Positions 1-64,000 of a stretch of DNA of 64,000 nucleotides are shown piece after piece. Within the stretch, counting starts at the first letter, position 1. Each line of letters starts with the position of its first letter. Made by a program: the position numbers and the translations under genes. The notes beneath the pieces were generated by a model. That model saw only the letters and a program-made list of their open reading frames with translations. It made no database searches and had not been told where the DNA came from. The stretch is from Tetragenococcus osmophilus (GTDB taxonomy: Bacteria; Bacillota; Bacilli; Lactobacillales; Enterococcaceae), in NCBI RefSeq assembly GCF_003795125.1, contig NZ_CP027783.1, positions 682,001 to 746,000 on the forward strand. The letters are read 5' to 3'.

Positions 1-21
1 CCGTTGGTCCTAATTTATTAC

Positions 22-1389
22 TTATTTTCTATTTTCTACATCGCGTAAAGCTTGTTGAGCACCTACGTTTAGAATACTCCAAGGTCGATCAAAATCTGGT
101 TGGAAGAAGAAATCTGCGTAAGCTAGATCTTCCAATGTCAATTTTTCTTGAATAGCTAGAGAGATCACATTTATATTTTGTGTAACATCTTCTCTAGACA
201 TGATTTGGCCACCCAAAATTCTTGTCGTATTTGGATCATAGGTTAATTTGAAATAAACTTCTGCGTTACCGTGTTTTTCTGGGACAAATGGTGGACGATA
301 ACTGTCCGTTACCAATGTAGACATTGTTTCTACACCATACGTTTCAGCCGTTCCTTCTTTAATTCCTGTAGAAGCAAAATTATAATCAAAAAGTGAAAGT
401 GCACTAGAGCCAGAAACACTTGGCATCGCCTTTTTGTACCCTAGAGCATTCTTAGCAGCAAAACGTCCTTGACGTCTAGCATTGGAAGCTAAAGCAATAC
501 GTGTTTCTTTGCCGTCAGTTGGAGCAAATTTTACTAAAGTAGCATCCCCAATGGCATAAATATCTGGGACACTGGTTTGTAGGTAGTCATCAATTTGAAT
601 TAAACCACCAGACGTTAGTTCTAATGTATCTCCTAACCATTTTGTGTTTGGTTTAATTCCTGCAGCCACAACAACTAGATCTGCATCATAAGTCCCTTGG
701 TCAGTCACAACTTTGCTGACTTTTCCATCTTTTCCTTCAAAGCGTTGGATATTTTGCCCAGGAGCAGCTTGGACGTTATTATTTTCCATTTCTTTTGTTA
801 AAATATCTGTAAATTCTTCATCCAAGTAAGTGTCCAACATTCTTGGTAATACATCGATTACTGTTACGTTCATGCCAGCATTGGCAAAAACTTCTGCAGC
901 TTCAATACCGATATATCCAGCACCAACGATAACTACATTACGCACGTCTGGATCAACCGTTTTTTGTTTTAATTTAATTGCCCAGTCACGACCGCGCATC
1001 GCATAGACGTTTTCCAAATCGGTGCCTTCAACAGGTAAGGTTGCAGGAACAGCACCAGGGCTTAGGATCAATTTATCATAAGTTTCATCGCGTTCTGTAC
1101 CATCCTGATGGTTAATAACGTGAACCGTACGCTTATCTGGGTCAATAGCTGTAATTTCTTGCTCGACAAACACAGAAACGCCTTTTGATCGCATTTCTTC
1201 TGGCGTTGCATAGCTGACGTCATTTACATTTTTGACATAGCCTTCAAGATAAAGCTGCATACCACAAGACAAGAACGAGATGAAGTCCCCTTTTTCATAC
1301 CATTGGATTTCTGTATCTGGTTCATCCATCAATAATTCACGAACTGCTTCGTATCCACCGTGGGAAGAGCCAACAACGATAACTTTCAT
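22..1389 (-). CDS. npr: NADH peroxidase (flavoprotein)
   Basis: FAD-dependent enzyme that reduces hydrogen peroxide to water with NADH in the cytoplasm. The 455-residue product follows the enterococcal Npr pattern: an N-terminal FAD dinucleotide fold beginning with VGSSHGG (His10 in the active site), Cys42 in [13 protein letters not shown] as the redox-active cysteine sulfenic acid position, a second dinucleotide fold for NADH ([12 protein letters not shown]), the FAD-binding AIGDA segment, and the C-terminal [12 protein letters not shown] dimer motif. The ATG at 1389 is chosen because an AGGGAGG-type ribosome site lies just upstream; a longer frame to 1467 has no such support. Two TTGTGAAA-like half sites upstream may reflect redox control. 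Npr rather than Nox is preferred because the Cys42 region is Npr-like; activity cannot be proven from sequence. Confidence 0.92.
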
Positions 1390-1525
1390 GTAATTCCCTC
1401 CATTTATTAAAGTTCCAGATGTGAAAACACCTACTTTCACTTTAAAGCAGAAGCTCCCCCATTGCAACCAAATCTTTTACCATGAAGGAAGTCATTTTAT
1501 TGTTGAAGCAAATTTCTTGACCAGA

Positions 1526-1575
1526 TTTTCACAAAAGAAGAGGAGCATTGCTTACTTATAGAAATCATTTCACAA
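1526..1575 (-). promoter_or_regulatory. Candidate Rex-type half sites upstream of npr
   Basis: On the minus strand TTGTGAAAA (1526-1534) and TTGTGAAAT (1567-1575) resemble halves of the Rex operator TTGTGAA(N4)TTCACAA. Neither is a complete palindrome, so this is only a candidate for redox control of npr. The rest of the 288-bp gap to the next gene shows nothing else clear. Confidence 0.2.
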
Positions 1576-1677
1576 ATGAATGCTCGTTCTCAAAGATTTT
1601 ATTTATTTTTTGAATAGAAAAAAATATTAAGATTTTTTGCGTATTTATTATAAAGAGGTTATTAAAGGAGAGTATTT

Positions 1678-2643
1678 ATGGATAAAAGGAAAATGGCTCA
1701 TGAGCTACAACAACTTTATATTTTAAGTCAACGTATTTCTAGCTTTAAAGAAGATTTTCGTTATCAAAATCTTTATCACGGCTATTTAGGAGAGATTTAT
1801 CTGGACCAACTAGTTCAGATTTTCGGTGAGAAATTTGAGTATTTAGATGACCTTACCTTAGTTTTTAAGGAAACGACAGTACAAATTGATAAAATCTTCA
1901 TAGTAAACAATACTATTTTTCTCATTGATATGAAGTATTATCAAGGACACTATATTTTTCAAAATAATAATTGGTATAAAAACGGGAAAATCTTACTAAA
2001 AAATATCTTTGAACAACTTCGCAAGGCCCAACGAGTGGTACAAAATATTTTTGATCAACATCATCTTCCTCTAAAGGTTGAAGGCGTATTAGCTTTTATG
2101 AATCCTGACGCAACAATTGAAATTATGGATAATGTAGCTGAAAAAGTATTATTTTATCAAGATATCCCTAATTGGCTATACGAACTAAACACTTACAAAA
2201 CAACGAGTGATGTTAAAAATTGGAAAGCCATTTTACAACATTATTGTGTCCCAGCTTTTAAGTCACAAAAAAGGATTCCTATTGAAGACATCAAATATTT
2301 TAAAAAAGGGATTTGTTGTCGTTCTTGTCATGGATTCCAGACAACTGAAAACCATAATTTCATTGTTTGTTCCTGCGGTCATCGAGAACCTAAAGTAACT
2401 GCTTGTGCCCGCACTATTTGCGAATTTGGTGTTTTATTTCATGACCGTGAATTAAAAAGAAAAGAGTTACAACTTTTCTTCGGAGACTCTATAAACCCTC
2501 GTTACCTGGCTTTTATTTTAAGCAAGTATTTTCCTGTGGCAAAAAGAGCGGGGCATATGTCTACTCGTAAAAATAAAGGAATTTTATTTGAATATTGGTT
2601 TGAAGATGAAATGGATTATTTTCATTCATTGGAAAAAAGTTAG
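1678..2643 (+). CDS. NERD-domain protein with C-terminal zinc-ribbon-like cysteines
   Basis: The 321-residue protein carries a nuclease-related domain (NERD) in residues about 30-150: an early YLGEIYLDQL helix and a core VQIDKIFIVNNTIFLIDMK, which places the conserved Asp and an acidic-x-Lys pair where endonuclease-like folds keep metal ligands. A cysteine-rich segment near residue 215 (CCRSC, then CSCGH) looks like a zinc ribbon. A good ribosome site (AAAGGAG) precedes the ATG. It stands alone: npr is divergent and a strong terminator follows directly. NERD proteins are predicted to act on nucleic acid but their substrates are mostly unknown, so no specific role is claimed. Confidence 0.75.
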   Translation: MDKRKMAHELQQLYILSQRISSFKEDFRYQNLYHGYLGEIYLDQLVQIFGEKFEYLDDLTLVFKETTVQIDKIFIVNNTIFLIDMKYYQGHYIFQNNNWYKNGKILLKNIFEQLRKAQRVVQNIFDQHHLPLKVEGVLAFMNPDATIEIMDNVAEKVLFYQDIPNWLYELNTYKTTSDVKNWKAILQHYCVPAFKSQKRIPIEDIKYFKKGICCRSCHGFQTTENHNFIVCSCGHREPKVTACARTICEFGVLFHDRELKRKELQLFFGDSINPRYLAFILSKYFPVAKRAGHMSTRKNKGILFEYWFEDEMDYFHSLEKS

Positions 2644-2648
2644 TTTAT

Positions 2649-2680
2649 ATCCGTTCGGGTCTACCGGACGGATTTTTTTG
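2649..2680 (+). terminator. Rho-independent terminator of the NERD gene
   Basis: A 10-bp stem (ATCCGTTCGG with CCGGACGGAT, one G-T pair) around a GTCTA loop at 2649-2673 is followed by seven T residues. It begins six bases after the stop codon. Confidence 0.93.
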
Positions 2681-2691
2681 TTCTTGAATCA

Positions 2692-2875
2692 GTGAATGAC
2701 CATTCCCTTTCCTTTTTAATGTCCATTCAGCAGTCGAATGAACATCCTTTTCTCCTTTTAATGTTCGTTCACCCTCTGAATGAACATTCCTTTCCATTTT
2801 TAATGTTCGTTCAGCACCTGAATGGACATCGTTTCTCCTTTATAATGTCCATTCAACAGTTGAATGAGCAAAGTA
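2692..2875. repeat. Array A: tandem 42-bp units, each with an imperfect 10-bp inverted repeat
   Basis: Units begin at 2719, 2761, 2803 and 2845, exactly 42 bp apart, preceded by a half unit. Each has ATGTYCRTTC, a 7-base loop and GAATGRACAT (a 10-bp hairpin with G-T tolerance), then a 15-base pyrimidine-rich linker ending in TTTTA or TATA. The array sits between the NERD terminator and the xfp promoter region. The same family recurs in inverse orientation at 58253-58378. An open frame through the array is a product of the periodicity and is not called a gene. Confidence 0.92.
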
Positions 2876-3024
2876 TTTACTCAATTTAACTAAAATAAGG
2901 TCATTTGTTTAAGTTTTTCTTCTTTTTTTGCATTAAATACCATGAAACTTTACATATAAAGAAATACACGTTAAACTATTCACGGAAGCATTTAAGTAAA
3001 AAATACCAAAAAAGGAGTATTCAT

Positions 3025-5388
3025 ATGTCAGTAAATATTGATTTTAAAGAATATTTAGAAAGAATGAATGCATGGTGGCGTGCAGCAAACTATATTTCTG
3101 TTGCGCAAATTTTCTTAAAAGACAATCCTTTGCTACGTCGTCCAATTGAAAAAGAAGATATAAAAATTCATCCTATTGGTCACTGGGGAACAATTGCTGG
3201 ACAAAACTTTATTTATACTCATTTAAATCGTGTTATTAATAAATTTGATTTGAATATGTTCTATATTGAAGGCCCTGGTCACGGTGGCCAAGTAATGGTC
3301 TCTAATTCGTATATAGACGGTAGTTATTCCGAAATTTATCCAGAAGTCACTCAAGATGAAGCTGGGTTAAAACGATTATTTAAGGAATTTTCTTTTCCAG
3401 GTGGAATGGGCTCTCACGCAGCACCAGAAACACCAGGATCTATCCATGAAGGTGGCGAATTAGGTTATTCAATGTCACATGCAGCTGGCGCTGTTTTAGA
3501 TAATCCAGACGTTATCGCAGCTACAGTTATTGGTGACGGTGAAGCTGAAACAGGCCCATTAGCTGCTAGTTGGATGACAAATAATTTTATTAACCCTGTC
3601 AACGATGGGGCAATCTTACCTATCTTACACTTAAATGGAGCTAAAATTGCAAACCCAACTATTCTAGCACGTAAGAGCGATGAAGATTTGAAAAAATATT
3701 TTGAAGGATTAGGCTGGAAACCTTATTTTGTTGAAGGCGATGATCCTGAAAAACTTCATCCATTAATGGCTGAAACTTTGGATAACGTGATTACTGAAAT
3801 TCAAACAATCCAAAGTGAAGCTCGTCAAAAATCAGCTGAAGACGTTAAAATGCCTCATTGGCCTGTGATTATTTTCCGCACCCCTAAAGGTTGGACGGGT
3901 CCCGAAACTTGGGATAATGAACAAGTTACAGGGACATTCCGTGCCCATCAAGTACCTATTCCAGTGGATACTGAACATATGGAATACGCGGAAGATTTAG
4001 TAGAATGGTTGAAATCTTATGGTCCAGAAGAATTATTTGATGAAAGTGGCAAAATCATTGATTCAATTAAAGAAATTTCTCCTAAAGGAAATCAACGGAT
4101 GTCGGTCAACCCGATTACAAACGGAGGCCTTGATCCAAAAGCATTAGATATGCCTGATTGGCGCAAACACGCGGTGGATACTTCCAATCATGGAGCGCAT
4201 ATCGATCAAGATATGATGGTCCTTGGTGATTTTATAGCAGATATTATGGAAAATAACCCGAAAAATTTCCGTGCCTTTGGTCCAGACGAAACAAAATCCA
4301 ATCGACTAAACAATATGTTTAAGGTAACAAATCGCCAATGGGTAGAACCAAGAGAATTATCAGATGAATGGCAATCTGCCGTTGGAAGAGTGATTGATGG
4401 TCAATTATCTGAACATCAAGCTGAAGGCTTCTTGGAAGGCTATGTATTAACAGGTAGACATGGATTTTTTGCCAGTTATGAAGCATTCTTGCGGATCGTT
4501 GATTCCATGTTAACGCAACATTTCAAATGGATTCGTAAAGCTAGCGAAAAAAGTTGGCGTAACCCTTATCCATCATTAAATGTTATTTCATCTTCTACGG
4601 TCTTCCAACAAGATCATAATGGTTATACCCATCAGGACCCAGGTGTCATTACACATTTAGCTGAGAAAAAACCTGAATATATTCGTGAATATTTACCAGC
4701 TGATGCTAACTCACTTATGGCTGTTATGGATAAGTCCTTTAAAGAAGAAGATGTCATCAATTTAATTACCTCTAGCAAACATCCAAGACCACAATTTTAT
4801 TCTGCTGAAGAAGCGCAAGAAATTGTCGATCAAGGGGCGAAAAAAATTGATTGGGCAAGTACAGATGATGGAGAAGAACCTGATATCGTGTTTGCAGCTG
4901 CTGGTTCTGAACCAAACTTAGAAACATTAGCGGCTATCTCGATATTACACGAACAATTTCCTGAAATAAAAGTTCGCTTTATCAATGTGGTTGATCTTTT
5001 GAAACTACGTCATCCTGATGTGGATCCACGTGGATTAAGTGATGAAGCATTCGATAAATTGTTTACTAAAGATAAACCTATCGTATTTGCCTTCCATGGC
5101 TATGAAGGATTGATTCGTGATATCTTCTTTACTCGTCATAATCGCAATATAAGTATTCATGGTTACCGTGAAAATGGCGATATCACAACACCATTTGATA
5201 TGCGTGTAAAAAATGAATTGGATCGTTTCCATTTAGCAAAAGATGCTGCTACTATCGTTTCCCCTGAAAAAGCAGACGATTTTGCCAAGAAAATGGATGA
5301 AACATTACAATATCATCATGATTACATTCGTGAAAACGGCGAAGATATCAGTGAAGTACAAAATTGGCAATGGCAGGATATAAAATAA
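3025..5388 (+). CDS. xfp: Xylulose-5-phosphate/fructose-6-phosphate phosphoketolase
   Basis: Thiamine-diphosphate enzyme that splits xylulose 5-phosphate (and often fructose 6-phosphate) with phosphate to give acetyl phosphate and glyceraldehyde 3-phosphate (erythrose 4-phosphate from the hexose), the key step of heterolactic and pentose fermentation. The 787-residue length is that of the family. Residues 50-65 (HPIGHWGT) and the PGHGG segment near 84-88 match the phosphate/TPP site; [14 protein letters not shown] (170-183) is the TPP-binding motif. The ATG at 3025 follows AAAGGAG with proper spacing; upstream in-frame codons are low-complexity and lack a site. It is monocistronic between array A and a strong terminator. 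The acetyl phosphate produced can feed AckA at 24.8-26.0 kb. Confidence 0.96.
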
Positions 5389-5408
5389 CTGCTTGCAAAT
5401 AAAAAAAG

Positions 5409-5445
5409 CCAGTACTCAAATTTTATTGAGTACTGGTCTTTTTTT
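5409..5445. terminator. Bidirectional terminator between xfp and the DinB-fold gene
   Basis: An 11-bp perfect stem CCAGTACTCAA (5409-5419) with TTGAGTACTGG (5426-5436) is flanked by an A-run on the left and a T-run on the right, so it can stop both converging transcripts. Confidence 0.93.
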
Positions 5446-5457
5446 ATACATATTTAC

Positions 5458-5967
5458 TTATTCGCCGAGCACTAATCTTCGTGTATAAACTGCTTGGCCT
5501 GAATGCATTACAGCATCATCAATACTAGAAACAAGCCGTACCTGACGAGTAACAACAGGCGTCCAGCTTCTATCGATAACTTCATCAAGCTCTTCGTCTT
5601 TTACTTCTTCTAAATAAGATTTTGCCAACTTAACAGCAGCATCTAGATAATCAACTAATAATTGTCTATCACTAACTTTAACCTTAGCCGCTTCTTCAGG
5701 TGTGTGTATATAGTCTTGTGTGTCATCTGGTAAATCTAAAGAGAACTTCGCGTTCCATCCTTGGCTTGTCCACATAGGGTCACTACCCTTAAGTTCTGAG
5801 ATTTGAAGGTCAAGCTCTCTTGCCGTATGCCAGATAAGCCAAGTGACAGACTTGATAATTGGCGTAGGCATGGTATTTGCCTGTTCCATATCCATTTGAT
5901 CCAATGTATCAATCAAGCGTTCTTGCGCCCGGTCTAAAGTTTCCATAGACATTTGTGTACTTTGCAT
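5458..5967 (-). CDS. DinB-superfamily (DfsB-like) protein
   Basis: The 169-residue helical protein shows the DinB four-helix-bundle signature: a first metal-ligand His in TWLIWHTARELD (about residue 47) and a second in DAVMHSGQAVYTRRL near the C terminus. Members use a metal-binding His triad, and several are thiol-dependent S-transferases (bacillithiol- or mycothiol-type); the substrate here is unknown. GAGGTGGG lies very close upstream of the ATG at 5967; a second ATG at residue 6 is a possible start. Converges on xfp. The group II intron lies between it and the thiol-redox operon. Confidence 0.75.
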   Translation of the reverse strand: MQSTQMSMETLDRAQERLIDTLDQMDMEQANTMPTPIIKSVTWLIWHTARELDLQISELKGSDPMWTSQGWNAKFSLDLPDDTQDYIHTPEEAAKVKVSDRQLLVDYLDAAVKLAKSYLEEVKDEELDEVIDRSWTPVVTRQVRLVSSIDDAVMHSGQAVYTRRLVLGE

Positions 5968-6067
5968 ATTCCCACCTCATTTTATATTTATATATCCTTT
6001 TTCTAAAGCTTCCACTTTCAATCTAACACAGCTAAAATAGGATAACAAATTATACAATTTTCGTTTA

Positions 6068-7888
6068 ATCGAGTAGGGCGAAATCAATCGCCCTCTCACG
6101 TCACCTGGACATACGGTTCCGTATCCGGCGACTCCATTATGAATATATGTTATGTCTATATTGGTAGTAATCTAAACAACTGACTAGGCCTGCTTGGCCT
6201 AGTTTTTGTTTAGTTATTGCCCTTCTTACACAGGTTTTGGTAGCTACCCACTGGTAGTGGTTTCCTGCGTACGATGTTAGTTTAGCTAAGCTCTTATTTA
6301 CACCTAACTTTTGTAATCCCCATTGTCTCTTGGAGGGAACCTTCCACATCTTCCAGACGATGGTTCGCAATCGCGTTCTTAAATGGGCGTCGATCCGTTC
6401 CATCTTGGCTTTCATGGACGAGCTGGAAAAGTAATTTATCCATCCGCGGATGACTTCATTTAACTTTTCCAGCCTCTTTCTAAAGTTTATTGACCATTTT
6501 CTTTGAGTTAACATTTTGAGTTTTTTCTCGAATTTTCGGACAGAGTCCTCATGAGGTCGGCTCATCCAGCTTTTGGCTTTAGTGTCGTAATAGAAACTAA
6601 ATCCTAAATATTTTAGCTGGCTGGGCCGCGTAACCTTTGATTTGGTTCCATTAACTTTTAGCCCTAACTTATTTTCAATCCAACGAATGACTGAATGCAT
6701 CACTCGATTGGCACTTGTTCGGCTTTTAACCATGATGAGACAATCATCGGCGTATCTCACAAAGGCGAGCCCTCGGCTCTCAAGCTCTTTGTCCAGTTCA
6801 TTTAGCATGATATTACTAAGAATGGGCGATAAATTCCCTCCTTGTGGGGCTCCTCGATCCGTTGGGTGGTATTCATCGGCGACCATGACACCTGCTTTGA
6901 GATATTTTCGAATAAGCGATTCTGTGTCTCCGTCTTGGATCATACGATGTACAAGACTCATCAGCCGGTCTTGAGGAACGTTATCAAAGAATTTTTCTAG
7001 ATCTATATCAACGATCCATTGATAACCTTCATTGATCGTCTTCAATAATTGATTGACGGCCATTTCACAATTTCTGTTCGGACGAAATCCATAGCTAAAT
7101 TCCGAAAAGTGGGATTCGCATATGGGTGTTATAACCTGAACAATGGCCTGCTGAATCACGCGGTCTATTGTTGTAGGTATACCGAGTTTTCGTTTCCCAC
7201 CATCTGACTTTGGGATCCCAACTCTCTTTACAGGTTGGGGCTTGTAGTGTCGCTCTCTTATTTGTTGACAGATCGTTGCCCAGTTGTCTTGAATATAGGC
7301 ATGAAGCTCGTCGAGCGTGACTTCGTCAACGCCGCTGGCTCCTTTATTTGCCCGGACTTTTTTATAAGCCTCATTCATATTTTGCCGGTCAAGGATACGT
7401 TCTAACATCTTCGACATAATGTGCGCGACTCCTTTCCGCTTTTAAGTATTCGTCTTAGATTGGCGTAGCTACCGACTCATTTACGTTTTGTCTACCACTA
7501 CTATCAGACAGTACTTAAAACATACATTTTGTGTTGCACTATTCCATGGTTCAGTCCTTCGGAAACATGGTTTCCTACTATGACATCTGCTGACTTCTCA
7601 CTATTCGTTGTTACTACTAAATCGTTAGTGAGACCTCACGGGATAAGTGTTATCTCTTTCCTCGTTTACCCATAAGGTTTACGCCACAAGATTACGGTTA
7701 CCTTTTGGACTTTATCGCCTTTAGCCGACTTATCCGCTCGTAGCGCCTTCCTACCTTATTCCTGTTCGTTGGGCCACGATTTCGCTATTGCTTCCTCTCT
7801 CCCGTGCCTCACAGCACGAAACTTGCAAGTCGCTTTGGGATTCGTTGGTAACGACGCTCCACAGAGACTTTCACTCTAGACATAACAC
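6068..7888 (-). mobile_element. Group II (bacterial class C-like) intron with its reverse transcriptase
   Basis: Evidence on the minus strand: about 470 non-coding bases (domains I-III) before the RT gene; a domain V-like hairpin at 6101-6131 (GGATACGG paired with GTATGTCC, within a TCGCC/GGTGA stem); a domain VI-like hairpin at 6075-6095 (GGGCGA with TCGCCC); and an ORF lacking the HNH endonuclease. The 3' end is placed near 6068 (CTCGAT). The 5' end is uncertain: GTGTT at 7888 resembles the GUGYG start, but anything from 7888 to 7897 is possible. The element lies about 15-22 bases behind the trxA terminator hairpin in the same orientation, the usual target choice of group IIC introns. Confidence 0.85.
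6137..7417 (-). CDS. ltrA: Group II intron reverse transcriptase/maturase
   Basis: Intron-encoded protein of 426 residues that helps the intron splice and copies it into new DNA sites. Reverse transcriptase blocks are clear: KRKLGIPTTIDRVIQQA, YGFRPNRNC, the PQGGNLSPILSN block near 191-202 and the catalytic YADD at 222-225. The maturase (domain X) segment follows, including RGWINYF near residue 330. There is no C-terminal HNH nuclease, as in class C introns. AAAGGAG lies about 11 bases upstream of the ATG at 7417; ATG at residue 4 is an alternative. No frameshift or stop is seen, so the element may be active. It lies wholly within the intron. Confidence 0.95.
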   Translation of the reverse strand: MSKMLERILDRQNMNEAYKKVRANKGASGVDEVTLDELHAYIQDNWATICQQIRERHYKPQPVKRVGIPKSDGGKRKLGIPTTIDRVIQQAIVQVITPICESHFSEFSYGFRPNRNCEMAVNQLLKTINEGYQWIVDIDLEKFFDNVPQDRLMSLVHRMIQDGDTESLIRKYLKAGVMVADEYHPTDRGAPQGGNLSPILSNIMLNELDKELESRGLAFVRYADDCLIMVKSRTSANRVMHSVIRWIENKLGLKVNGTKSKVTRPSQLKYLGFSFYYDTKAKSWMSRPHEDSVRKFEKKLKMLTQRKWSINFRKRLEKLNEVIRGWINYFSSSSMKAKMERIDAHLRTRLRTIVWKMWKVPSKRQWGLQKLGVNKSLAKLTSYAGNHYQWVATKTCVRRAITKQKLGQAGLVSCLDYYQYRHNIYS

Positions 7889-7902
7889 ATGCCCGTCATA
7901 CT

Positions 7903-7941
7903 AAAAAAAAGCATCTAAGTAAGTTTTGCTTACTTAGATGC
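7903..7941 (-). terminator. Terminator of the trxB-ohrR-gpx-trxA operon
   Basis: A perfect 13-bp stem (GCATCTAAGTAAG at 7911-7923 with CTTACTTAGATGC at 7929-7941) is followed on the minus strand by eight T residues. The group II intron begins shortly downstream, consistent with the hairpin being its insertion signal. Confidence 0.96.
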
Positions 7942-7951
7942 CCTTAACTTT

Positions 7952-8269
7952 TTAACCAACATATGGTTCTAAAGCTTGTTCTACTTGTTCTTTTGGATGG
8001 AAGCCTACTAAAGTATCAACGACTTCTCCATCTTTTTTAATTAATAAAGTAGGAATACTCATAATACCAAATTTACTTGGTGTTTCTGGGTTTTCATCGA
8101 TATCTATTTTATTAAAGGTTACCTTGTCGCCCATTTCTTCAGATAATTGTTCAACTGCTGGTGATTGCATCTTACATGGACCACACCAAGTTGCCCAAAA
8201 GTCCGTCAATGTTACACCGCTAGCTGTATCTTGTTCAAATGTTTGATCTGTTGTTACATTTACACTCAT
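7952..8269 (-). CDS. trxA: Thioredoxin
   Basis: Small cytoplasmic dithiol reductant that is recycled by TrxB with NADPH and reduces peroxidases, methionine sulfoxide reductase and ribonucleotide reductase. The 105-residue protein has the standard thioredoxin fold with WCGPC (Cys29 and Cys32) and the cis-proline segment GIMSIPTLLI. The ATG at 8269 is preferred because GAGGAGG lies nine bases upstream; a longer frame to 8287 would run over that site. It is the last gene of a four-gene redox operon, 39 bases behind gpx and directly before the operon terminator. Confidence 0.95.
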   Translation of the reverse strand: MSVNVTTDQTFEQDTASGVTLTDFWATWCGPCKMQSPAVEQLSEEMGDKVTFNKIDIDENPETPSKFGIMSIPTLLIKKDGEVVDTLVGFHPKEQVEQALEPYVG

Positions 8270-8308
8270 GATAAATGTCCTCCTCATAAATTTATTAATT
8301 TTAACTAA

Positions 8309-8782
8309 TTACTCTGCTTTTAGAGCCTCAACAATAGCTTCTTCCATTTTTTCTGGTTTGGTTTGTGGCGCATAACGTTTAATTACTTGTCCGTTTCTTC
8401 CAACCAAAAATTTAGTGAAGTTCCATTTAATTTTGCCATGACCTGCTTCTTTTTTTAAATAAGTAAACAATGGATCTTCTTTATCTCCATTGACTTCGAC
8501 CCGTTTAGTCATCGGGAAAGTAACGCCATAATGAACTTTGCAGTAATCATTTGTTTGCTTATCATCATCCAGCTCTTGATGAAATTGATTCGAAGGCAAA
8601 CCCAATATTTCTAAACCATCTTTTTTATATTTTTCATATAAATTTTCAAGGGTTTCAAGTTGGGGCGCAAGGCCACACTTACTCGCTGTATTTACAATAA
8701 TGACAACTTTTCCTGTATAATCACTTAAGTCAAGGGGTTTTTCACTCATTTCGGTTTCTTTAAAATCATAGATCGTTACCAT
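8309..8782 (-). CDS. gpx: Thiol (glutathione-type) peroxidase
   Basis: Reduces hydroperoxides in the cytoplasm using thiols. The 157-residue protein carries the GPx catalytic set: NTASKCG with Cys36 replacing selenocysteine, Gln66 in GLPSNQF, and Trp120/Asn121 in WNFTKF. Non-animal Cys-GPx enzymes usually take electrons from thioredoxin, which fits trxA immediately downstream and trxB at the head of the operon; this is inference. The ATG at 8782 follows AAGGGGA; a longer frame into ohrR lacks support. It starts 28 bases after the MarR-type regulator. Confidence 0.93.
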   Translation of the reverse strand: MVTIYDFKETEMSEKPLDLSDYTGKVVIIVNTASKCGLAPQLETLENLYEKYKKDGLEILGLPSNQFHQELDDDKQTNDYCKVHYGVTFPMTKRVEVNGDKEDPLFTYLKKEAGHGKIKWNFTKFLVGRNGQVIKRYAPQTKPEKMEEAIVEALKAE

Positions 8783-8810
8783 AAATAGTCCCCTTTCTTT
8801 CAAAAGCTGG

Positions 8811-9278
8811 TTATTCAAACTTCTCTTGAGTAGACGCTAAATAATCTTTTAAGCCTTCCATCAGGCGTTGATTGTCTTTTAACATACGGTCATATTGATC
8901 CACGTTGATAGCTACTTGTTCATTCATACATTTTTCTAGCCGTTTCTCAATAGCTGACTTTTGTTCTTTCCCTTTTTCCGTCAGCTGTATCGTCAATTGT
9001 CGTTGATCGTTTTCTGCTCGACAACGAGTCAACCATCCTGCGGTCTCTAAACGTTTTAATAACGGCGTTAGCGTATTACTCGCTAAGTCTAGTTCTTTTG
9101 CTAGATCGCTTAAAGTTTGACAATTTTGTTCCCAAAGAGCTAGTAATACGATATATTGCGTGTAGGTCAACTGGTAGGGTTCTAATGCTTTTTGGTAAAA
9201 TTTAGCAAAAAGTCGATTCGTATTATAAATCGAAAAACAAAGTTGGTCAGCTAATCTTGTATCTGTCATTTGTTCCAT
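8811..9278 (-). CDS. MarR/OhrR-type peroxide-sensing repressor
   Basis: A 155-residue winged-helix regulator. The N terminus DQLCFSIYNTNRLF puts Cys14 exactly where OhrR keeps its peroxide-sensing cysteine, followed by TYTQYIVLLALWE typical of OhrR. The helix-turn-helix spans about residues 52-85 (LSDLAKELDLASNTLTPLLKRLE) and the wing is near RCRAENDQRQLTIQLT. It lies between trxB and gpx, so the likely job is to derepress the thiol-repair genes on organic peroxide stress; target sites were not identified. Additional Cys residues at about 53 and 85 and one in EKCMNEQ could form a disulfide. GGGTGG lies six bases before the ATG at 9278. Confidence 0.88.
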   Translation of the reverse strand: MEQMTDTRLADQLCFSIYNTNRLFAKFYQKALEPYQLTYTQYIVLLALWEQNCQTLSDLAKELDLASNTLTPLLKRLETAGWLTRCRAENDQRQLTIQLTEKGKEQKSAIEKRLEKCMNEQVAINVDQYDRMLKDNQRLMEGLKDYLASTQEKFE

Positions 9279-9304
9279 CTAAAGCCACCCTTTGTTTTTA
9301 ATGA

Positions 9305-10252
9305 TTACACATTGGCTGCAGTCGTCTTTGCTTCCAATTCTGTAATATATTGATAAGCTTTTTGCCCAGCAATACCTCCATCATTAGTAGCAGTGACTAC
9401 TTGACGCAAATTCTTTTTGCGAATATCTCCTACAGCAAAAATCCCAGGAACTGGCGTTTCCATATCTTCATTAGTAACAAACCAACCTTCATCATCAGTA
9501 ATGTTTAAGGATCTAAAAGGATCGCTCATTGGTTCAATACCAACATAAATAAACGTGCCGCCTGCATCAACTGCAAAAGGTTCACCAGTTTTATTATTGA
9601 TACCTTTAACGCCTGTAACTTTATTACCATCTCCAGTGATTTCTTGGACATTGCTATCCCAAATAAAATCAATTTTACTATTTTTAAATGCGCGATCTTG
9701 GATGATTTGTTGGGCTCTTAATTCATCACGGCGATGAATAATCGTTACTTTATCCACTAAACGTGTTAAGTATTCGCCTTCTTCTACCGCAGAGTCACCG
9801 CCGCCAACTACAACGACATGTTGGTTACGGAAAAAAGCACCGTCACAAACGGCACAATTAGAAACCCCACGTCCTCGGTATTCTTCTTCACCGGGTACGC
9901 CTAAATCTTTATAATTGGAACCTGTCGCAATAACAATTGCTTTTGTTTCGTAATTGTCCGCATCAGTTTCAATCGTTTTATAGTCGCCATGGTCTGTCAC
10001 TGATTTAACTGTACCATAGCCAAAATCAGCCCCAAATTGAATAGCTGAATCATACATTTCTTGCGATAAATCAGGACCTAAGATTGATTTAAATCCTGGA
10101 TAGTTTTCAATTTCTGCCGTATTATTCATTTGCCCGCCGTAAATCCCACGGTCTAATAGCATAACAGATAGGTTTGCTCTAGAAGCATAAAGCGCTGCTG
10201 TCATACCAGCTGGCCCTGCTCCAATAATGACGACATCATATTTTTTTGCCAT
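9305..10252 (-). CDS. trxB: Thioredoxin reductase
   Basis: NADPH-dependent FAD enzyme that reduces thioredoxin. The 315-residue, low-molecular-weight form has the FAD-binding GAGPAGMTAA (11-20), the redox pair CAVC (Cys133, Cys136), the NADPH-binding VVGGGDSAVEEGEYL, and the C-terminal GDIRKKNLRQVVTATNDGG. AAGGAAG precedes the ATG at 10252. First gene of the operon trxB-ohrR-gpx-trxA with gaps of 26-39 bases; a promoter is visible at 10307-10335. Confidence 0.96.
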   Translation of the reverse strand: MAKKYDVVIIGAGPAGMTAALYASRANLSVMLLDRGIYGGQMNNTAEIENYPGFKSILGPDLSQEMYDSAIQFGADFGYGTVKSVTDHGDYKTIETDADNYETKAIVIATGSNYKDLGVPGEEEYRGRGVSNCAVCDGAFFRNQHVVVVGGGDSAVEEGEYLTRLVDKVTIIHRRDELRAQQIIQDRAFKNSKIDFIWDSNVQEITGDGNKVTGVKGINNKTGEPFAVDAGGTFIYVGIEPMSDPFRSLNITDDEGWFVTNEDMETPVPGIFAVGDIRKKNLRQVVTATNDGGIAGQKAYQYITELEAKTTAANV

Positions 10253-10306
10253 TTAAACACTTCCTTTGTTGCGACATTCAATCGCGCACGATTTATTCTG
10301 TTTCCT

Positions 10307-10335
10307 ATACTAACTTTATTTCATCTGTTTCGCAA
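10307..10335 (-). promoter_or_regulatory. Promoter of the trxB operon
   Basis: On the minus strand TTGCGA (10330-10335) and TAGTAT (10307-10312) are 17 bases apart, giving a near-consensus vegetative promoter about 55 bases before trxB. Confidence 0.6.
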
Positions 10336-10363
10336 TGATTTTGTTTGTAAATCTTATTCGTCC

Positions 10364-11296
10364 TTAACTTATCATTTGAGAAGCTAAGGCCTTCGAACGG
10401 AGAAACTCACCGTCTTGAGTAATAACGGCCCCTTCAATCTCATCCATATCATTTAATAGATCAATAATTTCTTCGGCTGATTTGCCAAATAAACGAGTCG
10501 TCCAAATTTCTCCATCAACAGATTTCTCAGAAACAATCGTAACACTAGCCACATTCGTTTCAAGCGGAAAACCAGTTTCTTGATCAAAAATATGATGGAA
10601 AGTTTTTCCATTCAATCGATTGGTGCGTTCATAAATTCCTGATGTCACAACGGATTGGTTTTTTACTTTAAGCACTGCTGCCAACTCACCCCGCTGTGAA
10701 AACGGGCTTTGGATACCAATACGCCAAAAACCATCTTCGTGTTTTGAAGCATCCCCATAAGTCAAAACATTTCCGCCTAAATCAATTAATGCAGAAGAAA
10801 CATGATTTTCTTTAAAGTAGGTTAGTAATTGATCGGCAAAGTAACCTTTAGCAATAGCCCCTAAATCTAGCGACATTCCTTTTTTCTTTAAAAAAACCGT
10901 TTCATTTTCTTCATTCATATAAATATCTTGCGGATTGATACGTTGTAATAATAATTGGATAACTTGATCAGAAGGACGACTGGCATCATCAAACCCAATA
11001 TGCCAAGCTTGAATCAAGGGGCCAATTGCAATATTTAAAAAACTCGTTTTAGGCAGACTATGTTTTTTCCCTAATTGAATCAGTTCAAATAAATCCTTAT
11101 CCACCTGGACAGGTGCAACCCCTGCTTGGTGATTAACGACCATTAATTCCGAAGCGTCATCATTTGCACTAAATCGTTTTTCATAATCTGTTAAACGACG
11201 CTCAGCTTCTGGCAAGAGTTCATCTTTTTGATCATGTTGAATCCATAATTTGATAACTGTGCCCATTAAATAACAGGTACGGTTTTCTTCCATCAT
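10364..11296 (-). CDS. apbE: ApbE-family FAD:protein FMN transferase, no export signal
   Basis: Flavin transferase family that attaches FMN to a Thr of a target flavoprotein using FAD. The 310-residue protein shows the ApbE core: LGAIAKGYFAD, the VVTSGIYERT loop, HHIFDQETGFP (normally HIIDP-TG-P) and a C-terminal GEIWTTRLFGKS that corresponds to the Mg-binding DALATAL motif but has Glu where Asp is usual. There is no signal peptide or lipobox, so it should act in the cytoplasm. AGGAAAG precedes ATG 11296. It begins seven bases after the DNA glycosylase gene and probably shares its transcript. Its protein substrate is not in the window. Confidence 0.85.
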   Translation of the reverse strand: MMEENRTCYLMGTVIKLWIQHDQKDELLPEAERRLTDYEKRFSANDDASELMVVNHQAGVAPVQVDKDLFELIQLGKKHSLPKTSFLNIAIGPLIQAWHIGFDDASRPSDQVIQLLLQRINPQDIYMNEENETVFLKKKGMSLDLGAIAKGYFADQLLTYFKENHVSSALIDLGGNVLTYGDASKHEDGFWRIGIQSPFSQRGELAAVLKVKNQSVVTSGIYERTNRLNGKTFHHIFDQETGFPLETNVASVTIVSEKSVDGEIWTTRLFGKSAEEIIDLLNDMDEIEGAVITQDGEFLRSKALASQMIS

Positions 11297-11303
11297 AACT
11301 TTC

Positions 11304-11960
11304 CTACTTTCTATTGGTTAAAATTAATTGGTATCCAGCTAAAAAACTTGAAGTAAAAGCTGCTTGATTTTTTACATAAATTTTTCCAAACTCATCTAAT
11401 AGTCCATGAAACTCTTGGGCTTGACTGAGGGTAAAATGGGGCAAGTCAGGGACAAGCCTTTTTAATGAATGATAATTTTTTATACCTTTGACTTGCAAAA
11501 AAGTAAAAAGTTTTTGCGTATATTTGTCTGCTATAAACACTTTCTCGTCAAAAACATAGAGTAGTAAAACATCAGCAGTTTCTTCTCCAATACCGTGCAA
11601 AGAAAGTAGCTGTGTTCGCAGCTTTTCGCCATAGTCTTCTTTTATTTTTCTCAGGTCAAATTGGTACTTCTTGAGCCACTGAAACACCTCTATGATTGCC
11701 TTACTCTTGTTTTTATAAAATCCGCTCGGACGAATCAAAGAGATGAGATATTCTTTATCCAATTCACTAACTTCTTCAGGCGCAAAACCCGTCACTACTT
11801 TAATATTTGCTAAAGATTTTTCAACATTTTTCCAATTCGTATTTTGCACTAAAATCGCACCTAATATAATTTCAAATTTACTTTCTGCTGGCCACCAGCC
11901 TTGCGGCCCCATTTCAGCCAACATCTTCTGGTATAATTGATATAAGGTTAAATCCTGCAT
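11304..11960 (-). CDS. HhH-GPD DNA glycosylase, MagIII-like (3-methyladenine type)
   Basis: A 218-residue base-excision glycosylase of the endonuclease III superfamily. It has the helix-hairpin-helix LLSLHGIGEETADVLLLY and, 20 residues on, the catalytic Asp in FIADKYTQKLF. The residue equivalent to the Nth lyase lysine is Glu (GEETAD), arguing for a monofunctional glycosylase, and the C-terminal four-cysteine iron-sulfur loop of Nth/MutY is absent. The N-terminal WWPAESKFEIILGAILVQNTNWKN resembles Helicobacter MagIII (3-methyladenine glycosylase) more than Nth. Substrate is therefore inferred as alkylated purine, not oxidised pyrimidine. Probably cotranscribed with apbE. Confidence 0.75.
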   Translation of the reverse strand: MQDLTLYQLYQKMLAEMGPQGWWPAESKFEIILGAILVQNTNWKNVEKSLANIKVVTGFAPEEVSELDKEYLISLIRPSGFYKNKSKAIIEVFQWLKKYQFDLRKIKEDYGEKLRTQLLSLHGIGEETADVLLLYVFDEKVFIADKYTQKLFTFLQVKGIKNYHSLKRLVPDLPHFTLSQAQEFHGLLDEFGKIYVKNQAAFTSSFLAGYQLILTNRK

Positions 11961-12035
11961 TCTTTTTCGCTCTTTCTTATTTTATGCTTCTCATTTTAAC
12001 ATAAACCAACCATAAGAATGGCTGTCTTTTTCGGT

Positions 12036-12076
12036 AAAAAACAGACCGATATCTTTAAAAGATATACAGTCTGTTT
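12036..12076 (-). terminator. Terminator behind the DUF4387 gene
   Basis: AAACAGAC pairs with GTCTGTTT (outer arms 12039-12046 and 12069-12076) with an inner ATATCTTT/AAAGATAT stem; the minus strand then reads a short T-run (complement of 12036-12040). It closes the AtuA-DUF4387 operon. Confidence 0.8.
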
Positions 12077-12085
12077 GTCTACTTT

Positions 12086-12403
12086 TTATTTTTCTGGTAT
12101 TTCAAGTGTTAAAAGATTAGCGTATTGTTGCGAACCGTGCATGTCACTTTCACCTACCGAACCTTGTGACCATGGTCTTGGAATAGTAATTTTAATTCCT
12201 CGGGCTGGTTTTACATATTCAAAAGTAATAATATCACTTACTTTTATCTGATATAATTTAGCAAAACTTTCTTTGGTTAAAACCTTGCTAGCAACAAAGT
12301 GCTCATAATCCTCTAAATTATCAAATAAAATATCAAAAGTTAACTCAAATGGTCCTGAATTTTTACTACGGATAACGCGTGCATAATCTCGTAATTGCGT
12401 CAT
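12086..12403 (-). CDS. DUF4387 protein (AtuA partner)
   Basis: A 105-residue protein of a family regularly encoded beside AtuA-like proteins, sometimes fused to them. Visible: an N-terminal DYARVIRSKNSGPFELTFDI segment, and a C-terminal PRPWSQGSVGESDMHGSQQYA typical of the family. Function is unknown. Its start overlaps the AtuA stop by four bases (ATGA), so the two are translationally coupled and likely form a complex; that is inference. Confidence 0.78.
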   Translation of the reverse strand: MTQLRDYARVIRSKNSGPFELTFDILFDNLEDYEHFVASKVLTKESFAKLYQIKVSDIITFEYVKPARGIKITIPRPWSQGSVGESDMHGSQQYANLLTLEIPEK

Positions 12404-13761
12404 TTTCCCACCTCCTGAACTGTCGCTGGAAATTGTTTTATAGGATCTTCTATCTGTAATAAATGATAGACATTAAATTGACAAACTTTCCCTAAAGGTA
12501 TTTCTAAAGGTGTAAATGGCATACCAATATTACCAGAAGTCGCTACCCGTCCTGGATAACCATAATGCAATAATGTTGTACGAATGCGATTGACGACTAA
12601 TTGAGCCATTTCTTGAGTTGGTGAAGCCACTTCTGCGATTACACACATTTCATGTCCTACTTCATCAGCCAAACTTTCTAAGTTTTTCATTGTGGCATTT
12701 TTCCCATAAGGGTGGAAAATAATTTGCGATTGCGCGTATTCCTCAGGAAGTTCTTTTTTTGTTTGCTCTCTAACATAAGCTAACGCTTCATCCACTTGGT
12801 CAATTAAAATAGGATCACGTACGCCCATAACAGTAATCGAACGGTAACCAACAACCTTGGCTCCTTCTAATTTCACCGTATAATTTTCGTCCTTTATAAA
12901 TCGACTTCCAGAAACACGAGTTACACGATCGTTTTCTGCTTTAAATTCACAGTTTTCTAAGTTTAGTGTTCCTCCAGGTCCAGGCAAATTAAAAGCGCTA
13001 CTTTTTTCATACATCGTATGCGCCGCAACCGTATGTGGCATCGCTTTCGAATGCGGGCTCATTGGTTCAATCAAGAAATGATCTTGGCGTAATGTTCCAA
13101 GAACTGTTTTTTCCGCGGGTACACAACAAATAGCCCCACATTCAATAATTTTTCCCATATGCCAAGCTAAGGCTGGATCAAAGCCATAATACATTCCTAA
13201 AGCAGCTGTTGGCGCAGGGTCATACGTACGACCACCAATAATTACGTCAGGTTGATTGTTAGCTTCCAACAAAGCTAAATAAGGCTCTGCCCCCATTTGT
13301 GCTGTAACTACAGTAGCTTGCTCTACTTCTTCTTGAGTTAACTGAGGCACATTTTGCATTTCTGTAATTTTATCTGATTGTAAAGCGCTGTCGATTTGAT
13401 TTTTAGGAATATCGCTATAAATTTTAGCTACTTGCAGGGACAATTCTTGCTCATTGGCAATTTGTTCGGCCATCTCTACAAACAAATCCACGTGCTCATT
13501 TGTTCCATCTCCTCCAGCCGAACTGATAATTAATGGAATTCCTGCCTCTTTAGCTGCTGGTATCATAGTAGCTAACTCTCTATAGTAAGCAGATTCCGGA
13601 CACGTCATTTCTCCTAGGGCTAATTTTTGTGGTCCAGAATCTGTCGAGCCAGCATCAACGACAATTCCATGCGGTTGCCTTTTGATACCGCGTTCAAAAT
13701 CTTCTAAGGGAAAACCATACCCTAACATTCCATTAGGGACTAGTACACGTAACTCTTCCAT
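12400..13761 (-). CDS. Acyclic terpene utilization AtuA-like protein (DUF1446)
   Basis: A 453-residue protein of the AtuA/DUF1446 family, named after the Pseudomonas citronellol/geraniol cluster where its exact reaction is undefined. Conserved segments are the N-terminal NGMLGYGFPLEDFERG, GSTDSGPQKLALG, the Gly-rich ISSAGGDGTNEHVD, GGRTYDPAP, GPGGTLNLENCEF and GYPGRVATSGNIGMPFTPLEIPLG. No other atu genes (no acyl-CoA carboxylase, dehydrogenase) are nearby, so a terpene role is doubtful. Coupled by a 4-base overlap to the DUF4387 gene. The neighbours (DNA repair genes on both sides) give no clue to function. Confidence 0.8.
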   Translation of the reverse strand: MEELRVLVPNGMLGYGFPLEDFERGIKRQPHGIVVDAGSTDSGPQKLALGEMTCPESAYYRELATMIPAAKEAGIPLIISSAGGDGTNEHVDLFVEMAEQIANEQELSLQVAKIYSDIPKNQIDSALQSDKITEMQNVPQLTQEEVEQATVVTAQMGAEPYLALLEANNQPDVIIGGRTYDPAPTAALGMYYGFDPALAWHMGKIIECGAICCVPAEKTVLGTLRQDHFLIEPMSPHSKAMPHTVAAHTMYEKSSAFNLPGPGGTLNLENCEFKAENDRVTRVSGSRFIKDENYTVKLEGAKVVGYRSITVMGVRDPILIDQVDEALAYVREQTKKELPEEYAQSQIIFHPYGKNATMKNLESLADEVGHEMCVIAEVASPTQEMAQLVVNRIRTTLLHYGYPGRVATSGNIGMPFTPLEIPLGKVCQFNVYHLLQIEDPIKQFPATVQEVGK

Positions 13762-13896
13762 TTTTCTACCTCCATTTCATTACGTACTCTCTTTTATTGT
13801 ATACGCAAAATAAAGCAGCGTCTAACTCAATTTGTAAAAATAACTATTTAGAATAGGGAGAAAGAAAGCCAGACAATGGCTAAATAGGCAGGATGA

Positions 13897-13925
13897 TTGA
13901 ATTTTTCCCGATTTTCGCTTATACT
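13897..13925 (+). promoter_or_regulatory. uvrC promoter
   Basis: TTGAAT (13897-13902), a 17-base spacer and TATACT (13920-13925) make a near-consensus vegetative promoter. The start point should fall about 13932, just before the hairpin at 13934-13961. Confidence 0.7.
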
Positions 13926-13933
13926 GAACATAA

Positions 13934-13968
13934 GTTCTCAATAACTAAAAGGTTTGAGAACTATTTTT
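13934..13968 (+). promoter_or_regulatory. Terminator-like hairpin in the uvrC 5' leader
   Basis: GTTCTCAA (13934-13941) and TTGAGAAC (13954-13961) form a perfect 8-bp stem followed by TATTTTT, at the very start of the predicted transcript and before the uvrC ribosome site. It could be an attenuator, a 5' stabiliser or a palindromic operator. Confidence 0.5.
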
Positions 13969-13991
13969 GTGAACCTAAATAAGGTGATGAA

Positions 13992-15800
13992 ATGAATCAA
14001 CAAATAAAAAATAAACTAGCTATACTTCCTGATCAACCTGGTTGTTATATTATGAAAGATAACACCGGAACAATTATATATATTGGTAAAGCCAAAATTT
14101 TAAAAAATCGAGTGCGTTCATATTTTACTGGCGGACACGATACAAAAACAGAACATTTAGTAAGTGAAATTGCGGATTTTGAATACATCGTCACAGAATC
14201 AAATATTGAAGCTTTATTACTAGAAAATAATCTTATCAAAGAAAATTTACCTAGATATAATATTATGTTAAAAGATGATAAAACTTATCCTTTTATCAAA
14301 ATCACGAATGAAAAATATCCGCGGTTAATGATTACACGTAAAGTGTTAAAAGACGGGGCAGAATATTTCGGCCCTTATCCAGATATTGGCGCTGCTAATG
14401 AAACAAAGAAAATTTTGGATCGCATCTTTCCGTTACGTAAATGTGGACCTCACCAAAAGACGCCTTGTTTATATTATCATTTAGGACAATGTCTGTGTCC
14501 TTATGCTTTCAATGTGGACCCGGCTGTTTATACTAAAATCGTTAAAGAAATTAAACATTTTTTTAATGGTGGCTATAAAGATGTTCAACAAGCTTTACAA
14601 GTACAGATGGATGAAGCTGCAAAGCATATGGAGTTTGAAAAAGCAGCTGAATTGCGAGATCAAGTCAATGCCATTGATACGATTATGACACAACAAAAAA
14701 TGACATCCACTGATCTAAAAGATAAAGATGTTTTCGGTTATACTGTGGACAAGGGTTGGATGTGTGTCCAAGCGTTTTTCATCCGCCAAGGCAGAATGAT
14801 TCAACGCGATGCTTCGATTTTCCCATTCTATAAAGAAGAAATGGATGACTTCTTAACTTATGTAGGGCAATTTTATCAAAAAAATGAACACTTTATTCCA
14901 AAAGAAGTGTTAATCCCGAATGATATTGATAAAAATGCCGTAGAAGCATTGCTAGATACAAAAGTTTTACAACCTCAACGAGGACAAAAAAAGAAACTAG
15001 TCGCTCTTGCGAATAAAAACGCGCAAGTTAGCTTGAAAGAAAAATTTGACCTAATTGAACGCGCCCAAGAACGAACTGTCGGCGCAGTTGAAAAACTAGG
15101 ACAAGCTTTAAATGTGCCAACTCCTGTTCGAATTGAAGCTTTTGATAATTCAAATACCATGGGAACAGACCCTGTTTCTGCAATGGTTGTCTTTATTGAC
15201 GGTAAACCATCTAAAAAAGATTATCGAAAATATAAAATTAAAACAGTAGATGGACCTGACGATTACGCTTCTATGCGGGAAGTGATTTATCGTCGCTATT
15301 CTCGAGCATTAAAAGAAGGAAGTAGCTTGCCTGACTTGATTTTAATTGACGGCGGTAAAGGTCAAGTAGATGTGGCAAAAGATGTCTTAGAAAATCAATT
15401 AGGGGTAGATATCCCTATTGCTGGTTTAGCTAAAGATGACAAACATAAAACCAGTGAATTGCTATTTGGAGAAGACTTGCATCCGGTAACGCTAGAGCGC
15501 AGTTCAACCGAATTTTTCTTATTGCAACGAATCCAAGATGAGGTTCACCGTTTTGCTATTACTTTCCATCGTCAATTACGCAGCAAAAATAGCTTTTCTT
15601 CTAAGCTTGACGATGTTACAGGACTAGGGCCTAAACGAAAAAAGAACCTATTGAAAAAGTTCAAATCGCTTAAAGGAATCCAACAAGCCACTATAGAAGA
15701 ATTGCAAGAAGCAGGCCTTCCTAAAAAAGTAGCTCAAACCGTTATGGAAGAACTAGCTCCTGCAAAAAAGGAAGAAGAAAATACCACTACAAAAAAGTGA
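13992..15800 (+). CDS. uvrC: UvrABC system protein C (excinuclease subunit)
   Basis: Makes both incisions around bulky DNA lesions in nucleotide excision repair, working with UvrB loaded by UvrA. The 602-residue protein has the GIY-YIG nuclease at the N terminus ([17 protein letters not shown], residues about 18-35) for the 3' cut, the UVR domain near residue 200 ([20 protein letters not shown]) that binds UvrB, the RNase H-like nuclease from about 370 ([22 protein letters not shown]) for the 5' cut, and C-terminal helix-hairpin-helix motifs ([18 protein letters not shown]). AAGGTGATGAA precedes ATG 13992. Monocistronic, with its own promoter and terminator. Confidence 0.97.
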
Positions 15801-15811
15801 AAACTCAGTAA

Positions 15812-15850
15812 AAAACTGCTTACCAAAGAAAATGGTAAACAGTTTTTTTA
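15812..15850 (+). terminator. uvrC terminator
   Basis: AAACTG-TTACCA pairs with TGGTAA-CAGTTT (one bulge) across a short A-rich loop, then seven T residues. The A-rich left side may also serve msrA, which converges. Confidence 0.9.
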
Positions 15851-15876
15851 TAATTAACGATAAGATTTCCAAAGGT

Positions 15877-16713
15877 CTATAGTTTGTCTTTATTACGCCA
15901 TCGCATCCGTATATCACCTTTTAAACGCTGATAAAGTAAAAAACGTTGACGATAACGTTTAATTCGTTTATATCTTTTAGGATTTTTCTTATAAAACTGT
16001 TGATAATGATTTTCTACCGGCCAAAAAGTGCTTGTGGGCTGGATTTCTGTTATGATAGGTTGCTTATATCTACCAGAACTGATGACTTTTTGTTTTGATT
16101 CTTCCGCGATTTGCCGTTGTTGTTTGTTTCTCACAAAAATAATGGGCCGATATTGGTAGCCTCTATCTTGAAACTGGCCTTTGTCGTCCGTTGGATCAAT
16201 AAGTTGCCAATATAAATCCACTAATTCTTTGTAACTAATAATCCGAGTATCAAATATAATTTCCACCGCCTCAACATGGCCTGTAGTTCCACTAAGAACT
16301 TGATCATAACTTGGATACTTTATATGTCCGCCAGTAAAACCTGAAAGAACTGAATCTATACCGTATTTTGTCTCAAAAGGCTCTACCATACACCAAAAGC
16401 AACCACCACCAAACACTGCATAGTCTTGATGTTTGTAGTCTTCAATTGTATGCTTAGAAAAATCAAAGCGCTCTTCTTCCACAGGTTCCCCCACTATTTT
16501 CAAATAAAAATCAGCAACATCGCCCGTTAAGTTATCTCTTACTGCAAGGGGACGTAATTTTTCTTCTAAGCTAGCTATCTGCGCTTTAAAGTTCTCATTT
16601 GTTTCCAGAGCGTCTTTTGTCGAAGTTAATACCGAACGTTCAAAATCTCGTGTATCTGCATTTAAAATAAGATTGTAAAGCTCCCTTAAAGCTTCTTCTT
16701 TTGTTAGTTCCAT
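15877..16713 (-). CDS. msrA: Peptide methionine sulfoxide reductase A with N-terminal extension
   Basis: Reduces methionine-S-sulfoxide in proteins. The catalytic motif FGGGCFWC lies at 101-108 (nucleophile Cys105), so about 95 residues precede the domain; this extension (helical, charged, EEALRELYNLI) also occurs in other lactic acid bacterial MsrA proteins. Further family motifs are YPSYDQVLSGTTGHVEAV and DPTDDKGQFQDRGYQYRPIIF. The tail after about 235 is unusually basic (KRYKRIKRYRQRF). The ATG at 16713 is chosen because GGAGGG lies upstream; a TTG two codons earlier is possible. MsrB is not adjacent. Reductant is probably the TrxA/TrxB pair at 8-10 kb. Confidence 0.93.
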   Translation of the reverse strand: MELTKEEALRELYNLILNADTRDFERSVLTSTKDALETNENFKAQIASLEEKLRPLAVRDNLTGDVADFYLKIVGEPVEEERFDFSKHTIEDYKHQDYAVFGGGCFWCMVEPFETKYGIDSVLSGFTGGHIKYPSYDQVLSGTTGHVEAVEIIFDTRIISYKELVDLYWQLIDPTDDKGQFQDRGYQYRPIIFVRNKQQRQIAEESKQKVISSGRYKQPIITEIQPTSTFWPVENHYQQFYKKNPKRYKRIKRYRQRFLLYQRLKGDIRMRWRNKDKL

Positions 16714-16824
16714 TTTCAATCCCTCCTAGAGAGACAATGAATAACACCTCAAGATTCTACTATTATTATAATGCTTAAATTTTTATACTGCTAACATTCA
16801 GCCCGTATTAAAAGTAGAATATCC

Positions 16825-17304
16825 TTACTTATGGTATGGCTCTCCACGATTAATTCGGAAAGCTCGATAAATCTGTTCGACTAAAATCAAACGCATTAAT
16901 TGGTGTGGATAAGTCATATTACCAAAAGAAAGTTGGGCATTACTTCTTTTTAACACTTCCTCGCTCAATCCTAACGAACCTCCAATAACAAACGTTAAAT
17001 TACTTTTTCCTTGGGTAGTTAGTTGGTCGATTTGTTTAGCAAATGCTTCACTAGAAGGATTTTTTCCTTCAATAGCTAAAGCAAATAAAAACTCTGTATC
17101 ACGTGTTTTTGCTAGGATACGTTGGCCTTCTTTTTCTTTAACTAGGTTCATTTCAGTTTCACTCAGATTCTCTGGAGCTTTTTCATCTGCCACTTCAACT
17201 AATTGAACCTTTGCATAGCCTTGCAGTCTTTTTGTATATTCTTGGATTCCTTGTATTAGATATTTTTCTTTTAACTTTCCTACACTAATAATTTTTATAT
17301 TCAT
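16825..17304 (-). CDS. rlmH: 23S rRNA (pseudouridine1915-N3)-methyltransferase
   Basis: SPOUT-family methyltransferase that methylates pseudouridine 1915 in helix 69 of 23S rRNA on assembled ribosomes. The 159-residue length is exact for the family. Motifs are the N-terminal [13 protein letters not shown], the SAM-binding [14 protein letters not shown], and the C-terminal [26 protein letters not shown], which ends in the invariant YHK. Divergent from htrA, with a DnaA-box cluster between them. Confidence 0.97.
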
Positions 17305-17333
17305 AAAGCCCTCCTATTTATTTTTCAACAAAG

Positions 17334-17503
17334 TTATTCACAGTTTATCTTTAGTTATCCCCAATTTTCTGTGGAAAACGTTCCTTTTATAGCAAGGATT
17401 TTTATAGGAACGTATGTTTTGAACAAATTTATCCACTTTATCCACAGACTTGTGGATAAATGACAGCTTAATTATACACAGCTTTTCCGCAAAATTTTAC
17501 ACA
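17334..17503. promoter_or_regulatory. DnaA-box cluster between rlmH and htrA
   Basis: Nonamers matching TTATNCACA: 17334-17342 (TTATTCACA, +), 17438-17446 (TTATCCACA, +), 17451-17459 (TTATCCACA, minus) and 17472-17480 (TTATACACA, +). One-mismatch boxes: 17355-17363 (TTATCCCCA, +), 17370-17378 (TTTTCCACA, minus), 17429-17437 (TTATCCACT, +) and 17495-17503 (TTTTACACA, +). Eight boxes in 170 bp is far above background. dnaA and dnaN are not in the window, so this is a DnaA-binding locus rather than a demonstrated oriC. Confidence 0.85.
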
Positions 17504-17636
17504 AGATTTGGGGATTTATCTTTTTACATTTTTTTATACCAAGTTTTTCATAATTATTTCAAAGTCTGGCAGTAGACTAGACTTACCTAAGAATATTATA
17601 CTAGGCATATAGAAATTACCAAGGAGGTAAATGGCT

Positions 17637-18905
17637 ATGGCAAAAAAAGATGAGTCCTCAAACTCTAAAAAGAATGGATGGCTTAAAAAGTTTGGAATTA
17701 GCCTGTTAGGAGGAATCCTCGGTGGTTTGCTTGTTATTGGCGGATTTTATTATTTTGCTGACGATATAGGCAATCCATTTCAAACAGATGAAGCTACTTC
17801 CACGTCTGGTGTAACCGATGATGACGAAAATGTCCAAGTAAGTGATGTCAAAGTAGATGTCGATAGTGACACAACTTCTGCAGTAGATAAAGTTCAAGAT
17901 GCTGTTGTCTCTATTGTAAATCTACAAAATACATCCTCACAAGAAAGCGGTGGTCTTTTCGATACGGAACAACAAGAAGATGACGGAGAAGAACAACCTG
18001 CCGGTGAGGGTAGTGGTGTCATTTATAAAAAAGACGATGATACAGCTTATATTGTAACAAATAATCACGTAGTTGCTGGGCAAAGTGGCCTAGAAGTTTT
18101 AATGGCAGATGGTTCAAGAGAAAGTGCTGAGCTCGTTGGAACAGACACTTACACTGACTTAGCCGTTTTAAAAATTTCTTCTGATAATGTAGACACGGTT
18201 GCTACATTTGGCGATTCTGATGATTTACAAGTAGGAGAACCGGCGATTGCTATTGGCTCACCTTTAGGTTCTGATTATGCTAATTCTGTAACACAAGGTA
18301 TTATTTCTTCTTTAAATCGTTTAGTATCAAGTGAAGATGACTCTGGTGAAGCCGTTAGTACTAATGCTATTCAAACAGACGCCGCAATTAACCCAGGTAA
18401 TTCTGGTGGTCCATTAATCAATGCTAGTGGGCAAGTTATTGGAATAAATTCTAGTAAAATTGCTAGTTCTGGACAAGCAGGCGTAAGTGTTGAAGGTATG
18501 GGCTTTGCTATACCAAGTAGCGATGTTACTGACATTATTAACGAACTAGAACAAAATGGCGAAATTACTCGTCCAGCGTTAGGTATTTCTATGCTTGATT
18601 TAAGTGCGATACCTACAGAACAAAGAGAACAACTCCTACAGCTTCCTGATTCTGTAGAAAATGGCGTTGTCGTACAAAATCCTGGGAGTAATTCTCCAGC
18701 AAGTGAAGCAGGAATGGAACAATATGATGTCATTACCAAAGTTGACGATCAAGAGATCAAAGATACCACGGAACTTCGAGCTGCTTTGTACAAAAGATCT
18801 GTCGGGGATAATTTGAAATTAAGCTTCTATCGTGATGGAGAAGCACAATCTGCAAATATAAAATTATCCGAAGATCAATCCATTATTGAACGAAACAATA
18901 ACTAA
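17637..18905 (+). CDS. htrA: HtrA/DegP-type membrane-anchored serine protease
   Basis: Surface quality-control protease that degrades misfolded exported proteins. The 422-residue protein has a basic N terminus and one membrane anchor (about 21-40), a low-complexity acidic linker (41-125), a trypsin-like domain with the triad His144 (TNNHVV), Asp174 (TDLAVL) and Ser256 (NPGNSGGPL), and a C-terminal PDZ domain (about 305-410, VVQNPGSNSPASEAGMEQYDVI). The start at 17637 has AAGGAGG nine bases upstream; ATG 17631 is too close to that site. Here htrA is followed by its own terminator, not by parB as in streptococci. The upstream DnaA boxes could link expression to replication; that is speculative. 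Confidence 0.95.
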   Translation: MAKKDESSNSKKNGWLKKFGISLLGGILGGLLVIGGFYYFADDIGNPFQTDEATSTSGVTDDDENVQVSDVKVDVDSDTTSAVDKVQDAVVSIVNLQNTSSQESGGLFDTEQQEDDGEEQPAGEGSGVIYKKDDDTAYIVTNNHVVAGQSGLEVLMADGSRESAELVGTDTYTDLAVLKISSDNVDTVATFGDSDDLQVGEPAIAIGSPLGSDYANSVTQGIISSLNRLVSSEDDSGEAVSTNAIQTDAAINPGNSGGPLINASGQVIGINSSKIASSGQAGVSVEGMGFAIPSSDVTDIINELEQNGEITRPALGISMLDLSAIPTEQREQLLQLPDSVENGVVVQNPGSNSPASEAGMEQYDVITKVDDQEIKDTTELRAALYKRSVGDNLKLSFYRDGEAQSANIKLSEDQSIIERNNN

Positions 18906-18911
18906 TAAAAT

Positions 18912-18945
18912 GAGGACGAGGTCACATGATCTCGTCCTCTCTTTT
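18912..18945. terminator. Bidirectional terminator between htrA and ytpR
   Basis: A perfect 9-bp stem GAGGACGAG (18912-18920) with CTCGTCCTC (18931-18939) is followed by CTTTTTATTT, and the converging ytpR ends here. Confidence 0.88.
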
Positions 18946-19556
18946 TATTTTTCAACGTTAAAGACTTCGCCTACAACTTTATCTTGTGGTAGTTCTAATA
19001 TTCCTCGTTTTTTTGGAGCATTAGGCAGATGTAGTTCTTTAGCTGAACAAATCATGCCATAACTTTGCACACCTCGTAATTCCCCAGGCCAAATCATCAT
19101 ACCATCTGGCATCATGGCTCCTGGTTTTGCCACTACGACTTTAAGTCCTTCACGAATATTGGGTGCTCCACAAACAATCTGTAGTGTCTTGTCCTGGCCC
19201 ACCTCAACTTCTGTAACAGATAAGTGATCGCTATTTTGATGGGCTTCACAAGTTTTTACATAACCAACCACAAATTTAGGCTCTTGTATTTCAGGTAAGG
19301 ACTCAGTAAATCCAGCTTCATGCAAAGTATCATTTAATAATGAAATTTGTTGCGTAGATAATTCTACTTGTCCTACATTTTGTAAAGCCATCAGTTGAGA
19401 AATACCAAAAATATTCCAGCCAACAGTTCGATGGTCTTCTGTTTGTATTTGTGCAACTTTTCCTTTACGTGTCACCTCTTGAGGTAATCCTTTATCATCA
19501 TCTGTAACAATTAATAATGTATCCCCAACATAAGCTGGGTTATAAGCAAAAATCAA
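18945..19556 (-). CDS. ytpR: YtpR-like protein with tRNA-binding OB-fold
   Basis: A 203-residue protein: N-terminal DUF4479 (about 1-85) and C-terminal tRNA-binding (EMAP/Trbp111) OB-fold (about 92-200), seen in VVGYVKTCEAHQNSDHLSVTEVEVG, QIVCGAPNIREGLKVVVAKPGA and GVQSYGMICSAKEL. The domain is shared with the N terminus of PheT. The order ytoP-ytpP-ytpR, with a UspA gene inserted here, matches a conserved Firmicute neighbourhood. Precise role unknown; binding of tRNA or tRNA-like RNA is implied by family. Confidence 0.9.
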   Translation of the reverse strand: MIFAYNPAYVGDTLLIVTDDDKGLPQEVTRKGKVAQIQTEDHRTVGWNIFGISQLMALQNVGQVELSTQQISLLNDTLHEAGFTESLPEIQEPKFVVGYVKTCEAHQNSDHLSVTEVEVGQDKTLQIVCGAPNIREGLKVVVAKPGAMMPDGMMIWPGELRGVQSYGMICSAKELHLPNAPKKRGILELPQDKVVGEVFNVEK

Positions 19557-19595
19557 AATTGTTCCTCCTAAAAATTCATTTCACAACATTTTTTT

Positions 19596-20057
19596 TTATG
19601 TTTCCGAGTCGTCACTTGGTGTAATCACTAATACATCACATGGTGCTTCCCGAATAACATAACTAGCTACGCTTCCTGTAATAAAACGTTCCACTGCATT
19701 TAAACCGGATTGACCCACCATAATCAGATCAACGCCATATTTTTCAGGAAGTTCTCTTGTTAGCACCATTTTGGTCGAACCATAAACAACCACGCCTTCA
19801 ATATCTTCAAACGAAACAGACTCAGCATAATCTTTACATTCTTGAATCAGTTCATTTGCATCAGTTTCTTCTTGAGCAAGCACCGTTTCCCCTAAAGGAG
19901 CAAACCCCATAGTCGAAGGTACTTGTTGTTCAATAACTTTAGCGACAATTACTCGTCCGTTGTTCCTTCTAGCAACCTCGATAGCTTTTTCAAATGCTTC
20001 TTGTGCTTGTGAAGAACCATCCACGCCAACTAAAACTGTTTGATATGTTTGCTCCAT
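19596..20057 (-). CDS. Universal stress protein UspA family
   Basis: A 153-residue nucleotide-binding Usp protein: N-terminal TVLVGVDGSSQAQEAFEKAIE and C-terminal ATP-binding loop MVGQSGLNAVERFITGSVASYVI, matching the G-2x-G-9x-G-(S/T) pattern of ATP-binding members. AAGGGTGAG supports the ATG at 20057 over a GTG three codons earlier. It lies 15 bases after ytpP and is probably cotranscribed. Confidence 0.92.
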   Translation of the reverse strand: MEQTYQTVLVGVDGSSQAQEAFEKAIEVARRNNGRVIVAKVIEQQVPSTMGFAPLGETVLAQEETDANELIQECKDYAESVSFEDIEGVVVYGSTKMVLTRELPEKYGVDLIMVGQSGLNAVERFITGSVASYVIREAPCDVLVITPSDDSET

Positions 20058-20072
20058 TCTTCTCACCCTTTT

Positions 20073-20393
20073 TTATTTATTTTCTACATTTTCCAAAAAC
20101 GTTTCAATTTCTTCTTTTGTTTTGCGTTTTTTATTTACCAAACGACCACTTTCTTCGCCGTTTTTAATAACTACAAAACTCGGAATCCCATAGATATCCC
20201 ACATTTTTGCAATATCTAGATATTCATCACGATCAACTGCGATAAATTGCAAATTTGGAAAATCTGCTTCAATTTCTGGTAAATAAGGCTTAATGAAACG
20301 ACAATCCCCACACCAATCTGCCATAAAGCAAAAGACATTATTTCCATTTTCTGCATAACTAGCTAATTCTTCGACATTTTCTGGAATAACCAT
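20073..20393 (-). CDS. ytpP: YtpP-like thioredoxin-family protein
   Basis: A 106-residue thioredoxin-fold protein with the active site WCGDC (Cys28, Cys31) in place of WCGPC, and the cis-proline loop DIYGIPSFVVIKNG. The acidic CGDC site distinguishes it from TrxA at 8 kb. YtpP proteins have been proposed to handle low-molecular-weight thiol disulfides; that is family knowledge, not shown here. It sits between the M42 peptidase and uspA. Confidence 0.88.
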   Translation of the reverse strand: MVIPENVEELASYAENGNNVFCFMADWCGDCRFIKPYLPEIEADFPNLQFIAVDRDEYLDIAKMWDIYGIPSFVVIKNGEESGRLVNKKRKTKEEIETFLENVENK

Positions 20394-20481
20394 AGTTCGC
20401 CAACTTTCTTTTTCTACTAATAATATTATAACATTTTTTAACCGAAGCTGTTATTTTTATCCCTTACCAAAAAATCAAAGC

Positions 20482-21558
20482 TTATTTTCCTTGCACAATA
20501 GTTTCTACAGTGCTCTTATCCAAACCTTTTAATACTTGAATGAGCATTTCTCGTGCAGCTTCGAAATCAGCAATATTAAACATCGTTTGGTGTGTATGGA
20601 TATATCGACCGCAAACACCGATGACAGAACTTGGAATCCCTTGATTTGCTGTATGCGCGCTACCTGCATCTGTACCACCTTTAGAAACAAAATATTGATA
20701 AGGAATATCATGTGTTTCTGCAGTATCTAATAAATATTCTTTAAGACGTGGTAACATAATCAGGCCTGGGTCATAAATACGTAATAACGTACCTTCTCCT
20801 AAATGTCCAAATGTCCCTTTTTTCATTTTCGTATCATCTGCTGCAGAACAATCTACTGCAAAAAACAGATCAGGATTAAATTTAGTCACTGCAGGTTTGA
20901 CGCCACGCAAGCCAACTTCTTCTTGTACATCAGCTCCAGCAATAAGCGTATGTCCTAATTTTTCATTTTTTAAGGCCTCTAAAGCTTCTAAAACTACCGT
21001 GCAACCGTAGCGATTATCCCAAGATTTTGCGATAATATTTTTTCCATTGGCTGTTTTTATGGTTTCTACTTCGGGCACCAATGTATCACCAGGACATACC
21101 CCATAAGCTTGCGCCTCTTCTTTATCCTCAAAGCCTGCATCAAATAATATATCTGTTACTTGAACAGATTGTTGTCCACCACTTCCACGCAAAAGATGAG
21201 GTGGTACAGAAGAAGAGATACATGGGTAGTTTCCTTTTGCTGTTTTTAAAGTAAATCTTTGAGCAGAAACCACATAAGGATTCCAACCACCTAAAGGAGT
21301 CACTTCAAACAACCCACGATCCGTAATTTGAGTCACCATAAAGCCAACTTCATCCATATGTGCTGCAACCATCACGCGAGGCGCTGTCGTATCTTCATTT
21401 TGTCGAATACCAAAGACACCACCTAATCCATCTTGCGCTACCTCATCTACAAGAGGGTTCATTGCTTCTTTCATATAAGCTCGTATATCTTGTTCAAATC
21501 CACTTGTTCCTTGAAGTTCTGTTAATTCTTTAATCCGTTGAAATGTTTTGTCTTCCAT
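20482..21558 (-). CDS. M42-family glutamyl aminopeptidase
   Basis: Cytosolic dimetal aminopeptidase of the M42 (PepA/FrvX/YtoP) family, likely trimming N-terminal Glu or Asp from peptides. The 358-residue protein shows the metal and catalytic sites: VAAHMDEVGFMV, SWDNRYGC, GADVQEEVGLRG (Glu-Glu) and FAVDCSAAD, with a late His in SKGGTDAGSAHTANQG. The ATG at 21558 starts at the conserved ELTELQGTSGFE region; no good site lies directly before it, and a TTG at 21573 lies 13 bases after GGAGG, so the start is uncertain. First gene of the group ending in ytpR. Confidence 0.9.
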   Translation of the reverse strand: MEDKTFQRIKELTELQGTSGFEQDIRAYMKEAMNPLVDEVAQDGLGGVFGIRQNEDTTAPRVMVAAHMDEVGFMVTQITDRGLFEVTPLGGWNPYVVSAQRFTLKTAKGNYPCISSSVPPHLLRGSGGQQSVQVTDILFDAGFEDKEEAQAYGVCPGDTLVPEVETIKTANGKNIIAKSWDNRYGCTVVLEALEALKNEKLGHTLIAGADVQEEVGLRGVKPAVTKFNPDLFFAVDCSAADDTKMKKGTFGHLGEGTLLRIYDPGLIMLPRLKEYLLDTAETHDIPYQYFVSKGGTDAGSAHTANQGIPSSVIGVCGRYIHTHQTMFNIADFEAAREMLIQVLKGLDKSTVETIVQGK

Positions 21559-21690
21559 ACCGTCATCTGGCAAAAAGCCAAAGTAACCTCCTTTTTCGTT
21601 TATATCTTATGCATTTTATTATAACGCAAATTCAAGGATAAAAAAGACATGAGAAAAAATAAGACGAATAAAGTTATGAGATAATGTGAC

Positions 21691-21816
21691 AAAATCTAGA
21701 GCTCCTTCGTTATTCTTACTCTAGTTTTGTTCAAATCTAGAGCTCTTTTGCTATTCTTACTCTAGTTTCATTTAAAACTAGAGCTCCTTTGCTATTCCTA
21801 CTCTAAATTTTGTTCA
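21691..21816. repeat. Array B: tandem 41-bp units with inverted-repeat arms of a different sequence
   Basis: Three units repeat at 41 bp (CTAGAG at 21696, 21737 and 21778). Arms CTCTAGTTT and AAACTAGAG flank a 4-base loop, and hairpins are joined by a 17-base pyrimidine-rich linker (CTCCTTTGCTATTCYTA type). Design parallels array A (10-bp arms, pyrimidine linker ending TTA, about four helical turns) although the arms are unrelated. It fills most of the 365-bp gap between the M42 peptidase and the PepSY-like gene. Confidence 0.9.
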
Positions 21817-21923
21817 AAAAGCTGAAAAAGCAATCATTAGTAATAGCTTTTATTAAACGTGTTTTCGTAATCTATGTTAAAATACAAGCAAGTTTATTTA
21901 TAAGAAGAAAGGAGCACAGGACA

Positions 21924-22268
21924 ATGTATAATAAGGATCAAATAAATACTTTTCAAGGCGGCGTGGCTATTGGTGTAGGTATTGGCCTTTTAACCGGCGT
22001 CACTTCTACATTACTTATGAATCACTATAAACAAAAATTATCAGCTGATAGTATTTTACAAAGTGTCAAAAAAGCTTTTCTAAAAGAAGGCCCCATTGAA
22101 GGTTCTTGGATTAATTTTGAAAAACAACCCGTGCGCAAATTCGCTATTCAAACAGAAGGTTACAATGGTGGAATTACACGTTTAGAAGATAACCATTTAG
22201 TTACTTACGAATTTTTAGCTGATGCTAAAACGGGTAGTGTTCTAGATATCAAACGGATTGATAACTAA
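21924..22268 (+). CDS. Small membrane-anchored PepSY-like protein
   Basis: A 114-residue protein: a Gly-rich membrane segment (GVAIGVGIGLLTGVTSTLLM, about 13-32) then an extracellular or cytoplasmic domain resembling PepSY, seen in HLVTYEFLADAKTGSVLDIKRI at the C terminus. PepSY domains are thought to inhibit or bind peptidases. AAAGGAG supports ATG 21924; an upstream extension of the frame runs into array B and is not used. Convergent with pepV through a shared terminator. No specific function can be given. Confidence 0.7.
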   Translation: MYNKDQINTFQGGVAIGVGIGLLTGVTSTLLMNHYKQKLSADSILQSVKKAFLKEGPIEGSWINFEKQPVRKFAIQTEGYNGGITRLEDNHLVTYEFLADAKTGSVLDIKRIDN

Positions 22269-22297
22269 ATAAATAGCATCATTTTCTTTTTATAAAA

Positions 22298-22337
22298 AAT
22301 ATCCGAGCAGTTTTTTCGACTGCTCGGATATTTTTAT
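22298..22337. terminator. Bidirectional terminator between the PepSY-like gene and pepV
   Basis: A 14-bp perfect stem AATATCCGAGCAGT (22298-22311) with ACTGCTCGGATATT (22319-22332), A-run before and T-run after. Confidence 0.94.
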
Positions 22338-22356
22338 TATAATTAGACGTATTCAT

Positions 22357-23772
22357 TTACTTTGCTAAACGGTAAATCGCATCAGCATAGATTACTGTAG
22401 CTTTATCCAAATCATCTAAAGACATAAACTCATCAGCTTGGTGCATAGTATCGACAGAATCTGGGAACATCGCACCAAAAGCAACGCCGCGTTTTAGTAA
22501 ACGTCCATACGTGCCGCCACCGATAATTTGTTCTTCTCCTTTTTCACCAGTATGTTCTTCATATACATCCAATAGTGTTGTAACTAGTGGATCTTCTTGA
22601 GGAACATAATGAGGTACCATATGATGGCCGCCTTCGACTAAAGTAACATCATACGCGCCAATTGTGTCATTGATACCTGCTTGTAGCGTTTCCGAAGAAG
22701 TTCCTTGCGGATAGCGGAAGTTTAAATTAATGAAAGCATCCTCTTTTTCTGTATCAAAATCAAAGATACCTGCGTTCATTGTTAATTTGCCCATTTTTGG
22801 GTCTTCAAAGGCTACTCCCAATTTTTCTCCATAAAAATCTTCATGAACATAAGCTGCAGCCACATGTAAAAAGTTCTTAGCTCCGCCAGCAAAATCATAT
22901 TTATCTAAAAAGCTTGCCAACCAAGTTGCAGCGTTATAGCCAAATTGAGGACTCGCACCATGGGACCCCTTTCCAGCAACTTGGAAAATAATTGTTGTAT
23001 CATCTTCCATAATACTTGTTCCTGAGATCGGGTTTATACCAAGATATTCATTAAAAGCAATTGTCATTGCGTCTGCTTGTTCAGCAGTTGTTGTTTTTAC
23101 TTTTGCAGAAGCACTTGTAGGAACCATATTGTCGCGCAATCCGCCTTGGAAACTTTCCAAAGTGTAATTTCCTTCATTGCCTACGCCAATATGAACTTGG
23201 ATCGAAACATTTCCTTTTTCCCCATTAATAATTGGAAATTCTGCATCGGGTGAAAAACCGAAATCAGGTGTACTTTCTTTTTCAAAATAATGATCCATAT
23301 CACCCCAGCCGCTTTCTTCATCTGAACCGACAACAAAACGAATCTTTTTAGATAACGGAAGATCTAATTCTTTAATAATTTTCATTGCATAATAAGCAGC
23401 CATACTTGGTCCTTTATCATCTGAAGAGCCTCTTGCATACAATTTTCCGTCTTTAACTACTGGATCGTATGGATCTGTTTGCCAATCATCGCCTGCAGGT
23501 ACCACGTCCATATGGCCAAAAATTCCTAAGGTTTCATCACCTTGACCAAATTCAATATGACCTGCATAGTTATCTACGTTTTTAACAGTAAACCCGTCAC
23601 GTTCCCCATAAGAAAGCATCTGTTTTAATGCATCGCTCGGACCTGGACCAAAAGGTAGTTCCGCTGTTATTTTGTCATCTTCTCGTTCACTTTTTACTTT
23701 TAATAGTTCTTTTAAATCATTCAGAATGTCGTCTTTTCTTGCATCGACTTCTTTTTGCCAATCAATTGCCAT
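22357..23772 (-). CDS. pepV: Dipeptidase PepV (M20 family)
   Basis: Dizinc cytosolic dipeptidase that cleaves Xaa-His and many other dipeptides. The 471-residue length fits PepV. Metal-site motifs are [34 protein letters not shown] (catalytic Glu pair) and the late TMHQADEF His. The inserted lid-domain segment [16 protein letters not shown] is also typical. GAGGAGGAA lies upstream of ATG 23772. Monocistronic between two terminator-bounded neighbours. Confidence 0.95.
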
Positions 23773-23929
23773 AAATAAATTCCTCCTCGAATTTTAATTT
23801 CCCTTTTATGATACCATTTATTTACTGGATAAAAAAGTTTTAGAATGGACGCTTTCCTTTTGTCTCATTTTCCTTTACTACAGCAAAGAGTTATAATAAC
23901 AACGTAGAATAATTTAAGGAGCTGTTTTT

Positions 23930-24754
23930 ATGCAAAATTTATCCGAACAATGTTTATCTATTATCCAAAAGCGTCCCAAAAATTCTCATAAAGGAACATT
24001 CGGTCGTACAGTACTGGTTGGCGGAAATGCACAATTTGGCGGGGCAATTATGATGAGCGCGGAAGCTTGCGTTAATGCTGGTAGCGGCTTAACTACAGTA
24101 ATAACAGATCCTAACAATCATCAAGCCTTACATGCGCGCATGCCCGAAGTTATGACAGCAGACTGGAATGACAACGAACTATGCGATTCGGTATTAGCTT
24201 CTGCTGATGTCATTTTAATCGGACCTGGTCTAGGTGAAGATGAAAAAAGTCAAGAATTATTAACTTATATCTTCCAAAAACAAACGGAAAATCAATTACT
24301 TGTTATCGATGGCTCTGCAATTACATTATTTGCTAAAAATGACGAGGAACTTCCTCATCCTGAACAAACAATTTTTACGCCTCATCAAATGGAATGGCAA
24401 CGTTTGAGTGGTATAAAAATCGCCGATCAAACAGAAGAAATCAATCAAGCTGTCCAAGAAAAATTAGAAGCAACGATCGTTCTAAAAAGTCATCATACAG
24501 AAATTTATAGTGAACAAGAAGATTTCTTGAATCCACTAGGGAATCCCGGTATGGCTACAGGTGGTACTGGAGACACTTTGGCTGGGATCATCGCCGGTTT
24601 TTTGGCACAATTTGCTAGTTCAGTTGAAGTCATTAATGCTGCTGTTTACTTACACAGCTATATTGCCGACCAAATTTATTATGACAACTATATTGTTTTA
24701 CCAACTAAAATTAGCCAAGCTTTACCTTATTGGATGAAACAATTTGAAAAATAA
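23930..24754 (+). CDS. nnrD: ADP-dependent NAD(P)H-hydrate dehydratase
   Basis: Repairs damaged, hydrated NAD(P)H using ADP (or ATP). The 274-residue ribokinase-fold protein shows KGTFGRTVLVGGNAQFGGAI near the N terminus, LIGPGLGED, FTPHQMEW and the family signature NPGMATGGTGDTLAGIIAGFL with the catalytic Asp in GTGD. The epimerase partner (NnrE) is not fused or adjacent. Ends in a terminator shared with ackA. Confidence 0.93.
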   Translation: MQNLSEQCLSIIQKRPKNSHKGTFGRTVLVGGNAQFGGAIMMSAEACVNAGSGLTTVITDPNNHQALHARMPEVMTADWNDNELCDSVLASADVILIGPGLGEDEKSQELLTYIFQKQTENQLLVIDGSAITLFAKNDEELPHPEQTIFTPHQMEWQRLSGIKIADQTEEINQAVQEKLEATIVLKSHHTEIYSEQEDFLNPLGNPGMATGGTGDTLAGIIAGFLAQFASSVEVINAAVYLHSYIADQIYYDNYIVLPTKISQALPYWMKQFEK

Positions 24755-24769
24755 ATATAAAATAAAAAA

Positions 24770-24810
24770 ATGGTTCTTGAGCGCCTTTTCAACTCAAGAA
24801 CCATTTTTTA
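24770..24810. terminator. Bidirectional terminator between nnrD and ackA
   Basis: A 12-bp stem ATGGTTCTTGAG (24770-24781) with CTCAAGAACCAT (24793-24804), A-run on the left and T-run on the right. Confidence 0.94.
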
Positions 24811-24820
24811 TTTCACGTTA

Positions 24821-26011
24821 TTAACCATTTTTACGCAATGATTCAACATCACGTGCGATTACTAGTTCTTCATCTGTTGGAACTAAAAGCACTTTAACTT
24901 TAGAATCATCTGTCGAAATAACTTTTTCTTCGCCACGTACATTATTTTTTTCTGGATCAACTTCACAACCGAACCAAGTCATTCCATTAATCACATTCGC
25001 CCGTGCATTCGCATCGTTTTCTCCGATACCAGCAGTAAATACAATGGCATCTACGCCGTTCATCGTTGTTACATAACTACCAATGTATTTGCGAATACGA
25101 TCAGCAAAAATATCTAAGGCGATTTTAACGTCTTCATTATCCATATTGTCTTCTAAATCACGCATATCACTAGAAATCCCAGTTAAACCAAGCAAACCTG
25201 ATTTCTTATTTAAAATGTCTAACATTTCATCAATACCGATATTTAGTTTATTCATCAGATATTGTAAAACAGCTGGATCGACATCCCCTGAACGAGTTCC
25301 CATAGTTACACCAGCCAAGGGAGTAAAGCCCATAGAAGTATCTACTGATTGACCATTTTTAACAGCTGTAATCGAAGCTCCATTTCCAAGATGGCAAGTA
25401 ATAAGCTTCAACTCTTCAAGCGGACGATCCAACATTGCAGCTGCGCGTTCAGCCACATAACGGTGACTCGTTCCGTGAGCTCCGTACTTACGAACACCAT
25501 ATTGTTCTTTATACTCTTTAGGAATACTATAACGAGCGTTAGATTCTGGCATATTTGCATGAAAAGCCGTATCAAAGACAGCTACGTTAATCACATTAGG
25601 CAACAATTCTCTAAAAGCTTTAATTCCCATTACATGAGCTGGATTATGCAGCGGAGCAAAATCAGCTAGTGCTTCAATTTTTTCCAAAACATCTTCATCA
25701 ATAACTACTGATTGATCAAAGTATTCTCCACCTTGAACAACTCGATGACCCACACCTGTGATTTCATCATACGAACCCAAGATATCTAAATCAATTAATT
25801 TATCTAACAACATTTTCACAGCAACTTCATGATCCTTAATATCTAAGGTATCTTCATATTTTTGATCATCTCCATATTTAATTGTAAAAATCGAATCATT
25901 TAATCCGATTCTTTCCACGATACCTTTAGCAGCTACTTCTTCTGCTGGCATCTCATATAGTTGCCATTTTAAACTTGAACTTCCTGCATTAATTGCGATT
26001 GTTTTTGCCAT
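24821..26011 (-). CDS. ackA: Acetate kinase
   Basis: Converts acetyl phosphate and ADP to acetate and ATP. The 396-residue length is standard. Signatures are [10 protein letters not shown] (N-terminal acetokinase motif), [21 protein letters not shown] (phosphate site His/Arg), HLGNGAS and FTAGIGEND. AckA takes acetyl phosphate from Xfp or phosphotransacetylase. It lies 53 bases after the methyltransferase gene, the usual ytxK-ackA order. Confidence 0.97.
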
Positions 26012-26064
26012 TTTCTACTCTCATTCCTTTTCTTTAAAATTTTATATTTATAACTACTTTATTT

Positions 26065-27078
26065 TTATTCTGCCAAGTTCGCAGATTGCCATTCTTTAAA
26101 TTCATTAAAGAATGCTGTCACTTTCTCAGGTTCTTTTAATGACGCAACTTTTGCTAACAATACCTCAGGGACTTGTTGGGCTTTATCACCTTTTTGTTGC
26201 AAGATTAAGATACTCTTACTAGCAGCTTTATTCTTGAACAATTCATCTGGAAGTTGAATAATTCCTTGTAAATAAACTTTGTCAACTAACCATTGTTTTA
26301 ACTCTTCGCTTTGTTCTGTTTCCAAAAAGTTGGTAGGAACCAAGAACAAACCAAAGCCATTTTCTTTTACATATTTCATGCTTTGTTCAATTAATAGGTG
26401 ATGAGCAAAACTATGAGTTCCTTTTGCTGCTGTTTCAAAATTTTGCGCGTTTTCATCCATTGGATAATAGCCTACGGGCAAGTCACTTAAAACAGCATCA
26501 ATCGGATCCATTAACAAATCAGTGGTCGCATCTTGATGAAACAGTTTCACATCAGCTGGGATCCACTGGCTATTACTAGCCGAGACTGCTAACATTGTTT
26601 CATCATTATCTACACCATATCCTTGCAAAGAATATCCTGCGTCTTCTAGATTCGTTAATACAGTAAAAAGCAAATTCCCCATGCCACAAGCCAAATCAGC
26701 AACAGTCTTTAATGAATCTTTTTGTGGATACAACTGCTCCAATAAAAAGACAAATAAAAATCCAATGCTATCAGGAGTTAATTGATGGTTCGGCTGTAAC
26801 GGCTCTGTCTGCATACCTTTTAAAAGTAGTAACTGTGAAACCTTACGACGCTCTTCTTTTTCCAAAGAGACCCCTTGAAGTTTTTGGTAAATACGTTGAA
26901 TTTCTTCAACAGTCGACTTCTTAGGGACGTCATTAACGATGCGAACTTGATAATTATCATTCATATTTTCTATATTTTCTATGTAAGCATCTAAATAAGA
27001 AGTATCCAAAGCATTTTGCAATAATTGAATCGCTTCAAGCTGCAACTGGAAACTTTCTTCAATGTTTTCTGCAGACAC
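26065..27078 (-). CDS. YtxK-like class I SAM-dependent methyltransferase
   Basis: A 337-residue protein of the N6-adenine methylase (HsdM-like) fold: SAM motif VADLACGMGNLLFTVL (around 125-140), acidic YGVDNDETM, and motif IV as SDLPVGYYP instead of NPPF/NPPY, so classical adenine methylation is questionable. It starts with GTG at 27078, ten bases after AAGGAAG. Between comGG and ackA, as in related Firmicutes; target unknown. Confidence 0.85.
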   Translation of the reverse strand: MSAENIEESFQLQLEAIQLLQNALDTSYLDAYIENIENMNDNYQVRIVNDVPKKSTVEEIQRIYQKLQGVSLEKEERRKVSQLLLLKGMQTEPLQPNHQLTPDSIGFLFVFLLEQLYPQKDSLKTVADLACGMGNLLFTVLTNLEDAGYSLQGYGVDNDETMLAVSASNSQWIPADVKLFHQDATTDLLMDPIDAVLSDLPVGYYPMDENAQNFETAAKGTHSFAHHLLIEQSMKYVKENGFGLFLVPTNFLETEQSEELKQWLVDKVYLQGIIQLPDELFKNKAASKSILILQQKGDKAQQVPEVLLAKVASLKEPEKVTAFFNEFKEWQSANLAE

Positions 27079-27208
27079 GGTTTTTTCACTTCCTTTGTTT
27101 GACTATAACAACAAACTTACCTGTTTAATTTTATCTGATTTAACTTAAATAATCAACTAACTCTATTTAACCTTGTTCGTCTTTCTAGCATACTTTCAAT
27201 TTTTTAAA

Positions 27209-27258
27209 ATAAAACAGAACAGCACTTTTTATTAGAAAACTCTGCTGTTCTGTTGTGT
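27209..27258 (-). terminator. Candidate terminator behind comGG
   Basis: ACAGAACAGCA pairs with TGCTGTTCTGT across an 18-base AT-rich loop, about 45 bases beyond comGG. The T-run on the minus strand is short, so strength is uncertain. Confidence 0.65.
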
Positions 27259-27299
27259 ATTATTTTTTAACTTTTTCTGTATTTTTCATTTTGCTTTAT

Positions 27300-27641
27300 C
27301 TAATCTGTTTTGCTAATCGTTTCTTTAAATTTTTTCTCTTGTTCACCTACGTTAACTGTTAATAATAAGTAGTCTTTTTCTTTTTCAAAATTTAATTTTC
27401 CCTGATTATAAATAGCCTCTCCCTTCTTGGGACGCTTACTTTCTGGTAGCGCTTGATAATCTGTCAAAAACAATTCTTTAATGATCTGAGTTTCATAATA
27501 TTGTCGAGTGCGTTGTGTAAACTGGGCTTGTATACGGTAATTTTCTGTTAGAAATAACAATAATATGCTCATCATAACTACAGTAAAAACAGCAGTAAGT
27601 AACACGCCACCTCTATGCTTTTTCGATTGTCCATTTCCCAT
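27300..27641 (-). CDS. comGG: Competence pseudopilus protein ComGG-like
   Basis: Last gene of the comG operon. The 113-residue protein has a short basic head, one hydrophobic segment (GVLLTAVFTVVMMSILLLFL) and a polar tail, as expected of a minor pseudopilin; the GF-TLIE cleavage box of other pilins is not evident, which is common for ComGG. GGGGAG supports ATG 27641; another ATG at 27656 is in frame. Overlaps comGF by 29 bases. Assignment rests on position. Confidence 0.75.
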   Translation of the reverse strand: MGNGQSKKHRGGVLLTAVFTVVMMSILLLFLTENYRIQAQFTQRTRQYYETQIIKELFLTDYQALPESKRPKKGEAIYNQGKLNFEKEKDYLLLTVNVGEQEKKFKETISKTD

Positions 27642-28134
27642 TTTTCTGCTCCCCATTCAAAAAAGTGACCGTAAATAAAATATATTGTTTACTTTTACGA
27701 AATTGTAATTTTTTTACTTCTGTTAATATAGGCTCGTATCCATTTTTTTCTCGTATCGCAATCTCATTACGGTTCATGTTCAACTCAATACGACACTCAT
27801 ATTCTCGATCAGTCGAATCGTTTAATTTATGGTAGTAAATCCTATTATTAGTCACTCGTGAATACTTTCCTTCAGCTAATTTATTCTCAAATTGTAATAA
27901 AAAAACATGCCACTCTTGCATATTTCTACCATATACGGCTTGTTGTACTTGCTTACTTTGCTGTAAAACTCCCAGTGTTCCTAATAAAAACAAACTTAAT
28001 ACTAAAAGAGCTATCGCACACTCAATCAAAGTAAATCCCTTATTTTTTACGTATAATTGCCCAATCTTGTTGAGGCGAAGAAATTCTGGCTTGCGCCATA
28101 GGGCTTTTTTGATAAACAATTGAAAATGTCCCAT
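27613..28134 (-). CDS. comGF: Competence minor pseudopilin ComGF-like
   Basis: Prepilin-type protein with the cleavage and hydrophobic box NKGFTLIECAIALLVLSLFLLGTLG near residues 31-55. Such minor pseudopilins build the transformation pilus tip with ComGC as the shaft. The ATG at 28134 would give a 30-residue leader overlapping comGE by over 90 bases, so the true start may be a rarer codon closer to the cleavage site. Confidence 0.82.
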   Translation of the reverse strand: MGHFQLFIKKALWRKPEFLRLNKIGQLYVKNKGFTLIECAIALLVLSLFLLGTLGVLQQSKQVQQAVYGRNMQEWHVFLLQFENKLAEGKYSRVTNNRIYYHKLNDSTDREYECRIELNMNRNEIAIREKNGYEPILTEVKKLQFRKSKQYILFTVTFLNGEQKNGKWTIEKA

Positions 28135-28363
28135 CCCTTTTTACTTGATAATTTCCCTCTTCCATTTGATAATGCCTTCGTTCCTTTGTTTCTTCATATA
28201 ATACTCGTAACATCTGTAATTCTTCTTGGCTCTTTTTCGTTTCTTCTAAAGCATGAACTTGACTAGTTTGAAATAAAAATACTGTCGTGGTCAAAATGGC
28301 CAAAGCTACTAAACACTCCACCAAAATAAAACCTTCAGTTAATGGTTGTAATCTTCTTTTCAT
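28040..28363 (-). CDS. comGE: Competence minor pseudopilin ComGE-like
   Basis: A 107-residue prepilin-like protein: short basic leader (MKRRLQPLTEG) then FILVECLVALAILTTTVFLFQ, keeping the Glu at position +5 of the mature form. AAGGGGA lies six bases before ATG 28363, better than a TTG at 28378. Overlaps comGD by 29 bases, consistent with translational coupling. Confidence 0.8.
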   Translation of the reverse strand: MKRRLQPLTEGFILVECLVALAILTTTVFLFQTSQVHALEETKKSQEELQMLRVLYEETKERRHYQMEEGNYQVKRDGTFSIVYQKSPMAQARISSPQQDWAIIRKK

Positions 28364-28769
28364 AATGTCCCCTTGCAAACAAAAAACTATAAGTAATTTT
28401 TTGATTATTTTTGTCCCAATAAAAATGAAGCTCTTGCAAGCTACTATTATTCCCTGTTCCTGAGTTGAAATAAAGCGTTTTTATTCTACTTGCTTTTAAG
28501 TCTTCTGGCATATCAAGTTTTTCAATGGTTTCTGTATAAAAATAGTATTCAGTGGTGGTATCTCTTTGAATCATCCTTGTTCTCTTATTAGAAGTAATCG
28601 CCGCTTGTTGAGTTGCAAGTACATTTTTTTCGAATCGATCAAAAAAATGCATAACTTCTAATGTTTCTTTAGTATCTTTTATCGCAATAGAAGGCAAGGC
28701 AACAAACAACGTGATAACAAATAAAACTAGCAAAGACTCTATCAAGGTAAAACCTTGGTAAGGTTTCAT
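28335..28769 (-). CDS. comGD: Competence minor pseudopilin ComGD
   Basis: A 144-residue prepilin: five-residue leader, cleavage box QGFTLIESLLVLFVITLFVALP, then a globular domain. ATG 28769 is chosen because AGGCGAG precedes it; GTG 28793 (overlapping the comGC stop by one base) and ATG 28784 have no ribosome site. Confidence 0.85.
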   Translation of the reverse strand: MKPYQGFTLIESLLVLFVITLFVALPSIAIKDTKETLEVMHFFDRFEKNVLATQQAAITSNKRTRMIQRDTTTEYYFYTETIEKLDMPEDLKASRIKTLYFNSGTGNNSSLQELHFYWDKNNQKITYSFLFARGHYEKKITTIN

Positions 28770-28792
28770 ACAATCTCGCCTCATTTTTATCA

Positions 28793-29122
28793 CTAATTTT
28801 GGTATTTTTTATAAATCTTATATTGCTCCGAAGTGACTAGTTTTTGTAATTCGTTATCGGTAATCTTTTTGTCATGGTTAATTTCATAAATTTCAATTTG
28901 CGACTCTACAACTTTGACGACTGCTTTATCTCCTTGATCTGAAACGGTGTCTTTTTGTTTTGACAAATTAGGGATAAACAATAAAACTAAAATGCTAATG
29001 ACAAGTAAAACGATCATCATTTCAATAAGTGTGAAGCCCTTTTTTGTTTTTTTCTTAAAGCTCTCAAATTTTTTAGTTATTCTTTTCTTTAGCTCAAACT
29101 CCAGTGGCCATTTTTTTATCAT
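28793..29122 (-). CDS. comGC: Competence major pseudopilin ComGC
   Basis: Major subunit of the DNA-uptake pseudopilus; processed by a prepilin peptidase (ComC), which is not in the window. The 109-residue protein has a 27-residue basic leader, the cleavage box KKGFTLIEMMIVLLVISILVLLFIPNL and a short soluble domain with DQGDKAVVKVVESQIEIYE, typical of ComGC. Start overlaps the comGB stop by four bases (ATGA). Confidence 0.92.
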   Translation of the reverse strand: MIKKWPLEFELKKRITKKFESFKKKTKKGFTLIEMMIVLLVISILVLLFIPNLSKQKDTVSDQGDKAVVKVVESQIEIYEINHDKKITDNELQKLVTSEQYKIYKKYQN

Positions 29123-30141
29123 TCCATAATTCCTCCTATATTTTCATACATAGGTAAAAACATCGCTATATAAATTGCCATAATTAAAACAGCTATAAAC
29201 AAAAATACGACAGGTTGCACCCAACGTAGCCACCCTTCCACCTTTCCTACGATTCTTTTGGTTAATAATTGGCTATACAATAATAATTCTTCTCCTAATT
29301 TTCCTTTTACTTCCCCTTGTAAAATGATTAGAGAAAACTCTGGTAGTAAAAAGGAATATTGTTCTAATTCCTCTGCTAAGGGTTTACCAAAACTCAGCGC
29401 TTGATTTAACTCTTTAGCTAAACTGGCAACCAAAGAATGCGGGTTGACCGTCTCCATAAAAGCTAAAATTTGCCGAGCCTCTAAACCTTGTTTAAACATC
29501 TTTCCCCACTCTAAAGAAAAGTAACTTGTTTGATACATTCTATATACTCGCCCAACTAAAGGGAGACGGGCAGTAAGCACAGCACGATAAATCACGGATT
29601 GTCTTTTGCTATACCACAAACACACACTTGCTAAAATTCCTATAAATAATACTGTCCCGCCCATAACAAATGGTCCGTAAGAAATCACTCCGATACTCCA
29701 ATGCTGAGTTTCGATCATGCCAGATTGTAACAAGGAAGGTAAAAGGAAGAATCGCATAGCAAATAACAAAACAATAACAAATATAAACAACAGCACCGGA
29801 TATGTCGCAACTTTACTTAATTCTTTTTTCTGCTTTCGTATAATTTGCATAGTAGCTAAGATATTTTTTAATGTTGTTACAACATTTCCGTGCACATCTG
29901 CTAATTGCACTTGAGTCATCTCTTGTAAAGAAAATCCTGCTTGATAAAAACACTCCGCAAAAGTAGCTCCCTTGGCAAGTCCCTCGGTAAAACACTGCAA
30001 AATACCTAGGGAAAATTGCTGATTACGTTGCATAACTGATAAACTTTCTTGCAATGAAAAGCCATTTTCCAACAAGCTAACTAACATTTCTAAGAATTGT
30101 TCGCGCATAAGCGCATTATTTTTATACTTATTCTTCAGCAT
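29119..30141 (-). CDS. comGB: Competence membrane platform protein ComGB
   Basis: A 340-residue GspF/PilC-type inner membrane protein that anchors pseudopilus assembly. Two related halves are visible: EMLVSLLENGFSLQESLSVM with a membrane segment near 110-130, and FSLEWGKMFKQGLEARQILAFME with a C-terminal pair of membrane segments (VQPVVFLFIAVLIMAIYIAMFLP). It overlaps comGA by 14 bases. Confidence 0.92.
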   Translation of the reverse strand: MLKNKYKNNALMREQFLEMLVSLLENGFSLQESLSVMQRNQQFSLGILQCFTEGLAKGATFAECFYQAGFSLQEMTQVQLADVHGNVVTTLKNILATMQIIRKQKKELSKVATYPVLLFIFVIVLLFAMRFFLLPSLLQSGMIETQHWSIGVISYGPFVMGGTVLFIGILASVCLWYSKRQSVIYRAVLTARLPLVGRVYRMYQTSYFSLEWGKMFKQGLEARQILAFMETVNPHSLVASLAKELNQALSFGKPLAEELEQYSFLLPEFSLIILQGEVKGKLGEELLLYSQLLTKRIVGKVEGWLRWVQPVVFLFIAVLIMAIYIAMFLPMYENIGGIME

Positions 30142-31060
30142 AGATTAACCCGCTTTCATAGATCTGTGCATAAGCCTCTGACCACTCTCTTTTTTCTAAG
30201 AATCCAGTAAAAAATTCATAGGCAAGTAAAGCACGGCTTTCCTTCTTATAGTCTAAAAATAATTGTTGATAAATCACCCCATTTAAACAATCTCCCAATT
30301 CTGTTTGGCTTCCTACCAAATCTAGCAGACGGCTTTTCGTTTCAGATACTCCTTTAGCATGGACAGTTGCTAGTACGGTATGACCCGTTAATGCCGCACG
30401 AATAGCTGCCTTAGCTGTCAACTGGTCCCGTATTTCTCCAATAATCAATAAATCTGGTCGATGTCGTAAAGATAGTTTGATCAATTGATCATAGGTCTGC
30501 TGAATTTTTTCATTTGTCTGCAATTGTAAAAAATTGGGTTCTTCAATTTCCACTGGGTCTTCGATCGTAATCACTTGACCTTTTGTATTTTGGGCAAGAT
30601 GATACATCAATGTTGTTTTGCCTGAGCCAGTAGGTCCGCTGAAAAGGTATAAGCCTCTTTCTTCTTGGATTTTTTGTTGAATTAGTTCTGCGTCTTTTGG
30701 AATGAAATACGCTGGCTTTTCTTGGTTTAAATTATATAAAAAACGAATTACTAAACTTTCATTGCCTTGGTAATCACCTACTGTTGATAAACGTAACCTT
30801 TGTGTATGATCTTTAAGTAGGTAGCTGATCGCCCCAAGTTGAGCTTTACGTTTTTCTCCCACGTCCATTTCACCTAGGTATTTAAAACGCAACACTAATT
30901 GTTGAGCTTGTTCAGATGAAATTTTCTTATACTTAATCATTTGTGCATTTTTGCGAAAATAAATCGTTGCTTGTTTATCTAATAAGTATAGATACATATC
31001 TTGCATTTTTTGCAAACTCCCATAAGAAATTAATTCATCAGACAGTTCTTCGATCGTCAT
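30128..31060 (-). CDS. comGA: Competence pilus assembly ATPase ComGA
   Basis: Secretion-type (PulE/GspE) ATPase that powers transformation-pilus assembly. The 310-residue protein has Walker A GPTGSGKTTLMYHL (about 143-156), the Asp box ITIEDPVEIEEPNFLQLQ, Walker B LLIIGEIRD and the His box TVLATVHAKG. AAAGGAGGG precedes ATG 31060. Head of comGA-GB-GC-GD-GE-GF-GG with all neighbouring reading frames overlapping. No frameshift is seen, so the pilus operon appears intact. Confidence 0.95.
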   Translation of the reverse strand: MTIEELSDELISYGSLQKMQDMYLYLLDKQATIYFRKNAQMIKYKKISSEQAQQLVLRFKYLGEMDVGEKRKAQLGAISYLLKDHTQRLRLSTVGDYQGNESLVIRFLYNLNQEKPAYFIPKDAELIQQKIQEERGLYLFSGPTGSGKTTLMYHLAQNTKGQVITIEDPVEIEEPNFLQLQTNEKIQQTYDQLIKLSLRHRPDLLIIGEIRDQLTAKAAIRAALTGHTVLATVHAKGVSETKSRLLDLVGSQTELGDCLNGVIYQQLFLDYKKESRALLAYEFFTGFLEKREWSEAYAQIYESGLIYAEE

Positions 31061-31152
31061 CTTTTCCCTCCTTTCACTATTAAGTACGCAATTTTTATGA
31101 ATTTCTTTTTTTAAAAGTAAAAAAACTTAAATATTATAAAAAAGTTTCTCTT

Positions 31153-31160
31153 TATTCGCT
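31153..31160 (-). promoter_or_regulatory. Possible ComX-type (cin-box-like) site upstream of comGA
   Basis: The minus strand reads AGCGAATA, matching six of eight positions of the streptococcal cin-box TACGAATA, about 90 bases before comGA. Weak; the rest of the gap is AT-rich without a clear vegetative promoter. Confidence 0.25.
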
Positions 31161-31171
31161 ATTTAAATCAA

Positions 31172-31229
31172 AAAAATAACCCCTTAATAAACTTAAGTAA
31201 CTATAAAAGTTACACAAGCCATTAAGGGG
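31172..31229 (-). terminator. Terminator of the oatA-like gene
   Basis: CCCCTTAAT (31180-31188) pairs with ATTAAGGGG (31221-31229), with an inner GTAACT/AGTTAC stem; the minus strand continues into ATTTTTTT. Confidence 0.85.
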
Positions 31230-31260
31230 CTACTAAACATATGAGATTAACACTTATATG

Positions 31261-33162
31261 TTATTTTAATATTTCCCTTGCTAATAGTGAAGTATACTCT
31301 ACTCGACCCACATCAGTTGGGTGAACTTGGTCTTCACGGAACCATTGGTTATTTTCATTACTTAAACTATACCAATCAATTAACGTGACACGTTTATATT
31401 TGTCCGCCATTTTATTAAACAGTTCATTATTATCATTTTGCCAACGTTGAGTTGGTACACGAACGTTCATTAAATAAACCGTGCGATCTCCAATAACATT
31501 CATTAAGTCATCAAATTGATCTTCATCAGCATATCCGTTACTTCCAAGAGCTAATACGACATTTTCTTGTAAATCCCCTTCGTCTTTTAACTCTTGTAAA
31601 AGATCCACACTATCATATAATTGACGACCAACATCTGCATCAATAATAGCATCTGGGAAAACTTCTTGAATGTTTTTAGTCGATCCTAGCAAAACAGAAT
31701 CTCCAAAAGCTGTAACGTCTGTATTACGTGCACGTTTTACTTGGTTTTCTGTTAAATCGTATTTTTCCATCACATGGTCTGTATCTGTGCTAAAGGTTTG
31801 TAAAATATCTTCCTCTTCAGCATTACTATCTTGCGTTTGTTCAGTGTCTTCTGTATTTTCTGTTTCTTCGTCTCCGTTTTTACTTCCTTGCGCTGCTTTT
31901 TTATTTTCTTGAATTTCTGCTTGAAATTCTGCTTGGTTCGCATTCACATTATCGTTGGGAGCAATAGTTACGCCAATCGAAGCAATAGCAACAACAATAA
32001 AGCTTGCAATACCCACGGCCTTTTGCTTGCTGAGTATTGGCATAAAAAACCAGTTTTTGATCTTTTGCCATGATTTTTTATAATCAAATTTTCGCAATGA
32101 TTCCTCAATAAAACGATAAGATAATTCGCTAGAAATTAGGATCAATCCCAATTCAATAAATACATGTAACCAAACATTATTAGCTACATTAATTTGTGCT
32201 TCATAAAGAATCATTACCGGAAATTGATATAAATAAATGCCATAACTACGTTTGCCTAAATAACTAAACACTGGGTTAGTCAACCAACGATTAAGACTTG
32301 CACCAGGATGAGCTGTCACAGCAACTAAAACAGCCGTAACTAAACTAACTAAATATATTCCTCCATAATATGGAAAGTTAAAGCGATCATCCATAAAAAC
32401 ATAGGAAAGAACTAATAAAAACAAGGACGCTAGTCCGGTAATATTCAAAATCTTCTTAGCACTATCAGGAATTTGCTCTTTCAAACGAGTGCTAGGCCAA
32501 ACAAATGCCAAAGCATTTCCTATAAGGATCGAAAAGATCCGAGTATCTGTCCCATAATAAACTCTCGTTGGATCTTCTCCAGGAGTAAAACCAATGGCCA
32601 TCCCAATTGCTGAAAGGAGCGCTCCAATAGACAAAATATAAAAAATTCGATCTTTGCGCTTAACAAATTTCACCAACAGAATAAAAAGAAGTGGCCAAAT
32701 CAAATAATTTTGCCCTTCTACTGCCATTGTCCATAAATGAGTAAAAGGAGATTCGTTACCAAAACGATCAAAATAAGAAAGACCATGATCAATTTGCCAC
32801 CAATTATTCACATATAAGAGGCTACTCAAAACAGAGCCACGTAAATTATTTAATAAATTACGTTGAAATAACGTTATGTATGCAGTTGAAACGACTAATA
32901 CTGTAACTAAAGATGGATATAGTCTTTTTAAGCGTCGAGTATAAAACTTCAAGACACTAATTTTATCATTTTGTTGCCACTCTTGACGCAACAAATCCGT
33001 AATCAAGTAACCAGAGATAACAAAAAGGATTGGCACTCCTAAATAGCCTCCGGGCAACTTTGATGGCATCAAATGATAAAAAATAACTCCAATAACTGCT
33101 AATGCACGGATTCCATCAATTCCTGTAATATAGCGACTATTTTTAATTCTCTTTTTCTCCAT
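31261..33162 (-). CDS. oatA: OatA-like membrane acyltransferase with SGNH domain
   Basis: A 633-residue two-domain enzyme: an N-terminal acyltransferase-3 domain of about ten membrane segments (RYITGIDGIRALAVIGVIFYH, FVISGYLITDLL, FTHLWTMAVEGQNYLIWP) that moves acetyl groups across the membrane, an acidic Glu/Asp/Gln-rich linker (about 400-445), and an extracellular SGNH hydrolase-like domain with Ser in TAFGDSVLLG, Asn in ALGSNG and the Asp-His pair in DQVHPTDVG. This is the architecture of peptidoglycan O-acetyltransferase OatA, which protects against lysozyme. Other wall-polymer acetyltransferases share it, so the acceptor is inferred. Confidence 0.88.
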   Translation of the reverse strand: MEKKRIKNSRYITGIDGIRALAVIGVIFYHLMPSKLPGGYLGVPILFVISGYLITDLLRQEWQQNDKISVLKFYTRRLKRLYPSLVTVLVVSTAYITLFQRNLLNNLRGSVLSSLLYVNNWWQIDHGLSYFDRFGNESPFTHLWTMAVEGQNYLIWPLLFILLVKFVKRKDRIFYILSIGALLSAIGMAIGFTPGEDPTRVYYGTDTRIFSILIGNALAFVWPSTRLKEQIPDSAKKILNITGLASLFLLVLSYVFMDDRFNFPYYGGIYLVSLVTAVLVAVTAHPGASLNRWLTNPVFSYLGKRSYGIYLYQFPVMILYEAQINVANNVWLHVFIELGLILISSELSYRFIEESLRKFDYKKSWQKIKNWFFMPILSKQKAVGIASFIVVAIASIGVTIAPNDNVNANQAEFQAEIQENKKAAQGSKNGDEETENTEDTEQTQDSNAEEEDILQTFSTDTDHVMEKYDLTENQVKRARNTDVTAFGDSVLLGSTKNIQEVFPDAIIDADVGRQLYDSVDLLQELKDEGDLQENVVLALGSNGYADEDQFDDLMNVIGDRTVYLMNVRVPTQRWQNDNNELFNKMADKYKRVTLIDWYSLSNENNQWFREDQVHPTDVGRVEYTSLLAREILK

Positions 33163-33292
33163 ATTTTTTGTACCTTCTTATACTCAATCTGTACCATCAT
33201 ATCATGTTTTATCTAATCAAAAAAAGCGCATAAAAGCAATCTGTCGCATATTTCTTATAAAAAATTAAATTTATTGTTTCTTAAAAAAGCCA

Positions 33293-34168
33293 TCATAATT
33301 CTTCTTCATAAAAGTTCCCTAAAATTTGGACATTTTCTACAATACTAACAAAGGCATCATTATCTGATTCATTCATTCCTTCGCGTAATAGAGGCATTTC
33401 ATAACGAGTCACGATAGTAAACAAAACTGTCTCTTTTTCTTTAGTATAAGCGCCTTGTGCATCGTTTATAATAGTAATCCCTCGGCGTAATCGTTTCTGC
33501 AAAGAGTCCATAACAGCTTCTGGACGTTGCGTAATAATCATCACTTGCATTTTCTTTTGCTTTGTATAAACAACGTCGGTCACTTTGCCGCTAACAAATA
33601 TAGACAAAGCACTGTATAAAGCATACTGCCATCCAAATAACATCCCCGCGGCAAACATAATCATGCCGTTAAATATTATAGCCAGTGAGCCAACATCTCT
33701 TCCTGTTTTTTTACGGATATAGATCGTAATAAAATCTAATCCCCCAGAAGAAAGTCCATTTTTAAAAGCATAACCAATTCCTGCACCGGTTAAAACACCA
33801 CCAAAAATTGCACAAATAATAGGATCAGTAGTCAAAACTTCTGTTGGAATTAATTCCATGAATAAAGAAGTCAAACCTACCGTCACTCCAGTAAAAATAG
33901 TAAAGCGGTGACTAATTTTAAACCAACCTAATATAAATAAAGGAAAATTCGTCAACAACAGTGCCCAAGCAATAGAAAGGTCAATATGTAAAACTTGTTG
34001 AAATAAAGTAGAGACAATTTGTGCAACACCTGTGGCACCACTTGCATAAATATTTCCTGGCTCATAGAAAAAATTTAAAGCTACAGAAGCTAGTAAAGCA
34101 TAAACAAGTGAAAAAGAAAGTCTAGTAAGATAATCCGAATGTACGATTGATTTCCAGAAATTTTTCAT
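33293..34168 (-). CDS. YitT-family membrane protein (DUF161 + DUF2179)
   Basis: A 291-residue protein with five or six membrane segments (LVYALLASVALNFFYEPGNIYASGATG, YAFKNGLSSGGLDFI are family landmarks) and a C-terminal cytoplasmic DUF2179 domain (about 215-290, KKMQVMIITQRPEAV, RRGITIINDAQGAYTKEKETVL). Function unknown in the family. AGGCGA supports ATG 34168 over GTG 34171. Confidence 0.88.
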   Translation of the reverse strand: MKNFWKSIVHSDYLTRLSFSLVYALLASVALNFFYEPGNIYASGATGVAQIVSTLFQQVLHIDLSIAWALLLTNFPLFILGWFKISHRFTIFTGVTVGLTSLFMELIPTEVLTTDPIICAIFGGVLTGAGIGYAFKNGLSSGGLDFITIYIRKKTGRDVGSLAIIFNGMIMFAAGMLFGWQYALYSALSIFVSGKVTDVVYTKQKKMQVMIITQRPEAVMDSLQKRLRRGITIINDAQGAYTKEKETVLFTIVTRYEMPLLREGMNESDNDAFVSIVENVQILGNFYEEEL

Positions 34169-34271
34169 CACGTTTCGCCTTCTTTTTGTTATTTATTGCA
34201 TTATAACAAAAAAGTTCGAATAAGGATAAAGGCAATTTATTCTTATTTGCCTTTCCCTTATTCGATCCATT

Positions 34272-36041
34272 TTATTCCTCCGTATCTGTCACATCAATAT
34301 TTAGTTCATACAATTGAAGTGGGGAAACGGTACTTGGCGCATGTGTCATCGGGTCCATAGCTTTTCCGTTTTTAGGAAAGGCCATAACTTCTCGGATGTT
34401 ATCTTCTCCTGCTACAAGCATGACTAAACGATCCAACCCTAACGCTATGCCACCGTGAGGCGGAAATCCATAATCTAAAGCTTCTAATAAGAAATCGAAT
34501 TGTTCATTCATCTTTTCTTGTGTAAATCCTAGGGTTCTAAAAACCTGTTCTTGCAATTCTCTAGTGTGAATCCGTAAAGACCCACCGCCTAGCTCATAGC
34601 CATTCAACACTACATCATAAGCTTGAGCATTAACTTTTGCCGGATCTGTCTGTAAGTACGGAATGTCTTCTTCTTTTGGCATTGTAAAAGGATGATGCGC
34701 AGATACATAGCGCCCTTCTTCTTTATCGTATTCAAATTGTGGCCAATCTACGACCCATAAGAAATTAAACTTGGAAGAATCAATGAGATCTAACTCTTTA
34801 GCTAAATGTGTACGAACAGCGCCTAACGTTGCAGTCACTACTTCAAAAGAATCAGCGCCAAACATGATAAGGTCGCCAACTTCTGCATTTGTTTTAGCAA
34901 TAAGCGCATCCTCTACTGAAGTTAAAAACTTCGCAATAGGCCCTTTAAGCCCATCTTCTTCTACCTTCAACCAAGCTAAACCTTTAGCACCAAACTGGCT
35001 AGCATATTGCGCTAAATGATCCATATCTTTCCGTGAATATTTATCCGCAGCTCCTTTAGCATTTAACGCTTTAACCGTACCGCCATTTTGCAGTGCCATT
35101 TGAAAGACTTTAAAGTCAACGTCTTTTACCACATCTGATAAGTCAATCAATTCCATAGCAAAACGTGTATCTGGTTTATCACTGCCAAAACGGTTCATCG
35201 CTTCATCCCAAGTCATCTTAGGAAAAGGAAGAGGAATATCAATGCCTCGTGCCACTTTCATAACCTGAGCTAACATTTGTTCAGTATATTCCTGAATGTC
35301 TTCAGGTGTTAGAAAAGAAGCTTCAATGTCTACCTGAGTAAATTCTGGCTGACGATCTCCTCTTAAATCTTCATCTCTAAAACAGCGTACAATTTGATAA
35401 TAACGATCAAAACCTGCATTCATCAACAATTGCTTGAAAATTTGAGGAGACTGCGGCAAGGCATAAAAATGACCTGGATGTACCCGTGAAGGAACCAGAT
35501 AATCACGAGCTCCTTCTGGTGTTGACTTTCCTAAAAATGGCGTTTCAATATCCAAAAACTTATGGTCATCTAAATAGCGCCGAATCGTTTGTGTCACTTT
35601 AGCACGTAACATTAAGTTTTGAGTCATATTGCTACGTCGCAAATCTAAATAACGGTATTTTAATCGAATTTCGTCTCCAGCTTTGGTGTCTTCTTCAATT
35701 GAAAAAGGCGGCGTTTTAGAGGTATTTAAAACGGTAATATCACTTGCCATCACTTCAAATTCGCCTGTTTGCATATTAGGGTTGATCGCTTCTTCATCGC
35801 GTTTTTTCACAATGCCTGTCACTTCTAATACGTATTCGCTACGACAAGTGTCCGCAGTTTCCCAAGCATTTTGTGAATTTTTCGGATTAAACACCACTTG
35901 GACAATGCCTTCGCGATCGCGCAAATCTATAAAAATCACGCCACCTAAGTCTCTTCTTTTTTGTACCCATCCTTGTAAGGTAACTGTCTGTTCTAAATTC
36001 TCTTTATCAACCAGACCACAGTAAACTGTTCTATTTCCCAT
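34272..36041 (-). CDS. aspS: Aspartyl-tRNA synthetase
   Basis: Charges tRNA-Asp. The 589-residue bacterial-type class II synthetase has an N-terminal OB-fold ([26 protein letters not shown]), the catalytic core with [20 protein letters not shown] (motif 2), the bacterial GAD insertion (about 300-420) and motif 3 [23 protein letters not shown]. Lies 12 bases after hisS under one T-box leader. Confidence 0.97.
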
Positions 36042-36053
36042 CTTTTTTCTCCT

Positions 36054-37337
36054 TTAATTCATTTCATCAAAAATTTGTGTAAAATCATTATAAATCGAGG
36101 ACAATTCAATCCGTTTTTCCTCACCTGTTTCCATTGATTTTACATTAATCATCCCGGCATTTAACTCATTTTCCCCTAAAGTAAGCACGAGCTTAGCACC
36201 TTCTTTATCAGCAGATTTAAATTGTGCTTTTGCTTTGCGACCCATAACATCACGGTCAGCAGAAAAACCAGCATTACGAATAGCTTGAATAACTTTTAGT
36301 GCTTCAACATTTGTAGCATCACCAATATTAACAACGTAGGCATCCAATCGGTGTGTTGCAGGTAAAGTCACCTTTTCATTTTCCAGAACTAATAATATTC
36401 GTTCAATACCAATAGCAAAACCAAATCCTGGAGTAGCTGGACCACCTAATTCTTCCACTAATTGATCATAACGACCACCAGCACAAATCGTGGATTGTGC
36501 TCCTAGCTGCGGATTATCGTTCATAATTTCAAAAATCGTATGTGTATAATAATCCAACCCTCGTACCATCGTAGGCTCAATTTCATAAGGAACTTCTAAA
36601 GCATCAAGCATGGTTGTTACTTGTGTAAAATGATCTTGAGCCTCTTTACTTAAGTAATCCAAAATTGAAGGAGCGTCTACGACAAATTTTTGGTCCGCTG
36701 GATCTTTGCTATCTAAAATACGTAATGGATTCTCATGTAGGCGTCTATTGGAATCCTCACTCAGTTCGCTTTCATGAGCAGAAAAATAATCAACAAGAGC
36801 TTGTCGATAATTCTCTCTTGTTTCTTGATCACCTAAAGTATTAATTACTAAGCGCTGTTGGTTAATCCCTAACTGTTTAAAAAATTCCAGCGCCATAACC
36901 ATCGTTTCCACATCTGTTGCTGGATTATCTGAGCCAAAAGCTTCAACACCTATTTGGTGAAATTGCCGTAAACGTCCCTTTTGTGGTCGTTCATAACGAA
37001 ACATAGGTCCCATATAAAATACTTTATAAGGCGTGTTATACTCAGGCCCATATAATTTATGTTCAACGTAAGCTCGCACAATAGGGGCTGTGCCTTCTGG
37101 ACGTAATGTAATATGACGTCCACCTTTATCATAAAAATCATACATCTCTTTAGAAACAATATCTGTTGTTCCACCTACACTTCTTGAAATCACTTCGTAG
37201 TGCTCAAATGCAGGCGTACGAATCTCTTGATATTGATAATCGTTAAATAATATACGTGCTGTATCTTCGATAAATTGCCACTTCTCAGACTCACCAGGCA
37301 AAATATCATTTGTACCCTTAGGGCGTTGGTAACTCAT
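36054..37337 (-). CDS. hisS: Histidyl-tRNA synthetase
   Basis: Class II synthetase, 427 residues, that charges tRNA-His. Landmarks are [30 protein letters not shown] (motif 2 region), [25 protein letters not shown], the histidine-binding [14 protein letters not shown] and the C-terminal anticodon-binding domain (about 330-420). AGGAGG supports ATG 37337; the frame runs on to 37379 without a better start. First gene of hisS-aspS. Confidence 0.97.
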
Positions 37338-37377
37338 GGTTTTTCCTCCTAAACTCATACCGCCAATAAAAACAAAC

Positions 37378-37612
37378 AAAAAAACACCCTTGTTTTTTAC
37401 AAGGGCGAGTCAACCGCGGTACCACCTAATTTTGAAAGTTATGCTTTCCTTTGACGAATAACGCTCGTTTCAACGGAACGGCTTTTGGCTCGCTCGCCTC
37501 TGGAATGTCTTACAAATAGCAACCCCTTAAACTATTTACAGCCAAGATAGTTTTTCTCTAAAAAAGTTTTTACTAAATGTCGGTTCCTTCTCAGGCTTTT
37601 TCTTATTAGCTT
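37378..37612 (-). promoter_or_regulatory. T-box riboswitch leader of hisS-aspS
   Basis: On the minus strand the T-box core AGGTGGTACCGCGG (37414-37427) is followed by a terminator (stem at 37386-37406, then a T-rich run interrupted by G). The upstream 180 bases hold the stem I region. Uncharged tRNA binding the core favours antitermination. I could not assign the specifier codon with confidence. Confidence 0.93.
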
Positions 37613-37613
37613 T

Positions 37614-37642
37614 AAGTTACAAGAAAAACCTTGAAAAGTCAA
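37614..37642 (-). promoter_or_regulatory. Promoter of the hisS-aspS operon
   Basis: TTGACT (37637-37642) and TAACTT (37614-37619) with a 17-base spacer on the minus strand, placed correctly to start the T-box leader. Confidence 0.65.
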
Positions 37643-37736
37643 GCTTTGCGGCAAGATTATTACTGAAAGTTTTCTTTCTATTTTCTTGTAATTCACTCAG
37701 AGAAATTTTAAACTAGAGTAAAAAGAAGGTGAGAGT

Positions 37737-38153
37737 ATGTATCCAGGTTACTTCCGTAAACCTCATTATTATGAAACAGACCAAATGGGAATTGTGCACC
37801 ATTCAAATTATATACGCTGGTTTGAAGAAGCTCGCGTAGATTTATTAGAGTATTTAAATCTACCTTATTCAGATTTAGAACAAGCTGGCATTATTGTCCC
37901 TGTTTTAGAAGTAAGTTGCCAATATAAAGGGATGATCCGTTATGGAGAAAATGTACGCATTGACCCTACTGTGATAAAGTATAACGGCACGCGCTTAGAT
38001 TTTTCATATGAGATTATAAATGAAAAAAATCAAACTGTCACAACGGGTACAAGTAAACATTGTTTTTTAGAAGCTCAGAATAATCAATTCATCCGTCTGA
38101 AAAAAGTTCAACCTACATTCCATCAGATTTTCACTGACTACTTAGGAGACTAA
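37737..38153 (+). CDS. YbgC/4-hydroxybenzoyl-CoA-type acyl-CoA thioesterase
   Basis: A 138-residue hot-dog-fold thioesterase. The motif YYETDQMGIVHHSNYIRWFEEAR (about 10-32) contains the catalytic Asp of the 4-HBT family, followed by a strand-rich half (VSCQYKGMIRYGENVRI, GTSKHCFLE). Natural substrate unknown; short or medium acyl-CoA is usual in the family. AAGGTGAGAGT precedes ATG 37737. Confidence 0.88.
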   Translation: MYPGYFRKPHYYETDQMGIVHHSNYIRWFEEARVDLLEYLNLPYSDLEQAGIIVPVLEVSCQYKGMIRYGENVRIDPTVIKYNGTRLDFSYEIINEKNQTVTTGTSKHCFLEAQNNQFIRLKKVQPTFHQIFTDYLGD

Positions 38154-38246
38154 AATTATTAGTTTTTTATAAAGTGAGAGCGTTTTTATTGCTTTTATCT
38201 CCCTCTTTCGTATAATCAAAGATAAATTATAAAGGGAGGAGATTAC

Positions 38247-38414
38247 ATGTATGTAGTAAAAGTTTTTCATGGTTATATTAATAAAGACGGACGCCGTACT
38301 AGAGATAAGACACCTACAAATTTACTGTTATTTTCTACTAAAGAAGAATCCGAACTTTTCGCTGATAAAATTGGTGGACGCGTCAAAAAATTAAAAGAGC
38401 TTTCTAAAAATTAA
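38247..38414 (+). CDS. Conserved-looking 55-residue small protein
   Basis: ATG at 38247 follows a strong ribosome site (AAAGGGAGGAG) and opens a 55-codon frame beginning MYVVKVFHGYINKDGRRTRD and ending in KKLKELSKN. It is basic, with a strand-turn-strand start and a helical end (STKEESELFADKIGGRVKKLKEL). No family recognised. It lies 93 bases after the thioesterase gene. Size, ribosome site and unrepetitive composition argue it is real. Confidence 0.7.
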   Translation: MYVVKVFHGYINKDGRRTRDKTPTNLLLFSTKEESELFADKIGGRVKKLKELSKN

Positions 38415-38487
38415 GTCTTGCTAATAATACTTCAATGGAAAAAGAGGTGTCTAATACGTATTTGGATATGGTAGTATATAAATACAA

Positions 38488-38522
38488 CTTAGAACATCAC
38501 TTTCTTGCAGTGATGTTCTAAG
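38488..38522. other. Perfect 14-bp inverted repeat without a T-run
   Basis: CTTAGAACATCACT (38488-38501) and AGTGATGTTCTAAG (38509-38522) enclose a 7-base loop. No T-run follows on either strand, so it is not a standard terminator; it may be a processing signal, an operator, or the remnant of an element. Confidence 0.75.
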
Positions 38523-38561
38523 CCTCAATTGCACTATATAAGTTTTCAAATGCTTTTTTAT

Positions 38562-38591
38562 TTGACATGAAAGTGTTTCACAAACGTGAAA
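38562..38591 (+). promoter_or_regulatory. TTGACA and TTTCAC-GTGAAA palindrome before the ArAE-like gene
   Basis: TTGACA (38562-38567) is followed by the palindrome TTTCAC-AAAC-GTGAAA (38576-38591). No matching -10 lies at 17 bases, but the palindrome sits where a repressor operator would be. Regulator unknown. Confidence 0.4.
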
Positions 38592-38640
38592 TCTATAAAT
38601 TTTTTTCATTTATGTTACTATAGATACAGGTGTTGCATAA

Positions 38641-39704
38641 ATGAAAGAAACAAAAAACAATTTTTTGAAAGAACTATTACATTTACATAAACCAAAATTT
38701 AACGTTATACAGCTTATAGGAACCATTGCCTGTATGACGATTATGCTGCTTGTGGGCTATTTTTCAGGTAATATGTCACTTGCTAGCTTTGGCTTTTTGG
38801 GAATTTTTACGCTTATGTATTATGACAATCTTCCTTTAAAAAGCTTACTTATTCGATTTGTATCGGTCGTTCTCTTTATTTTAGCCAGCTATCTTATTGG
38901 GTCTTTAACTTCTTTTGCTAGTTGGACTACTCCTATTGCAATTGGACTTATCGCCTTTTTTGGACGCATTTTCTTTCGACTATATGATATCAAAAAGCCG
39001 GGCGTATTTTTTGCTGTCTTAGTTTCGACTATGGGGCAAGTGCAGATATCCCAATTAAACAAGTCCCCACACTAGCTAGCTATTATTTGTTAGGTGCAAC
39101 TATTGCCACTATTATGGCAGTGTTTGTCCACTTTGTTGAAAAAGAAGAACCCGAAATTATAGAAGAAAAAAATCTTTTTCAACGGATTTTTGAAGACCCG
39201 GGCGTTTTTTTGGATGGTATTTTTTATAGCGCCACTTTATTTTTAGCCGTCTATCTAAGTTCAGGCTTACAATTACGTAACCCTTATTGGATGGTTGTCT
39301 CTTGTGCGGCTATTTTACAAGGAGATAACCTAAGAGCGATTATGCAACGTAATGTGCAGCGGATTTTAGGTACAATTATTGGAATAGGCATCGCTGCGCT
39401 ATTATTGAATGCGTCTTTAACTACACTGGAAACGATCTTTTTTATCATTATTCTTTTTACAATCTCTCAAATCTCTGTACGTAGCAATTACGCATTATCT
39501 GCTTTTTTCACCACTCCTATGGCTTTATTACTATCTACTCTGACTAAAGACCAAAGTGTTCCCACATTGTTACAGTATCGCTTTATCGGTATTGCTTTAG
39601 GAGCCTTATTAGGGGCCAGTTCTGCTTTATTAATCACGACAGGACTTAGGTTTTATAATCGTTCCTTTCACTTACATGAAAACTTCGATAAAGATCCTGA
39701 CTAA
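38641..39704 (+). pseudogene. ArAE/FUSC-type membrane transporter, frameshifted
   Basis: Two adjacent frames together encode one aromatic-acid-exporter-like membrane protein. The first 144 residues hold five or six membrane segments (VIQLIGTIACMTIMLLVGYF, SVVLFILASYLIG). The frame breaks at GGGG (39033-39036): one more G would give VSTMGASADIPIKQV and continue through LLGATIATIMAVFVHFVEKEE into the second half (YWMVVSCAAILQGDNLRAIMQRNVQRILGTIIG, the FUSC signature). Restored length would be 354 residues. Either a real deletion, a slippage-controlled gene, or a sequencing error. Start ATG 38641 follows AGGTG. Confidence 0.85.
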
Positions 39705-39730
39705 TCTACAAAATCTAATAACACTGCTAA

Positions 39731-39757
39731 CGCCTAGGTAATACCTAGGTGATTTTT
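39731..39757 (+). terminator. Terminator behind the ArAE-like gene
   Basis: A palindromic CCTAGGTA/TACCTAGG stem (within 39731-39751) is followed by ATTTTTT. Confidence 0.8.
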
Positions 39758-39762
39758 TACGT

Positions 39763-39794
39763 AAAAAAAAGAGGCTATAACATAAGCCTCTTTT
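39763..39794 (-). terminator. Terminator of infC-rpmI-rplT
   Basis: AAAAGAGGCT pairs with AGCCTCTTTT (39767-39776 and 39785-39794) across an 8-base loop; the minus strand continues in T residues. Confidence 0.88.
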
Positions 39795-39805
39795 CAATAC
39801 TTTTA

Positions 39806-40168
39806 TTAATTATTTTTTAATGCGGATTTAGCTTGTTCAGTTAGTGCAGTAAATCCACTTTCATCATTTACTGCAATATCAGCTAACATTTTACGATTAA
39901 CTTCGATGCCAGCTACTTTCAAACCGTACATCAATTTTGAATAACTAATATTGTTCATACGAGCTGCTGCATTAATACGTGCAATCCACAACTTACGGAA
40001 ATCGCGTTTTTTCTGACGACGATCGCGATATGCGTAATTGTATGAATTCATTACTTGTTCTTTAGCTGTTCTAAATAGAGTATGTTTTGCTCCATAATAA
40101 CCTTTAGCTAATTTTAGCGTTTTTTTACGACGTCTACGAGTTACTGCTCCACCTTTAACACGTGCCAT
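39806..40168 (-). CDS. rplT: 50S ribosomal protein L20
   Basis: Binds 23S rRNA early in 50S assembly and, in Gram-positive bacteria, represses its own operon by binding the leader RNA. 120 residues, with the very basic N terminus [26 protein letters not shown] and the globular end [23 protein letters not shown]. Last gene of infC-rpmI-rplT. Confidence 0.98.
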
Positions 40169-40229
40169 GTTTAATTCCTCCTAAGTATTCCTTCATTTGA
40201 ATAAATGTGCATATTTCATACACAAGTTT

Positions 40230-40430
40230 TTATTTCATATTATCTAATTGTTGACTAATACGTTTCATATCATGTGATGAAACCATAGTCGGTTTACGCA
40301 ATTGACGACGTTGTTTTTTTGTCTTCCCGTGGAAACGGTGACTTGTAAACGCACGATGTCTTTTTAATCCACCGTTACCGGTGCGTTTTACGCGTTTTGC
40401 TAATCCGCGATGTGTTTTTTGTTTTGGCAT
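40230..40430 (-). CDS. rpmI: 50S ribosomal protein L35
   Basis: A 66-residue basic ribosomal protein ([20 protein letters not shown], then [21 protein letters not shown]). GAGGAGG supports ATG 40430; the longer open frame runs back into infC and is not used. Middle gene of the operon, 64 bases after infC. Confidence 0.98.
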
Positions 40431-40494
40431 AACTAATTTCCTCCTCAAAATCTGTACAAACGAATTGTTCATCCACTCTCTAGCAGCTTTCTGC

Positions 40495-41016
40495 TTACTT
40501 CTCTTTCTTAGGTGCAAGCATTAATGACATGCTGCGTCCGTCCATTTTCGCTTTTTGCTCAACAGTTGCTACGTCTTCTGTTTCTTGAGCCAAACGATCT
40601 AAGACTTCCTGACCAATTTCTTTATGGGTAATGGCACGGCCCTTAAAACGAATAGAAGCTTTTACTTTATCGCCTTTTTCCAGGAATTTACGTGCATTAC
40701 GCAGTTTCGTATTGAAATCATTCTCATCGATCGCTGGACTTAAACGGATTTCTTTTACATTGATCACTTTTTGTTTTTTACGAGCTTCACGTTCTTTTTT
40801 CTGTTGTTCGAAACGATACTTTCCGTAGTCCATGATTCGCGCAACTGGTGGTTTTGCTTTCGGTGCTACCAAAACTACATCTAGGTTTGCTTGTTCAGCT
40901 ACCTTCAACGCTTCTGCTTTTGTTTTGACGCCAAGTTGATCTCCATTTTGATCGATCAAACGCAACTCACGTGCACGAATGCCGTCGTTAACCATCATAT
41001 CCTTTGCTATGGTCAT
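40495..41016 (-). CDS. infC: Translation initiation factor IF-3
   Basis: Binds the 30S subunit and checks start-codon pairing. 173 residues with the N-domain [18 protein letters not shown], the linker of Lys/Arg residues, and the C-domain [41 protein letters not shown]. The ATG at 41016 lies only three bases after GGAGG; an ATA two codons later has ideal nine-base spacing, and infC is known in other bacteria for unusual AUU/AUA starts used in self-control, so the start deserves attention. Preceded by an L20-type leader. Confidence 0.95.
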
Positions 41017-41064
41017 TCACCTCCAAATTTTTTGCGAGAAAGAAAGTTCAACAAAATTTTTTCA

Positions 41065-41204
41065 TAAAAAAACGAGTTCTTTTATAAGAACCCGCACGTA
41101 CTTTTGCACTAAGACACATCTATCCCTTAGTGTAAAAAACTATTCTGCCCAGTCACATTTGTCACTAAGGCGAGAAGCGGGTGCTTCTACTTCCATTTCT
41201 CAAC
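41065..41204 (-). promoter_or_regulatory. L20-type autoregulatory leader of infC-rpmI-rplT
   Basis: The leader contains CACTAAG/CTTAGTG stems (41107-41132) that can pair alternatively with CTTAGTGAC upstream, and a terminator (CGAGTTCTT at 41073-41081 with AAGAACCCG at 41086-41094, then a T-run on the minus strand). This is the layout of the L20 leader, where L20 binding favours the terminator. Confidence 0.85.
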
Positions 41205-41210
41205 TTTTAT

Positions 41211-41239
41211 ATTATAGCACGTATATTGCCTTTCGTCAA
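41211..41239 (-). promoter_or_regulatory. Promoter of infC-rpmI-rplT
   Basis: TTGACG (41234-41239), 17 bases, TATAAT (41211-41216) on the minus strand: a strong vegetative promoter directly before the leader. Confidence 0.85.
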
Positions 41240-41437
41240 TCTCTTTTTAATTATTTTCGCTTAACCTCTAGCTACTTTCATAGAACTGATTTGTATAAAG
41301 TAACTAAATAAAAAGAGGGCTTATTGTAGCTTTTAACGATTCCTTCTTTTATCAAATATGATAAATTAAAAAATACAAATATTTTAAATTGTCTGATAAT
41401 TCAGTCCGTTTCATTTGTATATCAAAGGGGGCAAAAA

Positions 41438-43102
41438 ATGAAAATAAAAAAGTTATTTATGTTAGGGATTGTTTCTACTTCATTATTATTCACAGGCTGT
41501 TATGATCAAAGTGCAAGTCAAGATACTTCAGAAAACAATTCTAGCCAAAAACTTGAATTAAGTTCTGCTGCGGCTATTTCTACAATGGAGCCCAGCCAAG
41601 CAGGAGACACTACATCTACTTTAGCCATGAGCCAAGTCTTTGAAGGACTCTATATTTTAGGGCCAGATGATGAGTTACAACTCGGCGTAGCTGAAGAAGA
41701 ACCCGAAATTAGCGAAGACGAAACAGTCTATACATTTACTTTAAGAGAGGATGCCGAATGGTCAAACGGCGCCCCCGTTACAGCAGATGATTTTGTCTTT
41801 GCTTTTCAAAAAATTGTCGATCCGCAGTATGCGGCGCCAAATGCCGATGTCCTTTTCGATGTTATCGAAAATGCCCGCCAAATCAACTTAGAAGATGGTG
41901 ATATTGATACTTTAGGGGTCAAAGCTATCGATGATAAAACACTAGAGTTTACTTTGGAACGTCCTGTACCATATTTTAAGTCCTTACTCGCTTATCCGGT
42001 ATTGTATCCTCAAAATAAAGAATATGTAGAAGAACAAGGAGAACAATACGCTACTGATTCAGAACACTTAATTTATAACGGACCATTTAAGTTAACTAAT
42101 TGGAGTTCTACTAATGATAACTGGGGTTACGAAAAAAATGATACCTATTGGGACAAAGATGCAGTTAAACTAGAAGAAGCAGGAGTTACGGTCGTAAAGA
42201 CACCTTCAACAGCGCTTAATCTATATACTACAGGAGACTTAGATGTCATCGATAAACTAAGTAGCGAATATATCCCTTCTTATAAAGATGATCCGTCATT
42301 TGAACCCGTTGAACAATTTACAACTTTCTTTTTAAAGATGAACAGTGAACGTGACGGTAAAAAGAACGCATTAGATAATGAAAATATTCGTAAAGGAATT
42401 GCTCAAGCGTTCAATAAAGAAGACTTTGTGGAAAAAATATTACAAGATGAGTCCAGTCCTACAGATCACTTAATACCAAAAGGACAAACACAATCTCCTG
42501 ATGGTAAGAAAGATTTCACAGAAGTGGCAGATGAAAGAAATGATTACTTGAGCTATGATCCTCAAAAAGCTAAAGAAGCTTGGGAAAAAGGAAAAGAAGA
42601 ATTAGGCGTTGAAGAAGTGCAACTTGACTTTCTAACCGATGATACAGAAGAAGCAAAGAAAAATGCGGAGTTCTTCCAATATGAATTACAAGAGAACTTG
42701 CCTGGTTTAGAAATCAATGTTGAACAAGTTCCCTTTACTGTCCGTGTAGATCGTGACCAAAACAAAGATTATGATTTAGAATTAGCTGGTTGGGGAACGG
42801 ATTACCGCGATCCTTTAACTGTGATGCGTATCTTTATGTCTAGTAGCGATTTAGGTGGTGTTACTTACAGTAACGAAGAATATGACAAGTTAATTCAAGC
42901 TACAAGGACAGAACACGCTGGTGATGTACAAGCACGTTTTGATGACTTTGTTGAAGCGCAAGATATTTTAATTAACCAAGATACAATCATTGCTCCAATT
43001 TATAACAGAAGTTTATCCACTCTAGTTGAGCCAAGTGTCAAAGATTTACACTGGCACGCATACGGGCCAAGTTATAGTCTAAAATGGGCTTATAAAGAAT
43101 AG
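41438..43102 (+). CDS. OppA-type peptide-binding lipoprotein (orphan)
   Basis: Extracellular substrate-binding protein of a peptide ABC importer. The 554-residue precursor has a lipoprotein signal (basic start, hydrophobic core, LLFTGC lipobox, Cys21) and the SBP family-5 fold with the motif YTFTLREDAEWSNGAPVTADDFVFAFQKIVDP, then YELAGWGTDYRDP near the C terminus. No permease or ATPase genes follow: a terminator comes directly. It must therefore share an oligopeptide transporter encoded elsewhere or act as a ligand or pheromone sensor; that is inference. A GGGGG-rich site precedes ATG 41438. Confidence 0.93.
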   Translation: MKIKKLFMLGIVSTSLLFTGCYDQSASQDTSENNSSQKLELSSAAAISTMEPSQAGDTTSTLAMSQVFEGLYILGPDDELQLGVAEEEPEISEDETVYTFTLREDAEWSNGAPVTADDFVFAFQKIVDPQYAAPNADVLFDVIENARQINLEDGDIDTLGVKAIDDKTLEFTLERPVPYFKSLLAYPVLYPQNKEYVEEQGEQYATDSEHLIYNGPFKLTNWSSTNDNWGYEKNDTYWDKDAVKLEEAGVTVVKTPSTALNLYTTGDLDVIDKLSSEYIPSYKDDPSFEPVEQFTTFFLKMNSERDGKKNALDNENIRKGIAQAFNKEDFVEKILQDESSPTDHLIPKGQTQSPDGKKDFTEVADERNDYLSYDPQKAKEAWEKGKEELGVEEVQLDFLTDDTEEAKKNAEFFQYELQENLPGLEINVEQVPFTVRVDRDQNKDYDLELAGWGTDYRDPLTVMRIFMSSSDLGGVTYSNEEYDKLIQATRTEHAGDVQARFDDFVEAQDILINQDTIIAPIYNRSLSTLVEPSVKDLHWHAYGPSYSLKWAYKE

Positions 43103-43106
43103 ATTA

Positions 43107-43141
43107 CTACAAAAAAGAGGGTGGTGCCCTCTTTTTTGTAG
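43107..43141. terminator. Bidirectional terminator between oppA-like and pucR-like genes
   Basis: A 15-bp perfect stem CTACAAAAAAGAGGG (43107-43121) with CCCTCTTTTTTGTAG (43127-43141) around TGGTG. The A6 and T6 tracts lie within the stem arms, serving both strands. Confidence 0.9.
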
Positions 43142-43145
43142 ACAC

Positions 43146-44819
43146 TTATTCTAGTTCATTTTCTTGATAGAATTTTAAAGCTAATTGCAGTGATAACGCA
43201 ATATTGGGGTCTGTAATATCAACTCCCAAAATAACTTCAATGCGTTCTATGCGGTAGATTAAGGTATTCCGATGAATATAAAGTTTTCTTGCAGTAGCAG
43301 CAATATTTTGATGATTCGCTAGATAGCTTGCTAAGGTTTGCAGCAAATTTAAATGATTCTTTTGATCATAACGAACAAGTTTGTGTAGGTAATGAGCAGA
43401 AAACTCAGCGGCAGCTTGAGTAGAAATTTGTTCCGATAAAAATGTATCTAAATAAAATTCGTTTAAAAAGTGGATGCCTGTTTGTTTTGCAGCCACTGTG
43501 TTTAACATATTCGTTGCTTCAGAGTAGCTTTTAGCAACAGACAAAACAGGTTGGCTGGAACCAACCACAATTGAAAAATGTAAAGTTTGGTTAATTTGCT
43601 GCTGTAAATATTTTAACAACTGTTTTAGTATTTTATTTTGTTCCTTCTGAACAGCTGCTTTTTTCGTTTCTTTTGCGTTACCTAATAAACCAATCAACTG
43701 ATTTCCTTGTTTAAACACATTCGAATCCAAGAAATTATTCTGGATGTAACGATGTAAGGCTGATAGCAACATCTGCATAGCCTGTTCCTCATATTTACGT
43801 TGCTCAAAAAGTGTTTTATCTGTAATTCTAGGAAAATACACAGAGATAATATAAACGGAATATTTTAAATCTACATTAATATCTATATTAAAAGTTCTTA
43901 ATGTTTCTACGTCGGTTATTTTTCCCGCAAATAAATGCGCAAAAAAATCGCGATAGACTTGGTTATTTACTCTCTCCTTTTCCGTTTGATGAGCAACTTC
44001 TAAAGCAATCGACATAGTGCAGCTTTCTAAAGCAATGTAATCCGTATTGACTAGCGATCGATTCTTTAAATAAATAACAATGTAACCGTAGTTAATTTGG
44101 TTAAAAAAGATTGGCATAATACAGCACAAAACTTCCTGTCCTCTTTTATATAATTTGCGGTAAAAAGGATGTTGTAACTGCTCTACGTTTTTAGGTAAGT
44201 TTTGTAAACCCTGTTTAGGAAAATGATATGCCTTCCCTTGTTTGATTAAGGTAGCACGTAATTCATTTTCAAAACCTGCTAAAGACAAAACTTCCCAATT
44301 AGAAGTTGTAACAAGTACGGGATTTTCCACAATGGTTTTGAGTTTCTTAGCAATATATTCAATACCGCCATTGTTCAAAGAAGATTCAAAAAATTGTGAA
44401 TAAATATCTAAAGTAAATTGTTGTTCACTTGCTAAGTCAGTAGATAATTGATTCATTACCGTTTTTAAAATTTTAGAAAAAGCTACTCCGTAAGGAACTT
44501 CAATTAAAGGAATGGCTAATTGTCGACTAAGATCAATCAGTTCATTAGGAATTTCACTAAAAAATTGACCTGTTTTAATACACACTGCAGCAATATTTAA
44601 CTCTTGAAAGTGTTGGAAATAATGTTTTTGCTGGGTATAATCTTCATAAAAAAAGTAACCTGTAGTAATAATTAATTCGCCTGCTGTTAGCCAATCGTCT
44701 GCCCTAGGGTTATCCAGAATATTTGCACCAGTAATCACACGATTTAATCCTAGATTATCACCAGTCAATACTTTAAAATTATACGCCATCGGTAATTTTA
44801 AAAAATCAGCAACATTCAT
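43146..44819 (-). CDS. PucR-family transcriptional regulator
   Basis: A 557-residue regulator: N-terminal PucR sensory domain (about 1-125, NVADFLKLPMAYNFKVLTGDN, GELIITTGYFF), a central GGDEF-like/CdaR region, and the C-terminal HTH_30 domain (about 490-550, NIAATARKLYIHRNTLIYRIERIEVILG). PucR proteins activate purine, allantoin or amino-acid catabolic genes in response to nutrients. It is transcribed away from two amidohydrolase genes with a 100-bp shared control region, so they are the likely targets. ATG 44819 follows GAAGGG; the longer frame is not supported. Confidence 0.9.
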   Translation of the reverse strand: MNVADFLKLPMAYNFKVLTGDNLGLNRVITGANILDNPRADDWLTAGELIITTGYFFYEDYTQQKHYFQHFQELNIAAVCIKTGQFFSEIPNELIDLSRQLAIPLIEVPYGVAFSKILKTVMNQLSTDLASEQQFTLDIYSQFFESSLNNGGIEYIAKKLKTIVENPVLVTTSNWEVLSLAGFENELRATLIKQGKAYHFPKQGLQNLPKNVEQLQHPFYRKLYKRGQEVLCCIMPIFFNQINYGYIVIYLKNRSLVNTDYIALESCTMSIALEVAHQTEKERVNNQVYRDFFAHLFAGKITDVETLRTFNIDINVDLKYSVYIISVYFPRITDKTLFEQRKYEEQAMQMLLSALHRYIQNNFLDSNVFKQGNQLIGLLGNAKETKKAAVQKEQNKILKQLLKYLQQQINQTLHFSIVVGSSQPVLSVAKSYSEATNMLNTVAAKQTGIHFLNEFYLDTFLSEQISTQAAAEFSAHYLHKLVRYDQKNHLNLLQTLASYLANHQNIAATARKLYIHRNTLIYRIERIEVILGVDITDPNIALSLQLALKFYQENELE

Positions 44820-44919
44820 GGTAACCCTTCTTTCTTCAATAATTTGTATAAGTATATATGATTTAATCGTTAGAAACAACTAGCTGTATTAGAAGAACTT
44901 ATTTTTAAGGAGTGAAAGA

Positions 44920-46170
44920 ATGAAACAGTTAATTCAAAACGTTCGTTTAGAAACAAGTTATCAAACAGAAGATGACGTAGTGACAAAAACTAACACTGAA
45001 ATAATGGATGTATTAATAGAAAATGGGCTTTTTTCTAAAATTGGTTCTAACTTACAAGAAAAAGCAGATACCATTATAGATGCTAACAAACAGTTGTTAT
45101 TACCTAGTTTACGCGAAATGCATATTCATATTGACAAAACTTACTTTGGCAATGGTTGGCAAGCCCCTATCCCGGCAAAAAATGGTATCTTCACTCGTTT
45201 AGAAGAAGAAAAAACATTATTGCCAGAACAACTAGACGTCGCTGAGAAACGTGCACATGCGATGGTTCAACATTATATTCAACATGGCCATACACATATT
45301 CGTACACACGTAAACGTAGACCCACAAATTAAAACAAAACATGTACAATTGGCTAAACGCGTTTTACAAGAATACAAAGACCAAATTACTTATGAAATTG
45401 TTGCTTTTCCCCAACATGGATTGCTCCGTAATGGTCCAGAATTTTTAAGTATCTTAGAGGAAACATTAAAATTAGGTGTTACTCACATTGGTGGCGTAGA
45501 TCCTGCCTCTTTAGACCGCAATATTGGCGAAATTTTAACAACAACTTTTGCTTTAGCCGAAAAATATAATGTTGGCATTGATATGCATTTACACGATCGT
45601 GACACGCTGGGAGCTTTTGAAATCCATCGCATCTTAGATGAAATTGAACAAAGAAGTTTCTCTCAGCCAGTCACTCTCAGCCATGCATTTGCTTTAGCAG
45701 GTATTAGTGACAATGAATTAGAAGAATTAATGCAACGAATGGCCAAAAATAAGGTAGACGTCACTACCACAGTCGTCATCAGTGATGAAAATCTTACTCT
45801 TCCGGTAAAAAAACTATATGATAACGGCGTCGCGGTTTCTTTTGGTCATGATAGTTTAACAGATCACTGGTCTCCTTTTGGTACGGGCGATACGATTCAA
45901 AAATTAAATTTATTTATTGAACGTTGCGGTTATATCGACGAATACCAAATCAGTCAATCTTTAAAATATGCTAGTGGTGGTATTACTCCTTTAAATGAAC
46001 AAGGTAAACAAGTTTGGCCACAAATCGGTGAGCAAGCAAATCTTATCTTAGTAGATGCCGTAAGTAGTGCTCATATGATCGCCCGCCAGTGTCCTATTTC
46101 AACCGCGGTTTCAGCTGGTGAAATCATTTATCAAACAGATATTGCATTGAAAGGAGCTTACCGCGGATGA
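44920..46170 (+). CDS. Cytosine-deaminase-like amidohydrolase, copy 1
   Basis: A 416-residue TIM-barrel metallohydrolase of the amidohydrolase superfamily, nearest in pattern to cytosine deaminase/AtzC-type enzymes. Metal ligands are visible: the HxH pair in MHIHIDKTY, His in DMHLHDRD, His in LSHAFAL and Asp in FGHDSLTDHWSPFGTGD. The HIRTHVNVDP and IVAFPQHGLL segments are family landmarks. The substrate is unknown; a cyclic or aminated heterocycle is plausible. AAGGAGTG precedes ATG 44920. Its stop overlaps the start of copy 2. Confidence 0.85.
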   Translation: MKQLIQNVRLETSYQTEDDVVTKTNTEIMDVLIENGLFSKIGSNLQEKADTIIDANKQLLLPSLREMHIHIDKTYFGNGWQAPIPAKNGIFTRLEEEKTLLPEQLDVAEKRAHAMVQHYIQHGHTHIRTHVNVDPQIKTKHVQLAKRVLQEYKDQITYEIVAFPQHGLLRNGPEFLSILEETLKLGVTHIGGVDPASLDRNIGEILTTTFALAEKYNVGIDMHLHDRDTLGAFEIHRILDEIEQRSFSQPVTLSHAFALAGISDNELEELMQRMAKNKVDVTTTVVISDENLTLPVKKLYDNGVAVSFGHDSLTDHWSPFGTGDTIQKLNLFIERCGYIDEYQISQSLKYASGGITPLNEQGKQVWPQIGEQANLILVDAVSSAHMIARQCPISTAVSAGEIIYQTDIALKGAYRG

Positions 46171-47387
46171 AAATATTAAAAAATGTGCGCTTAGAAACCG
46201 GAGAATACCTTGACAATCGACATCGTCTTCAAACAAAAACAGAATTATTCGATTTAAAAATCGATGACAAAAAAATCGTACAACTTACGCCAGCTAAGCA
46301 AAGTGCTGAAGAAGTTGGTATTGATATGCAAGGAAAACTATGTCTACCAGCCTTCAAAGACATGCATAATCACTTGGATAAAACTTACCTGTCTTTACCT
46401 TGGAAAGCTTGTATACCTAGTAAAAATTTAGCGCACCGCTTAGAATTAGAAGCTAAGGAATTAACGGAACTAGCAGAAACCACTGAGCAGCGAGCTTCTA
46501 CAATGATCGAAAAATATTTAGACAGTGGCGTCGATCACATTCGTACACATGTTAATATTGATCCTTTCATTGGCTTAAAAAACCTTGAAGGTGTTCAAAA
46601 AGCTTTGAAAAAATATGAAAAATATTTAACAGCTGACATCATCGCTTTCCCGCAACATGGTCTACTTACCCATCCTGAAATGCCGGATTTATTACGGAAA
46701 GCATTAAACTCAGGAGCCACTATGTTGGGCGCCTTAGACCCAGGAGGAATCGATCAGGATATTGAACGTTCTTTACAAATAACGATGGACATTGCCAAAG
46801 AATTCCAAGTAGATGTCGATATGCATTTTCATGACCCTGGTCAATTAGGCTATTATACAATGGATAAGTGGTTAGACATGGTTGAAGAACAAGACTTTAA
46901 AGGAAAAACAGGCTTTAGTCATGCTTTTGGGTTATGCAATTTGTCAAATAAAGCTTGGGAAAACATTTATCCACGTTTGCAAAAACACAACGTGCAAATT
47001 CTTACAACCATTCCTATTAGTATGAAGAAAAAGCTCTTACCTATCGAAGCATTGCAAAGGGCCGATACTTTTATAGGTATAGGTTGTGATGGATTTTATG
47101 ATTCATGGAGTCCGTATGTGTCGGGGGATGTGGTAGAAAAATTACGTAATTATTGTGATTATACTGGAAAAAGCAATGAAAAAGCTTTAAGACAAAGCTT
47201 GAGTTTAATTACAAACAACCTTACACCGCTTGACGAAAACGGACACACACAATGGCCCAAAGTCGATGATAAAGCTAGTTTTGTTTTTATTGACGCTGTA
47301 TGTAGCGCCCAAGTTGCCGCGCGCCTTCCTAAAAGAAGATTATTAATGCATGAAAGAAATTTCTATTCGCCTGATAAATCCCAGTAA
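46167..47387 (+). CDS. Cytosine-deaminase-like amidohydrolase, copy 2
   Basis: A 406-residue paralogue of the preceding gene, overlapping it by four bases (ATGA). It keeps MHNHLDKTY, HIRTHVNIDP, DMHFHDPGQLG, FSHAFGL and IGCDGFYDSWSPYVSGD, so all expected metal ligands remain. The C terminus (RLPKRRLLMHERNF) is shorter. Sequence divergence by eye is large for a recent duplication, suggesting different substrates or a hetero-oligomer; neither is proven. Confidence 0.85.
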   Translation: MKILKNVRLETGEYLDNRHRLQTKTELFDLKIDDKKIVQLTPAKQSAEEVGIDMQGKLCLPAFKDMHNHLDKTYLSLPWKACIPSKNLAHRLELEAKELTELAETTEQRASTMIEKYLDSGVDHIRTHVNIDPFIGLKNLEGVQKALKKYEKYLTADIIAFPQHGLLTHPEMPDLLRKALNSGATMLGALDPGGIDQDIERSLQITMDIAKEFQVDVDMHFHDPGQLGYYTMDKWLDMVEEQDFKGKTGFSHAFGLCNLSNKAWENIYPRLQKHNVQILTTIPISMKKKLLPIEALQRADTFIGIGCDGFYDSWSPYVSGDVVEKLRNYCDYTGKSNEKALRQSLSLITNNLTPLDENGHTQWPKVDDKASFVFIDAVCSAQVAARLPKRRLLMHERNFYSPDKSQ

Positions 47388-47389
47388 AT

Positions 47390-47452
47390 AAAAAATTCCA
47401 AGTGAAACAAGGAGGAAAGCATTCTTCCTGTTTCTCTCGGAATTTTTTAATC
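47390..47452. terminator. Terminator between the amidohydrolases and nox
   Basis: AAAAAATTCC pairs with GGAATTTTTT as outer arms, with an imperfect inner GAAACA/TGTTTC stem. Symmetric A and T runs suit both converging transcripts. Confidence 0.82.
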
Positions 47453-47462
47453 TAACTCTTTT

Positions 47463-48794
47463 TTATTCAGCAACTAAAGCGGCTTTATTAATATAATTAT
47501 ACGGTTGATTGAAATGCGGTAAGAAGAATAGATCTAACCTAGCTAATTCATCCACTGTAACTTGACGTTCAATAGCTAGCGAGAACATATGAATAGCCAT
47601 CGAAATGTCTGAGGTTGTTGAAGCCATTTGAGCACCCACAACTCGGCGAGACGTTGCTTCATAGACAATACGTAATTTCACATTGTCATTTTCTTTCATA
47701 AATTCTGGTTTTTGTGTATCTTCTATATCTGTGTATTTCACGTTCAAATCAAATTTAGCAGCAGATTCTACTGAATAACCAGTGGAAACCATATGGTAGC
47801 CAAAAATTGAAATACCATTAGAGCCTTGAACTCCTGGAGATTCAATGGCATTACCTACAATGTTTTCTCCAGCTACCATTCCTGTGCGTAAAGCATTTGA
47901 AGCTAAGGCAATATATGTGGTTGCCTGTAAAGCATTGGAGTAAACTGTTGCACAATCACCCACTGCGTAAACGTCCGGATCACTTGTTTGTTGGTGTCGG
48001 TCCACTAAGTAAGCTCCATTAGCAAATAATTCTAAATGATCTTTAGCAAGTTGGTTATTTGGCAAAAAGCCAATCGCGTTAATCACCAAGTCAACATCGT
48101 ATTCACCTTTTTCAGTGACAATTTGCTCAACTTTATCTGTTCCTTTATACTCTTTAACCAATTCACCGTAATGTAATTCAATTCCGTGGTTAGCCAAGTT
48201 TTTATCCATATCATCTGTAAACCATGCATCATAGTAACTTGGTAAACAACGATCCAACGCATCAAATAATAATACATTTTTGCCTCGTCGTTTAGCAGCC
48301 TCTGCCATTTCTACACCAATGTATCCAGCACCAATAACCGCGATATTTTCCATATCTTTCCGCTCAAATAATTGGTCAATTTTTTGTCCTTCTTCATAAT
48401 GTTTCATAAAAGTAATGTTTTCTAATTCACGACCAGGTACCTTAGGAGAAATAGGAATGGAGCCTGTAGCTAACACTAATTTATCATAACTTTCTTCCAC
48501 TTCTTCTCCCTGTTGCGTTACTGCATGTACAACTTTTTGCTCAAAATCAATCGTGTTAACAATTGTTTGTGTACGTACCTTTGCGCCTTTTGCTTCAAAA
48601 TCTTCGCGATTTGTATAAAATAAACCGTCTACGCTGTCAATTTGTTGTCCTACCCACAATGCAGTACCACAACTTAAGTAACTAAAATTCTCATTACGTT
48701 CGATCATTACGACTTCTTGTTCCGAGTTATCTAAGATGGCGTTTGCTGCAGCTAAACCGGCATGGTTTGTTCCTATAATTACTGTTTTTGTCAT
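47463..48794 (-). CDS. nox: Water-forming NADH oxidase
   Basis: FAD enzyme that reduces oxygen to two waters with NADH, regenerating NAD+. The 443-residue protein parallels streptococcal Nox: IGTNHAGLAAANAI at the N terminus, the redox Cys in SYLSCGTALWVG, IGAGYIGVEMAEAA for NADH, YAVGDCATV for FAD, and the C-terminal LFFLPHFNQPYNYI. It differs clearly from the Npr at the left end in the Cys region and length. The start has a good site (GGGAGG). A Rex-like site is noted upstream. Confidence 0.94.
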   Translation of the reverse strand: MTKTVIIGTNHAGLAAANAILDNSEQEVVMIERNENFSYLSCGTALWVGQQIDSVDGLFYTNREDFEAKGAKVRTQTIVNTIDFEQKVVHAVTQQGEEVEESYDKLVLATGSIPISPKVPGRELENITFMKHYEEGQKIDQLFERKDMENIAVIGAGYIGVEMAEAAKRRGKNVLLFDALDRCLPSYYDAWFTDDMDKNLANHGIELHYGELVKEYKGTDKVEQIVTEKGEYDVDLVINAIGFLPNNQLAKDHLELFANGAYLVDRHQQTSDPDVYAVGDCATVYSNALQATTYIALASNALRTGMVAGENIVGNAIESPGVQGSNGISIFGYHMVSTGYSVESAAKFDLNVKYTDIEDTQKPEFMKENDNVKLRIVYEATSRRVVGAQMASTTSDISMAIHMFSLAIERQVTVDELARLDLFFLPHFNQPYNYINKAALVAE

Positions 48795-48880
48795 CTGACT
48801 TTCCTCCCTTATTTTACAAACATACTATAACAAGATTGTGAACATCAGAACTATCAAAAATTTTTGCACAACCTAAAAAG

Positions 48881-48898
48881 TTGCAAGAAATTTCACAT
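48881..48898 (-). promoter_or_regulatory. Candidate Rex-like operator upstream of nox
   Basis: The minus strand reads ATGTGAAATTTCTTGCAA, close to TTGTGAAATTTCACAA in its left two thirds but imperfect on the right. NADH-sensing Rex control of nox would make sense; unproven. Confidence 0.25.
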
Positions 48899-49003
48899 GA
48901 ATGACTTGATAAAGGGAATTCATTTACAAAAACAAAAGAATTAAAAAATATTTTGTGAAAAAATACCCCTTCAAAAAATTTTCTTCACAAAGGGAAAAAG
49001 CCC

Positions 49004-49648
49004 TTAATGGCGTATTTCTTTTAATTTTTTATCGATTATTGCAAGAACTTCTTGAGCCGCTTGTGGACTTTCTACAAAGTTCGATCGATCGCCATCTATC
49101 TGAATTTTAGGACTATGATTATAATTAGCAAACCAAGTATCGTAGCGTTTGTTTAGTTCTTGGTAATATTCATACAAAGTAGGGTCATAATCTAACTGTT
49201 CGTAAGGTCTTCCACGTTTTTGAATACGTTTGAGCATTGTAGTAAATGAAACTTTAATATGGACTAACAAATCTGGATGCTTTTTATGAGCTGCGTGGGG
49301 TAATTCTTCCATCATATTATTTAATAATTCATCATAAACACGAACCTCAATATCATTAGCTCTACCCAAGTCAGCATTTAAATGGAATAAGAGTGAATCT
49401 TCATAAATGGAACGATCTAATACATTGTTATCTTCTTGCATAGCTTTCTTTATCTTAGCAAAACGTTTATTTAAAAAATAGATTTGTAACAAAAAAGCAT
49501 ATTGCTCTGGGTCTTGATAGAATAAGGGCAATACCTCATTTTCTTCTACAGATTCATAAAAAGCTTGGCTTCCTAAATGATTGGCTAATAACGCTGTCAA
49601 GCTAGATTTACCTGCACCAATTGTCCCTGCTAACACAATCACACTCAT
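49004..49648 (-). CDS. Deoxynucleoside kinase (dAK/dGK/dCK type)
   Basis: A 214-residue salvage kinase that phosphorylates deoxynucleosides. P-loop GTIGAGKSSL at 8-17, the ESVEENEVLPLFYQDP segment with the substrate-facing Glu, DRSIYEDSLLF, and the LID-like RIQKRGRPYEQ. Specificity (purine or dC) cannot be read from sequence. Only one such gene is present here, whereas lactobacilli often carry a tandem pair. Ends near a weak inverted repeat. Confidence 0.88.
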   Translation of the reverse strand: MSVIVLAGTIGAGKSSLTALLANHLGSQAFYESVEENEVLPLFYQDPEQYAFLLQIYFLNKRFAKIKKAMQEDNNVLDRSIYEDSLLFHLNADLGRANDIEVRVYDELLNNMMEELPHAAHKKHPDLLVHIKVSFTTMLKRIQKRGRPYEQLDYDPTLYEYYQELNKRYDTWFANYNHSPKIQIDGDRSNFVESPQAAQEVLAIIDKKLKEIRH

Positions 49649-49866
49649 AACATTCCTTCTATTTTTACGTAATTATCGTAGTTCTCCTTGATCACTCACC
49701 TTAACTTGCAAAGTCTTGTAAGGTCAAGCATTCACACTTTCATTAGGAGCTAAAAACCTTAAGATTTAACTTTTTTTCTTATAAAATGTTTGGAATACTT
49801 AACGAGTGAACATTTATTTAGTAGAATATCTAAAGGATAAAAAATGAAAACAGAAAGAGGTTTCGT

Positions 49867-50799
49867 ATGTTAGGGCAAGGAAATGGTCGTTCAAATGGAA
49901 AAATAATTTTAATTGGTGAACATTCAGCAGTTTATGATAAACCAGCAATTGTCCTCCCTTTTAGTGATACGCAAATTTATGTTAATGTGCGACAAGCTTC
50001 CAAAAATTCTTTAACATCACGGTATTATATAGGGTACTTAACAGATGTTCCCAATGAGATGCAAGGTATCAAACAATTAACTTATAAATTACAAGCTTAT
50101 TTACATACACCTAATTTTCACCTAGATATTAACAGCACCGTTCCTGTTGCACGAGGGATGGGCTCAAGTGCCGCTGTTGCTATTGCGATTACTCGTGCTT
50201 TTTTTTCTTGGAAAGAAGAATACCTCGACCAACAAACTTTACTATTTTTTGCTAATTACGCTGAAAAGATCGCTCACGGGAACCCAAGTGGCATGGACGC
50301 TGCAGCTGCTAGTAGCAAAGAACCTATTTTTTTTGAGCATAAACAATTCACTACTTTTCCAATGAATATTGACGCCTACTTGCTTGTAGCTGATACTGGT
50401 GTTTTGGGACAAACGCGGGCTGCTGTTAAATCTGTCTCACAACGTTTACAAACTTTTCATAAAGAAACCAGTGCTATAATTCAAGACTTGGGGCTGTTAA
50501 CTGAGCAAGCCAAAGAAGCAATTATCGCTAACCAGCCAGAATCCTTAGGAGAAGTTATGAATCAAGCACAAACAAATTTAAAAACATTAACTGTTAGTAA
50601 CCAGTTATTGGATGATTTTATCCAATTTTCTTTAGATAATGGCGCGTTAGGAGCAAAACTAACCGGCGGAGGTCGTGGAGGTTGCTTTTTGGCGCTAGCT
50701 AAGACTAAAATACAAGCCGAACAATTAGCCCAAAAACTAGAAGAACGCGGCATAAAAGAAACCTGGATACAAGGATTAGGAGTTTATCAATATGCATAA
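49867..50799 (+). CDS. mvk: Mevalonate kinase
   Basis: GHMP kinase that phosphorylates mevalonate to 5-phosphomevalonate. 310 residues with GKIILIGEHSAVYDKPAIVLPF at the N terminus, the ATP loop PVARGMGSSAAVAIAITRAF, the catalytic NPSGMDAAA and the late KLTGGGRGGCFLAL. GAGG lies six bases before ATG 49867. First gene of the four-gene mevalonate operon; it overlaps mvaD by eight bases. Confidence 0.96.
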   Translation: MLGQGNGRSNGKIILIGEHSAVYDKPAIVLPFSDTQIYVNVRQASKNSLTSRYYIGYLTDVPNEMQGIKQLTYKLQAYLHTPNFHLDINSTVPVARGMGSSAAVAIAITRAFFSWKEEYLDQQTLLFFANYAEKIAHGNPSGMDAAAASSKEPIFFEHKQFTTFPMNIDAYLLVADTGVLGQTRAAVKSVSQRLQTFHKETSAIIQDLGLLTEQAKEAIIANQPESLGEVMNQAQTNLKTLTVSNQLLDDFIQFSLDNGALGAKLTGGGRGGCFLALAKTKIQAEQLAQKLEERGIKETWIQGLGVYQYA

Positions 50800-51784
50800 T
50801 GGAAAGGCTCGTGCTTTTACTAATATTGCTTTAATTAAGTATTGGGGCAAAAAAGACCAACAATTAATTTTACCAATGAATAGCAGTTTATCTTTAACTT
50901 TAGATGCTTTCTATACTGAAACAAGCGTTTCATTTTCTAAAAATTATACAGAAGATCTCTTTTATCTAGATGGTCGCCTACAAGGTGAAAAAAATACGCA
51001 AAAAGTAGCTCGCCTTTTAAATCTAGCGCGTAAGCAAGCTGGCATTAACGAACATGCTGTTGTCTACAGTCAAAACTTTGTTCCTACAGCAGCTGGTCTC
51101 GCTTCTTCTTCTAGTGGCTTGGCAGCTTTAGCAGGCGCTTGTAATGATGCTTTAGAGCTTAATCTTTCTTCTACAGAATTATCACGCTTCGCCCGAAAAG
51201 GTTCGGGTTCTGCTTGCCGTAGTATATACGGAGGATTTGCTGAATGGCAAAAGGGAGATTCTGATCAAACTTCTTATGCTCTGCCTGTGGAATCCAATCA
51301 TTGGGAAGACGATTTGGCAATGATTTTTGTTATAGTGAATGATAAAGCTAAAAAGATTTCCAGTAGAAATGGAATGCAACAAACAGTCGAGACTTCGCTT
51401 TATTATAATGATTGGTTAAAAGCTGCTGAAACTGACATAAAAACAGCCAAAAAAGCTATTGCTAACCAAGACTTTCATGCGTTAGGTGAAGTTATTGAAG
51501 CAAATTGTTTAAAAATGCATGCAACGACTTTAGCTTCCACCCCTCCATTTTCTTATTGGACGCCCGATAGTTTAAAGGCAATGAATAAAGTTTATGAAAT
51601 GCGGCAAGCAGGACAAAATTGTTACTTTACTATGGACGCAGGGCCTAACGTCAAAGTTCTTTGTCCTAAAAAAGATAGCCAAAAAATTTATGATGAATTA
51701 CAAAAAGAATTCTCAGAACAACAATTAGTACTAGCTCACGCTGGTAAAGGAATTGAATCTTTAGAAACGGAAGTGGCAAAATGA
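50792..51784 (+). CDS. mvaD: Diphosphomevalonate decarboxylase
   Basis: Converts 5-diphosphomevalonate to isopentenyl diphosphate with ATP. 330 residues with NIALIKYWGKKD, the ATP loop PTAAGLASSSSGLAALAGA, GSGSACRSIYGGFAEW, and the late YFTMDAGPNVKVLC with the catalytic Asp. Overlaps both neighbours. Confidence 0.96.
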   Translation: MHNGKARAFTNIALIKYWGKKDQQLILPMNSSLSLTLDAFYTETSVSFSKNYTEDLFYLDGRLQGEKNTQKVARLLNLARKQAGINEHAVVYSQNFVPTAAGLASSSSGLAALAGACNDALELNLSSTELSRFARKGSGSACRSIYGGFAEWQKGDSDQTSYALPVESNHWEDDLAMIFVIVNDKAKKISSRNGMQQTVETSLYYNDWLKAAETDIKTAKKAIANQDFHALGEVIEANCLKMHATTLASTPPFSYWTPDSLKAMNKVYEMRQAGQNCYFTMDAGPNVKVLCPKKDSQKIYDELQKEFSEQQLVLAHAGKGIESLETEVAK

Positions 51785-52872
51785 TTGAAGTATCCGCCCC
51801 GGGAAAATTATATATCGCAGGAGAATATGCCGTTGTCGAACCTGGTCACTTGGCTGTTATTGCAGCTGTCGATCAATTTATCAATGTAACTATTGAAAGT
51901 GCCACCGAAAACGGGAGTATTCAATCGCAACAATATAGTGATTTACCTATACGCTGGACAAGAAGAAACGGAGAACTTGTCTTAGACCACCGGGAAAATC
52001 CTTTTCATTATATTTTAGCCGCTATTCGTTTAACTGAACGTTATGCTAAAGAACAAGGGACATTATTGAGCTTTTACCATCTTAAAGTAACCAGCGAACT
52101 AGATAATTCAAGTGGACGCAAATACGGCTTAGGTTCAAGTGGGGCCGTTACGGTAGGTACAGTTAAAGCACTCAATCTTTTTTATGATTTGCAAATGGAC
52201 CCACTTATGCAATTCAAAATTGCCGCTTTAGCTCACTTAGCTGTTCAAGGAAATGGTTCTTGCGGAGATATTGCAGCTAGCTGTTTTGGTGGCTGGTTGG
52301 CTTTTTCAACTTTTGATCATGAGTGGGTAAAACAAAGACAAACGAAATGGCCTATTAGCGATCTTTTGAAAAGTGATTGGCCTAAACTTTCGATTCAACC
52401 ATTACAATCGCCTAAGCATATGCGTTTGTTAATTGGATGGACAGGTAGCCCAGCTTCTACTTCAGATTTAGTGGACCAGGTCAATCAATCAAAACAAGAT
52501 AAAAGTGCTACTCAAAAGGATTATGAACAATTTTTAATAGATAGTCATCACTGTGTAAAAGAGCTGATTGATGGTTTTATGAAAGATAATGTGGTGAAAA
52601 TCAAAGAAATGATTCAAAAAAACCGTCAGCTATTACAAAAACTTTCGTCAGCAACTAATGTCGTCATTGAAACACCAGCATTAAAACAACTATGCGACCT
52701 AGCAGAAAATTGTGGTGGCGCAGCAAAATCTTCTGGCGCAGGAGGTGGCGACTGTGGTATTGTCATTGCCGACCAAAAAACTGGTATTTTACCCCTAATG
52801 AGTAAGTGGGAAAAGGCTGACATTATTCCTTTACCTTTACATGTCTACCATTACCGAGGAGGCCCTAAATGA
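51781..52872 (+). CDS. mvaK2: Phosphomevalonate kinase
   Basis: GHMP kinase that makes 5-diphosphomevalonate. 363 residues with APGKLYIAGEYAVVEPGHLAVIAAVDQFI, the ATP loop KYGLGSSGAVTVGTVKAL, GNGSCGDIAASCFGGWLAF and the C-terminal AKSSGAGGGDCGIVIA. Overlaps mvaD and fni by four bases each. Confidence 0.96.
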   Translation: MIEVSAPGKLYIAGEYAVVEPGHLAVIAAVDQFINVTIESATENGSIQSQQYSDLPIRWTRRNGELVLDHRENPFHYILAAIRLTERYAKEQGTLLSFYHLKVTSELDNSSGRKYGLGSSGAVTVGTVKALNLFYDLQMDPLMQFKIAALAHLAVQGNGSCGDIAASCFGGWLAFSTFDHEWVKQRQTKWPISDLLKSDWPKLSIQPLQSPKHMRLLIGWTGSPASTSDLVDQVNQSKQDKSATQKDYEQFLIDSHHCVKELIDGFMKDNVVKIKEMIQKNRQLLQKLSSATNVVIETPALKQLCDLAENCGGAAKSSGAGGGDCGIVIADQKTGILPLMSKWEKADIIPLPLHVYHYRGGPK

Positions 52873-53918
52873 ATCGAAAAGATGAACACGTCTCTCTGGC
52901 TAAAGCCTTTCATAAGCCTCACGCTAATGACTTTGACGAAGTAAGGCTTGTGCATCAATCATTTACTTCAAACCGATTTAGTGATGTATCTATCGCTACT
53001 GAATTATTCCAGCGTGAGTTTTCTTGTCCTTTTTTTATTAATGCTATGACGGGTGGCAGTGAATGGACGAAAAAAATTAATCAAAAACTAGCCATTATTG
53101 CTAGAAAAACAGGTTTGATGATGGCAACAGGTTCTGTTTCTACCGCCTTAAAAAACCCTGAAGTAAGAGACTCTTTTACAATTGTTAGAAAAGAATTTCC
53201 TGATGGTTTTTTATTAGCTAATGTAGGAGCAGGAACTTCTTTAGAAAACGCGCAACGAGCCATTCACCTATTTCAAGCAGATGCTTTACAAATTCATCTC
53301 AACACTCCTCAAGAACTAGTCATGCCTGAAGGAGATCGTGATTTCACTCACTGGCTTTCTTTGTTAGAAAAAATTGTTTCTCATAGTGAAGTCCCCGTCG
53401 TTGTTAAAGAGGTGGGTTTTGGTATGACAAGAGAAACAATGGAGCAAATTTTAGCTACTGGTGTTGAAACTATTGATGTAGCAGGTGGTGGTGGAACGAG
53501 TTTTACACAAATTGAGAATGCTCGAAGAAAAAAACGCGAATTTAGTTATTTAGATAACTTTGGTCAATCGACTGTAGAATCTTTATTAGAGTCCAATGAA
53601 ATCACACAGGATTTTAACTTGATTGCTTCTGGAGGGATACGGAATGCCTTTGATATTTTCAAATCACTTTGTTTGGGAGCTAAAATGGTAGGAATCTCTG
53701 GAACGCTTTTGAATTATCTTCTAACCAAGGGAGATGAGGCAACGATTGAGCTAATTAAACAGTGGAAGAATGAACTACAAACTCTTTATACAATGTGTGG
53801 AGCAAGAAAAACCGCAGATTTAACATCGGTCCCTCTTATTTTATCGGGAAATCCTAAGAATTGGTGCCAAGCACGAAACATTGACGAAAAACAATATAGT
53901 ATGCGTAAACCTGTATGA
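52869..53918 (+). CDS. fni: Type 2 isopentenyl-diphosphate isomerase
   Basis: FMN- and NADPH-dependent enzyme that interconverts isopentenyl and dimethylallyl diphosphate, ending the operon's pathway. 349 residues with SCPFFINAMTGGS, ATGSVSTALKNP, LQIHLNTPQELVMPEGDRDF (Mg site Glu), VKEVGFGM, VAGGGGTSFTQIE and the FMN phosphate loop IASGGIRNAFDIFKSL. The downstream terminator overlaps the stop codon. Confidence 0.96.
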   Translation: MNRKDEHVSLAKAFHKPHANDFDEVRLVHQSFTSNRFSDVSIATELFQREFSCPFFINAMTGGSEWTKKINQKLAIIARKTGLMMATGSVSTALKNPEVRDSFTIVRKEFPDGFLLANVGAGTSLENAQRAIHLFQADALQIHLNTPQELVMPEGDRDFTHWLSLLEKIVSHSEVPVVVKEVGFGMTRETMEQILATGVETIDVAGGGGTSFTQIENARRKKREFSYLDNFGQSTVESLLESNEITQDFNLIASGGIRNAFDIFKSLCLGAKMVGISGTLLNYLLTKGDEATIELIKQWKNELQTLYTMCGARKTADLTSVPLILSGNPKNWCQARNIDEKQYSMRKPV

Positions 53919-53955
53919 TCTTAACAGCTAATATGGATCATACAGGTTTTTTTAA
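53907..53955 (+). terminator. Terminator of the mevalonate operon
   Basis: A 14-bp perfect stem AAACCTGTATGATC (53907-53920) with GATCATACAGGTTT (53936-53949) extends through the fni stop codon and ends in a T-run. Confidence 0.93.
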
Positions 53956-53985
53956 ATAAAAAAAGACTAGCGTAATACTAGTCTT
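53954..53985 (-). terminator. Terminator of queA/tgt-yajC transcript
   Basis: AAGACTAG (53963-53970) and CTAGTCTT (53978-53985) form an 8-bp stem; the minus strand continues into seven T residues. Confidence 0.88.
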
Positions 53986-54010
53986 GAGAACACAATATCA
54001 TAATATGAAA

Positions 54011-54388
54011 TTATTCTTGTGATTGGTCTTTATCTTCTTGTTCTTCTTGCGAATTATTCTCCGCATTCATTTCTTCAGAAGAATGATCTGGTGCATTGTC
54101 AGTAGGTGGTACTGTACTTTGCGCATTTTCTCCTGTATCAGCAGATTTTACTGTACGGATAGAGGCGCGATCAAATTCAAGATAGATTCCTTCACAATCA
54201 AGCGTCACTGTTTTTTTCTCATCATCAATCTCTGAGACCACTCCGTGTAACCCGCCGATTGTTACCACCTGGTTGCCTGGACGCATACTATCTAAAACTT
54301 CTTGACGTTTTCTTTGCTGTTTCTTTTGAGAACGTTGCATAAAATACATCAAAATGATAATAGGCACCAGCATTATAAGTATTTCCAT
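54011..54388 (-). CDS. yajC: Preprotein translocase subunit YajC
   Basis: A 125-residue Sec accessory protein with one N-terminal membrane segment (ILIMLVPIIILMYFM), the cytoplasmic core RSQKKQQRKRQEVLDSMRPGNQVVTIGGLHGVVSEI and a long acidic tail rich in Glu, Asp, Asn and Gln (about 85-125). Lies 82 bases after tgt, the usual order. Confidence 0.93.
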   Translation of the reverse strand: MEILIMLVPIIILMYFMQRSQKKQQRKRQEVLDSMRPGNQVVTIGGLHGVVSEIDDEKKTVTLDCEGIYLEFDRASIRTVKSADTGENAQSTVPPTDNAPDHSSEEMNAENNSQEEQEDKDQSQE

Positions 54389-54469
54389 TAATTTTTCACC
54401 TCAGCTTTTATCGTTTCACTCTATACTTTATCAGAAGCAAGAATATTTCACTAGTATTTTTCCATAAAG

Positions 54470-55648
<1,179 letters not shown>

Positions 55649-55742
55649 TCAGAAATGTCGTCATTTTTTATTAGATAAAAAATATGTACCATTCTTAATC
55701 ATAACGGGAAAACCGCGATTTTGCAATAATGAATATTTAAGG

Positions 55743-57382
55743 GTATGTGTCAAATTTTTTGAGGTCGAATAAAAAATGACCTTTGGGACAGACACTTTTG
55801 TATTTTTTTACCTCACGTTCGTTCGGTTAGACCTCATGATATCTAACAAAAACAAGTTTTTATTAGATATAATTCGGTGTCGTTATTAATTGCTCCAACC
55901 CTTTGGCGAATTGGCCTAAGGGCGCACTTTTGGCTTTTCCTTCGCCGATTTTCCCCTTCAAGGCCCCTTCATGCGTTTGAAAGTTAGGCTTTTTCTGTAC
56001 CCAACGTTTCATGGCTTTCCAACGCTTTTCCTGGGCGACCACGTCGTTAGGAAGAGCTTCATATTGGTTCAACCAACCATCAAATTCTTGGTTTCTTAAA
56101 CTATCAATGACACGAATCATGGCCTGCGCGCCCGTTTTTGTCCATAACCGTCCTTGGCGCTTCATCCGGTAGGTCATCTTCCGATGGGTGCTTTCGATTG
56201 TGCCAATACAAGCTTTGGGATCCACGATTCCTCGGGCTTTCCGAGGTTTTAAATACGGCCAATTCCTTTGAAGATAATGATGGAGTAAGCGTAATTGTTC
56301 CAAGGTTTCAGCTTCCTTTTCTTCGATCAAACTTTCCGAGGTGTCTAAGACAAGCTGGACCTCTGGCCAATTATAATGTTGAATCGCCTGGATCATCCGA
56401 TTTTGAAGTTGCGGGACAAAAGACAGGCGTTCTTTGATTTTCCGATGGACATGATACCGATCACGAAAGTGTTCATGACGTAAACAACCTAAGGAAAGTT
56501 CATCAAACACGGCTTTTTCATAGCCTGAACCACCGTCACTATTGGAAACGACAACGGTATTTGTTAGATCATAATGCGCTTGAATATAGTTCATTATTTC
56601 TTTTTGCGCTTGTTGTCGGTTAAGATGACTGACAAAGTGCGGGGCGATCATTTCCGTGCGATTCCCGACTTTCTGGCTCCCTTCACATACTTGAAAACGA
56701 TGGATTTCTAGCGACTGCTTCTTCTGACCGCCAATCTTCACTCCGTCGCCTTCTAAATATAAATAGGGCACTTTTTTCTTAGAAATGATCCCGTCGTAGC
56801 GACTTTCATGAGTACTTCGCGTCTGAATCAGTTCCCCGGTTTTGACCACCAGTTGTTGCACATTTTGGTGGCTCATACGCCAAGAAGTCAAACAATCAAT
56901 CGCTTGGGAAACGTGACGATAGACCATGATGGACCCCAATTGAGAAACGTTGCGTAGCACAAGAGAACTATAACGGAAGCTCTTTCGAATCCCTAGAAAT
57001 TCATCCAAAGGATAACGAATTTCATTGGCTTGATTTTTCATTCGGCGGCGAACATAGGTCACGGTGCCAAATAAAAAAGTCACCGTTCGTTCACTTTTAC
57101 GATCCACTTGAAAGCCTTCCTTCTTGCATTGGGTCGAAACCTCCGCATCGAGAATTTGAAAAGCAAGTTGTGTTATCGTCGCTAGGAGTTGGGCAAAAAA
57201 GACCATCATGGCTTTTTCCCTTGCTAAAAAATTCGTTTCCTTCTTCATTACTTCAACTAAATCTGTTACAATAGATTCCATAAGAAACCGCCTTTATTCA
57301 TTAGTGCCTGTAAGCCCAATGAATAGAGTAACGGTTTCTTTTTTATTCGTCTAGGGATAACCTCAATAAATTTTACACTTAG
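55743..57382 (-). mobile_element. ISLre2-type insertion sequence with 9-bp target duplication
   Basis: The left end GTATGTGTCAAATTTTTTGAGGT (55743-55765) matches the reverse complement of the right end (57360-57382) at 19 of 23 positions. Outside, TATTTAAGG occurs directly repeated at 55734-55742 and 57383-57391, a clean 9-bp target duplication. The 1640-bp element carries one transposase gene. It inserted between tgt and the DUF975 gene. Confidence 0.93.
55863..57281 (-). CDS. ISLre2/UPF0236-family transposase
   Basis: A 472-residue transposase with the UPF0236 pattern: N-terminal KSERTVTFLFGTVTYVRRRM, the acidic YLYLEGDGVKI, SNSDGGSGYEKAVFDE, the HFRDRYHVHRKIKERL stretch and C-terminal GTIESTHRKMTYRMKRQGRLW. 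Acidic residues in these blocks are likely catalytic. The frame is uninterrupted and both ends of the element are present, so it may be mobile. AGGCGG precedes ATG 57281. Confidence 0.93.
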   Translation of the reverse strand: MESIVTDLVEVMKKETNFLAREKAMMVFFAQLLATITQLAFQILDAEVSTQCKKEGFQVDRKSERTVTFLFGTVTYVRRRMKNQANEIRYPLDEFLGIRKSFRYSSLVLRNVSQLGSIMVYRHVSQAIDCLTSWRMSHQNVQQLVVKTGELIQTRSTHESRYDGIISKKKVPYLYLEGDGVKIGGQKKQSLEIHRFQVCEGSQKVGNRTEMIAPHFVSHLNRQQAQKEIMNYIQAHYDLTNTVVVSNSDGGSGYEKAVFDELSLGCLRHEHFRDRYHVHRKIKERLSFVPQLQNRMIQAIQHYNWPEVQLVLDTSESLIEEKEAETLEQLRLLHHYLQRNWPYLKPRKARGIVDPKACIGTIESTHRKMTYRMKRQGRLWTKTGAQAMIRVIDSLRNQEFDGWLNQYEALPNDVVAQEKRWKAMKRWVQKKPNFQTHEGALKGKIGEGKAKSAPLGQFAKGLEQLITTPNYI

Positions 57383-57475
57383 TATTTAAGGAGCTTCCTA
57401 GTTTTGCTTTTGCCTTGCCTTTGTTATACTGATTATAAAGTAAAGAGAATGAATCATATACCGGAGGAGATAATC

Positions 57476-58177
57476 ATGAAGTCAAATGCTGAATTACGTG
57501 CAGAAGCTAGGCAAACATTGAAAGGAAGGTGGAAAAAAAGCGTCCTAATGACTGTCATCCCTGTTTTGATTACCATTATTGTCATTGCAGCCATTTCGAT
57601 TCCTCTCATACTGTTTTTTGGCCAGTTTTTAAATGAACCAGCTTCTTTTTCTAATAATTATTCTACAGGTGCTGATAATTCTAGTAGTGGTTCTTCTGGT
57701 GTAATTTCAGGTTTGATTACTACTTTTTTCACAGTAGCTATTAGTTGGACATTTTTAGATCTTTTACGCGGCAAAAAAGAAATCATTCGTCCGTTTAAAG
57801 ACGTTTTTCGAACATTTCGTGCGCCTTATGCTTTAGCAGTGCTTGTTATTTACCTGTTAATTACAATTTTCCAATTTTTATGGACGCTGTTACTTATTAT
57901 TCCAGGAATCATCAAAGGCTATTCTTATTCCCAAAGTTACTTTATTTACTATGACACTTATATAGAAACAGGAGAAACTCCACGCTATCTTGATTCAATC
58001 ACAGCGAGTCGTCATTTAATGAACGGCTTTAAAGCCAAATTATTTTTCTTAGATTTAAGTTTTATCGGATGGCATATCCTTTCCCTTCTTACTCTTGGTA
58101 TTGGTTACCTATGGCTAATGCCTTATATCGCCGCTACAAAGGCAGCTTTTTACCGAGAATTGCCTAAAGAAGGATAG
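57476..58177 (+). CDS. DUF975 integral membrane protein
   Basis: A 233-residue protein with a conserved cytoplasmic head (NAELRAEARQTLKGRWKKSVLMTV) and five or six membrane segments; a Ser/Gly/Asn-rich loop lies after the first segment. DUF975 members have no assigned function. GGAGGAGA supports ATG 57476. The IS target duplication ends only about 85 bases upstream, so the IS may have changed its promoter context; TATACT near 57425-57430 could still serve as a -10. Confidence 0.82.
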   Translation: MKSNAELRAEARQTLKGRWKKSVLMTVIPVLITIIVIAAISIPLILFFGQFLNEPASFSNNYSTGADNSSSGSSGVISGLITTFFTVAISWTFLDLLRGKKEIIRPFKDVFRTFRAPYALAVLVIYLLITIFQFLWTLLLIIPGIIKGYSYSQSYFIYYDTYIETGETPRYLDSITASRHLMNGFKAKLFFLDLSFIGWHILSLLTLGIGYLWLMPYIAATKAAFYRELPKEG

Positions 58178-58212
58178 GATTTCTTATTGAGTGTAAAAAA
58201 TATATTTTTTTT

Positions 58213-58248
58213 AGGACAGCACTTATTACAAAGTGTTGTCCTATTTTT
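58213..58248 (+). terminator. Terminator of the DUF975 gene
   Basis: A stem AGGACAGCACTT (58213-58224) with AAGTGTTGTCCT (58231-58242), one G-T pair, followed by ATTTTTA. Confidence 0.92.
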
Positions 58249-58252
58249 ATTG

Positions 58253-58378
58253 ATTGAACATTATACAGCAAAAACAATGTTCATTCGGTAGCTGATTGAA
58301 CATTACAAAACCAAAATGATGTTCATTCGGTAGCTGATTGAACACTATAAAGCCAAAGCAATGTTCATTCAGCAATAA
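58253..58378. repeat. Array C: three 42-bp units of the array A family, inverted
   Basis: ATTGAACA starts at 58253, 58295 and 58337, exactly 42 bp apart. Each unit pairs ATGTTCATTC with (G)ATTGAACAT around GGTAGCTG-type loops and has a purine-rich linker. Read on the opposite strand, arms and pyrimidine-rich linker match array A at 2692-2875. It lies between two terminators. Confidence 0.9.
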
Positions 58379-58428
58379 AAAAACCAAATATTACCCCTAT
58401 TTAACAATAGGTAAGTAATACTTGGCCT
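58378..58428 (-). terminator. Terminator of queA
   Basis: On the minus strand CCAAGTATTACTTACC pairs imperfectly with GGGGTAATATTTGG, followed by TTTTTTTA. Confidence 0.85.
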
Positions 58429-58434
58429 AATTTT

Positions 58435-59466
58435 TTACTTGATAAACATTGCATCGCCAAAACTAAAGAAGCGATACCTTTCTTCTACTGCATGTTGGTA
58501 CGCATTTAAAATATTATCTCTACCAGCAAAGGCACTTACCATCATTACAAGCGTAGATTTAGGTAAATGAAAGTTGGTGGAAAACGTATCAACCACTTTC
58601 CACTGATAGCCGGGAGTTATAAAGATATCTGTCCAACCGCTATCTGCTTTAATTTGTCCATCAAATTTTGTTCCGATTGTTTCAAGTGTACGAATGGACG
58701 TCGTTCCTACAGCGACGATCTTGCCCCCATTATCTCTCACTTGATTCAAACGATCAGCTGAGTCTTCTGTTAAACGATAAAATTCACTATGCATGTCATG
58801 ATCTTCTATATTTTCTACACTAACCGGGCGAAAAGTCCCTAGGCCTACATGCAAAGTTAAATAAACAAGTTCGATTCCTTTTTCTTGTATTTTATTTAAT
58901 AAGTCTTCAGTAAAATGCAGGCCGGCTGTGGGCGCTGCAGCAGAGCCATTTTCTTTGGCATAGACGGTTTGATAACGTTCTGGATCATCCAACTTCGTTT
59001 TAATATAAGGAGGTAGTGGCATTTCTCCTAGAGCTTCCAAATTTTCTAAGAAAATCCCTTCATAACTAAAACGAATCATTCGTCCCCCATGATCGAGTTC
59101 TTCTTCTACCACAGCTCGTAAACGTCCATCCCCAAAACTAATTTGGGTTCCTACTTTCGCGCGTTTAGCTGGTTTAACAAGTGTTTCCCAAGTGTCTCCT
59201 TCTGGATTATTTAAAAGTAATACTTCTAAATGTCCCCCGGTATCCTCTTTTTCCCCGTACAAGCGAGCAGGTAAAACTCGTGTATCATTCATAACTAGGG
59301 CATCTCCGGGATTTAATTCATCGATAATATCATAAAAATGCTTGTCTTGCGTATTTCCAGTCTTTGAATCTAATACCAATAAACGAGAACTTGCTCGATC
59401 AGTTAGTGGTGTTTGAGCAATTAGTTCTTCAGGCAAGTCAAAATCAAAATCTTCTGTTGTTAACAT
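58435..59466 (-). CDS. queA: S-adenosylmethionine:tRNA ribosyltransferase-isomerase
   Basis: Transfers and isomerises the ribosyl group of SAM onto preQ1-tRNA to make epoxyqueuosine. 343 residues with [56 protein letters not shown] and [10 protein letters not shown], all family hallmarks. ATG 59466 is preferred over GTG 59475. Normally followed by tgt, here 2.8 kb away. Confidence 0.96.
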
Positions 59467-59554
59467 TATTTTCACTCTTTTCTAAACGATCTGTTACACA
59501 TTTTAGCACTTTTTTACTTTGCTTCAAAGATTACTGATTTATATAAAAAAAATA

Positions 59555-59563
59555 TGTTATAAT
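59555..59563 (+). promoter_or_regulatory. Extended -10 promoter of the opuC leader
   Basis: TGTTATAAT is a perfect extended -10 element; no strong -35 is seen. It would start a leader of about 355 bases before opuCA. Confidence 0.55.
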
Positions 59564-59579
59564 AAAAATATAGAATTCC

Positions 59580-59665
59580 TCTATGGCAAACGAAAGGCTA
59601 TCTTTGGATAATTTTTAAGTTATATTATATAAAAGATAGAAAGAATTGAAAGCGATGCCAAGGGA
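59580..59665 (+). ncRNA. Candidate structured element in the opuC leader
   Basis: TGGCA (59584-59588) pairs with TGCCA (59656-59660) as a closing stem; inside, CTATCTTT pairs with AAAGATAG (ending 59639). The unpaired AACGAAAGG and GAATTGAAAGCGA stretches look like a conserved junction. I do not recognise a known riboswitch class. ATGGCAA also recurs at 59895-59901 and TTGCCAT at 59814-59820. Confidence 0.4.
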
Positions 59666-59672
59666 GAAGGTG

Positions 59673-59774
59673 ATGCAAATTCCATTAACAAAATCAACCT
59701 ATTGTACATCGGAGTATACACACGTTGCATATTCACTTACTATATATAAGTATTTAGCAAATTATCATATGTAA
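59673..59774 (+). CDS. Possible 33-codon upstream ORF in the opuC leader
   Basis: ATG 59673 is six bases after AAGGGAG and opens 33 codons (start MQIPLTKSTYCTSEYTHV, then YSLTIYKYLANYHM) rich in Tyr and Thr. An in-frame ATG at 59655 would add six codons. It ends 150 bases before opuCA. A regulatory leader peptide or a chance frame; the ribosome site favours translation. Confidence 0.4.
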   Translation: MQIPLTKSTYCTSEYTHVAYSLTIYKYLANYHM

Positions 59775-59926
59775 AAGCCAATTTTTCGTTCGTAAATTGT
59801 ATTTATAAAACCTTGCCATATCATTAAATGTTTGCTTTTTTGAGTTTAACTGTTGTATTTTTCTTGTTTTTTATGCATACTATATATTATAGCCATGGCA
59901 AATAAAAATTTTTGAGGGTGAAAAAA

Positions 59927-61100
59927 TTGATTGAATTTCAAGATGTATCAAAAATCTATAAGGGTGGCAAAAAAAGCTGTCGATGATATTTCTTTTACAG
60001 TTGAAACAGGCGAAATGGCTTGTTTAATTGGTACAAGTGGTAGCGGAAAAACAACAACGATGCGAATGATCAATCGTATGACTGATCCCACCAATGGGAA
60101 AATTTTGATTGACAGTCAAGATATCACAGATATCAATCCGGTAGAATTACGGCGCAAAATTGGTTATGTGATCCAAAATATTGGCTTAATGCCACACATG
60201 ACTATCCGTGAAAATATCACTGTGGTGCCAAAGTTATTAAAGATTCCACAAGAGGAACGAAATAAAACGGCTGAACGTTTGATTAAATTAGTAGAGATGC
60301 CAGAAGAAATGTTAGACCGTTATCCTAATGAGTTATCTGGCGGACAGCAGCAAAGAATTGGTGTTATACGAGCTTTAGCAGCTGACCAAGATATTATTTT
60401 GATGGATGAACCTTTTGGCGCACTCGATCCCATTACCCGTGATTCTTTACAGGATTTAATTAAAGATTTGAACAAACGATTGGAAAAGACCATTATTTTT
60501 GTAACCCATGATATGGACGAAGCGTTAAAGTTAGCGGATCATGTGGCTATTATGAGTGAAGGCAAGGTTATCCAATATGATACTCCAGAAAATATCTTAC
60601 AGCAGCCAGCAGATGATTTTGTAAAAGAACTTATCGGTGAAGACCGTCTAATGCAGGCTCAACCAGATAATACTTTAGTAAAAGATGTAATGACAACAGC
60701 AGTTACAATTACTTCAGAAAAATCATTACAAGAAGCCATTACTTTAATGCGTGAAAAAAGAGTAGATACTTTACTAGTAACAGATAATCGTGAAATTTTA
60801 AAAGGTTTTATCGATATCGAAACCATTAACCGAAGAAACGATCAAACAACAAGTGTAGGAGATATTCTAAAAACAAACGTCTCCCCGGTTAAAGAAAATA
60901 CGCTTTTGCGTAATACCTTACAACGGATCTTAAAACGTGGGCTAAAATATGTCCCCGTCGTTGATAATGAACAGCGTGTAGTCGGTATTTTAACACGTGC
61001 TTCACTAGTAGATATTGTCTACGACGTATTATGGGGAGAAGAGCAGTCTATTAAAGACGCCGTTGAGTCCTTTAAGCCAGAAGAAACAAAGGAGGTCTAA
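59927..61100 (+). CDS. opuCA: OpuCA-type osmoprotectant ABC ATPase, apparent frameshift near the start
   Basis: ATPase of a glycine betaine/carnitine/choline importer. From TTG 59927 (GAGGGTG upstream) the frame reads MIEFQDVSKIYKGGKK and then shifts at an A7 tract (59969-59975); with six A residues it would continue AVDDISFTVETGE. The remaining frame (also openable from TTG 59931) is intact to the stop: Walker A GTSGSGKTTTMRM, signature LSGGQQQRIGVIRALA, Walker B IILMDEPFGALDP, and two C-terminal CBS domains (about 255-375), which in OpuC-type ATPases sense ionic strength or nucleotides. Translation from 59931 would only replace the first strand, so the protein may still be made. Cause (mutation, slippage, sequencing error) is open. 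Confidence 0.88.
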
Positions 61101-61103
61101 ATC

Positions 61104-61745
61104 ATGCAAGCCTTCTTTTCAGAATATGGTTCCCAATTAATGGGTAATCTACTTGAGCATATCATTATTTCCTTTATGTCACTTCTTTTAGGCGCACTAG
61201 TAGCTATTCCTCTAGGCATTTTATTGACGAGAACAGACAAAATCGCAGGCGTCGTCATTAGTATTGCAAGTGCTTTGCAAACGATTCCCGCCCTTGCTTT
61301 ATTGACCTTAATGATTCCTTTTCTAGGAGTCGGCCGTGCTCCTGCAATTGTCGCATTATTTATTTACTCTTTACTTCCAATTTTACGTAACACTTATATT
61401 GGTGTACAAAACGTAGACCCAAATTATGTGGACGTTGCTAAAGGGATGGGGATGACAAATATTCAATCCATTCTCAGAGTTGAACTACCCATAGCAGTAC
61501 CTACGATTATGGCCGGCGTCCGGCTAGCAGCTACTTATGTTATTGCTTGGGCCACACTTGCTTCTTATATAGGCGCTGGCGGTTTAGGGGTTCTTATTTT
61601 CAGTGGGCTAGACAACTATCAACCAGAATTAATTATTGGCGGTACAATTCCTGCCATTTTATTGGCAATCCTTGCCGACTACTTACTTGAAAAACTAGAG
61701 AACTTCCTTACTCCAATCGCTTTAAGGGGGGAAAGTGAACAATGA
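61104..61745 (+). CDS. opuCB: OpuC-type osmoprotectant permease subunit
   Basis: A 213-residue ABC permease with about five or six membrane segments (HIIISFMSLLLGALVAIPLGILL, QTIPALALLTLMIPFLG) and the cytoplasmic coupling loop DVAKGMGMTNIQSILRVELPIAVPTIMAG that contacts the ATPase. AAAGGAGG lies before ATG 61104, three bases after the opuCA stop. Pairs with opuCD in the transporter. Confidence 0.94.
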   Translation: MQAFFSEYGSQLMGNLLEHIIISFMSLLLGALVAIPLGILLTRTDKIAGVVISIASALQTIPALALLTLMIPFLGVGRAPAIVALFIYSLLPILRNTYIGVQNVDPNYVDVAKGMGMTNIQSILRVELPIAVPTIMAGVRLAATYVIAWATLASYIGAGGLGVLIFSGLDNYQPELIIGGTIPAILLAILADYLLEKLENFLTPIALRGESEQ

Positions 61746-62662
61746 AAAAGATAAAAAAAGTTCTTTTATTACTTGGTGGACTTCTTTTATTAGCTGCTTG
61801 TTCTTTTCCAGGTTTAGCGTCCAATCAATCCGAAGATACTGTTGCCATTACAGGAGGCATCACCACCGAATCACAAATTTTAGCTAGTATAGTTGCTGGT
61901 ATGGTAGAACATTATACAGATAAACAAACTACGATTATTAATAATTTAGGGACAACCAATATCAATCATGAAGCCATGATGAATAACGATGCCGATATTT
62001 CTTCTACTCGCTATACTGGAACAGACGTTGCCTCTACTTTACAGTTATCTCCAGAAAAAGACCCTGCTAAAGCATTAGATATTGTAAAAAAAGAGTTCAA
62101 AGATCGTTATAACCAACTTTGGTTAGATTCTTACGGTTTTGATAATACTTACGTTTTTCTAGTACGAAAAGATACAGCAGAAAAATATAATTTAGAAAAA
62201 GTGAGTGACTTAGAAGATGTGGCAGATGAATTAAGTGTAGGGGCCGACCGCGCGTGGATGACACGTGAAGGCGATGGTTATCCTGGCTTTACACAAGAAT
62301 ACGGTTTTGAGTTCGGTTCAATTTTCCCCATGCAAATTGGTTTGGTTTATGATGCTGTAGCAGCTCATCGCATGGATGTTGTACTAGGTTACTCAACCGA
62401 TGGACGGATTGCAAGTTATGACCTTGTAATGCTAGAAGACGACCGTCAATTTTTCCCACCGTATGATGCATCTCCTATTATCAACGAGGAGCTAGCCCAA
62501 AGAGACCCTGAAGTCAAAGACGCACTCGAGCGTTTAGCAGACAAAATTGATACAGAAACGATGCAAAAATTAAATTATCAGTCTGACAATAATCTAGTTG
62601 AACCCTCCATTGTAGCGCAGCGTTTCTTAGAACAACATAACTATTTCGAAGGTGAGGAGTGA
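61742..62662 (+). CDS. opuCC: OpuC-type osmoprotectant-binding lipoprotein
   Basis: A 306-residue extracytoplasmic binding protein with a lipoprotein signal (KKVLLLLGGLLLLAAC, Cys20) and the OpuAC/OpuC fold: ITGGITTESQILASIVAGM, STRYTGTDVAS, YGFDNTYVFLVRKDTAE, MDVVLGYSTDGRIASYDLVMLEDD. Aromatic residues for the quaternary ammonium cage are present but were not mapped. Overlaps opuCB by four bases. Confidence 0.93.
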   Translation: MKKIKKVLLLLGGLLLLAACSFPGLASNQSEDTVAITGGITTESQILASIVAGMVEHYTDKQTTIINNLGTTNINHEAMMNNDADISSTRYTGTDVASTLQLSPEKDPAKALDIVKKEFKDRYNQLWLDSYGFDNTYVFLVRKDTAEKYNLEKVSDLEDVADELSVGADRAWMTREGDGYPGFTQEYGFEFGSIFPMQIGLVYDAVAAHRMDVVLGYSTDGRIASYDLVMLEDDRQFFPPYDASPIINEELAQRDPEVKDALERLADKIDTETMQKLNYQSDNNLVEPSIVAQRFLEQHNYFEGEE

Positions 62663-62668
62663 TAAAAA

Positions 62669-63340
62669 ATGGATATGAGTCAAATGAATCTAATGGAACA
62701 ATTTATTTACTACTTTCAAGAAAATGGAAGTTACGTTTTTTCTCAGTTTATTCGTCACTTCTTAATTTCGGTTTATGGCGTGTTGTTTGCTGCAATCATA
62801 GGGGTTCCTATTGGCATTATTATCGCTAAACGTAGAACATTAGCCAGCTGGGTGGTCCGTGTTTCAAACATCATCCAAACGGTTCCTCACCTAGCTATGG
62901 TTTCTATGCTAATGTTTGCCTTTGGACTTGGAGTAAATGTGGTAATTATCACTGTATTTTTATATTCATTATTACCGATTATTAAAAATACATATACTGG
63001 TATGACGCAAGTAGACAAAAATGCTTTGGACGTTGGTAAGGGAATGGGTATGACCGCCTGGCAACGACTTTACATGATCGAATTTCCACTGGCCATTTCC
63101 GTCATTATGGCTGGCGTCCGCAATGCTTTGGTTGTAGCTATCGGAATTACCGCCATTGGTACTTTTGTCGGTGCTGGTGGTTTAGGCGATATTATTGTGC
63201 GTGGAACCAATGCAACGGACGGCGCCGCAATCATACTTGCTGGTGCTTTGCCAACGGCTTTAATGTCTATTTTAACCGATTGGTTACTTGGCCTAATCGA
63301 ACACCAGTTAGATCCGTCAAGTCGTACAAGCAAAAGTTAA
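62669..63340 (+). CDS. opuCD: OpuC-type osmoprotectant permease subunit
   Basis: Second permease of the importer, 223 residues, with HFLISVYGVLFAAIIGVPIGIIIAKRR, NIIQTVPHLAMVSMLMFAFGLG and the coupling loop DVGKGMGMTAWQRLYMIEFPLAISVIMAG, clearly paralogous to OpuCB. GGTGAGGAG precedes ATG 62669. Last gene of the operon. Confidence 0.94.
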   Translation: MDMSQMNLMEQFIYYFQENGSYVFSQFIRHFLISVYGVLFAAIIGVPIGIIIAKRRTLASWVVRVSNIIQTVPHLAMVSMLMFAFGLGVNVVIITVFLYSLLPIIKNTYTGMTQVDKNALDVGKGMGMTAWQRLYMIEFPLAISVIMAGVRNALVVAIGITAIGTFVGAGGLGDIIVRGTNATDGAAIILAGALPTALMSILTDWLLGLIEHQLDPSSRTSKS

Positions 63341-63377
63341 ACAGTAACATTAAAGCCATTTACATTAAATCATAAAG

Positions 63378-63440
63378 AAACCATATGACTTTGCATTCAT
63401 TACAGTTAATGAAATGTTAGCCATATGGTTTTTTGTTTTT
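63378..63440 (+). terminator. Terminator of the opuC operon
   Basis: AAACCATATG (63378-63387) pairs with CATATGGTTT (63422-63431) around a loop with an inner TTCATT/AATGAA stem; TTTTTTGTTTTT follows. Confidence 0.85.
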
Positions 63441-63444
63441 GAAC

Positions 63445-64000
63445 TTATGTGTCTTTACTCATCTCATGATTTTTTTTAGCAGCAGCTTCAACGGCCTTCA
63501 TAACATCAGCCCGAAAATTATTTTCTTCTAAAGCCTTTACAGCAGCAATCGTTGTACCTTTGGGTGAAGTTACTTCATCTTTTAGCTCTCCAGGATGCTT
63601 ACCTGTTTCTGCCACCATTTTAGCAGCTCCTAGGACTGCTTGAGCGGCAAACTCATAAGCATCAGCACGCGCTAGCCCTTCTGAAACGGCCCCATCCGCT
63701 AAAGCTTCTATAAATAAATAAACATAGGCTGGTGCAGACCCAGAAACACCCACGACTGCATCTATGACTTCTTCTGAAACAACTTTTGCCTTACCAAAAC
63801 TATTAAATACCTCTACTACAAATTGCGTCTGTTCAGAAGGAACAAGCTCATTAGGAGAGATAGATGACATTGCTTGTTGTATCGTTGCAGGAGTGTTAGG
63901 CATAGCACGAATAATTTTTTGTGGACCAGTTAAAGCTGCAATCTGTCGGATACTTACTCCTGCTGCAACTGAAATAAGTAAATGTTCTTTTGTTAAATAT
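63445..64000 (-). CDS. proC: Pyrroline-5-carboxylate reductase (C-terminal part, runs off the window)
   Basis: NAD(P)H enzyme that makes proline from pyrroline-5-carboxylate. The visible 184 codons are in frame from the right edge (YLTKEHLLISVAAGVSIRQI) through VRAMPNTPA-type IIRAMPNTPATIQQAMSS and the C-terminal signature VVGVSGSAPAYVYLFIEALADGAVSEGLARADAYEFAAQAVLG. The N-terminal dinucleotide fold lies beyond base 64000. Internal ATG 63903 is not the true start. Proline and OpuC substrates are both osmolytes, so the neighbourhood may be functional. Confidence 0.95.
   Translation of the reverse strand, partial: YLTKEHLLISVAAGVSIRQIAALTGPQKIIRAMPNTPATIQQAMSSISPNELVPSEQTQFVVEVFNSFGKAKVVSEEVIDAVVGVSGSAPAYVYLFIEALADGAVSEGLARADAYEFAAQAVLGAAKMVAETGKHPGELKDEVTSPKGTTIAAVKALEENNFRADVMKAVEAAAKKNHEMSKDT

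Follow-up and report, generated by a model that had tools for sequence, protein, structure and literature searches.

Tandem palindromic arrays with a 41-42-bp step in Tetragenococcus: candidate in-phase sites for a dimeric DNA-binding protein

Arrays of alternating, inverted half-sites repeated at a rigid 42-bp step lie between genes of Tetragenococcus, a genus of salt-loving bacteria. The best explanation at present is that they are in-phase sites for a putative dimeric protein, working in the manner of BIME-2 or sopC but probably a member of neither group, a tentative reading to which we give a probability of about 0.43. The array under study, array A, is located at 2694-2871 (no strand assigned) of the window, i.e. 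the whole 64,000-nt stretch of Tetragenococcus osmophilus DNA that was analysed, and comprises nine half-sites. A single right half-site, GAATGACCAT at 2694-2703, is followed by four 27-bp left-right units, each of the form 10-7-10, starting at 2719, 2761, 2803 and 2845. The four units and their spacing of exactly 42 bp, as given in the preliminary description, are confirmed, and the array is slightly longer by the extra half-site; the 15-base pyrimidine-rich linker attributed there to every unit follows the first three, and the array ends at 2871 with the fourth. Tandem Repeats Finder reads the array at period 42 with a score of 164, with an alternative reading at period 84. A two-unit pattern matches twice in the window, compared with no match in 100 dinucleotide shuffles, and neither a narrower nor a mis-spaced version of the pattern has a match there. 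In an Rfam scan of array A no family reached the gathering score.

Upstream of array A is a gene for a NERD (nuclease-related) domain protein (1678-2643, plus strand), followed by a terminator-like hairpin of the intrinsic type with its T run (2649-2673, plus strand, from terminator scoring); the array begins 21 bp past this hairpin. Downstream is a phosphoketolase (XFP) gene (3025-5388, plus strand), which like the NERD gene was identified by domain scan. A second array of the same family, family A, is found in the window at 58252-58371, between a convergent pair formed by a DUF975 gene and a queuosine-synthesis gene, and has six half-sites, with a right half first and a left half last. Elsewhere in the window Rfam detects group II intron domains (6137-7818, minus strand), and the 426-aa open frame that follows looks like the putative reverse transcriptase of that intron.

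Further copies were found in the genome and its relatives, with the 42-bp period kept. Within the T. osmophilus genome, BLAST with array A gives 14 matches that resolve into seven arrays, and a pattern search adds an eighth; all eight were read. In total, family A was located at 46 loci, one of them a single unit (L129), in eight of nine Tetragenococcus genomes. A covariance model built from 69 aligned two-unit stretches (of 76 built with identical units entered once, two bad edge stretches and five others being omitted) likewise matched eight of the nine genus genomes, G006 being the one without a match, and under the stricter filters of Infernal it matched 0 of 96 other genomes of the bacterial family. 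Over GTDB contigs the exact two-unit pattern occurs in 23 stretches, 20 of which belong to Tetragenococcus (halophilus, muriaticus, solitarius and one MAG); the other three are from Hormoscilla (two) and a Verrucomicrobia member (one), and a unit scan found no 42-bp array in them. Judged by these sequence searches, the family-A arrays are specific to Tetragenococcus. An origin from a plasmid or phage was rejected, since no match was obtained among plasmids or phages and the two-unit pattern is absent from viral contigs.

The spacing of the half-sites is consistent across loci. Over the 46 loci, the distance is exactly 26 in 171 right-left pairs and exactly 16 in 155 left-right pairs (122 and 121, respectively, in an earlier count of 33 loci), so that half-sites in family A alternate in orientation with regular spacing. 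Pairs at a near distance other than 26 or 16 number 36, mostly off by 4-6 bp and in a few cases in flanks; most of the 4-6-bp offsets arise because the internal repeat GAACGAAC, with its repeated GAAC, gives extra matches. Pairs off by 1 bp number four (L096, L123, L033 and L116). The ends of the arrays are informative as well: 23 loci run from right to left, 13 from right to right, 5 from left to left and 5 from left to right. The excess of right starts with left ends (23 vs. 5) suggests that the elementary unit is a right half, 15 bp and a left half. The 10-7-10 hairpin that was first taken as the unit is present, but the more general unit seems to be this dyad across the 15-bp linker.

Written as GRACAT-N15-ATGTYC, the dyad is offset from the 10-7-10 hairpin and is common to family A and to a second family, C. 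Exact copies in array A are at 2740-2766, 2782-2808 and 2824-2850. A genome-wide count gives 80 dyads, compared with 0 for a reversed control, and 732 kb of other members of the bacterial family contain two. All but one of the 80 are inside family A or C arrays that were seen; the lone exception, at 38492 of the window, is an intergenic GAACAT-N15-ATGTTC within a perfect 13-9-13 palindrome (38487-38521) and in no array seen. This solitary palindrome may represent an operator, or a unit from which an array could be seeded. A PurBox-type operator was considered for the likeness of GAACAT, but PurBox spacing does not seem to fit.

Much the same period is found in repeat families that are unrelated in sequence. 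A tandem-repeat scan of 464 kb of the T. osmophilus genome (the window and twenty 20-kb samples; periods 25-130, score of at least 60) returned, outside long open frames, only arrays of 41-42 (or 84) bp among those of period 30-130. These belong to family A (42 bp; one array also 84) and to families B, C and D (each 41 bp). The exception in the 464 kb is a 48-bp array, also read at its 96-bp multiple, within a 243-residue open frame. In the 732 kb of other family members, the sole array in the period range 33-52 has a step of 45 bp and lies in a 1037-residue open frame. Family B, CTAGAGT-N15-RCTCTAG with a period of 41 bp (40 in some arrays), has the N15 with arms of its own and is represented in the window at 21692-21818 (tandem-repeat scan and pattern); it is limited to the genus, with matches in eight of nine genus genomes and none of the 96 others. 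It is also seen at L199:470-576, and is sometimes in one intergenic region with family A. Family C, CAGGACATA..TATGTCCTG with period 41, occupies 28 places in the T. osmophilus genome, more than family A does (e.g. L193:5692-6054, L189:570-763 and L205:15734-15908); outside it, BLAST detects the family in T. muriaticus (G005) alone, apart from two weak matches in the MAG G008. Family D, ATTGGAGGCA..TGCCTCCAAT, also of period 41, is located between two divergent genes at L203:12385-12500. Among dyads matching the arm patterns, the spacer is N15 in 48 of 50 for family A, 22 of 24 for family C and all 30 for family B.

In 110 kb of genome G006, which has neither A nor B, there are two arrays with a 41-bp period and a different sequence. 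A sample of 200 kb from G007 contained no array of period 33-52. Unrelated 41-bp intergenic tandem repeats with less clear palindromes are seen at L208:6097-6181 and L216:9074-9329 (G006), L132:1196-1288 (G001) and L090:2055-2142 (G007). Over all Tetragenococcus loci examined there are 37 arrays of period 42, all of them family A and sought on purpose, and 25 of period 41, of which 15 are family B, these mostly sought on purpose; the other periods within 30-60 are 40 (5, family B) and 48 (1). Near-identical spacing in unrelated families suggests that geometry as such is important. The usual explanations of bacterial intergenic repeats are descent or RNA folding. Unrelated families with one period, three of them with one spacer, would instead point to a physical rule of helical phase and a protein partner.

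The preliminary description had suggested, as one option, protein sites arrayed along the same side of the helix. The geometry fits this option best, and the recurrence of a 41-42-bp period in families unrelated in sequence strengthens the helical argument. The units would be operator-like DNA dyads whose GRACAT half-site cores face each other across 15 bp with their centres 21 bp, or two turns, apart. The step from dyad to dyad, 42 bp in family A and 41 bp in family C, is about four turns and would place dimers of the putative protein on one face, and successive dimers may bind cooperatively. A common period of about four turns with cores two turns apart is most simply accounted for by a protein binding one face. 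Units would be gained or lost whole via recombination or slippage between repeats. By analogy with BIME-2 and sopC, the closest functional parallels, in which the repeats seat large complexes, the likeliest role would be that of a nucleoprotein block organising or insulating the border of a transcription unit. Counting against this reading, part of a rigid period may be passed on when units are duplicated in tandem.

The arrays turn over in whole units. The same junctions are occupied by arrays in several species, and unit number at one junction ranges from 1 to 9. The cysK-alsD region, read in eight genomes, carries 1-9 elements in G000, G002, G003, G004, G005, G007 and G008, from exactly one right half-15 bp-left half element in T. 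muriaticus (G005) to nine in G007, and family B is present there too in G004 and G008. In G001 the region by eye has one decayed element and a different 41-bp repeat, and in G006 the match covers part of one gene only. At another site G003 has six units vs. one each in G000, G001 and G002 (single units read by eye); because the species lacking the long array retain a single unit, this locus, the only one compared in this way, offers no clean empty site. Loci L127 and L119 have no differences in 240 flanking positions and differ in length by one unit (42 bp). From these site comparisons, change is by whole units, and fast. The linkers diverge by substitution with little change in length. The erratic copy number and the lack of a match in G006 indicate that the arrays are not essential.

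Where flanks were read, a simple ORF caller places the arrays between genes. With the 46 loci merged by flank homology into 21 junction groups, the adjacent genes are tandem in 13, convergent in 5, divergent in 1 and unresolved in 2, a lean to the 3' sides of genes that is not significant (P 0.22); a first count, taking 29 loci as independent, gave 15, 9, 2 and 3, respectively. The flanks read by eye had no common module and no target duplication. In L037, from about 1610, new sequence directly follows a T. muriaticus family-A array and is presumably similar to group II introns at their 5' end. Class C introns insert beside hairpins.

Such turnover is what would be expected of the main rival, a possibility that we rate somewhat below the protein-site reading: selfish or neutral palindromes, MITE- or BOX-like, that spread through intergenic regions and vary by slippage or unequal recombination without a host role, their conservation reflecting recent amplification. 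Changes of whole units alone (L127 vs. L119, the six units of G003 vs. one in G000, G001 and G002, the one of G005 vs. nine of G007) agree with it, as does the near confinement of family C to the T. osmophilus genome and T. muriaticus, which indicates that families come and go. In favour of the protein-site reading, neighbouring units differ at 11.1% of half-site positions (259/2340), 24.4% of linker positions (271/1110) and 35.8% of centre positions (293/819), a contrast to be read with the caveat that the half-sites themselves served to find the arrays. Pooled over seven orthologous pairs, the differences are 5.6% in half-sites (31/558), 10.7% in linkers (42/392), 16.3% in centres (26/160) and 7.6% in flanks (122/1599). 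In the best-aligned pairs (L028/L036, L122/L040 and L001/L026, L001 being array A and the last pair having one extra unit) there is no clear slowing, with 15/268 in half-sites vs. 17/264 in linker plus centre; this counts against the protein-site reading, and no weight is placed on the pooled contrast. Against selfish amplification, neutral duplication does not predict that A, B, C, D and others share a period of 41-42 bp and three of them the N15 spacer; linkers also change by substitution at nearly fixed length, and the target duplication was not seen by eye. Selfish amplification thus accounts well for the turnover but poorly for the common geometry, and it is compatible with the protein-site reading.

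A broader proposal, which we consider rather unlikely, is that the families are built on one geometric plan (N15 in A, B and C; intergenic dyads repeated every 41-42 bp). Each family would have as its reader a separate paralogue of a putative dimeric DNA-binding protein or recombinase able to gauge helical turns, and at junctions such as cysK-alsD one family would replace or join another.

It is improbable that the arrays were made by a Y1 (RAYT-type) or other transposase recognising their palindromes, as for REP/REPIN sequences. Alternating half-sites in clusters do recall BIMEs, and Y1 transposases are found in seven of the nine genus genomes. REP palindromes are GC-rich and preceded by a GT(A/G)G head (PMC2817692), whereas no such head is present at the stem foot in 163 family-A units, and the arms are AT-rich. 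Furthermore, G007 has many arrays but no Y1 (PF01797) match, and REP/BIME membership was rejected on these grounds.

Equally doubtful is a function as sites for site-specific recombination, in which a tyrosine-type recombinase would swap whole units at a 7-bp asymmetric centre with inverted 10-bp arms on either side; recombinase sites have such a layout of arms. At centre positions 11-13, complementary pairs number 17.6 vs. 26.6 in shuffled halves (sd 3.7, P 0.004; 21 junction groups), and an earlier count of 25.0 vs. 36.5, from 29 partly non-independent loci, gives the same picture. Both this deficit and the exact steps in unit number would suit a recombinase; however, ordinary recombination between repeats yields the same steps, and centres differ within an array. 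That family-A centres are less self-complementary than shuffled halves was unexpected, and gives each unit a polarity.

Least probable of these alternatives are RNA hairpin elements, i.e. transcribed arrays that stabilise or terminate transcripts. Predicted folding of array A beats 200 of 200 shuffles on both strands (z -9.1 and -4.9), but both strands do so because tandem palindromes must; two units were scored terminator-like. The claim that arm changes tend to keep their pairing is true only of G.T on one strand, which reads as A.C on the other. Array A has 4 G.T and 2 A.C arm mismatches, and the two kinds are equal overall: distinct departures from pairing number 125 G.T vs. 129 A.C over all arrays and 72 vs. 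77 on the sense strand of tandem neighbours, with no excess of G.U over A.C on either strand. Identical units in one array entered the pairing counts a single time. Arm positions 2-10, taken over 150 distinct units, are about as complementary as independently varying halves would be, and with one unit for each of 21 junction groups there are 156.7 complementary pairs vs. 155.2 in shuffled halves (sd 4.7), so no compensatory change is seen at these positions. A covariation score over all pairs of 0.166 vs. 0.121, reached by none of 500 shuffles, would favour RNA, but derives almost wholly from the outermost pair, which differs between species. Covariation of the arms, tested on more copies, thus fails except at this pair. 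The equality of G.T and A.C departures, with the independence of the halves, indicates a DNA dyad array and not an RNA hairpin family, which was rejected on strand symmetry and the lack of compensation at positions 2-10; moreover, a period fixed across unrelated families has no RNA reason.

The outermost pair, complementary in 12.9 cases vs. 6.9 in shuffled halves (sd 2.1, P 0.007; 21 junction groups), follows species. In five of the six genomes richest in half-sites, a single outer letter prevails: A in G000 (36/46) and G005 (30/40), T in G002 (31/38) and G003 (68/76) and C in G008 (26/32). G007 and the small number of units in G001 show a mixture of letters. Counting against the protein-site reading, nearly every unit of the nine-element array of G007 has the same arm mismatch. 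If the arrays are sites for a dimeric protein, such species-linked letters would follow from a common reader in each species that changes between species.

A protein-coding repeat (42 bp is 14 codons, and some frames are open across family-A arrays) can be dismissed, since L001 and L026 agree at 95% in DNA but only 81% in residues and families B, C and D have a period of 41.

No description of these arrays was found in the open-access literature, and absence elsewhere in print cannot be claimed from this. Several known systems can nonetheless be compared with them. CRISPR arrays are also regular, tandem and palindromic, but the linkers of family A align across arrays, i.e. they are repeats and not unique spacers, on which ground CRISPR was rejected. 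The 42-bp period is also shorter than usual for CRISPR. EFAR elements of enterococci are mentioned in PMC3733652; the family-A model had no match in the 96 other genomes of the family. Pneumococcal BOX elements consist of boxA and boxC flanks, with terminal inverted repeats and target duplications, around a 45-bp boxB subunit that varies in number as a VNTR (PMC3049150, PMC1315331). BOX and the present arrays are alike in being intergenic, present at many loci, restricted to near relatives and variable in the tandem number of a subunit, which is 45 bp long in BOX. They differ in that flanks of the boxA/boxC type, terminal inverted repeats and target duplications were not seen by eye in the Tetragenococcus arrays. 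At the least, the loci are likely to serve as VNTR typing markers for soy- and fish-sauce strains.

The sopC (parS-F) locus of the F plasmid has twelve 43-bp tandem repeats and ten 16-bp inverted-repeat binding sites (PMC6238139), nearly the same period and layout as family A. It is a single plasmid centromere bound by ParB, whereas family A occupies many chromosomal loci, and no partition gene was found among nine neighbouring proteins scanned. BIME-2 elements, REP arrays of enterobacteria that bind DNA gyrase, are made of palindromic units in alternating orientation, regularly spaced in tandem, intergenic and variable in length between strains (PMC2817692). Alternating palindromes at regular spacing, the tandem intergenic arrangement and the varying length are all shared with family A, which is set apart by its tens of copies compared with >100, its strict 42-bp step and its lack of a head. 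If the protein-site reading is true, Tetragenococcus would be a tractable food bacterium for testing what BIME-like arrays do, a question of long standing.
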